Shown: one piece after another, positions 1-64,000 of the stretch
How the letters are laid out: every line of letters begins with the position of its first letter
How positions within the stretch are numbered: position 1 is the first letter of the stretch
DNA from: Desulfuromonadales bacterium
GTDB taxonomy: Bacteria > Desulfobacterota > Desulfuromonadia > Desulfuromonadales > JAHYIW01
Reading direction: 5' to 3'
NCBI GenBank assembly: GCA_029210745.1
Contig: JARGFI010000002.1
Span: 40,425 to 104,424 of the forward strand
DNA length: 64,000 nt
Program-made: the position numbers and the translations under genes
Notes under the pieces: model-generated
Database searches by the model: none
What the model was told of the DNA's origin: nothing
What the model saw: only the letters and a program-made list of their open reading frames with translations

Positions 1-230
1 GCAGTCGCCCGCTCATTCTCCTGTCCGGACCGGTGATGATGGGGTCTTTTCTGACCTTTCGCTATGCCTTGACAATCACCCCGCTCAGTTACGCCGTCCC
101 GGCAAGGCAGGTCAGCTTGCTCTTCGGTATCCTGCTCGGTGTTTACTTTCTTGGCGAATCGTGTGGCCGTATTCGCTTTATCGCCGGCATGCTGGTTTTG
201 GCGGGGGTTTTTCTGCTGCGCCTGGGGTAG
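1..230 (+). CDS. EamA/DMT-family transporter, C-terminal part (5' truncated by window)
   Basis: Frame is open from position 3; hydrophobic TM segments (YALTITPLSYAVPARQVSLLFGILLGVYFLGE...AGMLVLAGVFLLRLG) typical of the EamA C-terminus. Confidence 0.6.
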   Translation, partial: SRPLILLSGPVMMGSFLTFRYALTITPLSYAVPARQVSLLFGILLGVYFLGESCGRIRFIAGMLVLAGVFLLRLG

Positions 231-301
231 CCTGCGTGGCGCCGACGATACATGGAAGTGAAACGCCATTCTATTCTTCAGTCAGATTAAATTTTTTTTC
301 A

Positions 302-330
302 TTGACACGTTAATCGTGTGTCGTTATATA
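302..330 (+). promoter_or_regulatory. Sigma70-like promoter upstream of rnfA (TTGACA-N17-TATATA)
   Basis: TTGACA at 302-307 and TATATA at 325-330, with an ACACG-ttaat-CGTGT dyad in the spacer. Confidence 0.5.
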
Positions 331-396
331 GTTGTGGTCAGACCAATTTAACGGTCTTTTTTTATTCTCTGACCCAAAAAGCAATGTGGCGGTAAG

Positions 397-978
397 ATGA
401 CAGAACTTGTGCTCATATTGATCAGCGCGATTTTCGTTAACAACTTTGTCCTTGCGCGTTTTCTCGGTATCTGCCCTTTCATGGGGGTGTCGAAGAAGGT
501 TGAGACGGCGGTTGGCATGGGGATGGCGGTTGCTTTCGTCATGACTGTTGCGACGGTGGTGACCTGGTTTCTGCAGTATTTTATTCTCCAGCCGCTCGAT
601 ATTGAATATTTGCAGACTATTGTTTTTATTCTGGTGATTGCCGCGCTGGTGCAGCTGGTCGAGATGGTGATTCAGAAAGTCAGTCCGGTCCTCTACCAGT
701 CCCTCGGTATTTTCCTGCCGTTAATTACCACCAACTGTGCGGTGCTCGGTCTGGCCGTGCTGAATATTCAAAAAGAGTACACCTTCCTTGAAGGGATTTT
801 TTTTGCCATCGGCGCGGCGGCGGGGTTTACTTTGGCGATGGTTCTCTTTGCCGGACTGCGCGAGCGGATTGATCTGTGCCCGGTGCCGCGTAGCTTTCGG
901 GGGACGGCGATTGCCATGGTGACAGCGGGGTTGCTGTCCCTGGCGTTCATGGGGTTTGCCGGCATGGTGAAGGGATAA
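397..978 (+). CDS. rnfA: Rnf complex subunit RnfA
   Basis: 193 aa membrane protein, [20 protein letters not shown] motif; first of six syntenic rnf genes. Confidence 0.95.
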
Positions 979-1004
979 ACTGGCGGTGAAGAGTGTGAGC
1001 AACG

Positions 1005-1847
1005 ATGCTTGAAGCGATTTTAAGTCTGGGTGGTGTCGGCTTTTGCGCGGCGCTTGCGCTGGGTTTTGCAGCGCAGAAATTTGCTGTCGAAGTCGATGCG
1101 CGTGAGGCCGCGATTCTTGAAGTACTGCCCGGCGCCAACTGCGGTGCCTGCGGTTTTCCCGGCTGTGGTGGTTACGCCAGGGCGGTTGCTTCCGGAGCTG
1201 TCGCCCCGGAGCTGTGCCCCCCCGGTGGACCGGAGACGGTGGCCAGAATCGCCAGAATCATCGGCGTCGCGGCGATTGCGGTTGATCCGCAGGTGGCCGT
1301 GGTGATTTGTCAGGGGGATCAGCAGCGGGCGACCGAAAAATACCGTTACCTCGGTATCAGCGATTGCCGCGCCGCGCAGAAGCTCGCCGACGGGCCGAAG
1401 ACCTGCCCCGGCGGCTGCCTGGGGCTGGGGACCTGCGCGGCGATCTGCCCCTTCGGGGCGATTACCATGACCGATCAGCACTTGGCGGTGATCGATCGCG
1501 ACAAGTGCGTCGGTTGTCGTAAATGCGTTGAGCCCTGTCCGCGACAGGTGATCAAGATGACGCCCCGTTCGGTCTCCGTACACGTGCTTTGCAACAGCCA
1601 TGACAAAGGCGCGCTGGTCCGCCGCTATTGTCAGGTTGGGTGTATCGCTTGTCAGTTGTGTAAAAAAGCGGCACCGGAAGCTTACGTGATCGAAGATTTT
1701 CTGGCCCGTGTCGATTATCGCCATGCGGTCAAGCCGACCGCCGGTGTCGAAGTGGCCATTGATAAGTGTCCGACCCATTGTATCCGCGATGACAATCCGC
1801 CGCCAGCCCCCGTGCCTGACGAGAAACCTGCTCCGCAGGCGGCCTGA
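1005..1847 (+). CDS. rnfB: Rnf complex ferredoxin-type subunit RnfB
   Basis: CGACGFPGCGGYA motif plus ferredoxin Cys clusters; follows rnfA. Confidence 0.95.
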   Translation: MLEAILSLGGVGFCAALALGFAAQKFAVEVDAREAAILEVLPGANCGACGFPGCGGYARAVASGAVAPELCPPGGPETVARIARIIGVAAIAVDPQVAVVICQGDQQRATEKYRYLGISDCRAAQKLADGPKTCPGGCLGLGTCAAICPFGAITMTDQHLAVIDRDKCVGCRKCVEPCPRQVIKMTPRSVSVHVLCNSHDKGALVRRYCQVGCIACQLCKKAAPEAYVIEDFLARVDYRHAVKPTAGVEVAIDKCPTHCIRDDNPPPAPVPDEKPAPQAA

Positions 1848-1873
1848 AGTACACTCGGGATGAAACTGAAGAG

Positions 1874-3205
1874 ATGAAGATAAAACGTTTTCCGGGCGGG
1901 CTGCATCCGCCGGAACATAAATCGACTGCTGCCAGGGCGATTGAACCATGTTCACTGCCGGACGAGCTGGTCATCCCGCTGGCGCAACATATCGGCGCCC
2001 CTGCCGAGCCGTGTGTGGTGATCGGTGACACCGTGGCCAAGGGGCAAGTCATCGCCCAGCCGCGGGGATTCGTTTCGGTGCCGATTCACGCGTCAAGTTC
2101 CGGGGTGGTGACGGCGGTCGAGCCGCGTTTGCACCCCATGGGGCGTCCGTTGCCGGCGATTGTGATCAAACCGGATGGCCGTGACGCCTGGCCCGACGGT
2201 CTTGAGGGCGGGATGAATCCGTTGCTGGTCGATCCGTTGACGCTGCCGCCGAGTCGCTTGCGCGATATGGTGCGCAATGCCGGGGTGGTCGGTCTGGGGG
2301 GGGCGACTTTTCCCACGCACGTTAAATTGTCGCCGCCGGGTGGAAAAAAGATCAACACCCTGATTCTCAACGGCGTTGAATGTGAACCGTACCTCACCGC
2401 CGACCACCGTCTGATGCTTGAGGAGCCGGAGCGGATCCTTGCCGGGATCGATATTCTGCGGCGGATTCTCGGGGTCGAACGGGTCTGTATCGGCATCGAG
2501 GAAAACAAGCCGGACGCGATAGCGGTGATGCGTGACGCCTGCGCGCAACGTGATATTGAGGTGATTGCGCTCAAGGTGATGTATCCGCAGGGGGCGGAAA
2601 AGCAATTGATCTTTGCGGTAACCGGGCGTCAGACACCTTCCGGCGGTTTGCCGATGGATGTCGGGGTGGTGGTACAGAATGTCGGCACTGCGGCGGCGGT
2701 GGCCGATGCTATTATCCACGGTCGTCCGCTGGTCGAGCGGATCGCGACGATTACCGGCCCGGCGCTGGTTGAACCGAAGAATCTGCGCATCCGCATCGGT
2801 ACTTCGTTACGTCATCTGGTTGCCGAGTGCGGGGGACTGCGTGAAGAGGTAGTCAAGGTGATCATGGGAGGGCCGATGATGGGGCACACCCAGTTGTCGC
2901 TTGATGTACCCGCCATCCGGGGAACTTCCGGGCTGTTGCTGCTCGACAAAAACGCGGTAGCGACGCGGTCGGAAGGCCCCTGTATCCGTTGTGCGCGCTG
3001 TGTAAGTGTCTGTCCGGCACGCTTGCTGCCGACGACGATCTCGGCCTACGCCCGCCGCGACATGATTGCCGAGGCGGAACGGTTCAATGCCCTCGACTGC
3101 ATTGAGTGTGGCTGCTGTGCCTATACTTGTCCTGCCCGCATCCCGCTGGTGCAGTCGATTCGTCAGGTCAAAGGGGCGATTCTGGCCAAACGGAGATTGT
3201 CCTGA
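1874..3205 (+). CDS. rnfC: Rnf complex subunit RnfC
   Basis: 443 aa, GGATFPTHVKL and two C-terminal CxxCxxCxxxCP motifs. Confidence 0.95.
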   Translation: MKIKRFPGGLHPPEHKSTAARAIEPCSLPDELVIPLAQHIGAPAEPCVVIGDTVAKGQVIAQPRGFVSVPIHASSSGVVTAVEPRLHPMGRPLPAIVIKPDGRDAWPDGLEGGMNPLLVDPLTLPPSRLRDMVRNAGVVGLGGATFPTHVKLSPPGGKKINTLILNGVECEPYLTADHRLMLEEPERILAGIDILRRILGVERVCIGIEENKPDAIAVMRDACAQRDIEVIALKVMYPQGAEKQLIFAVTGRQTPSGGLPMDVGVVVQNVGTAAAVADAIIHGRPLVERIATITGPALVEPKNLRIRIGTSLRHLVAECGGLREEVVKVIMGGPMMGHTQLSLDVPAIRGTSGLLLLDKNAVATRSEGPCIRCARCVSVCPARLLPTTISAYARRDMIAEAERFNALDCIECGCCAYTCPARIPLVQSIRQVKGAILAKRRLS

Positions 3206-3206
3206 C

Positions 3207-4202
3207 ATGACCGAACAATACTATCTTTCCTCCTCGCCCCACATGCATTCCGGCGCAACCACCGACAAGGTGATGCGCGACGTGATTTACGCATTGCTCC
3301 CGGCCTGTCTGACGGCGGTGTGGTTTTTCGGGCTTGCCGCATTGACCACCTTGCTGCTGTGCGTTGCTTCCTGTCTGGTTGCCGAAGCGGCGTGCCTCAA
3401 ATTGCAGGGGCGGGCGCAGAGCACCCTGGCTGACGGCAGTGCGGTGTTGACCGGTCTTTTGCTGGCGCTTAATCTGCCTGCCGCCGCACCCTGGTGGCTG
3501 ACAGTGCTCGGCGGCGCGGTGGCCATTGTTATCGGCAAGCAGGTTTACGGCGGGCTGGGGTACAACCCGTTCAACCCGGCATTGGTGGCGCGGGTGGTGC
3601 TGCTGATCTCTTTTCCGATTCAGATGACCAGCTGGACCGCGCCGCTGGCTTCGGCTTCGGGGGTGGACGCGGTGACCATGGCAACGCCCCTCGGCGAATG
3701 GAAAACCGCCGTGATGCTCACCAGTAAGCTACCCGCCGTGCAGCCGGCAGATTATCTCAACTATCTGACCGGCAATATGGCCGGGTGTCTCGGCGAGGTT
3801 TCCGCCGTTGCGGTGCTGATTGGCGCGGCATATCTGTTCTGGCGGCGTATCATCACCTGGCATATTCCGCTGACTTTTGTGGTTACGGTGGCCGTGTTGA
3901 CCGGGATATTCTGGCTGGTCGACCCGACGCGTTATCCCGATCCGTTGCTGCATGTGTTGACCGGCGGCTTGCTGCTCGGTGCCTTTTTTATGGCAACCGA
4001 CATGGTGACTTCGCCGGTATCCTCCACGGGAATGATCATCTTCGGGTTCGGCTGCGGGCTGATCACGGTCCTGATCCGACTCTTCGGTGGCTATCCGGAA
4101 GGGGTGTCGTTCGCGATTTTGCTGATGAATGCGGCAACGCCGTTGATCGATCGCTACACGCCACCACGCAAGTTTGGTGCGGTCGGGGAGGTGGTGCGAT
4201 GA
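3207..4202 (+). CDS. rnfD: Rnf complex subunit RnfD
   Basis: MTEQYYLSSSPH start; multi-TM; start chosen after the rnfC stop rather than the track's 3066. Confidence 0.93.
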   Translation: MTEQYYLSSSPHMHSGATTDKVMRDVIYALLPACLTAVWFFGLAALTTLLLCVASCLVAEAACLKLQGRAQSTLADGSAVLTGLLLALNLPAAAPWWLTVLGGAVAIVIGKQVYGGLGYNPFNPALVARVVLLISFPIQMTSWTAPLASASGVDAVTMATPLGEWKTAVMLTSKLPAVQPADYLNYLTGNMAGCLGEVSAVAVLIGAAYLFWRRIITWHIPLTFVVTVAVLTGIFWLVDPTRYPDPLLHVLTGGLLLGAFFMATDMVTSPVSSTGMIIFGFGCGLITVLIRLFGGYPEGVSFAILLMNAATPLIDRYTPPRKFGAVGEVVR

Positions 4203-4825
4203 GAGACATTCTCCGGCTGGTCTGCACCTTGACCCTGATTGCATGTATCGCCGGTGCCGTATTGTCGTTGGTCGAGGTGGCAACACGCGAACCGATCGCG
4301 GCGCAGCGACGGCTGGTGATGTTGCGTGCGCTACAGGCGGTGTTGCCTGCATTCGACAATCAACCTGATAACGACACCGTGACACTTGGCCGGGGTCGCG
4401 ACAAGCGTGGACGGGAACTCAGGCAAACCTTTTTCCGTGCGCGCAGCGACGGCAAACTGGTCGGCATCGCCTTCAGTGCAACCGCCCCCGATGGCTATAG
4501 CGGCAATATCGACATCATGGTCGGGATCACCCCGGACGGAACGGTTCAGGCGATCGAGATCCTCGCGCATATGGAAACTCCGGGATTGGGCGACAAGATC
4601 ACCCATCAACCGTTCAAACAGCAATTTCATGACAAGTCGCTCGACAATGCTGATTGGCGGGTGAAAAAAGACGGCGGGGGGTTTGATCAGATTACCGGTG
4701 CGACAATTTCCCCGCGGGCGGTCGTCGGTGCGGTGCGCAAGGCGCTGGAATTTTATCACCGGAACAGCGCCGCGATCACGGCACCGGAACCAGCGGAAAC
4801 TCCGCCGACAGGAGGGGGGGAATGA
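4199..4825 (+). CDS. rnfG: Rnf complex FMN-binding subunit RnfG
   Basis: GATISPRAVVGAV flavinylation-type motif; ATG overlaps the rnfD stop. Confidence 0.92.
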   Translation: MRDILRLVCTLTLIACIAGAVLSLVEVATREPIAAQRRLVMLRALQAVLPAFDNQPDNDTVTLGRGRDKRGRELRQTFFRARSDGKLVGIAFSATAPDGYSGNIDIMVGITPDGTVQAIEILAHMETPGLGDKITHQPFKQQFHDKSLDNADWRVKKDGGGFDQITGATISPRAVVGAVRKALEFYHRNSAAITAPEPAETPPTGGGE

Positions 4826-5415
4826 GTGTGCTGCAAGAGTTCAGCAAAGGGTTGTGGCGAGAAAATGCGGTATTCAAGCTGCTCCTCGGTCTGTGTCCGA
4901 CGCTGGCGGTCACCACCAGTGCCGAGAATGGCCTCGGTATGGGGCTGGCAACGACATTTGTGTTGCTCTGCTCCAACAGCGTCGTTGCACTGTTGCGCAA
5001 GGTGATCCCGCCGCAAGTCCGGATTCCGGCTTTCATTGTCATTATCGCGTCATTTGTAACCGTCGTCCAGTTGTGCATGGAGGCCTATCTTTACAGCCTG
5101 TATCAGGCGCTGGGCATCTTTATTCCGTTGATCGTGGTCAATTGTCTGATCCTTGGCCGGGCAGAAGCCTTTGCGTCGAAAAATACCTTCCGTACGGCTT
5201 TTTTTGACGGCCTCGGGATGGGCACAGGTTTTACTCTGGCCCTGTTTTTGCTCGGCGCAGTGCGCGAAATTTTTGGTTCCGGCACGCTGCTCGGTGTCGC
5301 CCTGTTCGGGGAGGGTTATCAGCCCCTGTTGTTAATGATCCTGCCACCCGGCGCTTTTATCACCCTGGGGCTGTTGCTGGCAGCGATGAATCGCTTTGAG
5401 TTACGACAAAAATAA
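4822..5415 (+). CDS. rnfE: Rnf complex subunit RnfE
   Basis: 197 aa, NRF/Rnf membrane subunit similar in type to RnfA; last rnf gene. Confidence 0.94.
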   Translation: MSVLQEFSKGLWRENAVFKLLLGLCPTLAVTTSAENGLGMGLATTFVLLCSNSVVALLRKVIPPQVRIPAFIVIIASFVTVVQLCMEAYLYSLYQALGIFIPLIVVNCLILGRAEAFASKNTFRTAFFDGLGMGTGFTLALFLLGAVREIFGSGTLLGVALFGEGYQPLLLMILPPGAFITLGLLLAAMNRFELRQK

Positions 5416-5563
5416 CCTCCCCATCTGCCGCTTCAGTTCCTTTACCGGTTCTTCTGTTGTGCACCTATAGCTGACTCCATTTGTCCCCTATTTTAATGAC
5501 TAACAACCTGTTAACAAGCAGTTATAACTAAAAAAATTGCATACTGTATACTGTATTTTTTCC

Positions 5564-5592
5564 TTGACAAGGGGCTTAATTTGTCTTAACTT
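5564..5592 (+). promoter_or_regulatory. Candidate promoter upstream of nuoA (TTGACA-N17-TAACTT)
   Basis: TTGACA at 5564-5569 followed by weak -10 TAACTT at 5587-5592. Confidence 0.35.
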
Positions 5593-5675
5593 GCACCGCC
5601 GAACGAGCACACGAGAGCTCGTCAGATAATGTCAGACGAAACATCCTGTATGAACTGCCGAGAGGAGCTTTTTCC

Positions 5676-6032
5676 ATGCTTGAAAGTTACCTGCCGATAC
5701 TCTTTCTGATCCTGGTCGCGATAGGCTTCGGGGTTATCGTCGTTGTTCTTTCGCGACTGATTGGGCAGAAGAAGCCGACCGCCATCAAGCTGGCTCCGTA
5801 CGAGTGCGGGATGCCACCGGTCGGAAGCGCGCGCGCGCGGTTTTCCATCAAGTTTTACATCATCGCCATGCTCTTCATTCTCTTCGATATTGAGGCGGTC
5901 TTTCTCTACCCCTGGGCGGTCATGTTCAAGCGGTTGGGTCTCTTCGGTTTCATAGAGATGGGCGTCTTCATCGCGATTTTGCTGGTCGGTTATATTTACG
6001 TCTGGAAAAAAGGAGCACTGGAATGGGAATAG
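5676..6032 (+). CDS. nuoA: NADH-quinone oxidoreductase subunit A
   Basis: [34 protein letters not shown] motif. Confidence 0.96.
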
Positions 6033-6532
6033 AGGAGACTCTGGGCAACAACGTCATTACGACGTCGCTGGATAAGCTGGTCAACTGGTCGCGCTCTCGT
6101 TCGCTGTGGCCGATGACCTTCGGTCTGGCCTGTTGTGCCATCGAAATGATGGCCACCGGCGCCGCCCGTTTTGACCTTGACCGTTTTGGTATCCTGTTCC
6201 GCGCCTCGCCGCGGCAATCGGACCTGATTGTGATCGCCGGGACAGTGACCAGGAAGATGCTGCCGGTTATTCAGACGGTGTACGAGCAGATGCCGGAACC
6301 CCGCTACGTTATTGCGATGGGGGCCTGTGCCTGTTCGGGAGGAATTTTCGATACCTATAGTACGGTTCAGGGGGTCGATGAGGCGTTGCCGGTCGATGTT
6401 TATATCCCCGGTTGCCCGCCGCGTCCCGAGGGCTTGCTCTACGGCTTTATGAAGCTGCAGGAGAAGATCATGGCGGAACAGAATTCGTTCGGCGCGGTGA
6501 TCGGTATTGGTGACCGGATCGACGGCGTCTAA
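6023..6532 (+). CDS. nuoB: NADH-quinone oxidoreductase subunit B
   Basis: [34 protein letters not shown]-type motifs. Confidence 0.97.
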
Positions 6533-6558
6533 TCAGGAATACGACGGGGTTAATCGAT

Positions 6559-7041
6559 ATGAGTGAACATGTAGCAGTTGCCAAACTGCAAGGTAAATTC
6601 TCCAGCGAAGTGCTGGAGGTCAAAGAGTTTCGTGGTGAGACGACGGTGACCGTCAAGAAAGAGGACATCGTTGCGATCTGTTCGTTTCTGAAGAACGAGC
6701 TTGGTTACAACCTGTTGACCGATCTTTGTGGCGTCGATTATCTCGGCCGGACACCGCGCTTTCAGGTTGTTTACAATATCTACAACATCACCACCAAAGA
6801 TCGACTGAGAATCAAGACGCCGGTTGAGGAGAGTGACGCAAACATCGACACTGTCAGTGGTGTCTGGAGTACAGCAAACTGGCTTGAGCGTGAATGCTGG
6901 GACCTGATGGGGATTGGTTTTAACAATCACCCCGATCTGCGTCGCATTCTGCTGCCGGATGACTGGGAAGGGCACCCGTTGCGCAAGGATTATCCGGTGC
7001 AGGGGCCCGATCGTGAACCGTATCAGGGCCGGGTTTCGTGA
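6559..7041 (+). CDS. nuoC: NADH-quinone oxidoreductase subunit C
   Basis: ERECWDLMGIGFNNHPDLRRILLPDDWEGHPLRKDYP. Confidence 0.96.
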   Translation: MSEHVAVAKLQGKFSSEVLEVKEFRGETTVTVKKEDIVAICSFLKNELGYNLLTDLCGVDYLGRTPRFQVVYNIYNITTKDRLRIKTPVEESDANIDTVSGVWSTANWLERECWDLMGIGFNNHPDLRRILLPDDWEGHPLRKDYPVQGPDREPYQGRVS

Positions 7042-7085
7042 GTTTCGGTTCCGACAATTTTCGTTTCCGATAGAAGAGGCAGACA

Positions 7086-8264
7086 ATGGCAAACACCGAA
7101 ACTATGACCATCAACATGGGGCCGCAGCACCCGTCAACGCACGGGGTTCTGCGCCTGATTCTTGAACTCGACGGCGAGACTGTTGTCAAGGCAGTTCCGC
7201 ATATCGGCTTCCTTCACCGGGGGATCGAAAAGTTGTCGGAGCATCGCACCTATCACCAGGTGTTGCCCCTGACAGACCGTCTCGATTATCTGGCGCCGAT
7301 GCATAACAATCTGGGTTATGTCCTGGCTGTTGAAAAGTTGCTGGGGATTACCGATCAGATTCCTGAGCGCGCCAACGTGGTCCGCGTCATCATGGCCGAA
7401 CTGACCCGGATCAAGAGTCACCTGGTCTGGCTGGCTTGTCACGCCCTCGACATCGGTGCGATGACAGTGTTCATCTATTGCTTCCGCGAGCGGGAGCATA
7501 TCATGGATATCTATGAGAAGCTCTCCGGGGCGCGGATGACGTCCAACTATTTCCGCGTCGGCGGACTCTCCGCCGATCTCCCCGATGGGCTGGAACAGGA
7601 AATACGTGATTTCATCGATTCCATGCCGGGACATATCGCCACCTATGAAGGGCTGTTGACCGGGAACCGAATCTGGCAAAAACGGATTCAGGGCGTCGGA
7701 ACAATCAGTGCCGAGGATGCTATTGATCTCGGTGTCACCGGACCGTCTTTACGCGGCTCCGGCGTTGACTGGGACCTGCGCCGCGACAACCCTTACAGCG
7801 GTTACGAAGACTACGATTTCAATGTCATTGTGGACGAGGGTTGCGACACATGGGCACGCTACCATGTGCGCCTCAAAGAGATGTACGAATCGTGCAAGAT
7901 CATTCTGCAGGGGCTTGACAAGCTGAAACCCGGGCCGATTCTGGCCGATTGTCCGAAGATCTGCCTGCCGCCGAAAAAAGACGTGGTGAACACCATTGAA
8001 GGGCTGATTCACCATTTCAAGATTATCAGTGAGGGGTTTAAGCCGGAAGTCGGTGAAATCTATCAGGGGGTTGAAAACCCTAAGGGTGAAGTCGGTTTCT
8101 ATTTGGTTTCCGACGGCAGCCCCCGCCCCTACCGGATGAAGATTCGCCCGGCCTCATTTATCAATTTGCAGGCGTTGCCGAAGATGTGTGAAGGATCATT
8201 GATCGCTGATGTCGTCGCCGTTATCGGTACGCTCGACATCGTTCTTGGCGAGATTGATCGTTAA
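7086..8264 (+). CDS. nuoD: NADH-quinone oxidoreductase subunit D
   Basis: NMGPQHPSTHGVLRLILELDGE motif, 392 aa. Confidence 0.97.
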   Translation: MANTETMTINMGPQHPSTHGVLRLILELDGETVVKAVPHIGFLHRGIEKLSEHRTYHQVLPLTDRLDYLAPMHNNLGYVLAVEKLLGITDQIPERANVVRVIMAELTRIKSHLVWLACHALDIGAMTVFIYCFREREHIMDIYEKLSGARMTSNYFRVGGLSADLPDGLEQEIRDFIDSMPGHIATYEGLLTGNRIWQKRIQGVGTISAEDAIDLGVTGPSLRGSGVDWDLRRDNPYSGYEDYDFNVIVDEGCDTWARYHVRLKEMYESCKIILQGLDKLKPGPILADCPKICLPPKKDVVNTIEGLIHHFKIISEGFKPEVGEIYQGVENPKGEVGFYLVSDGSPRPYRMKIRPASFINLQALPKMCEGSLIADVVAVIGTLDIVLGEIDR

Positions 8265-8293
8265 CCGCTGACGGGATGGAAGAGGTACCTCTC

Positions 8294-8791
8294 ATGACTG
8301 AAGCTGCGGAACAAGTAACCGAGCCGGACATTGACCTGACCGGTGCTAATGCGATTCTTGACAAATATGTCGATATGCATGGCGCTCTGATGCCGGCATT
8401 GCAGGAAATTCAGGAATTTTACGGTTATATCCCCGAGTCCACTGTGCATTTGACCGCTGAGCGGCTGAATGTTTATACCAGTCAGATATACGGGGTGCTC
8501 ACCTTTTATGCCCAGTTTCATCTGCAGCCGCGTGGCAAGTATATTGTGCGTGTCTGTATGGGGACGGCCTGCCACGTCAAAGGTGCCGGGCGGATTGCCG
8601 ACACGATCAAGGATCGTCTCGGTGTGGGGCATGCCGAGACCACCGATGACCTTAAATTTACCGCAGAATATGTCGCCTGTATCGGCGCCTGCGGCATGGC
8701 GCCGGTTATTATGGTGAACGACGGTACGTACGGTTCATTGACGGTTCAGAAGGTGGACGAAGTCATTGAAAAATACCAGGCAATGGAATAG
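8294..8791 (+). CDS. nuoE: NADH-quinone oxidoreductase subunit E (2Fe-2S)
   Basis: VCMGTACHVKGA ... CIGACGMAPV thioredoxin-like 2Fe-2S motifs; start placed after a GGAAGAGG SD-like sequence. Confidence 0.92.
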   Translation: MTEAAEQVTEPDIDLTGANAILDKYVDMHGALMPALQEIQEFYGYIPESTVHLTAERLNVYTSQIYGVLTFYAQFHLQPRGKYIVRVCMGTACHVKGAGRIADTIKDRLGVGHAETTDDLKFTAEYVACIGACGMAPVIMVNDGTYGSLTVQKVDEVIEKYQAME

Positions 8792-8837
8792 CCCAACTGT
8801 TACGAAGTAACCCAAGACAACTCGGGGATTTGTTCAT

Positions 8838-10619
8838 ATGGCCGAACAAGCTGAAAAAATCAAAGTTCTGATCTGTCAGGGTACCGGCGGCCTCGCTTCC
8901 GGTGCAGCGGCAGTTGCTGATGCTTTTACCGCAGAGTTTGCCAAGCAGGGTGTCGAAGCCAAGGTCGGCAAGCGCTGTGAAGTGATCGGTACCGGCTGCC
9001 GCGGACTGTGTGCCAACGACGTGCTGGTCGATATTGTCATGCCGGGCACGGAGGGTGTGACCTACGATTTTGTGACCGCCGAGATGGTGCCGCAAATAGT
9101 GGCAGAGCATGTTCTTGAAAACACCCCGGTCGCGAAAAAGGTTGCCGGCCCGTATTATGGCAAATTCCTCGAAAAACAACAGCGCATCATCTTCTCGCGC
9201 TGCGGGACGATCGATGCAGAAAGTCTTGACGAATTTCTTGAACACCGTGGTTTTACCGGAATCAAAAAAGCCGTGACGATGACCCCTGACGAGGTCATTG
9301 AAGAAGTTAAGCGGTCCGGTCTGCGCGGTCGAGGGGGGGGCGGGTTCCCCACCGGGGTCAAATGGTCGTTCTGCAAGGCCTCGCCGGGTGAGGAAAAATA
9401 TCTGATCTGCAACGCTGATGAAGGCGACCCGGGTGCCTTTATGGATCGCTCGGTTCTGGAAGGCGATCCCTATGGCCTGATCGAAGGGTTGATGATTGGT
9501 GCCTATGCCATTGGCTGCAAGTTTGCCTATGTCTATGTCCGTGCCGAATATCCGTTGGCTATTAAACGACTGCAGATGGCGATCGATACCTGTTATGAAA
9601 AGGGCTACCTCGGCAAGAATTGCATGGGGCTTGGGTTCGATCTTGATATGCGGATCAAGGCGGGTGCCGGTGCTTTTGTTTGTGGTGAAGAGACGGCATT
9701 GATGGCTTCAATCGAAGGTCATCGCGGCATGTCCCGTCCCCGCCCGCCATTCCCGGCAGTCAGGGGGTTGTGGGGTAAACCGACGAATATCAATAACGTT
9801 GAAACCTTTGCCAATGTGTCCTACATCTTCTATAACGGGGCGGACTGGTACAGCTCGATCGGCACCGAAGGAACCAAGGGGACCAAAATCTTCGCCCTGA
9901 CCGGCAAGGTTAAACATACCGGTCTGGTCGAGGTTCCGGCCGGCACGACGATGAAAGAAGTCATCTACGATGTCTGCGGCGGGATTCTCAATAACCGTAA
10001 ATTCAAGGCGGTACAGGCGGGCGGCCCTTCGGGGGGTTGTCTGCCGACCGAGGCGCTCGATGCCGAGGTCGATTACGACTCCCTGATCAAGGCCGGAGCA
10101 ATGATGGGTTCTGGCGGGCTGGTCGTCATGGACGAAACCACGTGTATGGTTGATATCGCCCGGTTCTTTCTTAACTTTACTCGCGTGGAATCTTGCGGCA
10201 AGTGTATTCCCTGTCGCATCGGTCTGAAAATCATGCTTGAAATTCTGGAGCGGATCACTCAGGGCAAAGGACGCGAAGGCGATATTGAACTGCTGCAGGA
10301 TATGGCGTTCGACATCAAAAAAAGCTCCCTCTGCGGTCTTGGTCAGACCGCACCAAATCCCGTTCTGTCAACGATACGTTATTTCCGCAGCGAGTATGAG
10401 ACGCACATCAGGGAGAAGGAGTGTCCCTCCCATTCGTGCAAACCGTTGCTGCATTTCAAAGTTATCGACGATAAATGCAAGAAGTGCGGGGTCTGTCCGA
10501 AAGTTTGTCCGGTGGATGCTATTCGGTGGGAAAAAGGCCAGGTCGCATTTATCGATATCGACAAGTGTACGGAGTGTACATCCTGTTATGACGCCTGTCG
10601 TTTCATGGCAATCGAATAA
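8838..10619 (+). CDS. nuoF: NADH-quinone oxidoreductase subunit F, extended HydB-like form (N-terminal Trx-like domain and C-terminal 2x[4Fe-4S] domain)
   Basis: GLRGRGGGGFPTGVKW, ESCGKCIPCRIG; C-terminal CKKCGVCPKVCP...CTECTSCYDAC. Confidence 0.93.
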   Translation: MAEQAEKIKVLICQGTGGLASGAAAVADAFTAEFAKQGVEAKVGKRCEVIGTGCRGLCANDVLVDIVMPGTEGVTYDFVTAEMVPQIVAEHVLENTPVAKKVAGPYYGKFLEKQQRIIFSRCGTIDAESLDEFLEHRGFTGIKKAVTMTPDEVIEEVKRSGLRGRGGGGFPTGVKWSFCKASPGEEKYLICNADEGDPGAFMDRSVLEGDPYGLIEGLMIGAYAIGCKFAYVYVRAEYPLAIKRLQMAIDTCYEKGYLGKNCMGLGFDLDMRIKAGAGAFVCGEETALMASIEGHRGMSRPRPPFPAVRGLWGKPTNINNVETFANVSYIFYNGADWYSSIGTEGTKGTKIFALTGKVKHTGLVEVPAGTTMKEVIYDVCGGILNNRKFKAVQAGGPSGGCLPTEALDAEVDYDSLIKAGAMMGSGGLVVMDETTCMVDIARFFLNFTRVESCGKCIPCRIGLKIMLEILERITQGKGREGDIELLQDMAFDIKKSSLCGLGQTAPNPVLSTIRYFRSEYETHIREKECPSHSCKPLLHFKVIDDKCKKCGVCPKVCPVDAIRWEKGQVAFIDIDKCTECTSCYDACRFMAIE

Positions 10620-10656
10620 CTTACCACGCTACGACTGATTGAGATAAGAGGTCACA

Positions 10657-13125
10657 ATGGTCACACTTACGATTGATGGCAAGCAGGTTACCGTAGCCAG
10701 GACGGCAACGATTTACGATGCCGCCAAAGAAGCTGGCATTAACATCCCGGTGCTCTGCTATGCCAAGAAGCTTTTACCCTACGGCGCATGCCGGGTTTGT
10801 CTGGTCGAGGTTGAGCAGATGAAGGGTCGCCTGATCCCGTCCTGTACCACCCCCGTGACGGACGGAATGGTCGTGACTACCGACTCTGAGGAAATCCGCA
10901 AAGTTCGTAAAACTGTCCTTGAGTTCCTGCTGGTCAATCACGTCGTTGAATGTCCGGTTTGTGACAAGGGGGGGGAATGCGATTTACAGGATTTGACTTA
11001 CGAATACGAAGTTGTCGCCAATCGTTTTCAAGGGGAAAAGTTCGACCTGCCCACCGATGAAGTCAATCCGCTGATCGAGCGTAATATGAACCGCTGTGTT
11101 TTATGCGGCAAATGTGTGCGGGTGTGTGACGAGATCGTCGGATACGGTTCTTATTCGTTCATCAATCGTGGTTTCGAAACAAAGATTGCAACGGCTTTTG
11201 ACCGTGGTCTCGACTGCGAGTTTTGCGGGCAGTGCGTTTCCATGTGTCCGGTCGGTGCGATCCTGCCGCGACCATTTAAATTCAAGGCCCGTCCCTGGCA
11301 GCTCAAGGAAGTCGATACGGTCTGTGGCTATTGTGGCAACGGCTGTACGGTGACCTTGGGTGTTAAAGCCAACAAGGTTGAAACCATTCGTTTTAATGAC
11401 AAGACCGGTGTTAACGATGGCAATCTTTGTATCCGTGGTCGTTTTGGTTATTCCTATGTGAACAGCACGGAGCGACTGACGACGCCACTGATTCGTAAAG
11501 ATGGGCAACTGGTCAAGGCGGGCTGGGACGAAGCGCTGGCTGCTGTCAGTAAGGGATTTAAGGCTGCGGGGAAGAATCTGGGAATAATCACCGGCGCACG
11601 CTTGACGAATGAAGAATTTTATTTGTTGAAGAAAGTGGCGGCGACTGTCGGTACGACCAATCTCGATCATTCCGGTGGAGAGTGTTACAAGGGGGTGACC
11701 GAAGGGCTTAAGCAGACGCTCGGTGTGACCGCTTCTACGGCGACTTTTCCGCAGGTTGAAAAGGCTGACGCGATTCTTGCGATTCGCTCCGATTTTTATG
11801 AAACCCATCCGGTTTTCGGTATGGTGGTCAATCAGGCGGTCAAACGTAACCATGCCAAACTGTCGATTGTTGCGGACAAACGCGGCAAGTTTGGCAAATT
11901 GCCGGATGCCAGGTCGCTGGTTACCAAACCCGGACTGGAATTGAATGTACTGAATGGTATTGCCCGGGTGTTGCTGGACGAGGGGCTGGCAGTGACTGAC
12001 GGTGTCGCTGGACTGGACGAACTCAAAAAAGCATTGGCCGGGTTTGCCCCTGAGCAGGTTGCGGCGGCGACCGGGGTGACCGTAGACGCTTTACAGCAAA
12101 CCGCGCGTGAACTGGCCGCGGCAAAAAACAGTGCGATCCTGCTGGCCTACGGCTTGCCGTACACGGCCTACAGTAAAGAGCTGGCGACCGCTGCTGCCAA
12201 TATTGCGATTTTGACAGGAAATGCCGGACGCGAGGGGAGCGGTCTGTACCTTTGCGGCGAAAAAGCCAATAGTCAGGGCGCGATTGACCTCGCTGTTTTA
12301 CCGGGCAATCAGGGGCTGGGGGCTCAGGCCATGTTGGCTGCTGCGGCAGCAGGTCAGGTTCGATCCCTCTATATAGTCAATGAAGATCCGCTGGTTTCCT
12401 ACCCGGATCAAGGTAAAGTCGAGGCGGCGCTTGCCGGGGCTGAATTTGTGGTCGTCCAGGATCTGTTTCTGACCGAGACCGCGAAGCAGGCCGATGTGGT
12501 TCTCCCCGCAGCGAGTTTTGCCGAGAAGGATGGCACCTTCACCAATGCCGAGCGGCGCTTGCAGCGCCTGCATCCGGGGATTACCAGTCCTGGTTCGGCA
12601 AAGACCGATCAGGCGATTTTTCAGGCACTGTTGGTGAGCCTGGGAGACAAGGTTGTTTACACCGGCACCGAAGCGATCTTTGATGCGTTGAAAGCTGGCA
12701 CGCCCTATGCCGGGATCGGCTACGCCGATATCGGCTTGCAGGGTGCAGTCTGGGGCGGCGATCATTTGACGGTGTCGAAACAACTCGTACCGGTTGGAGG
12801 AGGGGCGACCGTCGATGCCCCGTTCCAGTTGGTCACCGGCAGTGCACTGTATCATAGTGGCACAATGTCAACACACGCCTCGGGCCCGAATGCGGTGATC
12901 TCTGCCCCGTATGTTGAGTTCGGACGCGAAGATGCCGCGGCATTGCAGCTTGTCGATGGGGACATGGTTCAGGTTAAGGGCTCCGGCTGTGAACTGCAAC
13001 TTCAAGCCAGGGTGGATAACCGGTTGCCACAAGGGGTTCTGTTTGCCCCCTATCATTTTGCCAGCGCCGGGCTGAATCGCCTCTACAAGGGTGAAGCTTC
13101 AGTTGCGGTTGAAATTTCGAAATAA
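10657..13125 (+). CDS. nuoG: NADH-quinone oxidoreductase subunit G
   Basis: N-terminal 2Fe-2S ferredoxin, CVLCGKCVRVCDE, CGYCGNGCTVTLG molybdopterin-oxidoreductase-type region. Confidence 0.94.
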   Translation: MVTLTIDGKQVTVARTATIYDAAKEAGINIPVLCYAKKLLPYGACRVCLVEVEQMKGRLIPSCTTPVTDGMVVTTDSEEIRKVRKTVLEFLLVNHVVECPVCDKGGECDLQDLTYEYEVVANRFQGEKFDLPTDEVNPLIERNMNRCVLCGKCVRVCDEIVGYGSYSFINRGFETKIATAFDRGLDCEFCGQCVSMCPVGAILPRPFKFKARPWQLKEVDTVCGYCGNGCTVTLGVKANKVETIRFNDKTGVNDGNLCIRGRFGYSYVNSTERLTTPLIRKDGQLVKAGWDEALAAVSKGFKAAGKNLGIITGARLTNEEFYLLKKVAATVGTTNLDHSGGECYKGVTEGLKQTLGVTASTATFPQVEKADAILAIRSDFYETHPVFGMVVNQAVKRNHAKLSIVADKRGKFGKLPDARSLVTKPGLELNVLNGIARVLLDEGLAVTDGVAGLDELKKALAGFAPEQVAAATGVTVDALQQTARELAAAKNSAILLAYGLPYTAYSKELATAAANIAILTGNAGREGSGLYLCGEKANSQGAIDLAVLPGNQGLGAQAMLAAAAAGQVRSLYIVNEDPLVSYPDQGKVEAALAGAEFVVVQDLFLTETAKQADVVLPAASFAEKDGTFTNAERRLQRLHPGITSPGSAKTDQAIFQALLVSLGDKVVYTGTEAIFDALKAGTPYAGIGYADIGLQGAVWGGDHLTVSKQLVPVGGGATVDAPFQLVTGSALYHSGTMSTHASGPNAVISAPYVEFGREDAAALQLVDGDMVQVKGSGCELQLQARVDNRLPQGVLFAPYHFASAGLNRLYKGEASVAVEISK

Positions 13126-13178
13126 GAACAGAAGCTGACGGTCCCGGTTAATTAAATATCCAGGAAAGAGGATTGATC

Positions 13179-14210
13179 ATGACGCCAGAAGTTGAGGTAT
13201 TGAGTCTGTCGAGTCACCCACTGCTGTTCCTTGCAGCGATGCTGGTTAAAATCGGCGTGGTCTTTGGTGTGGTCTTGTTTATTGTTGCCTACGCCACATG
13301 GGTGGAGCGGAAGGTCATCGGTCATATGCAGACACGCCTCGGTCCGATGCGGACTTTCTGGCACGGTCTGTTACAACCGATTGCTGACGGGATGAAATTG
13401 TTTTTCAAAGAAGACATTGTTCCTTCACAGGCCGACAAGGTTTCTTATATTCTGGCGCCGATGATGATTCTGGTACCGTCGTTGATCACCGTTGCAATCA
13501 TTCCGTTTGGAGCAGATCTGCAAATCGGTAATTATATCATTCCGTTGCAGGTTGCCGAGTTGAATATCGGGGTGCTCTACATCCTTGCCATGGCCGGCCT
13601 CGGGGTTTACGGGACAGTCCTGGCTGGCTGGAGTTCAAACAGCAAGTACTCTTTGATCGGCGGGGTACGGGCATCGGCGCAGATGGTGTCGTACGAACTG
13701 TCTGCCGGCCTGGCGATCGTCGCGGTTTTCATGTTGTCGGAAACACTGAGTACGCGTGGTATCGTCGACGCTCAGTCGGCATCTGTCCTTCACTGGTATG
13801 TTTTCAAGCAACCACTGGCCTTCTGCCTCTTCGTTGTTTGTGGTCTGGCGGAGATCAATCGTACTCCGTTTGATATGCCGGAAGCAGAGTCGGAGTTGGT
13901 CTCGGGCTTTTGCACAGAGTATTCGTCCATGAAGTATGCACTCTTCTTCATGGCGGAATACGCCAACATGATCGTCATCTCCGCGATTGCTGCGACGCTC
14001 TTTCTTGGTGGCTGGTCCGGTCCGACCCCTTTTGGCGCGGTTAACCTGCTCGGCAAGGTTTTTGCCTTCATGTTTTTCTTTATTTGGTTACGCGCAACAT
14101 TTCCGCGGGTACGTTATGACCAGTTGATGTATCTCGGCTGGAAGATCTTCCTGCCGCTGGCGCTGGCCAATATTGTTATCACCGGATTCGTGGTGGTGCT
14201 GGTCAACTGA
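13179..14210 (+). CDS. nuoH: NADH-quinone oxidoreductase subunit H
   Basis: ERKVIGHMQTRLGPMR ... EINRTPFDMPEAESELVSGF. Confidence 0.96.
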   Translation: MTPEVEVLSLSSHPLLFLAAMLVKIGVVFGVVLFIVAYATWVERKVIGHMQTRLGPMRTFWHGLLQPIADGMKLFFKEDIVPSQADKVSYILAPMMILVPSLITVAIIPFGADLQIGNYIIPLQVAELNIGVLYILAMAGLGVYGTVLAGWSSNSKYSLIGGVRASAQMVSYELSAGLAIVAVFMLSETLSTRGIVDAQSASVLHWYVFKQPLAFCLFVVCGLAEINRTPFDMPEAESELVSGFCTEYSSMKYALFFMAEYANMIVISAIAATLFLGGWSGPTPFGAVNLLGKVFAFMFFFIWLRATFPRVRYDQLMYLGWKIFLPLALANIVITGFVVVLVN

Positions 14211-14254
14211 ACCGGTAACGATTAACCGATAGACGTCATAAAGAGGATTCGCTC

Positions 14255-14650
14255 ATGTTCAAAGAATTCATTCAAGGTCTGAGCATTACGTTCAAACATC
14301 TGCTGCCGGGACATTCGACTACCGTACAATATCCCGATGAGCGGCTCACGCCCTCACCGCGCTTCCGTGGGTTGCATCGTCTGGTGCCGACGCAGGATCG
14401 GGAGAAATGTGTTGCTTGCTACCTTTGTCCGACAGTTTGCCCGGCCAAGTGCATCACCGTCGAATCGGCCGAGAACGAAAAGGGCGAGAAGTATCCGCAG
14501 GTGTATGAGATTGATTTGCTGCGCTGTATTTTCTGTGGCTATTGCGTCGAAGCCTGTCCGGTTGAGGCGCTGGAAATGACAGCAGAGTATGAACTTGCCA
14601 ATTTCCACCGCGAAGATTTCAAGTTCAACAAAAAGCGCCTTCTTAAGTAA
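14255..14650 (+). CDS. nuoI: NADH-quinone oxidoreductase subunit I
   Basis: CVACYLCPTVCPAKCITVE / CIFCGYCVEACPVEAL. Confidence 0.96.
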   Translation: MFKEFIQGLSITFKHLLPGHSTTVQYPDERLTPSPRFRGLHRLVPTQDREKCVACYLCPTVCPAKCITVESAENEKGEKYPQVYEIDLLRCIFCGYCVEACPVEALEMTAEYELANFHREDFKFNKKRLLK

Positions 14651-14670
14651 GCGTATAGGAGTTCATACCC

Positions 14671-15183
14671 ATGGAATTACTCGAATTGCTCTTTTTCTAT
14701 CTGGTTGCCTTCGTGGCGGTCCTGTCCGGGGTGCTTGTCGTCAGTTGCAAGAGTCCGGTCCATAGTGCGCTTGCCCTGGTCAATACATTTTTTTGCCTGG
14801 CGGTCTTTTATGTCATGCTCTCCGCACCATTTATGGCGGCGATTCAGGTCATGGTTTACGCCGGGGCGATTATGGTGCTGATTCTCTTTGTCATTATGCT
14901 CCTGAATCTGGGCGCTGACGCCCACCGCAAGTATACCCATGGCGTGGTCTGGGGAGCGATTTGTGGCATATTGACCCTGCTTGTCACCGGGTTTTTTGTC
15001 AAACGTGGCAGCATCACCGGGATGCAGGGGGACGTTACAACTGAGTTGATTCAGGGGTTTGGTCACACCGAGCTGATCGGCAAGGCACTCTTTACCGATT
15101 TCCTCCTGCCGTTTGAGATCACCTCAATCTTGCTGCTGGTGGCGATTGTCGGTGCCGTAATACTGGCTAAAAAAGAAGTGTGA
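14671..15183 (+). CDS. nuoJ: NADH-quinone oxidoreductase subunit J
   Basis: QVMVYAGAIMVLILFVIMLLN. Confidence 0.95.
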   Translation: MELLELLFFYLVAFVAVLSGVLVVSCKSPVHSALALVNTFFCLAVFYVMLSAPFMAAIQVMVYAGAIMVLILFVIMLLNLGADAHRKYTHGVVWGAICGILTLLVTGFFVKRGSITGMQGDVTTELIQGFGHTELIGKALFTDFLLPFEITSILLLVAIVGAVILAKKEV

Positions 15184-15213
15184 ATAAAAAAGTAAACGGA
15201 CAGGAGACCGATA

Positions 15214-15516
15214 ATGATTACCGTATACCACTACATGGCTGTGAGCGCAATTCTCTTCTCGTTGGGAACCTTTGGCGTTCTCACCAGAAAGAATGCCATC
15301 GTGATCTTCATGTGTATTGAGCTGATGCTTAACTCGGTGAATCTCACTTTCATTGCGCTGTCGCGCCATCTTGGCAGCATGGACGGCCAGGTTTTTGTAT
15401 TTTTTATCATGACGGTTGCCGCCGCTGAAGCGGCTGTTGGTTTGGCGCTGATGATTTCCTTCTATCGTAACCGGGAATCGATCGACGTCGATGATATCAA
15501 CCTGCTCAAATGGTAA
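15214..15516 (+). CDS. nuoK: NADH-quinone oxidoreductase subunit K
   Basis: [15 protein letters not shown], 100 aa. Confidence 0.95.
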
Positions 15517-15569
15517 CGGCGATCAGATTGGTCGAGCGGTTTAATTCAATTCGGACAGAGGAGACATAG

Positions 15570-17534
15570 ATGTACGACAAGTTGTGGCTTATTCCGTTCT
15601 TCCCACTGGTGGGGTCCATCATTAATGGACTTCTCGGCAAGAAGATCAAGAACGAGAAGGTGATCGGCGGGATCTCCACCGTGGCCATCGCACTCTCCTT
15701 CGTCGTTTCCTGCAAGTATTTTTTCCAGCTGCTCGGTGATACGGACAAGACTCATGAATCGATTGTTGCGTCCTGGATGTCGGTGGGCTCATTGCAGGTA
15801 GACTGGGGTTTTCTCCTCGATCCTTTGTCCGCATTGATGATTATGGTTGTCACTGGAGTGGGGTCGCTGATCCACCTTTATTCAATCGGTTACATGCACG
15901 GTGAAGAGGGCTTCTATCGCTTTTTCTCATATTTGAACCTCTTCTGCTTCTCGATGCTGATGCTGGTACTGGGAAACAACGCGCTGGTCATGTTTGTCGG
16001 TTGGGAAGGGGTCGGGCTTTGCTCTTACCTGCTGATCGGCTATTACTTTGAGAAGAAGAGTGCCGGAGACGCTGCGAAGAAAGCTTTTGTTGTTAACCGC
16101 ATTGGCGATTTCGGGTTCCTGCTCGGGCTTTTCCTGCTCTTCTGGACGCTCGGCAGTAAAGGGGTGTGGACGATTCAGTTTACTGAAATTGCCGCGAACG
16201 CTCATTTGCTCGAATCGGGTGGTGTCATTGTAACGATCATCACCTTGTGCTTTTTTCTTGGTGCTTGCGGTAAATCAGCGCAAATCCCCCTCTTCACCTG
16301 GTTGCCTGACGCGATGGAAGGTCCGACCCCGGTCTCCGCTTTGATTCATGCTGCGACCATGGTTACCGCCGGTGTCTACATGATCGGCCGGATGTGCGGG
16401 CTTTTTGCGATGGCGCCGACGACAATGATGGTTGTTGCTACAGTCGGAGCCGCAACAGCGCTTTTTGCCGCGACCATTGGACTGGCGCAAAACGATATCA
16501 AACGTGTGCTGGCATACTCGACCGTTTCCCAGCTCGGTTACATGTTTCTGGCGATGGGGGTTGGTGCCTTCAGTGCCGGTATTTTTCACCTGATGACCCA
16601 CGCATTCTTCAAGGCGTGTCTGTTCCTCGGTTCCGGTTCAGTTATTCATGGTATGCATCATGGATATCATCATGCTCACCTGCATGACGACCCGCAGGAT
16701 ATGCGGAACATGGGCGGGTTGCGCAAAAAGATGCCGATCACGTTTATCACGTTTCTTGTCTCGACGATCGCCATATCCGGCATACCGCTTTTCTCCGGCT
16801 TCTTCTCCAAGGACGAAATTCTCTGGTGGTCGTTCGGTTCGAATCGCGGGCACTGGTCGCTCTGGTTGCTTGGTGCGATAGCTGCGGGGATGACTGCTTT
16901 CTACATGTTCCGTCTGGTCTTTATGACCTTCTACGGTGAGCAGCGTACCGATGCGCGTGCCAAGGATCACATCCCCGAATCGCCGCTGACGATCACCATT
17001 CCACTGATGGTCCTGGGTGTGCTTGCTGTCATCGGCGGATACGTCGGTGTTCCGGCGATCCTCGGTGGGGCCAATCATATTCATCACTACTTCGAACCGG
17101 TTTTCGGTGAAGCGATTAAACTGAATAACATTTCTGCGCATGGGTCACATGCAACCGAGTACGCGCTGATGGCAATTTCGGTGGGTATCGCAGTTTTCGG
17201 GATTTTCCTGGCATGGACGATGTACGTTAAAAATCCGGCACTGCCAGGCCAGTTTGTTGCCAAGTTCACGGGGCTGCATCGGGTAATCTTTAATAAATGG
17301 TACGTCGATGAAATTTACGATGCATTGTTTGTTAATCCGACCAAGCGGCTTGGCACCTTCCTCTGGAGAGGGATCGATGTGCGGGTTGTTGACGGAATCG
17401 TGAACGGTGTTGGCAAACTGGTTAATGTCGGATCGATGTTGCTGCGCTATACGCAGACCGGCTATGTTCACAACTATGCCTTCATGATGGTTGTCGGCAT
17501 GTTGTTCATCGTTGGGTTTTATATCCTCCGCTGA
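15570..17534 (+). CDS. nuoL: NADH-quinone oxidoreductase subunit L
   Basis: 654 aa multi-TM; FVGWEGVGLCSYLLIGYYF, TPVSALIHAATMVTAGVY. Confidence 0.96.
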   Translation: MYDKLWLIPFFPLVGSIINGLLGKKIKNEKVIGGISTVAIALSFVVSCKYFFQLLGDTDKTHESIVASWMSVGSLQVDWGFLLDPLSALMIMVVTGVGSLIHLYSIGYMHGEEGFYRFFSYLNLFCFSMLMLVLGNNALVMFVGWEGVGLCSYLLIGYYFEKKSAGDAAKKAFVVNRIGDFGFLLGLFLLFWTLGSKGVWTIQFTEIAANAHLLESGGVIVTIITLCFFLGACGKSAQIPLFTWLPDAMEGPTPVSALIHAATMVTAGVYMIGRMCGLFAMAPTTMMVVATVGAATALFAATIGLAQNDIKRVLAYSTVSQLGYMFLAMGVGAFSAGIFHLMTHAFFKACLFLGSGSVIHGMHHGYHHAHLHDDPQDMRNMGGLRKKMPITFITFLVSTIAISGIPLFSGFFSKDEILWWSFGSNRGHWSLWLLGAIAAGMTAFYMFRLVFMTFYGEQRTDARAKDHIPESPLTITIPLMVLGVLAVIGGYVGVPAILGGANHIHHYFEPVFGEAIKLNNISAHGSHATEYALMAISVGIAVFGIFLAWTMYVKNPALPGQFVAKFTGLHRVIFNKWYVDEIYDALFVNPTKRLGTFLWRGIDVRVVDGIVNGVGKLVNVGSMLLRYTQTGYVHNYAFMMVVGMLFIVGFYILR

Positions 17535-17571
17535 GAATACTGCACTAGTTTGATATAAGGAGCGATTTACA

Positions 17572-19128
17572 ATGACTGAACATCTTTTGAGCTTGCTGAC
17601 CTTCCTTCCGCTGGTGGGTATGATTGTCGTACTTTTTCTCCCTCGCGACAATGGCCCGCTGCTGAAGGGCTGCACGCTGGTCGTGACGCTCATCGTATTC
17701 CTGGCCAGCCTGCCGTTGGCATTCAACGACGTCTTCAAGACATCTGCCGAGATGCAGTATGTCGAATTCGTCAAATGGATCAATATCGGCGATTATTTTC
17801 AAATGAACTATTTTGTCGGTATTGATGGCATCAGCTTGTGGTTGGTGATGTTGACGACATTCATCATGCCGATTGCAGTGCTTTCGACCTGGAATGCTGT
17901 CGACAAAAACATCAAAGGTTTTATGGCGCTGTCGTTGATGCTGGAAACGGCGATGCTCGGGGCGTTCATTTCCCTCGACCTCTTTCTGTTTTACATTTTC
18001 TGGGAATTGATGTTGATCCCCATGTATTTCATGATCGGGATCTGGGGGGGTAAAAACCGCATTTATGCAGCAGTCAAGTTCTTCATTTACACGGCAGTCG
18101 GTTCGCTGCTGATGCTGGTCGCGATTATCTACATTTATTACCACGCTGTTCAGTCCGGAATTAATATTGACGGTTTCAGTATCCTCGATTTTTATAATAT
18201 GTCGATGGAACCGGAACTCCAGACCTTGCTCTTCCTTGCCTTCGCTCTCAGCTTCGCGATCAAGGTGCCGATGTTTCCGGTTCATACCTGGTTGGCTGAT
18301 GCTCATACCGAAGCGCCAACTGCCGGGTCGGTTATTTTGGCCGCGATCTTGTTGAAGATGGGGACCTACGGTTATGTGCGGTTTGCGATTCCACTCTTTC
18401 CAGAAGCCACTCAGCAGTTTCTGCCTTACCTGGCGCTTCTGGCTGTTATCGGAATCATTTACGGTGCGCTGGTGGCGATGATGCAGGAGGATGTCAAAAA
18501 GCTTGTTGCTTACTCTTCCGTTTCTCACCTGGGCTTCGTCATGCTCGGCATCTTCGCCCTGAATATTCAGGGGCTGGCCGGTGGTATGCTGCAAATGATT
18601 AACCACGGTATCTCTACCGGCGCGCTGTTCCTTATTGTCGGTTTCATTTACGAGCGTCGTCATACCCGTGCGATTGCAGACTTCGGCGGGCTCGCGAAAG
18701 TTATGCCGGTTTTTGCAACAGTCTTTATGATTATCACCTTTTCGTCGATTGGATTGCCCGGCACCAACGGATTTGTCGGTGAGTTTTTAATCTTGATGGG
18801 GGCCTTTGCAAGTGAATTACGGTGGTTCGCTGTCTTTGCGACGACCGGGGTTATCTTTGCAGCAGTTTACATGCTCTGGATGTTCCAGCGGGTTATGTTC
18901 GGCAAGGTCACCAATCCGGCGAACGAGAAACTTGATGATCTTTCGATGCGCGAAATGGCGTTGATGCTGCCGTTACTTTTGTTTGTGTTCTGGATCGGCA
19001 TTTATCCGAATGTCTTTCTCGAGAAGATGAACCCATCGCTCGAAAATTTGATTAAGCAGTCGACAAGCAAGCAGCATGTTGCTGTCGTAGAAGTTGAACA
19101 ACCGAGCTTGCTGACGCTGAATAAGTAA
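17572..19128 (+). CDS. nuoM: NADH-quinone oxidoreductase subunit M
   Basis: FWELMLIPMYFMIGIWGG; KVPMFPVHTWLADAHTEAP. Confidence 0.96.
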   Translation: MTEHLLSLLTFLPLVGMIVVLFLPRDNGPLLKGCTLVVTLIVFLASLPLAFNDVFKTSAEMQYVEFVKWINIGDYFQMNYFVGIDGISLWLVMLTTFIMPIAVLSTWNAVDKNIKGFMALSLMLETAMLGAFISLDLFLFYIFWELMLIPMYFMIGIWGGKNRIYAAVKFFIYTAVGSLLMLVAIIYIYYHAVQSGINIDGFSILDFYNMSMEPELQTLLFLAFALSFAIKVPMFPVHTWLADAHTEAPTAGSVILAAILLKMGTYGYVRFAIPLFPEATQQFLPYLALLAVIGIIYGALVAMMQEDVKKLVAYSSVSHLGFVMLGIFALNIQGLAGGMLQMINHGISTGALFLIVGFIYERRHTRAIADFGGLAKVMPVFATVFMIITFSSIGLPGTNGFVGEFLILMGAFASELRWFAVFATTGVIFAAVYMLWMFQRVMFGKVTNPANEKLDDLSMREMALMLPLLLFVFWIGIYPNVFLEKMNPSLENLIKQSTSKQHVAVVEVEQPSLLTLNK

Positions 19129-19162
19129 CGAGCTTATATATCTGGCTTCTGGAGGAGCATTC

Positions 19163-20629
19163 ATGGACACTTCGTTGGTGCAACAAGCCATAGACAATGT
19201 AAATTTTGCGGCAATCATGCCCGCGCTGATTTTGTGCGTGGTTGGCATGGCCGCGCTTCTGATCGGCGTTTTTTCAAAACGCGGAAGAACGTTCCACATC
19301 TCACTGATCTGTCTTTTCGGTCTGGTGGCAGCGGGCGTTGCTACAGTTGGTGGCTGGAATCAGCCGTACCAATTCGGTTTCAGCGGTCACGTAGCGCTTG
19401 ATAATTTTGCTCGTTTCTTCAATATGACTTTTATTATCGGGTCAATACTGACGATTCTGATGTCAGATGACTACCTGAAGCGGGAAGGTTACCCGATCTC
19501 GGAATATTATCCGCTGATCCTGTTCACCACCGCAGGCGCGATGTTGATGGCCTCGGGTACCGATATGATGACCATATTTCTGGGACTGGAAGTCCTTTCA
19601 GTATCACTTTACGTCCTTGCTGGTCTTTTCCGCAATCAGGTTCGATCCAACGAGGCAGGACTTAAATATTTCCTGCTCGGTGCATTTTCAACCGGGTTTC
19701 TGCTCTACGGGATCGCATTGATCTACGGGGTTACCGGAACCACGAACCTGACAGATATCGGTAACTACTTCATCTACCATCCGGCGCTTCTTACCAATCC
19801 GATGACTATTGCCGGAATGCTGTTGCTGAGTGTCGGGTTTCTTTTCAAAATCGGCGCCGCGCCATTTCACATGTGGGCACCGGATGTCTATCAAGGTGCG
19901 CCGACACCGATTACTGCGTTCATGAGCGCCGGACCCAAGGCTGCTGCATTTGCTGCGTTTCTGCGGATTCTGCTGCTGGCGCTTGGCGGACTTGAGAACG
20001 ACTGGACTTCGTTGCTGTGGGTACTTGCTGTCGCGACGATGACGATTGGTAACGTGATTGCGATCAGCCAGACCGACATCAAACGGATGCTCGCCTATTC
20101 TTCAATTTCTCACGCAGGGTATGCTCTGGTCGGGATTGTCGCGGCAAACGAAATTGGTATTTCTGGCATCATGTTTTATATGCTCGCGTACACCTTCATG
20201 AACCTCGGTGCTTTTGCGGTACTTACCCTGGCAGGTAAAAAGGGTGAAAATAATTTGACTCTCGACGGTTTTGCCGGTTTTGGTTTTAAGCAACCGTTTC
20301 TCGGCGTCGCGATGACAATTTTCCTCTTTTCACTGATGGGGCTGCCGCCAACGGCCGGGTTCGCAGGTAAATTTTATATTTTTGCCGGAGCAGTCAAAGC
20401 CGGGTACCTATGGCTGGCGGTGATTGGTGTCCTTAATTCGGCGGTTTCCCTTTACTACTATCTGCGGGTAATGGTTTATATGTATTTCCGCGATCCCAAC
20501 GAAGAATTTGAATGGGTTGCGCTTAAAACTGGCGCGGTCATTTCGATCATTCTGGCGATTATCGGGGTTTTGTATCTGGGGATTCTGCCGGGTGGTGTTA
20601 TGGAAATGGCAAAGCTCGGTCTTTTCTGA
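19163..20629 (+). CDS. nuoN: NADH-quinone oxidoreductase subunit N
   Basis: FLGLEVLSVSLYVLAG, GAAPFHMWAPDVYQGAPTPITAFMS. Confidence 0.96.
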   Translation: MDTSLVQQAIDNVNFAAIMPALILCVVGMAALLIGVFSKRGRTFHISLICLFGLVAAGVATVGGWNQPYQFGFSGHVALDNFARFFNMTFIIGSILTILMSDDYLKREGYPISEYYPLILFTTAGAMLMASGTDMMTIFLGLEVLSVSLYVLAGLFRNQVRSNEAGLKYFLLGAFSTGFLLYGIALIYGVTGTTNLTDIGNYFIYHPALLTNPMTIAGMLLLSVGFLFKIGAAPFHMWAPDVYQGAPTPITAFMSAGPKAAAFAAFLRILLLALGGLENDWTSLLWVLAVATMTIGNVIAISQTDIKRMLAYSSISHAGYALVGIVAANEIGISGIMFYMLAYTFMNLGAFAVLTLAGKKGENNLTLDGFAGFGFKQPFLGVAMTIFLFSLMGLPPTAGFAGKFYIFAGAVKAGYLWLAVIGVLNSAVSLYYYLRVMVYMYFRDPNEEFEWVALKTGAVISIILAIIGVLYLGILPGGVMEMAKLGLF

Positions 20630-20647
20630 CTTGTTTATAGTGCACGT

Positions 20648-20681
20648 AAAAAGCCCCGGTTCTTCCGGGGCTTTTTACGTT
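20648..20681 (+). terminator. Intrinsic terminator after nuoN
   Basis: aaaaaGCCCCGGttcttCCGGGGCttttta hairpin with T tract. Confidence 0.85.
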
Positions 20682-20729
20682 GTAGAGAAAATGCCTGACA
20701 GTCAGGTTCAAATTGACTAAGATGTCCCT

Positions 20730-22124
20730 ATGAATATCCCGCGCAGATATGAATCGTTGCAAGATTTTATTGCACTCCTTGAGCAGCATGGGGAACTGCA
20801 CCGGGTCAGGACGACGGTCAGTGCAGATCAGGAAATCGCCGCCCTCACTGATCGGGTCGCCAAGCGCAAGGGGGGTGGACCCGGCCTGCTTTTCGAGCAG
20901 GTTGATAATTATAACTGGTCCAGCGCAACGAACCTTTTCGGCTCTTTGCAGCGTTGTGCCTGGGCTGCTGGCGTTGAGCAACTTGCAGAGTTGAGTCAAC
21001 GGTTTGAATTCGATTTACGCGGCTGTGCCAAAAAGACAGCGGCACGACGTTTGGAGCGCCTGGTCAACGTTTCCGGACTGCAACCATTTATTGTCGATGC
21101 GCCGACATGCCGCGAAGTCGTCGCTGCGCATATCGACCTGACAACGATCCCGCTGTTGCGCAACTTCCCGGACGATGGCGGAAGTTATCTGACTTTGGCA
21201 CAGGTTTTTACCGATAATCCGGTTACCCGACGTAATAACTGCGGTATCTACCGTGTCCAGCTGGTTGACCCCACCCATCTCGCGATACATTGGCATGACG
21301 GTTCTGATGGCGCGAACAATTTCCGCGCTTATTCGGACAGCGGCAAAAAGATGCCGATTGCAATCGCGCTGGGTGGAGATCCGGCGCTACTCTTCAGCGC
21401 CGCGATGAAACTTCCTGAGACCGTCGATGAAACGGTTTTTGCAAGTTACCTGCGTGCGGCCCCGCTGGGGATGACACCATGTTTATCCCATCAGCTGCGC
21501 GTTCCGGCATCCGCAGAAGTTGTGCTGGAAGGTGAGGTCGTAACGGACGCAGGTTTTATCGAAGGCCCCTATGGCAACCACACCGGCAGCTACCAACCGG
21601 AGCACCGCTGTCCGCTGATCCACATTACCCACCTGAGCCACCGTCACCGGCCCATCATCCCGGCCACAATTATCGGTCGTCCGCCAACGGAAAACTGTTA
21701 TCTTGGCAAAGTGATTGAGCGGTTGATTCTCCCGCTGCTGAAAATTGATCATCCCGCACTGCATGACCTCTGTATGCCGCTCGAAGCGGTTTTCCATGGC
21801 TGTGCCTTGGTATCGATCAAGGCATCCACCGCTGTTTCGGTGCTGTCTCTGGCTCAAGATATCCTTGACGGACCCTGGTTACGTGGCGTGCGGTTACTGG
21901 TTGTGTTCGATCAGGACGTGAATGTCCATGATCCGTCGATGTGTTTCTGGCAGGCAATCAACCACCTGGATATCAATGACGATAATATAAAAATCGGCGC
22001 TGCACGTATCTTTGATGCGACGCGCAAAGCGACCGACGGTGCACCCTGCAGACGTTCGCCAGCCATTGAACAACTGGTGACACGACGCCTTGAAGACTAT
22101 GGTTTGCGCGAGATAATGGAGTGA
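20730..22124 (+). CDS. UbiD-family decarboxylase (menaquinone MqnL-type candidate)
   Basis: EGPYGNHTGSY motif, 464 aa; clustered with ubiA/ubiX/mqnE/mqnC. Confidence 0.88.
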   Translation: MNIPRRYESLQDFIALLEQHGELHRVRTTVSADQEIAALTDRVAKRKGGGPGLLFEQVDNYNWSSATNLFGSLQRCAWAAGVEQLAELSQRFEFDLRGCAKKTAARRLERLVNVSGLQPFIVDAPTCREVVAAHIDLTTIPLLRNFPDDGGSYLTLAQVFTDNPVTRRNNCGIYRVQLVDPTHLAIHWHDGSDGANNFRAYSDSGKKMPIAIALGGDPALLFSAAMKLPETVDETVFASYLRAAPLGMTPCLSHQLRVPASAEVVLEGEVVTDAGFIEGPYGNHTGSYQPEHRCPLIHITHLSHRHRPIIPATIIGRPPTENCYLGKVIERLILPLLKIDHPALHDLCMPLEAVFHGCALVSIKASTAVSVLSLAQDILDGPWLRGVRLLVVFDQDVNVHDPSMCFWQAINHLDINDDNIKIGAARIFDATRKATDGAPCRRSPAIEQLVTRRLEDYGLREIME

Positions 22125-22178
22125 AAATCTTGCTTCTTCCGCTGTCTCCCGCTATCATATCGCCTCATCAACGAGCTT

Positions 22179-23069
22179 GTGAAGGGTGACGCTGTGGGTC
22201 TGTCTGTTGTTATTGAAAAAATTGTAATTTTGCTGGAAATGATCAAGTTTTCCCATACGGTTTTCGCCTTTCCTTTTGCGCTGATGGGTGTGGTTCTGGC
22301 TTCGCTGGCAAGCGCGACAACGCCGACAATTATGCAGATTATCTGGATTTGTCTGGCGATGATTGGTGCGCGCAGTGCGGCGATGGCGCTTAATCGCATA
22401 CTTGATGCCAGGATCGATGCGGAGAACCCGCGTACTGCCGAACGGCATATTCCGGCAGGGAAAGTAGCGCCGATCGAAGCGTGGTTGTTCGTGATCGTCT
22501 CTGCCGGGGTGTTGCTCTTTGCCGCCTGGATGCTCAATCCCCTCTGTTTTTTCCTGGCGCCGATCGTTCTTGCCCTGTTTGTCCTCTATGCCTACTGTAA
22601 ACGCTTTACCCTGCTGGCTCATGTGGTTCTGGGGGTGTGTCTGGCAGGTGCGCCGGTTGGAGCCTGGATCGCGTTGCGCGGAGATGTTCAATGGCCGGTG
22701 GTCGCGTTGGGGCTGGCGGTCCTCTTCTGGGTCGCAGGGTTCGACATCTTCTACGCATTGCAGGATATTGCGTTTGACCGGGATCATGGTCTGCATTCTA
22801 TCCCGGCCAGGCTCGGGGTCGAACGTTCCTTGCTGCTGGTGAAACTCTTCCATGTCATCATGGCGTTGTTGCTGCTCAGTCTGCTCGCGGTCGAGGGGTT
22901 GGGTATTATTTATCTGCTTGGCGTGAGCGTCGTTTGCGGTTTGCTTGTCTATGAACATCAGCTGGTCAAGGTAAACGATTTATCAAAACTGGACGCGGCC
23001 TTCTTTAACATGAATGGCTATATCAGTGTGACAATCTTTGTATTTACTCTGGCTGATGCGCTGATTTAA
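22179..23069 (+). CDS. UbiA-family prenyltransferase (MqnP-type candidate)
   Basis: MALNRILDARIDAENPRTAERHIPAG and DIFYALQDIAFDRDHGLHSIP motifs. Confidence 0.88.
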   Translation: MKGDAVGLSVVIEKIVILLEMIKFSHTVFAFPFALMGVVLASLASATTPTIMQIIWICLAMIGARSAAMALNRILDARIDAENPRTAERHIPAGKVAPIEAWLFVIVSAGVLLFAAWMLNPLCFFLAPIVLALFVLYAYCKRFTLLAHVVLGVCLAGAPVGAWIALRGDVQWPVVALGLAVLFWVAGFDIFYALQDIAFDRDHGLHSIPARLGVERSLLLVKLFHVIMALLLLSLLAVEGLGIIYLLGVSVVCGLLVYEHQLVKVNDLSKLDAAFFNMNGYISVTIFVFTLADALI

Positions 23070-23086
23070 ATTCGATCTGGAATATT

Positions 23087-23689
23087 ATGAAAAATATTGT
23101 CGTCGCGATAACCGGAGCCTCCGGAACAATTTATGGCCTCAGACTGGTCGAGGAATTATTACGCAGCAAGTGTCGTGTCGGGCTAATCCTCAGCAACGCC
23201 GGGCGTGAAGTTCTCAACTACGAAACCGGTCTGAACTGGCCAATGCCATTTGAGCAACTCAAGGCGGCAGTGAATGACCACTTCGCGGCCTCTGAACAGT
23301 TGGCCATCTACGCCGAAAACGACCTTTTCTCCCCATTGGCAAGCGGTTCTTCGTGCGCCGCTGCCATGGTAGTGATTCCTTGTTCGATGGGAACACTGGG
23401 ACGGATTGCCGGGGGGCTGAGCAACAATCTGATCGAACGGGCCGCAGACGTGGCTCTCAAGGAACGACGCGAGCTGCTTCTGGTTCCTCGCGAGACCCCC
23501 TTCAATCACATCCATCTGGAGAATTTACTCAGATTGAGTCGTGCCGGGGCACAGATCATTCCTGCCATGCCCGGTTTTTATCATCGACCGCAGAATATCG
23601 ATGATCTGGTCAACTTTGTGGTCGGTAAAGTCCTCGATGCTCTGGGTGTCGAACATCAACTTTTTCTGCGCTGGGGGGCAGCAAAATAG
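23087..23689 (+). CDS. UbiX-family flavin prenyltransferase (MqnM-type candidate)
   Basis: AITGASGTIYGLRL; VVIPCSMGTLGRIAGGLSNNLIERAADV; LVPRETPFNHIHLENLLRL. Confidence 0.92.
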   Translation: MKNIVVAITGASGTIYGLRLVEELLRSKCRVGLILSNAGREVLNYETGLNWPMPFEQLKAAVNDHFAASEQLAIYAENDLFSPLASGSSCAAAMVVIPCSMGTLGRIAGGLSNNLIERAADVALKERRELLLVPRETPFNHIHLENLLRLSRAGAQIIPAMPGFYHRPQNIDDLVNFVVGKVLDALGVEHQLFLRWGAAK

Positions 23690-24777
23690 TGGACTCGATG
23701 ACCAGCTTGCTGGATACGGTGCGAATCAAAATTGACGCAGGTGCGCGGATTTCCGACGCTGAAGCGCTGGCACTCTTTGCGTGCAACGACCTGTTGGCGC
23801 TCGGAACGTTGGCGGCACAGGCAAATCGGCGGAAGAATAGCGACAAGGTTTATTTTAACGTCAATCGTCATATCAATTACACCAACCTGTGCGTCAATCG
23901 CTGCACCTTTTGTGCATTCAGCAAGGAGGTTGAGGACGAGGGGTGTTACACCTTGACCTTAAACGACATCCTTGCCAAAGCTGCCGAAGCGCAAAGGGCG
24001 GGGGCGACCGAGTTACATATGGTTGGCGGATTGCATCCGGCGTTACCCTTCGATTTTTATCTGGAAATGCTGGCGTCGATCAAGGCCGACAACCCGGGCC
24101 TGCACCTCAAGGCGTTTACCGCCGTAGAAATTGACTACTTTGCTCAATTGACCGGACAACCGGTGGCACACGTAATCCTGGAGCTGAAAGAAGCCGGACT
24201 GGAATCGCTGCCGGGGGGTGGGGCCGAGATTTTTGCGCCGCAGGTGCGGAATAAAATCTGTCCGGAAAAAATCAGTGGTGAGCGGTGGCTTGAAGTGATC
24301 GAAACCGTGCATCGCTGCGGGCTGAAAACCAACGCCACGATGCTTTTCGGTCATCTCGAAACCCCTGCCGACCGGGTTGATCATCTCGCCCGGTTACGTC
24401 AGTTGCAGGATCTCACCGGCGGATTTCAGGCCTTTATCCCGCTGGCTTTTCAGCCGGACAATACCCGCGTGCCCGGTGCCACGGGGGTCGGCGGGGTCGA
24501 TGCCCTGAAAACCCTGGCAATCAGTCGCATCTACCTCGACAACTTTCAGCATATCAAGGCCTACTGGGTGATGCTCGGTCTGAAGATTGCGCAAGTGTCA
24601 CTGTGCTTCGGTGTTAACGATCTGGACGGCACGGTGGTCGAAGAAAAGATCGGCCACGACGCCGGAGCCGATTCGCCGCAGCAACTCGACAAAGAACAAC
24701 TGTGCGCCCTGATCCGCAAGGCGGGCAAGGTGCCGGTGGAGCGGGATACGTTGTATCGGGAAATACAGGAGTATTGA
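23689..24777 (+). CDS. mqnE: Aminofutalosine synthase MqnE (radical SAM)
   Basis: NRHINYTNLCVNRCTFCAF, ELHMVGGLHPALPF, PGGGAEIF; overlaps ubiX stop. Confidence 0.88.
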   Translation: MDSMTSLLDTVRIKIDAGARISDAEALALFACNDLLALGTLAAQANRRKNSDKVYFNVNRHINYTNLCVNRCTFCAFSKEVEDEGCYTLTLNDILAKAAEAQRAGATELHMVGGLHPALPFDFYLEMLASIKADNPGLHLKAFTAVEIDYFAQLTGQPVAHVILELKEAGLESLPGGGAEIFAPQVRNKICPEKISGERWLEVIETVHRCGLKTNATMLFGHLETPADRVDHLARLRQLQDLTGGFQAFIPLAFQPDNTRVPGATGVGGVDALKTLAISRIYLDNFQHIKAYWVMLGLKIAQVSLCFGVNDLDGTVVEEKIGHDAGADSPQQLDKEQLCALIRKAGKVPVERDTLYREIQEY

Positions 24778-24778
24778 T

Positions 24779-27001
24779 ATGAATAATTTCGATGATGACT
24801 TGGGCATGGTGCCTTATCCGCTGATTTTCCCAGAAGCCGAAGAAAAAATGTTAGGGATTTCACTGCCCCGAAAAGTCGGCAAATTGAAAGCTGGTGAGTA
24901 TCACTTCATTGAGGCCTATTGTGTTGAGGAGGGTTGTGATTGCCGCCGGACATCGATTTTTGTCGTTAATGCCAAGGGAAAAATGGTCGCCACGATCGAC
25001 TTTGGATTCGATCCTGACCACCCGTTGTCCGGGCCGTTTCTCAATGAGTATCAGAAACAACTGGCCGGGGCCGAGGAGTTGCTGGAAATCTTCGTTGACG
25101 AGATCAACAACAACCCCGATTGGCTGAAGAGGATGTATAAACAGTATAAACAGGTACGCAAGGAAGTTGATGGTAAAACATATCGCGGCAAAGCTTTTCC
25201 GAAACCGGGATTGGTGCCGCGTTCGCACAAACTTCCCCCTGCCGACGAAGACCTTTGTGCGGATTTTAAACAGCTGCTAGAAGCTGCGGTGAAATCCCCG
25301 CCGATTTCCAATAAACACTTGAAGAGGAGTAAAGGGGCGCTAGGTCAACTGCTCACCGAACCCCGCCCTGTGGCGAAAAATATGACGGAATGGGTTGAGT
25401 TTTTCCTGCAGAATCAGCAGGATTCATTCAGCGGGCACGATTTCAGGAAGACAGAGCTGCAACGCTTTTTGCTTGCATATGACCGGGCTGAGGATGAACT
25501 GGCCCAACTTATCGTTGAGCTGTACATGCGCAAGGATGAAGCGCGACTGGATGAGGCGCTGACTGTCTTAACCGATGTGTGTGATATCCTGCGCACGGAC
25601 CTGGAACGACGTCGTCCCGATGCTATGCGCCGGATTGAAAACTGGCAAGCGGCCCTCGCTCGACATGTCTACGCCGAGAGTGTCGACATGGAACTGGGAG
25701 CCATGGTCACCCAGGTGTTGCTGGACACCCGGATCGAGATTTTGCCGCTGTTGCACCAGGCCAACAGCCAGCGAATGCTGGCAAAATTAGACCATGATCC
25801 GGAATTCGCAGCGGACCCCGAGCAGGGCATGCGTGAGTTGCTCAGTGCGCTTGAAGAGCTGGAAAGCGGCAGTCCTTTTGAACTGTTCGACGCCGTGCTG
25901 CAAATGATGTTGGTTGGTGACAGCGATGTGCAGGTGATACTGTGCCGGCATATGCTTGAAGTAGAACATCCGGTGATTCGGGAAATGGCGGCCCTGATGC
26001 TGTTTCATCCTGTCGCCGAGGTGCGGAGCGGCGTGGCCCGACAGTTGGCGGAGGTTGAGGGGCGCTTCCTGACCCCGGAAACTTTGCGCCGCCTGATTGT
26101 CGCTCGCAACTGGTTTCCCGAGGAGTTGCGCAAGCAGATTGACCAGACCGTGACCAACGCCCGCCGCGCGCGCGTGGAGTGTGCGCCGCTGCCGCCACGG
26201 CGTGGCACGGTTGTCTATGCGTCCGGTGTTGATGGCGCCATGGCACAGACCTTTCAGGTGATGATTCCCGAAGGAAAAGGCTTTCTGTGCTGTGCAATCA
26301 TGCCTAAACGGGGAGCCGGGGTCGCCGATGCTTTTTTTATCCATTTGGCAAACAAACGTGAGCGCAACAATTTTGTCGAGATGCTGAAGGCAGAAACCGG
26401 AGCCCACGAATCGACGTCAGACTATCTTGACAGACGGATCTGTCAGGCGCTGGCCGATGGCGCCGAACATGGGAAGGTTCCCAGCCACTGGCTGGCCGCG
26501 ATCGCCGAACAACTCGGCTGTGACCAGTGGAAAGCGGCGCCGCTCGACGTGATGGCTGAACTGAAAAGTTTACGCAACGCGCTGGAAAGTTGCGGGGCGC
26601 GTTATGTGACCGAGCGTTACCGGGAACAGGCGTTCATTGCCTCGGCATCCTGGCTTCTGCAACAAACGTTTGCCTATTCCTGGTTTGAGGATGATGTTGA
26701 CGTTGACAAGATTGTGCAAAAGACGCAAGGCAGGAAGAGGCAGATCGACCCGGAGCGATGTATTGACACAATCTTGCATAAAATTCTTCAGCCGCGTCGT
26801 AAGCAATGGCTGGAACGTTTGGTGTTGACAACCCGGTGGTTAAAGTCGATCAAAAAGCCGCCGGTCCCCTGGGAGCAAATGTTTCTCGTGACCGAGGCGC
26901 TGGCCGATGAGACGGTGGCTATCGAAGATATTCCGCTGATGGACGTCATCGCCGCCGAGAGTTTCGCGGCGTATCTTGGGCGGCGGGAGGAGGGGCGATA
27001 A
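24779..27001 (+). CDS. Uncharacterised 740-aa protein with N-terminal Cys-rich motif (YCVEEGCDCRR) and helical-repeat-like middle
   Basis: Long ORF starting 1 nt after the mqnE stop; no family recognised. Confidence 0.75.
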   Translation: MNNFDDDLGMVPYPLIFPEAEEKMLGISLPRKVGKLKAGEYHFIEAYCVEEGCDCRRTSIFVVNAKGKMVATIDFGFDPDHPLSGPFLNEYQKQLAGAEELLEIFVDEINNNPDWLKRMYKQYKQVRKEVDGKTYRGKAFPKPGLVPRSHKLPPADEDLCADFKQLLEAAVKSPPISNKHLKRSKGALGQLLTEPRPVAKNMTEWVEFFLQNQQDSFSGHDFRKTELQRFLLAYDRAEDELAQLIVELYMRKDEARLDEALTVLTDVCDILRTDLERRRPDAMRRIENWQAALARHVYAESVDMELGAMVTQVLLDTRIEILPLLHQANSQRMLAKLDHDPEFAADPEQGMRELLSALEELESGSPFELFDAVLQMMLVGDSDVQVILCRHMLEVEHPVIREMAALMLFHPVAEVRSGVARQLAEVEGRFLTPETLRRLIVARNWFPEELRKQIDQTVTNARRARVECAPLPPRRGTVVYASGVDGAMAQTFQVMIPEGKGFLCCAIMPKRGAGVADAFFIHLANKRERNNFVEMLKAETGAHESTSDYLDRRICQALADGAEHGKVPSHWLAAIAEQLGCDQWKAAPLDVMAELKSLRNALESCGARYVTERYREQAFIASASWLLQQTFAYSWFEDDVDVDKIVQKTQGRKRQIDPERCIDTILHKILQPRRKQWLERLVLTTRWLKSIKKPPVPWEQMFLVTEALADETVAIEDIPLMDVIAAESFAAYLGRREEGR

Positions 27002-27003
27002 GC

Positions 27004-27393
27004 ATGCTGCGACTGAGCGAGCAGGAAAAACAAGAGATTATCGGTTATTTGGATTCGAATAAAGAATTGCCGGAAAAGTACCGCTTTTTACTCTTCGACG
27101 ACAAGCGCGAGGTGGAGCTGGTCTGGAACGGCAAGCGCGAGATCATCCGCCTTCGCTCTGAAGAAGCTTCGGCAGTCGAGTCCGGTCCGGGTATTGACGA
27201 AGAATGGCAGGAGCAGTGGACCGGCGATTACGTCTTCGAGAACGAGTGGCAATCCTTCCGCACCAAGAAGGACCGTTCTCTGGAGCTGATCAGCGTCGCC
27301 CACGAATGCCCGCCGGGCCGGCGCAAGATCGCGGTGAAGGTGGTGGATATCTTCGGCAACGACACTATGACCATTGTCGAGGTTTCGGTATGA
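27004..27393 (+). pseudogene. Apparent internally deleted type III DNA methyltransferase (Mod) remnant: N- and C-terminal ends joined, catalytic core absent
   Basis: N-term LSEQEKQEIIGYLDSNKELPEKYRFLLFDDKREVELVWNGK and C-term WTGDYVFENEWQSFRTKKDRSLEL...RRKIAVKVVDIFGNDTMTIVEVSV match remembered ends of type III Mod proteins; no DPPY or FxGxG motif. Confidence 0.55.
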
Positions 27394-27462
27394 GTCCGCA
27401 GATTACACCGATCAACGCAGATCGAGCAGTTTAAGCCCGGCGAATTCGACGGGTTTTAAAAC

Positions 27463-27486
27463 AAATATGGCGAATTCGCCATATTT
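27463..27486. repeat. Perfect 24-bp palindrome AAATATGGCGAATTCGCCATATTT
   Basis: Self-reverse-complementary; 16 bp upstream of the KilA-N start codon; half-site GGCGAATTCG also at 27439-27448. Confidence 0.9.
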
Positions 27487-27502
27487 AAATTGGAGCAAAT
27501 GC

Positions 27503-28330
27503 ATGGGCAAAAACAACGAAATTATCGTTCTCGAAGAGACGGTTCGTGTTCAGCGCATTAAACAGAATGATTACATTTCCCTGACCGATATCGCCAAGTT
27601 CAAGAATTCAGATGATCCTCGTTTTGTTATCCAGAACTGGATGCGAACACGTTTCTCCGTCGAGTTTCTGGGTATTTGGGAGTTGCTGAACAATCCGGAT
27701 TTTAACCGTGTGGAATTCGACACGGTTAAAAATGCTTCGGGAAGCAATGCGTTCGTCATGACGCCCACCAAGTGGATAGAACTTACCCGTGCCATTGGCA
27801 TCGTTTCGAAAGCTGGTCGCTATGGCGGGACCTACGCGCACAAGGACATTGCCTTCGAGTTCGCTTCGTGGGTGTCGGTTGAGTTCAAGCTTTACTTGAT
27901 CAAGGAGTTCCAGCGGCTCAAGGAAGCTGAACAGGCGCAGCTCGGCTGGGATATCAAACGCAATCTGGCGAAGATCAACTATCGTATCCATACCGATGCC
28001 ATCAAGGAGAATTTGCTTCCGCCGGCACTGAACGCGAAACAAGTCAGCCTGACTTACGCCAGTGAGGCCGATGTGCTGAACATGGCATTGTTCGGCATGA
28101 CCGCCAAACATTGGCGAGATGCAAATCCGGGGGAAAAGGGGAATATCCGCGACGAGGCGAATGTCGCCCAGCTCATCTGTCTCTCCAATCTTGAGAATCT
28201 GAATGCGCTCTTCATCAGTGAAGGATTGCCGCAGGCCGAGCGGCTACAAAAGCTCAACTCCATCGCAATCAGTCAGATGCGATTGTTGACCGAGGATCTG
28301 GGCGTAAAAAAACTTGGAGAGAAGAAGTAA
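27503..28330 (+). CDS. KilA-N domain protein
   Basis: DYISLTDIAKF..., VMTPTKWIELTRAIGI, GGTYAHKDIAFEFASWVSVEFKLYLIKEFQRLK; start at 27503 (MGKNNEI) preferred over the track's 27374. Confidence 0.85.
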   Translation: MGKNNEIIVLEETVRVQRIKQNDYISLTDIAKFKNSDDPRFVIQNWMRTRFSVEFLGIWELLNNPDFNRVEFDTVKNASGSNAFVMTPTKWIELTRAIGIVSKAGRYGGTYAHKDIAFEFASWVSVEFKLYLIKEFQRLKEAEQAQLGWDIKRNLAKINYRIHTDAIKENLLPPALNAKQVSLTYASEADVLNMALFGMTAKHWRDANPGEKGNIRDEANVAQLICLSNLENLNALFISEGLPQAERLQKLNSIAISQMRLLTEDLGVKKLGEKK

Positions 28331-31018
28331 TGGCCCTGCATCCTGATTTCCCCAACTCCCCTCACGCGATTCTCAATCCCGAGGTTCGCTGGTTCCCGGC
28401 TGACGAGGCGCTACGCGAAACGACCATGGACAAGCTGATGCCGCCACTGGTGTCACAACTGCGGCGCAAGGTGAAGGAGTTTCGCGACGGGGGTTACGTC
28501 GGTGCGACCGAGACCAGCAAGAGCCTGCTGAACTGGTGGTTCAGAGAGCCGCATCTACAGGAGCGGGCTGACGGGACGACCGAGGAGTTTCGCTACTTCT
28601 TCGCCCAGCGCGAAACGCTGGAGACGATTGTCTATCTCTACGACGTGGTCGGTGCCAAAGATAAGTTCGACCTGATGCGCTTTGACGGCAGCGGGGTGGT
28701 GTCGGCCGGGATGTTCGACGAAAGCTGGCGGCGCTACGTGGTGAAGATGGCCACCGGCAGCGGCAAGACCAAGGTGCTGAGTCTGGCGCTGGCCTGGAGC
28801 TTCTTCCATAAACTCTATGAGTCGGACTCGACACTGTCGCGCAACTTTCTGGTGATTGCACCCAACATCATTGTCCTTGACCGCATCTACAAAGACTTTC
28901 AGGGTCTGCGCATTTTCTTTGATGATCCGGTGATCCCCGATAACGGTTTCGACGGCCGCAACTGGCGGGACGATTTTCAGCTGACTCTGCACGTGCAGGA
29001 CGAGGTGCGTGTCACGCGCCCGGTCGGCAATATTTTTCTGACCAACATTCACCGTGTCTATTGCGGGGAGGAGATTCCACCCACACCGGACGACGACAAC
29101 AGCATGGATTACTTCCTCGGCAAGCGGCCGAGCGGCGCAACCACCGACTCAAAAGTCGACCTGGGAATGATCGTGCGCGACATCGACGAACTGATGGTGC
29201 TCAACGACGAGGCGCACCATATCCATGATGCCAAGCTGGCGTGGTTCCAGTCGATTCAGGATATCCACAATCGCCTGCTGCAGAAGGGGGATGCGCTCTC
29301 CCTGCAACTCGACGTAACCGCCACCCCGAAACACAACAATGGCGCCATCTTCGTGCAAACCGTCTCCGATTACCCACTGGTTGAGGCGATCTGGCAGAAC
29401 GTGGTCAAGCATCCGGTCCTCCCCGATGCTCCCAGCCGCGCCAAGCTTACCGAACGCCAAAGCGCCAAATACACCGAGAAGTACGCCGACTACCTCGATC
29501 TTGGGGTGATCGAATGGCGCAAGGCCTACGACGAACATCAGAAGATGGGGAAGAAGGCGATCCTCTTCGTCATGACCGACGACACGCGCAACTGTGACGA
29601 CGTGGCCGAATATCTGGAGGGGCATTATCCTGACCTGAAGGGGGCGGTGTTGGTGATCCACACCAAAAGTAACGGCGAGATTTCGGAAGCCGCCTCGGGC
29701 AAGGCAAAGGAAGTGCTTGAAGCGCTGCGCAAGCAGGCCAACGATATTGATTCCATGGGAAAGTCCGTACAAGGCCATCGTCTCGGTGCTGATGCTCAAG
29801 GAGGGCTGGGACGTGCGCAACGTGACAACCATCGTCGGCTTGCGCGCCTATGCCGCCAACAGCAATATCCTTCCCGAGCAGACCTTAGGCCGTGGACTGC
29901 GCAAAATGTACCCCGGTGACGTGGAGGAGTATGTCAGCGTGGTCGGTACAAACGCCTTCATGGAGTTCGTCGAGTCGATTCAGGCCGAAGGGGTTGAACT
30001 GGAACGCAAAGCGATGGGGCAGGGGACCGGGGCTAAGACGCCACTGGTGATCGAGGTCGATACTGAAAATGACACGAAGGACCTCGATAAGCTTGATATC
30101 TTCATCCCGGTCCTTTCGCCGCGTATCTATCGCGAGTATAAAAATCTGGCCGATCTGGACACAGGATCGATACCCTTTCAGGCATTGCTCTACCGGCAAT
30201 TCAGTGAAGCAGAACAGCGGGAAATCGTTTTTAAGGACATCACCAGCGGTGTCATTACGCACACCACGATTCTTGATAGTGCCGGGGTGGCCGACTATCG
30301 CAGCGTCATTGGCTACTTTGCCCAGACGATCATGAAGGAGTTGCGACTCGTCAGTGGTTACGATGTGCTCTACGGCAAGGTCAAGACGTTCGTGCGGGAT
30401 GCACTGTTCGGATCGATGATTGAGCTTGAATCGCCCAATACTTTGCGCAATCTTTCGGAGCTGGCCGCCACAAAGACGGTAATTGAATCCTTCAAGAAGG
30501 CGATCAACGAACTGACCGTTCGCACCAAGGGTGACGCACAGATCCGCGACACCATCAAGCTTCGCGAGACCCGCCCCTTTGTCGTCAAGGATCAAGGCTA
30601 TCTGATGGCGAAGAAGAGCGTTTTTAATCGCGTTATCGGTGACAGCCCCTTTGAGCTGTGCTTCGCCAGTTTTTTGGAAGATTGCGACGACGTGGTTTCT
30701 TACGCCAAAAACTATCTGGCGGTCCATTTCAAACTGGATTACGTTAAGGCCAATGGCGATATGTCCAACTACTATCCCGATTTTCTGGTTAAAATGACAG
30801 ATGGCCGGATTGTGGTGGTCGAGACCAAGGGTCAGGTGGACGAGGATGTCCCGCCGAAAATGGCCCGGTTGTGTCAGTGGTGTGAGGATCTCAATCGTTT
30901 ACAATCGACTGTGAAGTACGCTTTTGTCTTTGTGGACGATGAGGGCTTCAAAAAATACGGCCCCAAAAACTTTCGTCAGGTTTTGGAAGGATTTAAGGCA
31001 TATCAGGAATGCTGCTGA
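28330..31018 (+). pseudogene. res: Type III restriction enzyme Res-like helicase/nuclease, split by a +1 frameshift near 29757
   Basis: MATGSGKTKVL Walker A, NDEAHH box, SVLMLKEGWDVRNV motif, C-terminal YYPDFLVKMTDGRIVVVETKG PD-(D/E)XK; ORFs 28330-29919 and 29717-31018 are in different frames. Confidence 0.8.
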
Positions 31019-32076
31019 CCGATTTGCAAAAAAAAGTTGAGGATGGAGGCATTCTCGACCGCGCCGAGGCGCTCTGGCTGCTGACCGAAGCTGATCTGCT
31101 TCAAGTTGGTAAATTGGCTGACGCGATCCGCCGCAAGAAGCATCCGCATAACCGGGTGACGTTTGTGGTTGACCGCAATGTCAATTACACCAACGTCTGC
31201 CAGTCGCAGTGTAAATTTTGTGCGTTCTATCGCGACGCCGACGCTGCGGATGCCTATGTGCTGTCCCACGAAGAAATTTTTCACAAAATCCAGGAACTGG
31301 TTGATCATGGCGGCACCCAACTGTTGATGCAGGGAGGGCTGCATCCTGAGCTGAAGATCGGTTGGTTCGAGGAGTTGTTTCGCGAGATTCGACAGCGCTT
31401 TCCGCAGGTGCAGATTCATTCCCTTTCGCCCGCCGAGGTGATTCATGTCGCCCGTCTGTCGGAGCTGTCGATGCCGGAGTGCCTGCGGCGCTTGCAGGCT
31501 GCCGGCCTCGCTTCGGTGCCGGGGGGCGGTGCGGAGGTGTTGGTCGATGCGGTGCGCAAGGAGATTTCACCGAACAAAATCGGCTGGCGCGACTGGGCCG
31601 CCGTGATGGAAGAAGCGCACCGCTTGGGGATGCGTACCACCGCGACGATGATGTTCGGTTCTAAAGAGCAGCCAGAGGATATTGTCGAGCATCTCTTCCG
31701 GGTGCGCGAGATTCAGTCGCGCAGTGGTGGTTTTACCGCCTTTATTCCGTGGACTTTTCAGCCGGACAATACTGAGCTGGGGGGCGAAACGGCGAGCGGG
31801 GTGGACTATCTCAAGGTCCTGGCATTGTCACGGATCGTGCTCGATAATATCGACAATATTCAGGCGAGCTGGGTGACACAAGGGGCGATGATGGCGCAGG
31901 TAGCCCTCTTTTTTGGTGCCAACGACCTGGGGGGGACGATGCTCGAAGAAAACGTCGTTGCTGCCGCCGGGGTGGAGTTTCGCATGACTCAAGACGAGGT
32001 TGTCGAGGTGGCGCGCGGAGCGGGGTTTACTCCGGCGAAAAGGAGTACCGCTTACGCGATTCTGGAAGAGTATTAA
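31009..32076 (+). CDS. mqnC: Dehypoxanthine futalosine cyclase MqnC (radical SAM)
   Basis: DRNVNYTNVCQSQCKFCAFYRD, LLMQGGLHPELKIGWFE; start overlaps res 3' end. Confidence 0.9.
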   Translation: MLLTDLQKKVEDGGILDRAEALWLLTEADLLQVGKLADAIRRKKHPHNRVTFVVDRNVNYTNVCQSQCKFCAFYRDADAADAYVLSHEEIFHKIQELVDHGGTQLLMQGGLHPELKIGWFEELFREIRQRFPQVQIHSLSPAEVIHVARLSELSMPECLRRLQAAGLASVPGGGAEVLVDAVRKEISPNKIGWRDWAAVMEEAHRLGMRTTATMMFGSKEQPEDIVEHLFRVREIQSRSGGFTAFIPWTFQPDNTELGGETASGVDYLKVLALSRIVLDNIDNIQASWVTQGAMMAQVALFFGANDLGGTMLEENVVAAAGVEFRMTQDEVVEVARGAGFTPAKRSTAYAILEEY

Positions 32077-32162
32077 CTTTCATTTTACTCTGTACTCGCC
32101 GGTTCGCCAAAGGCCACATGGGTGAGACTCTCTTCGTGTCCTTCGCGGTAAAAAATGACGCT

Positions 32163-34232
32163 TTACCCCCCACCGAAGCGCTTCAGCACCTCCGCCGGGG
32201 CAGGCGCGAAATGAGAAAACTCCATGGTGAATGTGCCTCGCCCCTGCGTGGCGCTGCGCAGTTCGGTCATGAAGCCGAACATCTCCGCCAGCGGTGCCTG
32301 GGCACGGATGATTTCACTGCCGCTGTGCGACGACATCCCTTCAACCAGCCCCCGCTTACGTTGAATCGTGCCAAGAACCTTTCCCGCGTGATCGCCTGGA
32401 ATCGTTAGTTCAAGTTTCATCAGTGGTTCGAGCAACGTTGGTTTGCCGAACTCTGCGGCGTGGCGTATCGCGCGCTGGGCAGCGGCCCGTAAACCAAGGG
32501 CGTTGAACTCTCCCGGTCGGTAAGGACATGCAACAATGGTGATGTCAAGATCGGTCACCGGGTAACCGAAACAAACCCCTCCCTGAAGCGCCTGTTTGAG
32601 CGTGCTCGCCAGCACTTCGCGTAAATTCTCGGGCAACGTTTCAGCGTCCGACGCGGTCGGCAGGACGATCTGCAAACCGCTACCGTTGGCGGTTGGCGTC
32701 AAGCGTAATGCAAGCTCCACCCGTTGCAACTTTCCTTCAATCTCCTGCTCAATAGATTCTTGCCGCTCGACAGCAACGGTTAACGCTTCACGATAGATCA
32801 CCCGGGGTTTTCCGGTGCGCACGGCGACACCGAATTCGTGTTCCAGCCGATGGACAATGATTTCAAGGTGCAACTCCCCCATCCCGGTCAAGACTGTTTG
32901 GCCGGTCTCTTCATCCTCAATCGCCCGGAACGTCGGGTCTTCCCACTGGAGCTTGTCCAGCGCCAGGGGGAGCTTCTCGCGATCCTCGATGCGCATCGCC
33001 TCCACCGCAACCGACACCATCGGTTCGGGGGCGCTCAGGCCAGGGAGGAGTAACGGGGTCTCAATGGTGCTGAGGGTGTCTCCGGTCAGCACATGTTTCA
33101 ACCCGGCCACCGCGACGACGTCACCGGCAATGGCGTCGTCAAGGCGTTCTCGCTTGTGAGCATGCATGCGAAAGAGCCGGGCAGCTTTTTCGTTGCTGGT
33201 GCGATTGACATTGTAGACACTGTCGCCGGCGCGGAGGGTTCCGGAATAGATGCGCAGATAGGTCAGTTTGCGCCCTTCATCTGCCTGCACTTTGAACGCC
33301 AGACCGCAGAACGGCGCTTGCGGGTCGGCACCAAGCGCCGTCTTTATGGTGCCGTCGGGAGAGTGAGCGGTGATCGCCGGGATGTCGGTTGGTGCGGGAA
33401 GGTAATCGATGACGGCATCAAGGAGCGGCTGGATGCCTTTGTTGCGCAGCGCGGAACCGAGTAAGGTCGGAAATATGCGGCAGGCGAGGGTCCCGCGACG
33501 CAGTGCTGCTTTCAGTTGATCAACTGCAATCGCTTCGCCAGCGAGGTAACTGCCGAGTAGCTGGTCGTCAAAATCCGCTGCTATTTCAACCAGCTGGTCA
33601 CGGGCAACGTCGACGGCTGCGACCAGCTCTGCAGGAATATCGGTGGTGGTGACCGTCGCCCCCAGGTCGTCCGCGGAGAACAGGATGAGACGCTTTTCAA
33701 TCACGTCAATGACCCCGGAGAACGCGTTTTCTTCACCGTAGGGGAGTTGCAGCAGCGCCGGACGCGCCGCGAGTTGATCTTCTATTTCTGCCAATGTGTG
33801 GCACTGATCCGCACCGAGACGATCCATCTTGTTGATCAGGCAAATGCGCGGTACCTGATACCGATCCGCCTGGCGCCAGACTGATTCGCTTTGTGGCTGC
33901 ACCCCCTCGACGGCGCTGAAGATCATCACCGCGCCGTCGAGGACCCGCAGTGAACGCTCGACCTCGATGGTGAAATCAATATGTCCCGGCGTGTCGATGA
34001 TATTGATCGTTACATCACGCCAGTGGCAGGCGGTTGCGGTCGCAGTGATGGTGATCCCCCGCTCTCGCTCCTGCTCCATCCAGTCCATCGTCGCCGCGCC
34101 GTCGTGGACTTCACCGAGCTGATGAATTTCTCCGCTATAGAAGAGACAGCGCTCCGAGACGGTGGTTTTACCGGCGTCGATATGGGAAATAATCCCGATG
34201 TTGCGAATTTTATCGCGGGGTGGATGATTCAT
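32163..34232 (-). CDS. Elongation factor G paralog (EF-G-like, not in a str operon)
   Basis: [60 protein letters not shown]. Confidence 0.93.
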
Positions 34233-34261
34233 GACATCGTCGCTGTTTGCGCATCGAACTG

Positions 34262-36100
34262 TCAGCCCTGATCGGTGTTCAGCCCTTTGCGGATTTGATA
34301 AAGCTCGTTAAGGTCAAGATTGTTGAGCTCGAAATACTCACGTTCAAGTTCCTCAACATAGAAGCGATCGAGGCCGCTGTTTTCGAGAAAATCCTCGCGC
34401 AGGGCGATGTCTCGCTCGGCAACGATGCGGGGGAGTAAATTGTGCAGGTAGATCGCTTCCTTCTTGATGCTGACAACAACATCGTTGAAAAGAGAGTAGG
34501 GAATGTCTTCGTTGAGCAGGTGCTTGTTGCGCAATTCCTCGGTGATCTCGGCAAGGAGGTCTTCCTGCTCCCTGCGGGTCGTGTAGCGGGAATAGAAGTT
34601 ACGAATACGTTCCTTGACATGAGTGAGCAACAGTTCGTAGAGATTTTCTTCCGACTCGATCGATTGCAGGTGGGTGATCAGCCCCTGAACGGTGTTGCGG
34701 CTGTCGGCTATTTCATCAAGGCCCTTGAGCAGCGTCTTGAGCTTCTTTTTACCGTATTTACCGATATATTTATTGTCAAAAATGCTGTCGAAAAAAAGTC
34801 TGCCGAACAAGGTATCATCCAGTTCGTTGAAGGCGGTGCGGTTGCCGAGCAGGCTGCGAATGATCTCTTCGCTGAAGCGACTGTTCTCCATGAACGCCAG
34901 CTTGTTGATATGTGCCGAGGTGTTGTCGTAGCGGTCGAAATAGGTGATGACGTAGGAAAAATTTTCGAGCAGCGAAATATCGGCCCCGTCGCGGATCATC
35001 TCGTCACACGCCTTGCCGGTTTCGAGCAGGATCTGCTCAAAGGTGTGATCGCGATTTTCACTCGCCTTGCGTTTGGCTTCGAGCAGCCGGAGCATGTCTT
35101 CGTGGACAATGCCGGGGCCAAGCTGGTGTCCGGTGAAGAAGATACCGGCCAAAATCTCGCGCGTTTCAGAGATATAACCCTGTTCCTCAACCTCAACCAT
35201 TTTGTCATGCTTGAGCATAGAGTCGAGAGTATAGAACAGCGGCGTTGGAATTTTGTGCCGGACTGCGAGGGTTTTCAGGCGCGTCAGCCGGGCGTTTTCA
35301 AGTTTGCTGATCCGCTCCTTACGGCCACACTCAATCAGGATATTTTTGTATTCATCAACGATTCGCCGATTTTCCTCATGCTTGTACATGACGTCGATGC
35401 GAATTCGCTCCTGCTGATACTTGTCGATGCCAAGACGGTCGGCAAGGTGTTGCAACTCCGTCATTTTCTCGTCGGGGATGGTTTTGTACTCAAAGTAAAG
35501 CTCACGGAAATGATCGTGATAAAGCCGGTGGCGACGGTGCAGCAACTTGACCACATAGAGTGAACTTTTGTGGCCGAGCAGACTGGAGATTTCTTCGATG
35601 AGAGGGTAGTCGTCATCGACGCCGACATAGGTACTGCGTTTGAGCAGCTTGCCGAGCAGGCGCAAAATATCTTCCTGTTGCTCGCGGGTAGAACCGGAGA
35701 CCGAGCCGGTAAGAAAGAAAAAATGGTTATAAACGGCATTTCCTTCAAGGAAGATGCGCTCGTAGCTGAGGGTGCCGTCGGTTTGATCGCTGAAACTGAG
35801 TTGGCCGCCCGTCTGGTAGGTGCCGCCATAGAGCACCAGGCGGTTACGAACATCACTTTTAGCCAGATCGGAGAGGGGTTGATCGACACCGAACATATAT
35901 TCGCAAAAGGTGCCGCCGTTGCCGTAGTGCGAAATCTCGTTCTCGTTGAGAACCAGTTCGTTGCCGGGAGAAAAAAGACGCAACGAATCGCCCGTTGTTT
36001 CGTAAAAATAACCACGGAAGGCATCCCATGCCGACGCCGTGGCAAAATATTCAATCGTGTCGTTAATCTGGCCGTGCAATCTGATTTCCTGGCGCATCAA
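34262..36100 (-). CDS. Conserved uncharacterised 612-aa protein
   Basis: Long ORF without recognised catalytic motif; co-directional with flanking genes. Confidence 0.75.
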
Positions 36101-36110
36101 GTTGATCCGT

Positions 36111-36902
36111 TCAAATAGCAGCTGTCAGGGGCAATTCCAGACGTAACCCATCATAGGCAAACTCAATTCCGGCCGGTAATTCTGCCGCGTGTTTTGCGTG
36201 ATCAATGTCGTGGGTCAAATGGGTCAACAAGGTTCGTCGGGCGCCGATTATTTGTGCCATGTCAATTGCCTGGGTAATGTTGAAGTGGCTGACATGGGGA
36301 CGAAAACGCAGCCCGTCGAGAATCAAAACATCCAGGTTTTCAAGGCGTGTCAGCGTTTCCGCTGGGATTGCGCTACAATCAGTCAAATAAGCAAAGTTTC
36401 CGATGCGGTAGCCCAGTGAGGATTCGTGTCCGTGCCGCAACGGCAATGGCTCAACCGGAAAACCGCAGATCGTCACCGGTGTATCGATCAGCCGGGGCGC
36501 TAGTCGAGGGCGATAACCCATCGCTGCATCATCGCTGAAGATATAGGCAAACGCGCGTCGAATCACCGTGAGGGTTGATGCGTCGGCATAAATCGGCAAG
36601 GTACCCCCACCGGCAGGATTGAAGGCGCGCAAATCATCAATTCCGTGCGTATGGTCAGCGTGGGCGTGGGTATAAAGAACGGCATCAATTTGTGTTATCT
36701 GTTCGCGCAAGGCTTGCTGGCGCAAATCTGTTGCAGTGTCGATCAAAATATTACGCTCACGCAGTCCAACAAGGACGCTGCAACGCGTACGCCGGTTGCG
36801 CTGGTCAGTCGAGGTGCATACCGGGCAGGAACAGCCGATCATCGGAACGCCACTGCTGGTTCCCGAACCGAGGATGGTCACGCGGAGAAGATCGGCTATC
36901 AT
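36111..36902 (-). CDS. MBL-fold metallohydrolase (PhnP-like)
   Basis: [19 protein letters not shown] ... [16 protein letters not shown]. Confidence 0.88.
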
Positions 36903-39271
36903 GTTTTGAAGGCGCCGACCTCGTCTTCCAGCGTCGCTGTCTGATTGAGCAAGATTTCCACCACACGATCCAGATCCTCAGTCCGTGTCGCATTCTTTTC
37001 GGCGATGCCACTGACCTTGGCGATTGCTTCAACCATTTCCCGGCTGCGTTTGGTTTGCTCGCGGGTTGCTTCGTCGATACGCTCAATCATCGAGCGAACG
37101 CGTTCCATGTTGTTGTTGATCTGCCGACTCCCCTTGGCCTGCTCACCGGTACTGAGTTTGACCTGCGAAGCGATTTCCTTCATCGCCTCAGCAGCTTGAG
37201 CCAGTTGGCGAGCCCCTTCGTTTTGCTGGCGAATGGCGGTGGCGATCTGGCCGAGCATCGACGCCACCTGATTGATCGAGCCGGTAATCTGCCGACTGCC
37301 GCGCGACTGTTCCTGGGTGGCACGGACAATGCCGCGTGTCTGTTCGGCGGCTTTCAGTGTACTGGTATAGATTTTTTCCAACGCCTCGCCGGCGGCGTGG
37401 GAGCGCTTGACTTCTTCGTGAACCCTTGCGCTGCCGGTACTCATGGCACTGACTGCTTCCTTGGTACCGCTCTGGAGGTTGCCGATGATTGCCCCGATTT
37501 CTCGCGTCGAAACCGCAGTGCGTTCCGCCAACTCGCGAATTTCGACAGCCACTACGGCGAAACCGCGTCCATGTTCACCCGCCTGGGCAGCGATGATTGC
37601 GGCATTCAGGGCCAGCAGGCTGGTCTGGTCGGCAACATCATCGATAACTGTCAGGATCTTGCCGATGGCCGAAGACTGATTCCCCAGTTCCTGGATTGCA
37701 TTACTGGCATGATCCACGGTTTCACGAATGGCATTGATCCCGCTGATCGTTTCATCGACGGCGATTTTACCCTTCAGGGCATCCTCTGCGGCTTCTTCAG
37801 AGAGTTTGTTGGTGTTTTCGGCACTCTCCTCAATCTCTTTAATCGAGGCATCCATCTGCGTCACTGACGAAGCGGTTACTTCGGTCGAGGATGAAAGAAT
37901 TTCAACATTTTCGGAAACTTCCTGGCTGGCGACGGACATCTCGTTGATTGAGCTTGAGACCTGATCAACGGTGATAAAGAGTCGTTCCATCTGTGAAGCG
38001 ATCTCTTCAATCGTGGCCCCCAGTTCAAGCGTCGCCGACGAGCTTTCCTCGACGGCGATGACCAGTGAGCCGGTACTTTCGGCGATCCCTGAAGTCGATG
38101 AGTCGATCCCCTGCGTTGCCCGTGCCGACTCATCAAGCGCGGTCGATTGCTGGATCGCCCCTTCGGTGACATCACGTGACGAAACACGAATCTGTTCGGT
38201 TGCGTCGATCAAACCGATGGACACATTGCGGGTACGTTCGACCATGTCGCGTAAACGGGTAAGGAACAGGTTAAAACTTTCCGCCAGCTCACCGATTTCG
38301 TCATGGGAGATGATTTTCAGGGTTCGGGTCAGATCCCCTTCTCCTTCGGCCATCTCCTTGAGATTGTCAACGACTCGTCGCAGCGGGGTGACGATATTGC
38401 GACTGATGGCAAAACCAACCAACGTGGCGACGATTGTGGCGATCAGCAGAATTGCAACGACCGTTGTCGCCAGGCGGCTATTCGCTTTTTCCACTTCGGT
38501 GCGGTCAATCGCCAGCAGCACACCGCTATTTGCTCCGCCGAGAGCATTGGCGGTCAGGGTATAGGTGTTGTCGTTCAGGGTAACGTTTGTTCCTTTGGCG
38601 CTGCGGATGTCTTCAGCGCCGAGCGATTTGAGACCGTCCAGGGTCGCCGCAAAAACGCCTTTTTCGTCAAAAACCCCGATTTCCGCTCCACTGAAATCCT
38701 TGATTGATGCAGCAAATTTGCCGTCGAGGTAGTTGACCCCGGCAAGATGGCCGATGATCTGGTCCTGCAGTTTGATCGGGGCGACGGCAACGATGGCCAG
38801 CCGTCCATCAAAGAGCTTGATGTCGACCCGATCCTCGGTTTCGACCTGCCGCTGCGGCGTGCTGCTGGCAGTGTTGGCGTCGAGAGGTTGTTCGCCTTCA
38901 GTCGTTGATTCCAATAATAGCGCTCCGTTTTGGTCGACAACCTCCATGTGATCAAAATTGAAAGTTTTTTGGGAGTCCTTGATCGCGTCGGCAAGCTGGA
39001 GGGTGTCGCCGCTGAGCACGGCGTAATAGACTGCATTGACCAGCCCCGAATCGCGCGCCAGCAGTTGTACGTAGTTCAATCGTACGGTTTGCAGGTAGGC
39101 CGTGTTGCTGCGAATAAAATCTTCAGTCTGGGCGGTGCGCTGAGCCATCCCCTCTTCAATTTGCTTGCCGGTCATCTGAAAAAGAATGAAGAGCGCAACC
39201 ACCAGCGGAACCACTGAAAGTCCGATGAGGGCAAGGAGGATTTTGGTTCTTAACTTTATTAGTTTAAACAT
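36899..39271 (-). CDS. Methyl-accepting chemotaxis protein
   Basis: Two TM segments, HAMP region, and [44 protein letters not shown] signalling hairpin. Confidence 0.95.
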
Positions 39272-39370
39272 AGCAGTCCCTGTCAAATGTAAGCCAAAGG
39301 CTTCAACGCGCGACGTTTACCCGGCCTTCGGTAGTCGCTTGTTTTAGGAAATCCTGGTGGTTATGTGGTA

Positions 39371-40234
39371 CTAGTGTCGCAAGTTTCGGCTGCCAGGGAT
39401 TGGCGCCGCACCCGCTTCCACGGGAAAAAATTTTTCAGCAATAATCTGTTGTCCTTCATGACTTGCAGCCAGGTCGATGAATTCTTTAATCGCCTCTCCC
39501 GGTGACGTTTTTGTGACCAGTAAAAGCGGTTTGACCAACGTGTATTTTCCTGTAGCAATGCTCTGCGCCGAGGGTATGACGTTGTCGACACGCACGACCT
39601 TGACCATGGAGAGATCGACCATGCTGGCGCTGAGAATGCTGATGGCGGTCGGAAATTGAGCAACCAGCCGGTCGGCGTCATGCACGATCGGAGAGATGAC
39701 CTCTTGTTCGGTAAGCGCTGCCGACAGCAAAACCTTTTTACGGACATTGGCACGCATTCCCGATCCGCGCGGGCTGGAGATCACCATGATCGGTCGCTCT
39801 GCGCCACCCACATCCTGCCAGTTTTGAATTTGTCCAGAGAATATACCCTGTAATTGTTGTCGTGACAAAGTTTCAATCGGATTGTCCCGATGAACAATGA
39901 CGTACAGCGCATCCCAGCCGATCAGGTGCTCAACCAGTCCGGCCGATTTTTCTTCTGCAGTGAGAAAGCGCCCGGCACCGGAAATGTCAATTGTTCCCTC
40001 GATCAATGCCTGGATCCCCGGCCCGGTGTTGCCACCGTTGATGGTGAATTCGATCCCGTTACGATTTTTGAAGAGCTTGGCAGCCTGGGGCATGAAATGC
40101 AGCTGAAGGGTTGTTGCTCCGGCATAGGTTAGCTGCTGGATGAGTGCAAAGGTGTTCGGGACCGGTAGTGTCAACAAGAAAACGAGCAGCGTGAACAATT
40201 TGCGTCCCGATAAAATTACGAAAGATTGACGCAC
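39371..40234 (-). CDS. PstS-like phosphate ABC transporter substrate-binding protein
   Basis: Signal peptide; LTYAGATTLQLHFMPQAA, VHRDNPIETLSRQQLQGIFSGQIQNW. Confidence 0.85.
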   Translation of the reverse strand: MRQSFVILSGRKLFTLLVFLLTLPVPNTFALIQQLTYAGATTLQLHFMPQAAKLFKNRNGIEFTINGGNTGPGIQALIEGTIDISGAGRFLTAEEKSAGLVEHLIGWDALYVIVHRDNPIETLSRQQLQGIFSGQIQNWQDVGGAERPIMVISSPRGSGMRANVRKKVLLSAALTEQEVISPIVHDADRLVAQFPTAISILSASMVDLSMVKVVRVDNVIPSAQSIATGKYTLVKPLLLVTKTSPGEAIKEFIDLAASHEGQQIIAEKFFPVEAGAAPIPGSRNLRH

Positions 40235-40460
40235 GTTTTCTCTCTCCGGAGATAAAAAGTTAATTGACAGCAGGAATAACGAGTAAAACTATCATTTTTC
40301 ATCTGTGCTGGCAATAGCTTATGCGCTCGAAACAGCGCGCATTTGTGCTATTTTCCTGTCTCTGTGATCGACAGGGGGGAGAAAATCACGTTGACAAAAG
40401 TCCTCCGGACGGGGTATCAATTGATCTATAACTTCAACAGTTAGAATTGGGGATTCAATC

Positions 40461-40880
40461 GTGGTCATAACGCGCGCAACAGAATATGCTATTCGGGCCG
40501 TTTTGCATCTGGCAAAGCAGCCAAAAGGGGAGATTGTCTACAAGCGGGATATTTGCGAAGAGCAGGGAATTACCCCCGCGTTTCTCACAAAAATCCTGCA
40601 ACCGTTGATTCGTGCCGGAATCGTTGGTTCTCAACGCGGAGTTGGTGGCGGTTTTCTGTTACTGAAAGATCCTGCGGAAGTGACCATGCTTGACGTCGTC
40701 AAGGCTGAAGAAGGTCCCCTTTACCTCAACCACTGTCTTGTCGAGCCGCAGACCTGTACCCGCGATCTTTTCTGCCCGGTGCATGGGGCGTGGCGAGAAA
40801 TCCGCGAAGAGATGATGGCGTCGCTGCAGCGTTACACGTTTGCCGAACTGGTTGCACGCGAAAATGTGAACAACAAGTAA
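40461..40880 (+). CDS. Rrf2-family transcriptional regulator
   Basis: TRATEYAIRAVLHLA, ITPAFLTKILQPLIRAGIVGSQRGVGGGF; Cys residues after the HTH region. Confidence 0.92.
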   Translation: MVITRATEYAIRAVLHLAKQPKGEIVYKRDICEEQGITPAFLTKILQPLIRAGIVGSQRGVGGGFLLLKDPAEVTMLDVVKAEEGPLYLNHCLVEPQTCTRDLFCPVHGAWREIREEMMASLQRYTFAELVARENVNNK

Positions 40881-40921
40881 CCGTTCTCACGGCTGATTTT
40901 TTTCAACCACAAAAAAATAAC

Positions 40922-40962
40922 ACGCTGCACATGTCGTTGCGACATTTGCGGCGTTTTTTTTG
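40922..40962 (+). terminator. Intrinsic terminator after the Rrf2 gene
   Basis: ACGCTGCACATGTCG-ttg-CGACATTTGCGGCGT followed by a T run. Confidence 0.7.
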
Positions 40963-41147
40963 GAAACATGCAATTATCAACTTGTTGCATGAGATTGTCA
41001 TGGCACAAAGTACATAAAAAAGATAAAGAACTTTGAAAAAATATTGTTGACTAATTTGTTGTCATTATATAATTATGATCACAGATACTTTTGCTGGAGT
41101 GGTGTTGCTGTGCAGCATTACGTTGCCACTGCGGAAGGAAAGCGACG

Positions 41148-41876
41148 ATGGAACATTTTATTGACAATGATGATTCTTCACTGTCACTTGAAAGTGTGGC
41201 AGTCAAAATAATCAAAGAGGGGTTGTCCCGTGCGCAAGGGGACGTCCAGTTGGCCTGTTCATTCGGGGTTGAGGATCTTGTGCTGATCGATCTGATCTCA
41301 CGTTTTGCCCTTGAAGTTGGCGTTTTTGCTATTGATACCGGGCGCTTACCGGAAGAGACCTATACCGTGGCCGAGGCAGTCAGGGAACGCTATGCGCTCA
41401 CAATTCACTGGTTTTTCCCTGATCGCGGCGCCGTGGAGGCGCTGCTCAGCGAAAAAGGACCTTTTTCCTTTCAACAAAGTCTTGAAAATCGTCAGGAGTG
41501 CTGTTTTATCCGCAAAGTCGAGCCGTTGCACCGGGCGCTGGCACCGCTGGCCGGATGGGTTACCGGTATGCGGCGTGAACAGAGTGTGACGCGCGCGGCC
41601 CTGGCCGTGATTGAAATTGATCAGGCGCATGATGATCGGTTGAAGATCAATCCGCTGATCGACTGGACCGAACAGCAGATCTGGGCGTATGCTGATCAGC
41701 GGCGATTGCCCGTGAATCGCCTGCACCGTCAAGGGTATCCGTCGATCGGTTGCGCACCCTGCACGCGGGCGATTCTGCCGGGTGAGGATCCGCGCGCCGG
41801 TCGCTGGTGGTGGGAAAATCCCGAACACAAGGAATGCGGTTTGCATCGGCGCCCCGTTGATGATGCCACCCCCTGA
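41148..41876 (+). CDS. cysH: Assimilatory adenylyl-sulfate (APS) reductase, CysH family
   Basis: SFGVEDLVLIDLI, DTGRLPEETY, RQECCFIRKVEPL, CAPCTRAI...ECGLH (4Fe-4S Cys set). Confidence 0.9.
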   Translation: MEHFIDNDDSSLSLESVAVKIIKEGLSRAQGDVQLACSFGVEDLVLIDLISRFALEVGVFAIDTGRLPEETYTVAEAVRERYALTIHWFFPDRGAVEALLSEKGPFSFQQSLENRQECCFIRKVEPLHRALAPLAGWVTGMRREQSVTRAALAVIEIDQAHDDRLKINPLIDWTEQQIWAYADQRRLPVNRLHRQGYPSIGCAPCTRAILPGEDPRAGRWWWENPEHKECGLHRRPVDDATP

Positions 41877-41938
41877 AACAACGGAACCAGCAGCGGTGCA
41901 GAAAATTGATTGCACCACGATTGAACGGATGAAAAATA

Positions 41939-43243
41939 ATGGACATCGATTATCAACAACTGCGACTCGACGGGATTTACAGACAGGACCAGACCGGGCG
42001 GTTGATGTTACGGATCAAAGCTCCGGCGGGGGTTTTGTCAAGTCTCCAGGTTGAGCAGCTTTGTACTCTTGCCGAGGACTTTGCGCAAGGTTCGTTACAC
42101 CTGACGAGCCGTTGCAGCATTGAATTGCACGGATTAGCCCACGCCGACCTGAAGACGATTTTTCCGCGCCTGGACGCGGTTGGTCTGACCTCACGCGGAG
42201 CCTGTGGTGGCGCGGTACGCGGCATTTCGTGCAGTACTACCCTGGGTGCACACTTTGATGTTGCCCAGCTCCTTGCCCGGCGTTTGCAACGACACTTTGC
42301 TGGTAATCCTTACTTTGAAGGGCTACCGAAAAAATTCAAGATCAGTGTTGACGGCGATTATTCCCGCTCCCGTCATCTGATTCAGGATGTTGGCCTGGTT
42401 TACGTCGGTGACGATGATGGTGTGGAGTGTTTCGACATCTGGTGTGCCGGAGGCCTGGGGCGTGCACCGCAAGCCGGGTTCCTGTTCGAAAAGGCGGTGG
42501 CGAGCAACCGGGTGATCCCGTTGACAGAGAGTATCGTGCGCGTCTATGCCGCCCACACGCCAGCAGGTAAGCGCTTGAAAAGCTTGCTTAATGACATCGG
42601 TGAAGAGCGGTTTCGGACGTTGGTAAGCACCGATGGCGCCGCGCACAGTGTCCCGTCGTTACGGCCAACAGTCGTTGGCGCAGCGCTGCCGAGCAAGCAC
42701 GCCATCATTGAAGTGGGGATCTTTGCCGGAGAGATCAACGCCACGCGCTTTAGCGCTCTGGCGCAATTGGCCAACAGCTATTGCGACGGTTTTCTGGCGC
42801 TGACTGCGGATCAGAATATTGCCCTGCCCCTTGTTCAGGCGGATCAGCGGGACGCGGCGCAGCAGGCGCTCGCCGCCGCAGGGTTCAGCGGTGAGACGCC
42901 CGCCGAACAGGTGACCTTTCGCGTCTGTCCGGGGAATCATGAATGCCGCATGGGCTTGTCGGCGACCCGCGACGTTGCCGCACACGTTATCCACGCGCTC
43001 GATGCAGCGGGGCGTCAGCAATCCTGGGCAATCTCCGGATGTGCCAACTCCTGTTCACAGCCACAGTTGGCTGATTTCGGTATCATGACCAGTAATGGCG
43101 AAAAAAACGGTGCTGGAACGCGTACCCCGCGTTTCGATCTTTACCGCCGCAGCAGCGCGGGTTTAGGGCGCGTGGTGGCAGAAAATCTTGATCTTAATGA
43201 GCTCTTGCGGCTGGTAAATACCTTGCCAGCAGTTAAACTGTAA
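41939..43243 (+). CDS. Siroheme nitrite/sulfite reductase hemoprotein
   Basis: [27 protein letters not shown]...[12 protein letters not shown] siroheme/4Fe-4S motif. Confidence 0.88.
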
Positions 43244-43370
43244 GTCGTTGCGCAAAAAAAATCAGGGTGGCCAGGAAAAAATTTCGTCGTGCAACGCCGT
43301 AACGCTTTTTGCGCCGCCATTAAATGCCATACCCGTCAACGCAGCATCAAAACACGAGAAGGAGATCGAC

Positions 43371-44324
43371 ATGAGTCAGATATTCAGTGATAATTCACTC
43401 TCGATTGGCCGCACCCCGCTGATCAAACTGAACCGCATTACCCCCGGCGGAGCGGTGGTCCTCGGTAAAGTTGAGGGGCGTAACCCTGCTTATTCCGTCA
43501 AGTGCCGGATAGGTGCCGCGATGATCAGGGATGCCGAGGAAAAAGGGCTGCTCGGTTCTGGCCGGGAGATTGTTGAGCCGACCAGCGGCAACACCGGGAT
43601 CGCGCTGGCATTCGTCGCCGCCGCCCGCGGTATCCCGATCACTTTGACGATGCCCGAAACGATGAGTCTCGAACGGCGCAAGGTGCTTCAGGCCTTCGGG
43701 GCCAAGCTGATTTTGACCCCCGGAGCCAAGGGGATGGGGGGGGCGATTGCCGCCGCTGAGGAACTTGCGCAAAGCGAACCCGAACGTTACCTGCTGTTGC
43801 ATCAATTTAAAAACCCGGCGAATCCGTTGATTCACGAGCAGACCACGGGGCCGGAAATCTGGACCGATACGGAGGGTAAAATTGACGTGCTGATTTCCGG
43901 TGTAGGTACCGGCGGTACCATCACCGGTATCTCGCGTTACATCAAGCAAACGCGGGGGAAAGCAATTTTGTCGGTTGCGGTTGAGCCGAGCGAAAGCCCG
44001 GTGATCACCCAGCATCTGGCCGGGGATCCGCTTACGCCGGGACCGCACAAGATTCAGGGGATTGGTGCCGGATTTATTCCCGAGACCCTTGATCTGTCGG
44101 TCATTGATCGTGTCGAGCAGGTCAGCAGTGAGGAATCCCTCACCTTTGCCCGCAGACTGGCCAAAGAAGAAGGGCTGCTTTCCGGAATTTCCTGTGGTGC
44201 AGCAACCGCAGTGGCGGCCCGCCTGGCAAAGCAACCGGAATTTTCCGGCAAAACGATCGTCGTGATCCTCCCCGATTCCGGCGAGCGCTATCTGTCGAGC
44301 GTGCTGTTTGAGGATCTTTCCTGA
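43371..44324 (+). CDS. cysK: Cysteine synthase (O-acetylserine thiol-lyase)
   Basis: [45 protein letters not shown]; start at 43371. Confidence 0.94.
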
Positions 44325-44481
44325 GCCTGCATGCCGACACCTCTGTGCCCCGCAATTTTTGGCGCAAAGGGCGTCTGTAACAAGCATGTTGTTAAAGTCG
44401 ACAAAAATATGTTGACAGAGCGATGCTCCTTCTTTAGCGTTATGGTTAACTACTAAAATTTAATAGACCGTCAAGTACGCG

Positions 44482-44600
44482 TCTTTATCAAGAGTGGTTA
44501 AGGGACAGGCCCGATGACACCACAGCAACCGATTCGCAGCCGCGAATGTCAGGTGCTAATTCCTGCCTCGCAGTTAAGTTTCAGCGAGGAAAAGATGAGG
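44482..44600 (+). ncRNA. SAM-I (S-box) riboswitch aptamer
   Basis: ctttatcaagagtggttaagggacaggcccgatgacaccacagcaacc...aggtgctaattcctgc...gatgagg; P1 arms CTTTATC/GATGAGG pair. Confidence 0.92.
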
Positions 44601-44636
44601 ATGGCGCTTCGCGATATGGCCAGCCATCCCTCCACG

Positions 44637-44680
44637 AAGCCCTTTCTCGAATCCCGAGAAGGGGCTTTTAGTTGTATTCT
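44637..44680 (+). terminator. Expression-platform intrinsic terminator of the SAM-I riboswitch
   Basis: AAGCCCTTTCTCGaatccCGAGAAGGGGCTTTT then T-rich tract. Confidence 0.85.
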
Positions 44681-44712
44681 TGCCGAAAACAACCGCGAAG
44701 AAAAGGAGCACA

Positions 44713-45867
44713 ATGATGGTAAAACAGACATTAACGACGGAGAGTCGTCTGGTCCAGCTCGGCGTCGGGCGGGACGAGCGTACCGGCGCGATCAGCGTGC
44801 CGATCCACCCCAGCGCAACCTTTCGTCACCCCGGTGTCGGCGAATCAACCGGTTACGATTACACCCGCTCCGGCAATCCGACGCGGGATATTCTCGAAGC
44901 GGGGTTGGCAGAGCTGGAAGGCGGCAGTCGCGGCCTGGCGTTCTCCTCCGGCATGGCGGCACTGACCACCCTCTTTCTGCATTTTGCCAAAGGCGACCAT
45001 CTGATCGTCTCCGAGGATCTCTACGGCGGCACCTACCGGGTGCTGGAACAGGTCTTCGCCGATTTCGGACTCAGTGCCAGCTACGTCGACAGCCGCGATC
45101 TGGAGCAGGTGGCGGCGGCGATCAGACCCGCCACCCGCGCCATGCTGATTGAAACTCCCGGCAATCCGCTCCTCGGTATCGCCGATCTGCGCGGGCTGGC
45201 GGCACTCTGTCGCCAACATGAACTGCTGCTGGTGGTCGACAATACCTTTCTGACGCCGGTACTGCAACGCCCCCTGGAACTCGGTGCCGACATCGTCGTC
45301 CACTCGGCGACCAAATATCTTGCCGGACACAACGATCTCTGCGCCGGGGCGCTGATCGCCAAAGATCCCGCCCTGGGGGAGCGGCTCTACTTTTTGCAGA
45401 ACTCCACCGGCGCGATCCTCTCCCCGCAAGACTGCTGGCTGCTGATTCGCAGCCTCAAAACCCTCAACCTGCGTCTCGAACGCCAGTGCGCCAGCGCGCA
45501 GACGGTGGCTGAGTGGCTGCAACAGCACCCCAAGGTCACCGCAGTTTACTATCCCGGCCTGCCGACCCATCCCGGCCATGTTCTGCAACGGTCGCAAGCC
45601 GACGGTTTTGGTGGTATGCTCTCCTTCCGGGTGACCGATCAGGCCACTGCCCACCGGCTCCTGAAACGGCTACAGTTGATTTCCTTCGCCGAAAGTCTCG
45701 GTGGGGTTGAATCGCTGATGACGTTGCCGGCGGAACAGACCCACGGCGATATCCCGGAACCGGAGCGTCTGCGTCTCGGCATCTGCGCCGCGCTGCTACG
45801 GCTGTCGGTGGGGATCGAGACAGTTGAGGATATCATTTCTGATTTAGCGCAGGCTCTGGGAGACTGA
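44713..45867 (+). CDS. Cys/Met metabolism PLP enzyme (cystathionine gamma-synthase/lyase type), copy 1
   Basis: FSSGMAALTTLFLH, EDLYGGTYR, HSATKYLAGHNDL; downstream of riboswitch. Confidence 0.92.
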   Translation: MMVKQTLTTESRLVQLGVGRDERTGAISVPIHPSATFRHPGVGESTGYDYTRSGNPTRDILEAGLAELEGGSRGLAFSSGMAALTTLFLHFAKGDHLIVSEDLYGGTYRVLEQVFADFGLSASYVDSRDLEQVAAAIRPATRAMLIETPGNPLLGIADLRGLAALCRQHELLLVVDNTFLTPVLQRPLELGADIVVHSATKYLAGHNDLCAGALIAKDPALGERLYFLQNSTGAILSPQDCWLLIRSLKTLNLRLERQCASAQTVAEWLQQHPKVTAVYYPGLPTHPGHVLQRSQADGFGGMLSFRVTDQATAHRLLKRLQLISFAESLGGVESLMTLPAEQTHGDIPEPERLRLGICAALLRLSVGIETVEDIISDLAQALGD

Positions 45868-45878
45868 AATTATTTATT

Positions 45879-46013
45879 CACCACAGAGGACACGAAGAAC
45901 ACGAAGCGAACCTTAACAACAAGATCAAAACCGGTTTTGTGGCTGAAATAGCATTCACACTATCCGCATAATCGCGGTCAAAAAACTTCGTGAGCTTCGT
46001 GCTCTTCGTGGTG
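45879..46013. repeat. Intergenic element with imperfect 28-bp inverted repeats (CACCACnnAGnnCACGAAG type)
   Basis: caccacagaggacacgaagaacacgaag versus cttcgtgagcttcgtgctcttcgtggtg, 22/28 matched. Confidence 0.75.
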
Positions 46014-46036
46014 AGAATATAAAGGACAAACAAACC

Positions 46037-47188
46037 ATGATGACAAAAAAATACGCCGACGCCACCATATTGGTCCATCAGGGACGCGATCGCGATCCGG
46101 CCACCGGTGCCTCAGCAATTCCGATCTATCAGGCGTCAACCTACCATCATACCGATGGTGTGCCAGGCGAATACGATTACTCGCGCTGCGGCAACCCGAG
46201 CCGCGATCAGGTCGAAGAGGCGATCGCCCTGCTCGAAGGCGGGGTGCGCGGCTTCGCCTGCGCCTCGGGAATGGCAGCGATCGGCAGCGCCCTGTCGCTG
46301 CTCAAGGCCGGTGATCACCTCATCGCCCCCGAGGATCTTTACGGCGGCTCCTACCGCTATCTGACCCAGATCCTGCCGACCCAGGGGATCGAAGTGACGT
46401 TCGTCAACACGGCCGAACTGGCCCAGATCAAGGCGGCACTGCGCTCCAACACCCGCGGTATTTTTCTGGAGACACCGTCGAACCCGCTCTTCAATATCAC
46501 CGACCTGCGCGCGGTGGCGGCGCTAGCGCGCGAGCATAAGCTGTTGACTTTCCTCGACAATACCTTCATGACCCCGCTACTGCAACACACCCTCGATCTC
46601 GGCATCGATGTGGCGATTCACAGTGCCACCAAGTTTCTCGGCGGGCACAGCGATCTGCTCGCCGGGCTGGTGACCACCGCCGACGAAGGGCTGGCGCGAC
46701 AGCTGAAAACCTTCCAGAATTCCTTCGGCGCGGTCCTCGGCCCCTTCGATTGCTTTTTGCTGGCGCGCGGGATCAAGACCCTCAAGTTGCGCCTCGAAGC
46801 CGGGCAGCGTAACGCTGGTCTGCTCGCCGAACGCCTGGCGGAACATCCGGCGGTCAGCCGCGTCTACTATCCGGGGTTGGCCGATTTTCCCGGTCGTGAG
46901 CGGCACCTCTCCCAGGCCTGCGGGGCGGGGGCGGTGCTCTCTTTTGAGCTGCGCGACGCCACCCGCGTCAAGCCGCTGCTGGCACGGGTCCAGTTGCCGA
47001 TCATCGCCCCGAGTCTCGGCGGGGTCGAGACGATCCTTACCCACTGCTGGTCGATGTCGCACGCGGCGATGCCCGCCGACCTTAAAACCCGCCTCGGCAT
47101 CGGGCCGGGATTGTTGCGCATCTCCGCCGGGATCGAGGATGTCGAGGACCTCTGGGAGGATCTGGCGGCGGGGTTGGCGGCGGACTGA
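46037..47188 (+). CDS. Cys/Met metabolism PLP enzyme (cystathionine gamma-synthase/lyase type), copy 2
   Basis: YDYSRCGNPSRDQVEEAIALLEGG, EDLYGGSYR, HSATKFLGGHSDL. Confidence 0.92.
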   Translation: MMTKKYADATILVHQGRDRDPATGASAIPIYQASTYHHTDGVPGEYDYSRCGNPSRDQVEEAIALLEGGVRGFACASGMAAIGSALSLLKAGDHLIAPEDLYGGSYRYLTQILPTQGIEVTFVNTAELAQIKAALRSNTRGIFLETPSNPLFNITDLRAVAALAREHKLLTFLDNTFMTPLLQHTLDLGIDVAIHSATKFLGGHSDLLAGLVTTADEGLARQLKTFQNSFGAVLGPFDCFLLARGIKTLKLRLEAGQRNAGLLAERLAEHPAVSRVYYPGLADFPGRERHLSQACGAGAVLSFELRDATRVKPLLARVQLPIIAPSLGGVETILTHCWSMSHAAMPADLKTRLGIGPGLLRISAGIEDVEDLWEDLAAGLAAD

Positions 47189-47223
47189 TTATCGTCTACA
47201 CGTCCTTGAAGGGAACAAACAGC

Positions 47224-47622
47224 ATGGATCTTTTTCGCAACACCCACAGTCTGGTAATCGGCTATCTCCTCTGGATTTTCGGTTTTACCGGCTCGCACCG
47301 GTTTTATTTCGGTAAACCGGTGACCGGAACGATCTGGTTTCTGACGCTGGGATTATTTGGCATCGGTTGGTTGATCGATTTCTTTCTGATTCCGGGGATG
47401 GATCGGGAGGCTGCGCTGCGCTTTCCGGCGGGAGAGATCGATTATAATTTTGCCTGGGTTTTGTTGACGTTTCTCGGGCTCTTTGGTGTCCACCGGATGT
47501 ATCTGGGCAAGTGGATCACCGGTTTTCTCTACCTGCTCACCGGCGCGCTGCTGGGGGCGGGATACATTTACGATTACTGGACGCTGAACGAGCAGGTCGC
47601 GGAGAAAAATTTTGTCCCTTGA
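47224..47622 (+). CDS. TM2-domain membrane protein
   Basis: Two copies of G-hHRFYFGK / GVHRMYLGK motif with TM helices. Confidence 0.82.
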   Translation: MDLFRNTHSLVIGYLLWIFGFTGSHRFYFGKPVTGTIWFLTLGLFGIGWLIDFFLIPGMDREAALRFPAGEIDYNFAWVLLTFLGLFGVHRMYLGKWITGFLYLLTGALLGAGYIYDYWTLNEQVAEKNFVP

Positions 47623-47627
47623 GGTTA

Positions 47628-47809
47628 AGGGCCTGTGGGAAAAATAAGGTGGCCAATATTGCGCTCAGATTTGGGTCAGATTTGGTTGCAGCGATTGAAC
47701 AAAACCGCAGGCCTAGCGGGGCTAAGTCGAGTATTTTGTGATTGAGCTGCGACCGAAGATGGCCGGAAGATGAGATGCAAGATGGTCATGTTATTTTCTT
47801 ACAGGCCCT
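47628..47809. mobile_element. MITE-like element with ~19-20 bp terminal inverted repeats
   Basis: Left AGGGCCTGTGGGAAAAATAA, right (RC) AGGGCCTGTAAGAAAATAA; flanking TAA may be a target duplication. Confidence 0.65.
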
Positions 47810-48770
47810 AACGACGAAAATCACGCAGGAAACGCCAGATGCGTTCCGTTGCATCGAAGTTTTTCAACCCGTCGTCATCGGCCAGTCCGGCGGTAAAGTA
47901 CGGTGCTGGCCAGCGGTGTCCCCAATCCTTGAGCCGATAATATTCAACCCGTTGCCCGTCGCGGCAGTTGTCCCAAATGAACCCTGTCATGGCACCGCTG
48001 GTTTCATCTCTAATCTGCGGCGGCTGTTCACAGCCGTTCGCTGTCCGCCAATACTCCATCGCCTCGGCGACCGGGCGATAAGAACGCGCCCCTCCTTTGA
48101 GCGGGATGGGGCCGCCCTCTGGCGGAATATGTTCATCGCCCGTACCGTGAAAGGCGATCACCGGCAATGGCTGAATCGGCGGCGGGATCGTCCATGCAGG
48201 AGGTTCTTCCCCCCTGCTGCTGCCGATCGTCGCGGACACCACTGCAATTGCCGCCAGTTCATAGCCGCGCTCAATGGCATAACGATAGGTCATCATTCCG
48301 CCGTTCGACATCCCGACCAGATAGATACGGCGCTGATCAACGGCCACGCGACCGCTGACGACGGCAATCACTTCGGCGAGATAGCCAACGTCATCAATCT
48401 TGTCGGCGGCGGCCTTGCCGCAGCAGTGCCCGGCATTCCAGTGGTGCAATAATCCGAAGAGACCGATCCCCTCCGGGTAGGCGACGAAAAAATTCTCCCG
48501 ATCAGCCAGTGCGCTGAACCCGGTTTCCGCTTCGGTTTGCAGCGCGGTGCTGAACGCCCCGTGCAACACCACCACCAACGGCAACGGTTCGTCCGGGGCG
48601 ATCCCCGGCGGCACATGGAGGAAAAAATTGCGTCGTGCCAGATTAAAGCGGATAGCGGTCGGCACGCGATAGGTGTCACTTGCCGGGTAGGGGGTGTCGG
48701 GGAGTCCCGGGGTGCATCCGATCAGCACCGCAGCCAGAAACATTAAGATGGTCAGTTGGAAAATATGCAT
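47808..48770 (-). CDS. Lipoprotein esterase of the PHB depolymerase/LpqC type
   Basis: Lipobox LAAVLIGC; VVLHGAFSTALQTE, YLVGMSNGGMMTYRYA; start at 48770. Confidence 0.82.
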   Translation of the reverse strand: MHIFQLTILMFLAAVLIGCTPGLPDTPYPASDTYRVPTAIRFNLARRNFFLHVPPGIAPDEPLPLVVVLHGAFSTALQTEAETGFSALADRENFFVAYPEGIGLFGLLHHWNAGHCCGKAAADKIDDVGYLAEVIAVVSGRVAVDQRRIYLVGMSNGGMMTYRYAIERGYELAAIAVVSATIGSSRGEEPPAWTIPPPIQPLPVIAFHGTGDEHIPPEGGPIPLKGGARSYRPVAEAMEYWRTANGCEQPPQIRDETSGAMTGFIWDNCRDGQRVEYYRLKDWGHRWPAPYFTAGLADDDGLKNFDATERIWRFLRDFRR

Positions 48771-49024
48771 GCTACCTGATTTGCCCTTAAGGGTTTGATC
48801 GTTAATTTTTGCGAGCGCATCAAGTTTAGCACGTTTTTTGTCACAAAAAAGAAATGGATGCCCAAGTCCCACCCTCAATCCCTGCCGATTTTCCCCGCCC
48901 GTCACCTGAATGTGTCGTCTCTCGTAAACATTTTCCCAGATGGGTTGCACTCGACAAACTCTGTGTTACGCTCCGAGTCAGGGACAGGTTTGGTTCACAT
49001 CACGCTAAAGACGGGAGAGATCAC

Positions 49025-49627
49025 ATGACAAAAATTCTGGTTCTATACTACAGCATGTATGGGCACATTGAGACCATGGCACAGGAGATCGCTGCTGGCG
49101 CAGGTAGCGTCGAATCGGTTGAGGTTGCCGTCAAGCGGGTGCCCGAGCTCATGTCGGAAGAGGGGGCACGCAAGGCCGGGGCGAAGCTTGACCAGGTCGC
49201 CCCGCTCGCGACCGTGGACGAACTGCCGAACTATGATGCCATCATTTTTGGCACGCCGACACGTTTTGGCAACATGTGTGCGCAGATGCGTAACTTTCTT
49301 GATCAGACCGGCCCGTTGTGGGCTGGCGGAAAGCTGATCGGCAAGGTGGGGAGTGTGTTCACCTCCACGGCCACGCAGCACGGTGGACAGGAAACCACCA
49401 TCACCTCATTTCATACCACCTTGTTGCATCACGGCATGATCATTGTCGGGGTTCCCTACTCCTGCCAGGAGCTTGTGAATATGAGCGAAATCAGCGGCGG
49501 AACACCCTATGGGGCGAGTACCCTTGCCGCTGCTGATGGAAGTCGTCAGCCGACGGAAAATGAATTGAAAATTGCCCGTTTCCAGGGACGCCACGTCGCC
49601 GAGGTGGCGCAGAAACACTCCGCTTGA
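49025..49627 (+). CDS. wrbA: NAD(P)H:quinone oxidoreductase, WrbA family
   Basis: [52 protein letters not shown]. Confidence 0.95.
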
Positions 49628-49750
49628 CGTTGAAAGAGGGGCCGCCCTTGAAATATGGAGGAATTGCATATTTCAAGCGTGTCACATTAAGCTGAAGTTT
49701 AGACTTTCGTGATCTTTGAAAATTTGTCGAAGTTGTAAAAAAAGTGTTGA

Positions 49751-49801
49751 CACAGCGGCCTTTAGAAGAAAATTCCACCCTGTCTTCTAAAGGCCGCTGT
49801 G
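49751..49801 (+). promoter_or_regulatory. Perfect 19-bp stem hairpin ending on the GTG start of the transposase remnant
   Basis: CACAGCGGCCTTTAGAAGA-aaattccaccctg-TCTTCTAAAGGCCGCTGTG. Confidence 0.85.
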
Positions 49802-50258
49802 GATACCAAAGGATATAGCCGTATCTCCCAGTCCCTGTACGACGCTATCACATTTCTGGCGCAGGCGCTGCCAAAACGTTCGGTTCCAACCTTTCTGGAA
49901 CTCCTGTTTGGTGCGATGCTCACCCAAAATCAATCAGTTCAAGAACCGTTGGGGCTGGAAGCAGACCTGGCAGCAAACACGTCAGGTGCTGCATCGCTGG
50001 ACGCAGATTCTTTCGACCAGCTACGCCGTGCCCCAGTTGTTGGCTCAGATGAACAGCGAGGAAGTGAAAGAACTCGCCTCCATAGCCCCATGGCGGCACA
50101 AACAGCCGATCACTGCCGGACGTGTTCGTCAAGGACTGCAAAAGATTTTTCGCCATGTCGATATTCGCAGCCACTGGCACCCGAAGTCGGGAAAATTCGC
50201 GCCTGAAAAACGGGATAAAAAGCCGGATAGACCGCCTGATCGGCGCAAGACGACTTAA
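49799..50258 (+). pseudogene. Transposase remnant (N-terminus and C-terminus in different frames, core missing)
   Basis: SLYDAITFLAQALPKRSVPTFLELLFGAMLT then QFKNRWGWKQTWQQTRQVLHRWTQ...GRVRQGLQKIFRHVDIRSHWHPKSGKF. Confidence 0.6.
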
Positions 50259-50349
50259 CTTCGACAATTTTCAGTTATCAATGAACGCTCTCCATCACCG
50301 GATCAGGCCGGTTCGGGGAGGGGTATAACTCTAAACTTCAGTTTTCTTC

Positions 50350-50378
50350 TTGACATCAGGAATTTACGATCATATAGT
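50350..50378 (+). promoter_or_regulatory. Promoter upstream of rplU (TTGACA-N17-TATAGT)
   Basis: TTGACA 50350-50355, TATAGT 50373-50378. Confidence 0.7.
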
Positions 50379-50424
50379 ACGCCGTTCGTTACTAAGGTTT
50401 TAGTGAAAGTGAGGTGAATGCGGC

Positions 50425-50733
50425 ATGTATGCGGTGATCAAGACCGGGGGGAAGCAGTATAAAGTTTCCGAAGGCGACCTGTTGAAGGTCGAAAAACTAG
50501 ACGGCGTGGTGGGTGATTCCATCGAGCTGAATGAAGTCCTCATGGTCGGCGGAGAAGAGGTAAAGATCGGGACGCCTCTATTGCCAAGCGCGAAAGTCAC
50601 AGCCCGTATTGTGGAACAGGGCAAGGATAAAAAAATCCGGGTGTTCCATTCCAAGCGGCGCAAAGGCTATCGCAAGACCTATGGACATCGTCAGCCCATT
50701 ACTCGTCTCAAAATTATCGGTATCGAGGCTTAG
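50425..50733 (+). CDS. rplU: 50S ribosomal protein L21
   Basis: [25 protein letters not shown]. Confidence 0.97.
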
Positions 50734-50744
50734 GAGGTTTAGTC

Positions 50745-50999
50745 ATGGCTCATAAAAAAGCCGCGGGAAGTTCCCGTAACGGCCGCGATAGCGCCGGCCA
50801 ACGCCTCGGAGTCAAACGCTTCGGAGGCCAGGAAGTGACTGCCGGTTCGATTCTGGTGCGTCAGCATGGTACGACTTTCCACCCCGGCACTAATGTCGGT
50901 TGCGGCAAGGACTACACACTGTTCGCGCTGGTCGATGGCGTGGTCAAGTTCGAACGTAAAGACAAGGTTCGTCAGAAAATCAGTGTCTACCCGGCCTGA
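50745..50999 (+). CDS. rpmA: 50S ribosomal protein L27
   Basis: [29 protein letters not shown]. Confidence 0.98.
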
Positions 51000-51030
51000 T
51001 TTTATCGGCGCTGTTGTCGAAGTATCGCTG

Positions 51031-51072
51031 CAAGCCCGAGGTTCGGTTGAACTTCGGGCTTGTTCGTTTTTT
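51031..51072 (+). terminator. Intrinsic terminator between rpmA and obgE
   Basis: CAAGCCCGAGGTTC-ggtt-GAACTTCGGGCTTG followed by ttcgtttttt. Confidence 0.8.
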
Positions 51073-51155
51073 GGTCGAATGCAAACGATTCAATGCATAA
51101 AAAACTAACGGGGGCTGTCTCCCCGTGTAAACACGGAAACAGCAGAGTTACAGCA

Positions 51156-52193
51156 ATGCGTTTTGTCGATGAAGTCAAAATAAATGTCAAGGCAGGTGAT
51201 GGTGGGCGTGGTTGTGTCTCCTTCCTGCGCGAAAAATATGTTCCGTTGGGGGGGCCTGATGGCGGCGATGGCGGCGATGGCGGCGATATTATTTTTCAGG
51301 TCGATACCGGGCTGAACACCCTCCTCGACTTTCGTTACAAGAATCGCTACCATGCTCCGAACGGCATGCCGGGGCTGGGCAAGGACAAACACGGCAAGGG
51401 GGGGGAGGACCTGCTCATTGACATCCCGCCGGGCACCTTGATCTACGATGCCGAGACCGATGAGTTGATCGCCGACATGACCACTGCCGGGCAGCGGATC
51501 GTGCTGCTCAAGGGGGGCCGGGGAGGGCGTGGCAACGCACGGTTCATGACCAGTACCAACCGCGCCCCGCGCCATGCCCAACCAGGGTTGCCCGGAGAAG
51601 AGCGCACCTTGCGGCTGGAGCTGAAGCTGCTCGCCGATGTCGGCCTGGTGGGGATGCCAAACGCCGGGAAATCGACTTTGATTTCAGTTATTTCAGCCGC
51701 TCGGCCGAAGATTGCCGACTATCCCTTTACGACGTTGGTGCCGAACCTCGGTGTGGTCAAGTACGGTGGCTATAAAAGTTTTGTAGTGGCCGATATCCCT
51801 GGTCTGATCGAGGGGGCGAGTGAAGGTTATGGCCTCGGCACCCGTTTTTTGCGTCATGTCGAGCGAACCGACCTGTTCCTGCATCTGCTCGATATCGGCA
51901 TTGAACCGGTAGCGACAGCGCTGACGAATTTCGACATGATTAATCGGGAACTGCGGCGTCACAATCCCGAACTGGCAGACAAAACCCAGATCGTTGTGCT
52001 GACCAAAATGGATATTACCGAGGCGCGTGAGCAGGCGCATGAGGTGGAAAAGGCGCTGACGGCGCGTGGTTATCGCGTCGTGACGATCTCGGCGGTAACC
52101 GGGGAAGGGGTGCAGGAGTTGGTTGATCTGGTCAGTCGAGAGTTGGAGGTGATGCGTTCCTTGACCGCCACCGCTACGGACGTTAGTTTCTAA
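51156..52193 (+). CDS. obgE: GTPase ObgE/CgtA
   Basis: FVDEVKINVKAGDGGRGCVSFLREK, GMPNAGKSTLI, DIPGLIEGA. Confidence 0.97.
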   Translation: MRFVDEVKINVKAGDGGRGCVSFLREKYVPLGGPDGGDGGDGGDIIFQVDTGLNTLLDFRYKNRYHAPNGMPGLGKDKHGKGGEDLLIDIPPGTLIYDAETDELIADMTTAGQRIVLLKGGRGGRGNARFMTSTNRAPRHAQPGLPGEERTLRLELKLLADVGLVGMPNAGKSTLISVISAARPKIADYPFTTLVPNLGVVKYGGYKSFVVADIPGLIEGASEGYGLGTRFLRHVERTDLFLHLLDIGIEPVATALTNFDMINRELRRHNPELADKTQIVVLTKMDITEAREQAHEVEKALTARGYRVVTISAVTGEGVQELVDLVSRELEVMRSLTATATDVSF

Positions 52194-52219
52194 AAACCGG
52201 GTAATCTCAGGCAATTATT

Positions 52220-53368
52220 ATGAATATTCCATCGATGCGCGAAAATCTGCTGGCCCATGTCCGGCAGGTTGTGATCAAGATTGGCAGCGGGGTGATCTCC
52301 ACCAGCACCGGACTGGAAGATCGTCAGGTTGATGCTATTGCCGGTCAGGTTGCCGCCTTGCGCCAGCGCGGATACAAGGTTGTCCTGGTCTCTTCGGGGG
52401 CTATTGCTGCAGGGAAGGGTGACCTCGGTATCACCGGTCGCCCGGCGACGATTCCGCTGCAACAGGCGGCTGCGGCTATCGGCCAAAGTCGGATGATGCA
52501 GGCCTACCGCGATGCTTTTGCCAAACGTGGGGTCAAGGTGGCGCAGATTCTGCTGACGCGCGATGATCTCGCCAACCGGCGTCGCTATCTTAATGCGCGC
52601 AACACCTTGATGACCCTGCTGGAACACGACATTCTGCCGATTGTCAATGAAAACGATACCGTCGTCGTTGAAGAGATCCGCTGTGGCGATAACGATAATC
52701 TGTCGGCGATGGTGACCAATCTGGTGGAAGCGGATATGCTGACGATCATGTCCGATGTCGATGGCTTGTACGACAGTGACCCGCGTTCAACTCCCGGTGC
52801 CAGGCTGATTCCGTTGGTCGAGAAGGTCACTGCGAAGATCGAGGGTTGTGCCGGAGGCAGCGTGACCCAACATGGCACCGGCGGGATGGAGACCAAGGTC
52901 AAGGCGGCCAAGCGTGCGGCCCTCAACGGGGTCGGTACGGCGATTGTCAATGGCCGCCGTGAGCAGATTCTTGACCGGCTTTTTTCCGGCGAAGAAGTCG
53001 GGACTTATTTTCTGCCTGCCGGTAATCCGATGGCGACAAGGAAGCATTGGCTGGCGTTTACCACCAAGCCGCGCGGCAAACTGCACCTTGATCGCGGGGC
53101 CTGTACCGCACTGGTGGAACGCGGCAAAAGCTTGCTCCCTTCGGGGGTTGCCAGGATTGAAGGAAGCTTCGATCGTGGTGATGCGGTACGCCTGATCGAT
53201 CCGGACGGGGTTGAATTCGCCAAAGGGGTCATCAACTACGCGTTGCCGGAGATGCTGAAGATTATCGGCAAAAAAAGTACTGAAATCGAGGCCGTGCTGG
53301 GGTACAAATATGGCGATGAAGTGATTCATCGAGACAATATGGTATTGAAAGACCGTAGCGAGGAGTAA
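52220..53368 (+). CDS. proB: Glutamate 5-kinase
   Basis: VVIKIGSGVIS, VSSGAIAAG, GTGGMETKVKAA; C-terminal PUA-like domain. Confidence 0.96.
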   Translation: MNIPSMRENLLAHVRQVVIKIGSGVISTSTGLEDRQVDAIAGQVAALRQRGYKVVLVSSGAIAAGKGDLGITGRPATIPLQQAAAAIGQSRMMQAYRDAFAKRGVKVAQILLTRDDLANRRRYLNARNTLMTLLEHDILPIVNENDTVVVEEIRCGDNDNLSAMVTNLVEADMLTIMSDVDGLYDSDPRSTPGARLIPLVEKVTAKIEGCAGGSVTQHGTGGMETKVKAAKRAALNGVGTAIVNGRREQILDRLFSGEEVGTYFLPAGNPMATRKHWLAFTTKPRGKLHLDRGACTALVERGKSLLPSGVARIEGSFDRGDAVRLIDPDGVEFAKGVINYALPEMLKIIGKKSTEIEAVLGYKYGDEVIHRDNMVLKDRSEE

Positions 53369-53372
53369 TCCC

Positions 53373-54629
53373 ATGAGTGTCGCTGTTGAGATGCGTCAAC
53401 TGGCGCGGGAGGCAAAGGCCGCCGCGCGAGTTCTGGCAAACCTTTCCTCTCAGGTAAAAAATGAGCTGCTTAAAAATATGGCTGATGCCCTCGAAGCCGC
53501 AACGGATCAGCTGGCGGGTGAGAATGCCAAGGATCTGGCGGTCGGGCGTGACAAAGGGCTGTCGAGTGCGCTGCTCGACCGTCTAACGCTCGACACCCAA
53601 CGGGTCCGGGCGATGGCCGACGGTTTGCGCGAGGTGGCCGCGCTTCCCGATCCGGTGGGCGAGGTGGCGCAGCTGTCGCGCCGACCGAATGGGCTGCAAG
53701 TTGGTCGCATGAGAATCCCTCTCGGGGTGATCGGGATTGTCTACGAGTCACGGCCAAACGTCACTGCCGACGCTGCCGGTCTCTGTTTGAAGAGTGGCAA
53801 TGCAGTGATTCTGCGCGGTGGTTCCGAGGCGATTCATTCCAATCGGGCGATCGGCACAATTTTGCGTGCCGAACTGGAGCGCATGGGGGTGCCGACCGGA
53901 GCGATTCAGGTGGTGACGACGACCGATCGTGAGGCGGTGACCGAGCTGCTCAAACTGGAAGACGAAATTGATTTGATTATTCCGCGCGGTGGCGAAAGCC
54001 TGATTCGTTTTGTCAGTGAACATTCGCGCATTCCGGTGATCAAGCATTACAAGGGGGTCTGTCACATTTTCGTTGATGAATCGGCGGATCAGGACATGGC
54101 CGAGAAGATCTGCGTCAACGCCAAGGTGCAACGTCCCGGTGTCTGCAACGCAATGGAAACATTGTTGATCGATCAGGCGATTGCCGCAGCATTCGTTCCC
54201 CGGATTGTTGCCCGATTGATGCGGGAAGGGGTCGAATTGCGTGGTTGTGAGGTGACGCGGGGGTTTGCCCCCGAGATCAAGGCGGCGACTGAAGAGGACT
54301 GGGACGCGGAATATCTCGACCTGATTCTGGCGGTGAAGGTGGTCGCCGATCTGGACGCCGCGCTTGATCATATTGCCCGCTATACCTCGTTGCACACCGA
54401 GTCGATTGTGACTTGCGACTATGCCAATGCCCAGCGCTTTATCCGTGAAGTCAATTCGAGCGTTGCGATGGTCAATGCCTCGACCCGTTTCTCTGACGGT
54501 AATCAGTTTGGACTCGGAGCCGAGATCGGGATTTCGACGACCAAGCTCCATTCGTTCGGGCCGATGGGGCTGGAAGATTTAACGACGCGCAAATTTATTG
54601 TCTTTGGAGATGGTCAGGTGCGGAGTTGA
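53373..54629 (+). CDS. proA: Gamma-glutamyl phosphate reductase
   Basis: IPLGVIGIVYESRPNVTADAAGLCLKSGNAVILRGG. Confidence 0.97.
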   Translation: MSVAVEMRQLAREAKAAARVLANLSSQVKNELLKNMADALEAATDQLAGENAKDLAVGRDKGLSSALLDRLTLDTQRVRAMADGLREVAALPDPVGEVAQLSRRPNGLQVGRMRIPLGVIGIVYESRPNVTADAAGLCLKSGNAVILRGGSEAIHSNRAIGTILRAELERMGVPTGAIQVVTTTDREAVTELLKLEDEIDLIIPRGGESLIRFVSEHSRIPVIKHYKGVCHIFVDESADQDMAEKICVNAKVQRPGVCNAMETLLIDQAIAAAFVPRIVARLMREGVELRGCEVTRGFAPEIKAATEEDWDAEYLDLILAVKVVADLDAALDHIARYTSLHTESIVTCDYANAQRFIREVNSSVAMVNASTRFSDGNQFGLGAEIGISTTKLHSFGPMGLEDLTTRKFIVFGDGQVRS

Positions 54630-54642
54630 CTAAGGGCGGGCA

Positions 54643-55287
54643 ATGAAGCGGTTGGGCATTCTTGGCGGGACCTTCAACCCGGTCCACAACGGTCATCTGC
54701 TTATCGCTGAAGCGATGTGGCAACGGTGCGATCTGGATAACGTGTTATTTATTCCAGCGGCCGCTCCGCCGCACAAAAAACTGCCCCGCGAGGTCAGCTA
54801 TGCAGATCGGGCGACAATGGTCGCCGCCGCAATCGCCAATCATCCCGCTTTCATGCTTTCCGATATTGAACTCAAACGACCCGGAAAGAGCTATTCTGTC
54901 GATACCTTGCGGCAGTTGCGCGACGCTTATCCGCAGGCGGAACGGTTTTTTTTGATCGGCATGGATTCGTATTGTGATCTTGCCACCTGGTGGGAATATC
55001 GACAAATTTTTGCCCTTGCGCACCTGGTGGTCGCCGCCCGTCCCGGGGTCGTTTGCGCCGATCTCAAAGAACGGCTTCCCGTTGCGGTCAGGGGTGAGTT
55101 CTGTTATGATGCTTCGACGTGCGACTTGTGCCATCAAAGTGGCAACCGGGTGATTTTGCTTTCTGATACTGCCAGCACCGTCTCATCGAGTACCATTCGG
55201 GCCCGGCTGGTTGCAGGAGAGTCAATCACCGGAATGGTTCCCGCCCCGGTCGCCGAGTATATTGCGGCCCACAATCTCTATGTGTAA
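54643..55287 (+). CDS. nadD: Nicotinate-nucleotide adenylyltransferase
   Basis: GILGGTFNPVHNGHL; SSSTIRARL. Confidence 0.96.
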   Translation: MKRLGILGGTFNPVHNGHLLIAEAMWQRCDLDNVLFIPAAAPPHKKLPREVSYADRATMVAAAIANHPAFMLSDIELKRPGKSYSVDTLRQLRDAYPQAERFFLIGMDSYCDLATWWEYRQIFALAHLVVAARPGVVCADLKERLPVAVRGEFCYDASTCDLCHQSGNRVILLSDTASTVSSSTIRARLVAGESITGMVPAPVAEYIAAHNLYV

Positions 55288-55313
55288 ATGAGGATAAAGG
55301 GAGATTCACCCCA

Positions 55314-55679
55314 TTGACGACTGAAGAACGAGCGCTTCTCTGTGCTGGCTATGCTCTGGAAAAAAAAGCACTGGACCTGAAATTACTTGATGTCCGTGGT
55401 CTTTCATCTCTCACCGATTATTTGCTGATCGTTTCCGGGCGCTCCGACCGGCAAGTTGAAGCGATCGCCACGGGAATCGAACTGGGCTTGAAAAAAGAGC
55501 ACGGCATTACTCCGCTGGCGAGTGAGGGGCTACGGGAAGGACGCTGGGCGCTCCTTGACTACGGAGACATCATGGTGCATGTTTTTCAGGAACCGGTGCG
55601 GGTATTCTACGATCTCGACGGGCTTTGGAGTGAGGCCCCGCTGGTTCCACTCCCCGATACCGAAACAACGTCGCGTTGA
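55314..55679 (+). CDS. rsfS: Ribosome silencing factor RsfS
   Basis: LDVRGLSSLTDYLLIVSGRSDRQVEAIA; WALLDYGDIMVHVF. Confidence 0.93.
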   Translation: MTTEERALLCAGYALEKKALDLKLLDVRGLSSLTDYLLIVSGRSDRQVEAIATGIELGLKKEHGITPLASEGLREGRWALLDYGDIMVHVFQEPVRVFYDLDGLWSEAPLVPLPDTETTSR

Positions 55680-56149
55680 AACTGCGTCTGGCATGTGTTG
55701 GTAAACTGGCGGAGAGCTTCACGCGTGACGGGGTCGCCGAATATGCGCAACGCGTTAAACGTTACTTTCCGTTACAGATTGATGAGCACAAAGAAGAAAA
55801 AGGGGGGAAGAAGGCTGATCCCCGCTATATTCGGGCGTGTGAGGGGACGCGACTGCTGGCAAAAATTCCGTCGGGTGCGACGGTTGTCGTCCTTGATGAG
55901 AACGGGCGTCAACAGCGTTCAACGGAGCTGGCCGACTGGATGGAAACGCAGATGAGCGCCGGGACCGGTGAGATCGTCTGGGTGATTGGTGGCGCCTACG
56001 GTCTGAGTGACGCGGTCAAGGCGCGTGCCAACCTGCTGCTGTCGCTGTCGGCCATGACCCTGCCCCATCAACTGGTCAGACTGTTGTTGCTGGAGCAGCT
56101 TTATCGGTCCTTGACGATCATTCGCCATGAACCGTACCATAACCCCTGA
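55676..56149 (+). CDS. rlmH: 23S rRNA (pseudouridine1915-N3)-methyltransferase RlmH
   Basis: VIGGAYGLSDAVKARANLLLSLSAMTLPHQLVRLLLLEQLYRS; TTG start. Confidence 0.94.
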   Translation: MKLRLACVGKLAESFTRDGVAEYAQRVKRYFPLQIDEHKEEKGGKKADPRYIRACEGTRLLAKIPSGATVVVLDENGRQQRSTELADWMETQMSAGTGEIVWVIGGAYGLSDAVKARANLLLSLSAMTLPHQLVRLLLLEQLYRSLTIIRHEPYHNP

Positions 56150-56188
56150 TGCGACGGGGCAAAATGCCCGCACCTGGAGCTGAACGCG

Positions 56189-56536
56189 ATGGAGAAAAGC
56201 GCGAACTATAGAGAAATTTTGCTGGCGATGCGCCGTGACGTAATGCGCGAAATCAGTGGCAATACCCTCGCCGCGCGGGAAATGGCGCAGGGGGATGTCC
56301 CCGATATCGGTGATATGTCGTGTGCGACGTACGAACGTGATGTGCTCCTGAATCTGAGTGAAGTGCAGCGCCAGAAAGTGCGCGATATCGATGCGGCACT
56401 GGCGCGGCTGGAGCAGGGGGAATATGGCGTTTGTCTAGGTTGCGGAGAAGAGATTCCGCAGAAACGCATGGAAGTACGTCCCTTTTCGCGCTACTGTGTT
56501 GAATGTAAAACGGAAGTCGAGAGATTCGGCGAATAA
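56189..56536 (+). CDS. TraR/DksA-family zinc finger protein
   Basis: YGVCLGCGEEIPQKRMEVRPFSRYCVECK. Confidence 0.93.
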   Translation: MEKSANYREILLAMRRDVMREISGNTLAAREMAQGDVPDIGDMSCATYERDVLLNLSEVQRQKVRDIDAALARLEQGEYGVCLGCGEEIPQKRMEVRPFSRYCVECKTEVERFGE

Positions 56537-56577
56537 TTCAATGACCGCCTGATGTGCGGCTACCTGGGAGCTGACCC

Positions 56578-57939
56578 ATGACGCTAATGGCCTTTCTGTT
56601 GATGATCATCCTTTTTCTGACGTTCTTCATCTACTTTTCCGGGATGAATCCTCAGGATATTACGATCTTTTATTTCGGCGATCAGAGCCTGACAACCTCG
56701 GTGGCGATCATGGTGGTTGGCTGCGTCCTGTTTGGCCTGATGATCGGCTACGCGGCGCACCTTTACGGGGTCGTCCTCTACTGGGCCAGGCATGCCAAAC
56801 AGGATCGCCAGGACAAAAAAGCGCGCGAAGTCGGTTCGGTTTATCGGGACGGCGTCAATCGCTTGCTCGCCGGTGATCTGAAAAAAGCCCAGACCCTTCT
56901 CCAGCGTGCGCTTGAACGCGATCCCGGCAGGGTCGAAAGTTATATTGCTCTGGCCAACTTGGCCATTCAGGAAGGAAACCCCCAGGAAGGGATCAATCTG
57001 CTGATCAAGGCCAAGACGGTTGATCCAAAAAGTATGGAGGTTCTGTTCAAGCTGGCGAGCACCTACGAGGAGCTCGACCGCAATGACGAAGCCATCGAGG
57101 TCTGGCAGAGCATTCTCCTGGTCGAAGGAGATAATCGCAAGGCGTTGCGCGCGCTGCGCAATTTGCAGATCAAGCATGGTCTCTGGAATGAGGCGCTGAA
57201 ACTACAGCGTAAAGTCATGAAAGCGGGTCCGGGGAGGAACCGCCTGGCAGAGGAGCAGGCGCTGTTACGGCATCTGCGTTACGAACTGGCGCGGCAGGCC
57301 CTGGACGCAGGCGAGCAGGAACAGGCCAAAAAAGAGTTCAAGGAGATCATCAAGGAAGACGAAAAATTTGTTCCGGCACGGGTTTCGCTGGGAGATGCTT
57401 ACCGCAAGATGGGGCGACCGGATGATGCTTTTGCCACCTGGCGAGGCGCCTACCTGGCCCTTGGCAAGAGTATTTTTCTGTCGCGGATTGAAGATCTTTA
57501 CATGGACGCCGAGGATCCGTCGACACTCCTCGACTTTTACCGGAATTTGGCCAACGAGTTCCCCGACGATCTGCTGATCTGCCTGTTTTTTGGCAAGTTC
57601 TGTCTGCGGCTGGAGATGGTTGATGAGGCGATGGAACAACTTGGACGCGTTGAAAGTGCCGGGATTGACACCCCGCAGTTGCATCAATTGATGGCGGAAG
57701 TTCATCGGCGGCGCAATCGCGCCGATGAAGCGATCAACGAGTATCAGCTGGCACTCGGTATCGACAATCGTCTGCGCCTCAATTATCTCTGCGAAGAATG
57801 TGATGCGTCAACTCCGGAATGGCAGAGCCGTTGTCCGGCGTGTGGTCACTGGGGGACCTACAGCCTGGCCGGTCGTGCCCTCCTGCGTGAGGCCAAGGCA
57901 TTGCAGGTGCGTGAAATCCATCACGGAGAACGTCGCTAA
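56578..57939 (+). CDS. lapB: LapB-type TPR/rubredoxin-like protein with LapA-like (DUF1049-type) N-terminus
   Basis: N-term two TM with [26 protein letters not shown] repeats; C-term [23 protein letters not shown]. Confidence 0.8.
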
Positions 57940-57941
57940 CT

Positions 57942-59486
57942 ATGCATCGTCGGGGCGGAAAACCGGTCGCGTTGGTGATCCTTGACGGCTGGGGACTCAA
58001 TCCATCTCGTGAGCATAACGCCGTCGCATTAGCTGCGACACCACACCTTGATCGCTTGCAGCGCGACTACCCGACGGCCCGTGTCGGTGCCTCGGGGGCA
58101 GCGGTCGGTCTGCCTGCCGGGCAGATGGGGAACTCCGAAGTCGGCCACCTCAATATCGGTGCCGGTCGTGTCGTCTATCAGGAACTGACCCGAATCAGCA
58201 AAAGTATCGACGACGGCGATTTTTTTATCAATAGCGTGTTGGTTGCGGCCCTGACCCGATTACGCGAAAGTGGCGGCAAACTTCACCTTCTCGGGCTCCT
58301 TTCCGATGGCGGGGTCCATTCCCATAATACCCATCTCTATGCGCTGCTGGAACTTGCGCGTCGCTGCGAAATCACCGATGTGTGTGTCCATCCATTCCTC
58401 GACGGTCGCGATACGCCGCCGAAAAGTGGCGCAGGTTTTTTGCAGGAACTCGAAGCTGAGTTGCAGCGGATGGGTGTGGGTCGGATCGCGACGGTTACCG
58501 GGCGCTTCTATGCAATGGATCGGGATAACCGCTGGGATCGCGTGGCCCGTGCGTACCGGGCACTGGTTGCCGCTGAGGGGATTCCGGCAGCATCAAGCCG
58601 CGACGCCATTACCAGTGCCTATGCGGCCGACCAGCATGATGAATTCGTTGAACCGCGCGTCATTCAGGGCACCAATGAGCCCCCCGCAACGATTGATGAC
58701 GGGGACGCGGTGATCTTCTTCAATTTCCGCTCAGATCGCGCTCGCGAACTCACCCGTGCGCTGACTGCGGTCACTTTTGATGGTTTCAAACGGGAGAAAG
58801 TTCCCCAACTGACCGCGTACGTCTGTCTGACTGAATATGATGAAACGTTCGACCTGCCGATCGCTTTTCCGCCTGAAAATTATCCGCAGATCCTCGGTGA
58901 GGTTGTGGCCAACGCTGGATTAAAACAGTTGCGGATCGCCGAAACCGAGAAATACGCCCATGTTACCTTTTTCTTTAATGGTGGTCGTGAAGAGCTCTTC
59001 CGGGGCGAAGATCGCGCCCTGATTCCATCCCCCCGGGAGGTTGCCACCTACGATCTGAAACCGGAAATGAGCGCTTATGAAGTGACTGCGGAAGTTGAAA
59101 AACGCGTTGCCTCGGGGATTTATGATCTGATCGTTTTGAATTTCGCCAATCCTGACATGGTCGGCCATACCGGTGTCGAGTCCGCGGCGATTCGCGCCAT
59201 GGAAACCGTTGACGAGTGTGTTGGCCGGGTCGTCGCCGCGGTTCTTGCTGTCGGCGGGAGTCTGTTGCTGACTGCTGATCATGGCAACTGCGAACAGATG
59301 GCCGATGCGAACGGTCAGCCGCATACCGCGCATACCACCAATCCTGCTCCGGTGATTCTGGTGGGCGCCAATTTGCGCACGGCACAGGTGCGTGAGGGGA
59401 TTCTGGCCGATATTGCGCCAACCCTCCTCGAACTCCTCGGTTTACAGCAATCAGCGGAAATGACCGGAACCAGTCTGCTCCAATAA
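57942..59486 (+). CDS. gpmI: 2,3-bisphosphoglycerate-independent phosphoglycerate mutase
   Basis: [47 protein letters not shown]. Confidence 0.97.
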
Positions 59487-59500
59487 ACGCTTTACATCAT

Positions 59501-60274
59501 TTGACAGGAGGGGCGGTGACGATTACCGGGTGGCTGCACTTTGAGTTGACCGGTTTGTTTGACCTGCTGTTGCCGCCGCTCTGCCTGGCATGTCGGCAAC
59601 GCGGTGCAGTTGATCGCACCACAATGCTTTGTGCCGAATGTCGCCAGGAGCTGCCCCGCTACCTTGGTGCCCGCTGCCGTTGTTGTGCACTACCCTTTGC
59701 CGCTGCCGCAGGCACCCACTTCTGCGCCGGTTGTCTGCGCCACCCCCCCGCTTTTAGCCAGATTTATTTCCACGGTATTTACACACACCTGTTGCGCGAT
59801 GTTATCCACCGTTTCAAATATCAGGAAGACATATCTCTGGCCCGGCCATTGGGACGGTTGCTGCTGTCCACCGCCGGGGAAGATATCGATACGTTTCGTC
59901 CCGAGGTGATTGTTCCGGTGCCGTTGCACCCCGCTCGCATACGCCAGCGCTGCTACAATCAGGCGCTGCTGGTGGCGCGCGAGCTGGCACGAAACAGCCG
60001 CTGCCCGGTGCCGTGGCAGGCGTTACGGCGGATCAGACCGACCCTCTCGCAACAGGGGCTGCCAGCAGCCACGCGCCGCAAAAACGTGCGCGGAGCATTT
60101 GCTGCGGATGGTCAGCACGTTGATGGCAAACGGGTGCTGCTGGTTGACGATGTCATGACCACCGGAGCCACCCTCAACGAATGCGCACGCACCTTGCGCC
60201 GGGCCGGGGCGCAGCAGGTCGCGGCGGCAGTCGTCGCCCGGGTTGATCGCGAACCGGCGCTGATTTTTGAGTAA
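59501..60274 (+). CDS. ComF family phosphoribosyltransferase-like protein
   Basis: Cys-rich N-terminus and VLLVDDVMTTGATLNECARTL PRPP motif; exact start uncertain. Confidence 0.9.
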   Translation: MTGGAVTITGWLHFELTGLFDLLLPPLCLACRQRGAVDRTTMLCAECRQELPRYLGARCRCCALPFAAAAGTHFCAGCLRHPPAFSQIYFHGIYTHLLRDVIHRFKYQEDISLARPLGRLLLSTAGEDIDTFRPEVIVPVPLHPARIRQRCYNQALLVARELARNSRCPVPWQALRRIRPTLSQQGLPAATRRKNVRGAFAADGQHVDGKRVLLVDDVMTTGATLNECARTLRRAGAQQVAAAVVARVDREPALIFE

Positions 60275-60282
60275 CGGCGGCG

Positions 60283-61386
60283 TTATTCCGGCATGTTCGG
60301 GATCGTGGTCGTTTCCCCGAGATGATTTTTGAGGGTGTATTCCTTGGCGTTTTTCCCCTGTATGTAGTAATCGGGCATCAGCGGAATCTTGCCGATGTTG
60401 GTGGCGATAACATACATCGGCTGGGCGAGGCCGGTGGTGTGGCCGCGCAGGGCATCGCGAATCAGTTCGGCCCCTTTTTCGACCGGGGTACGGAAGTGAT
60501 CGATACCGGGAGCCGGTTCGCAATAGAAGACGTAATACGGTTTGATCCGCACCGTCAGCAATTTCTGGTGCAGCTCCCGAAAGGTCTCCACATCGTCATT
60601 GATCCCCTTGAGCAGCACCGCCTGATTGCCGACATTCACGCCACAACCAAGCAGATCATACACCGCCCGCGCCGTCTCCTCGGTCAACTCCCTGGGATGA
60701 TTGCACTGGGTATTGATCCAGATCGGCACGCGGTGATAACCGCCGAGGATTTTCAGTAGTGCCGGGGTCATCCGCTGGGGCAGAACGATCGGCGTACGGG
60801 TGCCGAAACGGATCATCTCAACGTGTGGCAGTTCCCGCAGTTTGCGAATCAAATAGTCAATTTTATCATCGGCAAGCAGAAACGGGTCGCCACCGGTAAT
60901 CAGCACGTCGCGGACCTCCGGGTGGGCGGCGATCCAGTCAAGCCCGTCGTCGACGTTGAAATTGAGGGACAGACTGCCGTCAACCACCAGTTCCTTGCGA
61001 AAACAATGGCGGCAGTAGATGCCGCAGGTCTGGGTGACAGTAAAGGCGACGCGGTCAACATATTGGCGGGCGATGCTGTCGGGACGTACTTCGCCGGTCG
61101 CCCGGTTCTCTTTCCAGACCAGATAGTTGTCCATGCCGAAACGATTTTGCTGCTCCAGTGACGAGGGAATGATCTGGCGGCGCACCGGACAGGCGGGATC
61201 GTCACGATCCATCAGCGCGGCATAGTGTGGCGTCGCCCCCCAGGTGGTCTCATTGGCGCGCAGGGTCGCTTCTTCTTCGGCGGTGAGATTAACGTATTCC
61301 TTGAGCCGATCAATGGTGTTGACAAACTGTTTCAGCTGCTCCTGCCAGTCTTCACTGACAGCAATTTTATTCGGTGCCGGGTGCAT
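60283..61386 (-). CDS. KamA-family radical SAM aminomutase paralog, shortened and of uncertain substrate
   Basis: CGIYCRHCFRK, LITGGDPFLL; lacks C-terminal Cys (Zn) segment seen in the neighbouring full-length KamA. Confidence 0.88.
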   Translation of the reverse strand: MHPAPNKIAVSEDWQEQLKQFVNTIDRLKEYVNLTAEEEATLRANETTWGATPHYAALMDRDDPACPVRRQIIPSSLEQQNRFGMDNYLVWKENRATGEVRPDSIARQYVDRVAFTVTQTCGIYCRHCFRKELVVDGSLSLNFNVDDGLDWIAAHPEVRDVLITGGDPFLLADDKIDYLIRKLRELPHVEMIRFGTRTPIVLPQRMTPALLKILGGYHRVPIWINTQCNHPRELTEETARAVYDLLGCGVNVGNQAVLLKGINDDVETFRELHQKLLTVRIKPYYVFYCEPAPGIDHFRTPVEKGAELIRDALRGHTTGLAQPMYVIATNIGKIPLMPDYYIQGKNAKEYTLKNHLGETTTIPNMPE

Positions 61387-61395
61387 AATTTCCTC

Positions 61396-62292
61396 TCAAT
61401 GATCAGGTTGTCGCGCGGGGTTCGCGTCGCGCATCAAAGGCTTGTACCAGACATTCATGCTTTCGAGTCCGCCGGAAATGTCAGTGTTGTTGATCAACGT
61501 GCCACTGAATTTATAGCCAAGCCTGGCAAAGGTGATATTCATGCCAAACGAGTACGCCCGGGCGATGGTGTAGCTGGTTTTGATGCTGCGCGGGCGCAGA
61601 TCATGTTCCATCCGGGCGAGGAGTCGCGTCGCAAAGCCGTGACCGAGAGCGGCGGGATGAGTGGCGAAATCGGTCATCTCGGCGTGTTCGGCGACGAAGT
61701 CGATTTCCGCCGAGGCCAGAGCGAGTAATTGCTCATCTTTCCAGACCCCGTAATAAATGACGTTGTTTGCCATTGTTTCCAGCAGATAGCCTGGATCATC
61801 GATCGGGAAAGGATAGGTTGCGAAAACAATCCGGTAGAGTTCGGCCATGGCGTTGATATCGGCTGGCTGAGCTACCCGGATGGTGTAATCAAAATCGATG
61901 ACAGGTTGCCCGTCGGTTCCCGCTCCGGCCTTTTCACATGCCGCCCTATAGACATCTTGTACCCGTTCCGGACGGCGCTCCTGCGCACGTTCAGAACTTA
62001 AATACTTACCGAGAAAAACCCCGGCCTCGCACCCCTGATAAAAATTGGGGATGCGCGCTTCCACCCGGTAACCAGAGGCGAGGAAATTTGATTCAAAACG
62101 GGCCGGAACTTTGGCAAAAATCTTGTCGTAACTTCGAGCTCTGGCCAATTCGTCCAGTTCGTCACGAATCTGCGGCACATCGCTGGGGGCAAGTTTCATC
62201 AGATAAATCCGCTGGTTCAACTCGCCATGCTGAATCAATGAATTTCCTAACGTTTCGATCTGGTCGGTTGCGGTGACCACAATATCAGTCAT
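61396..62292 (-). CDS. ablB: Putative beta-lysine N-acetyltransferase (GNAT)
   Basis: GNAT-like C-terminus; directly downstream of and overlapping lysine 2,3-aminomutase. Confidence 0.85.
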
Positions 62293-63601
62293 GATGACGA
62301 CGCTCCATTCGCTGGTTATTTTCCGGGGTCAGGGCGATGGCTGGATCAAAATCGGAGAGCAACGTTTCGATGCCGGTGGAGCGAAACTCCTCGGCATCCT
62401 TGAGGTTGAGTTGCAACTCACAGGAGTCGCAATCGCGGCGACAAAAGTATGCTTTGTAGCTCTCCGGTTCCTGGTAGGTGGTGATGACCCCTTCGTAGTT
62501 GCGCAACACCACCTTGTTGGTCGACAACGAAATCAGGTAATTTGGCGTCAGCGGAATCTTCCCCCCCCCGCCCGGTGCATCAATCACATACGTCGGGACG
62601 GAAAAACCGCTGGTGTGGCCGATGAGACTTTCCATGATCTCGATCCCTTTGCCGACCGGGGTGCGAAAGTGGCTCAGCCCTTCGGCCATATCACACTGGT
62701 AAAGGTAGTAAGGGCGGACCCGGTTAGCGACCAGTTTGTGAACCAGTGATTTGATAATCCGCGGACAATCATTGACCCCCGCCAGCAGCACCGACTGATT
62801 GCCGAGCGGAATTCCCGCATCGGCGAGCATCCGGAGCGCCATTTTCGCGGAGGTAGTCATTTCGCGGGGATGATTGAAGTGGGTATTGATCCACAGCGGC
62901 TGATGCTTCTTCAGCATAGCCACCAGCTTATCGGTGATGCGATAGGGCAACACTACCGGCATGCGGGTGCCGATACGGACTACTTGCACATGATCAATCG
63001 CGTCTAACTCGGTCAGCAGCCAGTCAAGTTGCTCATCTTCGAGCATCAACGGATCACCGCCAGAAAGGAGGACGTCGCGAATCACCGGTGTGCGGCGAAT
63101 GTAATCGATCCCCGCCTGCATCGATGTCTTCCCCGGAACATAATCAACATCACCGACCTTGCGTTTGCGCGTGCAGTGTCGGCAATACATCGAACACACA
63201 TTGCTGACGTGAAACAGGACACGGTCAGGGTAACGGTGGGTGATCCCGGCAACCGGACTGTCACGATCTTCGTGGAGGGGATCGGACATGTCGTGGCACG
63301 ACACCACCAGTTCGGCGGGGTCAGGAAAAGACTGACGAAAAACCGGGTCGTTACGAAAATCATCGGTATCGATCAACGACAGGTAGTAGGGGGTAATTGC
63401 CAGCGGGAACTTTTCCAGCGTTTCATCGATTGCCGCGCGCTCTTCAGCCTCAAACGAGAGGCCAAGGAGCTGTTCGAACGTCTCGACGCGGCGAATTGAA
63501 TTTTTCAGTTGCCAGCGCCAATCCTTCCAGTTCGAAAGCGAGACTTCCTGGTGATCGATCTGCTGGGCTATTTCCTGCTGTTTACTCGTGTAAATCGACA
63601 T
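62285..63601 (-). CDS. ablA: L-lysine 2,3-aminomutase
   Basis: [67 protein letters not shown]; start at 63601. Confidence 0.93.
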
Positions 63602-63825
63602 GTTTGCCTTTCCATGCAATGGTGGTGAATCTTTGAACAGCAGCATGCTGCTCAAGTCACGTATGACGGGGAGGTCGCAACGGGTTTCAGGCAGAAATTG
63701 GTAGAGAATAAATAGCAGAAGGTTCCGCAGATCTAAATAAGGATGCAGAAAACCGTCGAGACCGCGTAGTGCATACGCTTAAATGATGTATTGGTTTTTT
63801 TTCAATGTTGAGGCCACCCACACCC

Positions 63826-64000
63826 GAACTTGAAGCGAACGCTTCAAGCCAGTGCTGCCCCAGAGAGAGAGGGTTCGTCCCGAGCAGAACGGGCCTGCGC
63901 GGTCCACCTCGTGAACGGGTCTATGGTCGAAACGCCCAGAGAGGACGCCGCCAGTAGTTCCAGAAGACTAACACATCGAAGACGTCAGGTCAAATCCGGT
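63826..64000. other. Structured non-coding segment of unresolved identity (window-truncated)
   Basis: CTTGAAGC-gaac-GCTTCAAG hairpin; GGGC...CCA...TGG...GCCC nested pairing; no supported ORF. Confidence 0.35.

What the first reader, a model, noticed from the sequence alone, without database searches (positions are those of the whole stretch)
27004..27393. Methyltransferase reduced to its two ends by internal deletion
The 129-aa ORF joins what I recognise as the N-terminal leader of type III Mod proteins (FLLFDDKREVELVWNGK) to the Mod C-terminus (FENEWQSFRTKKDR...KVVDIFGNDTMTIVEV). No catalytic DPPY or FxGxG motif remains. The junction appears to be at WNGK|REIIRL, so an in-frame fusion survived. 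Loss of Mod would leave Res without protective methylation, consistent with Res also being broken.
Basis: partly seen in the sequence, partly recalled or inferred. Interest (0 to 1): 0.6.

Follow-up and report, generated by a model that had tools for sequence, protein, structure and literature searches.

The report
Dead methyltransferase stump beside surviving KilA-N gene
The 129-residue gene is a real but dead stump of a DNA-methylating enzyme that lost its middle before two related species split; the surprise is next door, where a gene for a predicted anti-phage protein carries, inside its own coding sequence, a mirror-symmetric DNA site that the protein probably recognises.

Summary
Window 27004-27393 joins the first 44 residues of a ~770-aa type III-like Mod (70-82% identical to intact homologues) to its last ~85-93 (62-71%). 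About 620 residues, including the whole methylase domain, are missing; the junction lies on a 5-bp microhomology.

A congeneric species has the same 129-aa ORF and junction (92% aa), but its differences fall 11 nonsynonymous to 3 synonymous, the neutral ratio; flanking genes are strongly constrained. Other miniature Mods have other junctions, some out of frame. So this is a relic, not a small-protein family. Res is broken too (frameshift here; reduced to its two ends in the sister).

What stays intact is the KilA-N gene between the two wrecks, a full-length match to defence candidate PDC-S22. In 53 of 54 distinct relatives and 9 of 10 held-out plasmid genes, it carries a 30-bp palindrome inside its coding sequence; half-sites vary widely yet stay symmetric. 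Half-site type covaries with residues of the KilA-N domain, not with the C-terminal half. I propose a self-recognised DNA site, possibly for self-immunity as aba is for BstA. No paper found in the held library describes it.

The parts
27004..27393 (+). 129-aa miniature Mod: relic of a ~770-aa type III-like DNA methyltransferase
27004..27135 (+). retained Mod residues 1-44
   Evidence: 70-82% identity to starts of intact Mods
27131..27135 (+). deletion junction on microhomology GCAAG
   Evidence: comparison with seven intact homologues
27136..27390 (+). retained Mod C-terminal part
   Evidence: 62-71% identity to ends of intact Mods; MTase_III profile 558-616/616
27430..27459 (.). intergenic GAATTC-centred palindrome P1, degenerate (12 of 15 pairs), between Mod stump and KilA-N
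   Evidence: conserved position in L009, L012, L016
27460..27489 (.). intergenic palindrome P2 (TATGGC type, 12 of 15 pairs)
27503..28330 (+). intact KilA-N gene, 275 aa; full-length match to PADLOC PDC-S22
   Evidence: PF04383 E 3e-20; PDC-S22 E 3.5e-131, residues 1-272
27701..27730 (.). palindrome inside the KilA-N coding sequence, 14 of 15 pairs, encodes FNRVEFDTVK (residues 67-76)
28330..31018 (+). Res, full length (~895 aa) but split by a frameshift between about 29740 and 29780 (ORFs 28330-29919 and 29717-31018)
   Evidence: ResIII in the first ORF and endonuclease-like domain in the second; intact homologues are 893-898 aa
23689..24777 (+). MqnE, upstream gene of the host menaquinone operon
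   Evidence: TIGR03700 over cut-off
24779..27001 (+). 740-aa host operon gene of unknown function, next to the MqnC gene in relatives that lack the RM genes
31009..32076 (+). MqnC, downstream gene of the host operon; its start overlaps the end of Res
   Evidence: TIGR03699 over cut-off

Best explanation
The 129-aa ORF is a dead relic of mod. A mod - KilA-N - res unit had been inserted without a scar between two genes of a menaquinone operon. In the common ancestor of this species and its congener, a deletion between short repeats (GCAAG) removed the catalytic middle of mod and happened to stay in frame. Since then the stump has drifted. Res was lost separately: a frameshift in this species, an internal in-frame deletion in the sister. 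Shown: the fusion, the shared junction, the lack of protein-level constraint, the empty sites in relatives, both Res lesions. Inferred: the order of events, and that loss of the methylase made an active Res intolerable. The KilA-N gene in the middle survived. Every KilA-N gene of this family examined but two carries a symmetric, diversified DNA site inside its reading frame. I think the KilA-N protein is a phage-defence factor that binds such a site (binding is inferred from covariation) and that the site works as a self-immunity or self-control element, as aba does for BstA (function inferred, not tested).
For: Two-ended homology with the middle missing. Same ORF and junction in the congener G001, neutral substitution ratio 11:3 against 31:74 in flanking genes, p = 6e-4. 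Microhomology at the junction. Empty sites: four relatives have the flanking operon genes contiguous. Res frameshift here, 115-aa miniature Res in the sister. Independent miniature Mods with other junctions: L003, L004, L005, L024, L057, L185, L186; two of those found through KilA-N are out of frame. KilA-N intact in G000, G001, L003, L054, L185 and L186 beside eroded mod and/or res. Palindrome. Covariation with the KilA-N domain. PDC-S22. BstA/aba: (PMC8585504).
Against: The stump has fewer total differences from the sister (14) than the flanking synonymous rate predicts (about 46, Poisson P about 2e-8), and only one lies in the last 193 bp. So either the region was recently exchanged between the species or its DNA, not its protein, is constrained. 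The mod 3' end is also a sharp boundary of cassette exchange between the two species, which fits recent exchange. The Res frameshift rests on a draft assembly. For the KilA-N part: no experiment, and the palindromes in front of the gene are of other types than the one inside it.
Confidence: 0.9

Rival explanations
1. The miniature Mod is a selected small protein, for example a Res-binding or dominant-negative subunit made of the two ends of Mod.
For: In frame in two species; other one-ORF miniature Mods exist in distant phyla: L003, L004, L005, L057.
Against: Neutral 11:3 substitution ratio. Junctions and retained segments differ in every lineage. The in-frame cases were found with an in-frame query; L185 and L186, found through KilA-N, are out of frame. 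In these loci Res is absent or broken too.
Confidence: 0.04
2. The 129-aa ORF is kept only as DNA: the conserved mod 3' end serves as the landing site where accessory cassettes (KilA-N, DUF4325, AAA ATPases, nucleases) are exchanged.
For: Identity between the two species is 95% up to the exact mod stop codon and then switches to another cassette. Stray mod 3' ends of 21-45 codons precede second cassettes in L014, L019, L024, L032, L034, L063. Only one difference in the last 193 bp.
Against: Ordinary homologous or illegitimate recombination at a conserved gene end gives the same pattern. In the listed sequences the synonymous positions of the mod 3' end vary freely among distant loci, so no strict DNA motif is evident. 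It explains the swap, not the loss of the middle of mod.
Confidence: 0.2
3. The KilA-N gene is a plain autorepressor of the RM locus, like RptR or the C proteins, and its palindromes are operators.
For: PHROG 2657 'transcriptional regulator'. Two palindromes precede the gene in the window and up to three in L009, L012 and L016 at fixed spacing. In the whole genome the pattern occurs only in this cassette. RptR represses an RM island through promoter palindromes (PMC12255303).
Against: The most constant site lies about 200 bp inside the coding sequence, and intergenic ones are usually absent outside RM loci. Operators of an autorepressor should match its own half-site type; the intergenic ones differ from the internal one in every locus that has both.
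Confidence: 0.3
4. The ORF is an assembly artefact joining two pieces of an intact mod.
For: Draft genome of 118 contigs.
Against: The same junction is present in an independent genome of another species, inside a 6.6-kb block aligned without gaps.
Confidence: 0.01

Closest known systems
Type III restriction-modification mod/res (PADLOC MTase_III PDLC03633, REase_III; PF01555, PF04851)
   Same: Intact homologues have a beta-class methylase and a ResIII helicase-nuclease in adjacent genes; the stump is the two ends of that Mod.
   Different: No catalytic domain is left; Res is frameshifted; an accessory gene sits between mod and res. Intact Res homologues score below the NCBIfam restr_BPTD_3080 cut-off (256 of 800 bits), so this is a neighbouring subfamily.
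PDC-S22 (PADLOC phage-defence candidate, PDLC04962)
   Same: The window KilA-N protein matches the model over its whole length (E 3.5e-131).
   Different: PDC-S22 is only a prediction; no mechanism and no DNA site were found for it in the held papers.
BstA-aba of prophages (PMC8585504)
   Same: A KilA-N-like defence protein whose own locus contains a short DNA element acting as homologue-specific self-immunity.
   Different: aba is 63 bp, overlaps the start of bstA and depends on direct CCCGCC repeats; here the element is a 30-bp palindrome at codons 67-76 of another KilA-N family.
RptR repressor of RM islands (PMC12255303)
   Same: DNA-binding protein in RM loci with palindromic sites.
   Different: RptR sites are 6-bp palindromes in the promoter; the held text does not mention KilA-N; no coding-sequence site appears in the passages read.

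Membership tests
Type III Mod (functional methyltransferase) | N6_N4_Mtase catalytic domain (PF01555) | tested here: not met
   no Pfam match in the 129-aa protein; present in the intact homologue L006
Type III Mod (relic of) | collinear homology to both ends of one Mod ORF | tested here: met
   MTase_III C-terminal 59 positions
Distinct small-protein family | same architecture in independent lineages and purifying selection | tested here: not met
   junctions differ by lineage; neutral ratio 11:3
KilA-N domain protein (PF04383) | Pfam KilA-N above its curated cut-off | tested here: met
   72.5 bits, cut-off 23.8
PDC-S22 | full-length match to PDLC04962 | tested here: met
   residues 1-272, model 1-274 of 281
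PDC-S22 | protects cells from phage | not testable with these tools
   needs phage challenge in a laboratory strain
BstA-aba | homology to BstA beyond a KilA-N domain | not tested
   no BstA sequence was compared
BstA-aba | short DNA element inside the locus of the defence gene, differing between homologues | tested here: met
   palindrome at a fixed codon position with at least 32 half-site types
BstA-aba | element relieves its cognate protein | not testable with these tools
   only covariation with the KilA-N domain was tested

The most novel reading that the evidence does not exclude
KilA-N proteins of the PDC-S22 family recognise a palindrome encoded inside their own gene, by the very stretch that codes for a helix of the DNA-binding domain. 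Half-site and domain co-diversify into many mutually distinct types, giving each gene a private self-recognition element as in BstA-aba. The palindromes of foreign types in front of the gene in some RM loci would then give immunity to other KilA-N types. The RM genes around it are expendable and erode to stumps while the KilA-N cassette persists and is exchanged.
Probability: 0.4. Interest if true: 0.82.

Novelty: new variant of a known kind. Interest (0 to 1): 0.55.

Why it matters
The Mod stump itself is an ordinary RM relic, though a well dated one: it predates a species split, drifts neutrally, and shows how an RM unit inside an operon decays. What matters is the neighbour. A coding-sequence palindrome that keeps its symmetry through large changes of sequence, and whose type tracks residues of the encoded DNA-binding domain, would be a compact system in which protein specificity and target are written in the same bases. 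It would give a defined handle on a defence candidate with no known mechanism, and would suggest that gene-embedded self-immunity (so far BstA) is common among KilA-N proteins of phages, plasmids and RM loci.

Tried and rejected
(1) Distinct small family: rejected, neutral ratio and lineage-specific junctions. (2) In-frame retention as a sign of function: rejected after finding out-of-frame cases with an unbiased query. (3) Assembly artefact: rejected by the sister genome. (4) RNA hairpin in the KilA-N message instead of a DNA site: outside the outer three pairs, departures from symmetry are about as often A-C (about 11) as G-U (about 15), so no preference for wobble pairs. (5) Palindrome as a by-product of amino-acid or codon use: rejected; synonymous recoding gives 8.3 of 15 pairs (max 9.2) against 13.6 observed, and dealing right halves among sequences gives 3.35 of 7 variable pairs (max 3.98) against 6.32. 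(6) Whole-genome regulon: rejected; the pattern occurs only twice in 2.7 Mb, both in this cassette. (7) Different types within one genome as a sign of incompatibility: all 5 genomes with two legible genes of different loci have different types, but with so many types this is expected by chance. (8) Solved homologue by sequence: none; by fold only weak similarity to DdrC and, much weaker, the Mbp1 DNA-binding domain.

Full report
1. What is at the coordinates. Window 27004-27393 (+) is a 129-aa ORF. Against homologues from the GTDB genome collection its residues 1-44 match the beginning and residues 37-129 the end of single ORFs of about 700-840 aa. The intact homologue L006 (770 aa) carries the N6_N4_Mtase domain at residues 120-423 and scores best with the PADLOC type III methyltransferase model. 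About 620 residues (44 to about 668) are absent from the window ORF. Comparison of the junction with seven intact homologues shows GCAAG shared by both sides (27131-27135), the mark of a deletion between short repeats.

2. Age and constraint. The only other genome held from the family, a second species of the genus (G001), has the same ORF with the same junction, 92% identical in protein. The surrounding 6.6 kb is 95% identical without gaps and ends exactly at the mod stop codon. So the deletion predates the split, and an assembly artefact is excluded. The 14 differences in the stump are 11 nonsynonymous and 3 synonymous (78.6% against a neutral expectation of 78.5%). The two flanking menaquinone genes have 31 and 74; Fisher p = 6e-4. 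NG86 omega is 1.0 for the stump against 0.11-0.18 for three flanking genes. There is no sign that the protein is selected. (My script labels 'mqnC' and 'mqnE' are exchanged: NCBIfam names the upstream gene MqnE and the downstream gene MqnC. The p740 row is out of register and is not used; the value is.)

3. An unexplained detail. Total divergence of the stump (14 of 387) is below what the flanking synonymous rate predicts (about 46). The differences cluster at 27159-27200, with one in the last 193 bp. Recent exchange at the mod 3' end, or constraint on the DNA, would both do; I cannot separate them with two genomes.

4. The unit and its site. Four relatives without the RM genes have MqnE - 740 aa - MqnC contiguous. 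The RM unit therefore lies scarless in an operon: two bases after the 740-aa stop, and with the Res end overlapping the MqnC start. Res here is full length but frameshifted. In the sister it is reduced to its first ~85 and last ~27 residues, in frame. Between them the two species carry different cassettes: KilA-N here; DUF4325 (PF14213) plus another KilA-N in the sister. The KilA-N proteins are only 66% identical although the flanks are 95% identical in DNA.

5. The same erosion elsewhere. Miniature Mods with other junctions occur in L003 (inside a V-type ATPase operon; subunit I named), L004, L005, L024, L057, L185 and L186; reduced Res occurs in L004, L024, L052, L057, L074 and L186. The in-frame ones were mostly found with an in-frame query. 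The two found through KilA-N (L185, L186) are out of frame. In G000, G001, L003, L054, L185 and L186 the KilA-N gene is intact beside eroded mod and/or res. KilA-N genes also stand in other RM types, in prophages, on plasmids or alone. This suggests, but does not prove, that KilA-N is the part under selection.

6. The KilA-N palindrome. The window KilA-N protein matches defence candidate PDC-S22 over its full length. At a codon position fixed by protein alignment (residues 67-76; window 27701-27730) the gene reads TTTAACCGTGTGGAATTCGACACGGTTAAA, a palindrome in 14 of 15 pairs. In 54 distinct 30-mers from RM, genomic and viral loci, 53 have 11-15 symmetric pairs although there are 32 different 7-base half-site types. 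Mean 13.57; synonymous recoding gives 8.3 (max 9.2). For the seven variable pairs, 6.32 observed against 3.35 (max 3.98 of 2000) when right halves are dealt out among sequences. Ten plasmid genes fetched afterwards as a hold-out: nine carry it, the exception being Latilactobacillus curvatus. Identical 30-mers recur in different phyla, so the sample is not a set of fully independent events. In the 2.7-Mb genome the pattern TTWAA-N7-GAATTC-N7-TTWAA occurs only in this cassette, with no match of the reversed control.

7. Who reads it. After removing overall similarity, half-site type correlates with residues 31, 38-45, 84-102 and a few neighbours of the KilA-N domain (r up to 0.47) and, trivially, with the residues it encodes. 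It does not correlate with residues 1-26 (mean -0.02) or 131-275 (114 columns, mean -0.05, maximum 0.075). Linkage alone would not skip residues 1-26. No phylogenetic permutation was run, so this is strong but not formal evidence. The AlphaFold model (mean pLDDT 83, pTM 0.53) puts residues 39-48 and 69-78 in helices of that domain. Fold matches are weak: DdrC (DNA-binding) and, far lower, the Mbp1 DNA-binding domain.

8. Likely mechanism. BstA is a prophage defence protein with a KilA-N-like domain; its locus contains a 63-bp DNA element, aba, that suppresses the cognate BstA only (PMC8585504). A diversified, self-matched DNA element inside a KilA-N defence gene is the same logic, so self-immunity is my leading guess. 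In L009, L012 and L016 up to three palindromes of other types precede the gene at fixed spacing, and two precede it in the window. They always differ in type from the internal one, which fits immunity to other types better than autorepression, but this is inference. Autorepression of the RptR kind (PMC12255303) remains a real rival. Searches of the held library for KilA-N with palindrome or inverted repeat gave no paper, and the six with 'palindromic' are not about this by title and abstract; subscription journals and preprints are not in that library.

9. Verdict. The reported feature is an ordinary, old RM relic (interest about 0.25 alone). Following it led to a feature of the neighbouring gene that deserves experiments (interest about 0.8 if the mechanism holds). 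The overall score lies between.

Noticed in passing
window 27701-27730, 27430-27459, 27460-27489: Palindromes inside and in front of the KilA-N gene; covarying half-sites across phyla.
   Followed up: yes
window 27393; L084 6642: DNA identity between two congeneric species stops exactly at the mod stop codon, where the accessory cassette changes (KilA-N against DUF4325 plus another KilA-N).
   Followed up: yes
L014 9982-10059, L019 9459-9587, L024 3592-3654, L032 8070-8141, L034 8068-8202, L063 155-223: Stray copies of the last 21-45 codons of mod in front of second accessory cassettes; in L034 the start of Res is fused to the end of Mod.
   Followed up: partly
mod 3' ends in most loci: Two architectures: GGAGGNAAR-TAATGG, with the next gene's Shine-Dalgarno inside the last mod codons, or GTRTGA, with the next start overlapping the stop.
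   Followed up: partly
L009 2592-2701, L012 5615-5724, L016 6284-6393: Conserved upstream array of three palindromes of different types, spaced 25 and 55 bp, in three phyla; L016 has no KilA-N gene of this family in the held stretch.
   Followed up: partly
window 27201-27393: Only one difference between the two species in the last 193 bp of the dead mod stump, fewer than expected for neutral DNA.
   Followed up: partly
L208 5752-7209: The start of a Res protein (MPFPPDFPQNPYTIL) fused in frame to what looks like an aldehyde dehydrogenase, next to a broken KilA-N gene.
   Followed up: no
L185 7858-8895 and 12164-18000: One contig holds an eroded mod plus intact KilA-N and, 3 kb on, an intact mod with another accessory gene and a Res that is open to the end of the stretch.
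   Followed up: partly
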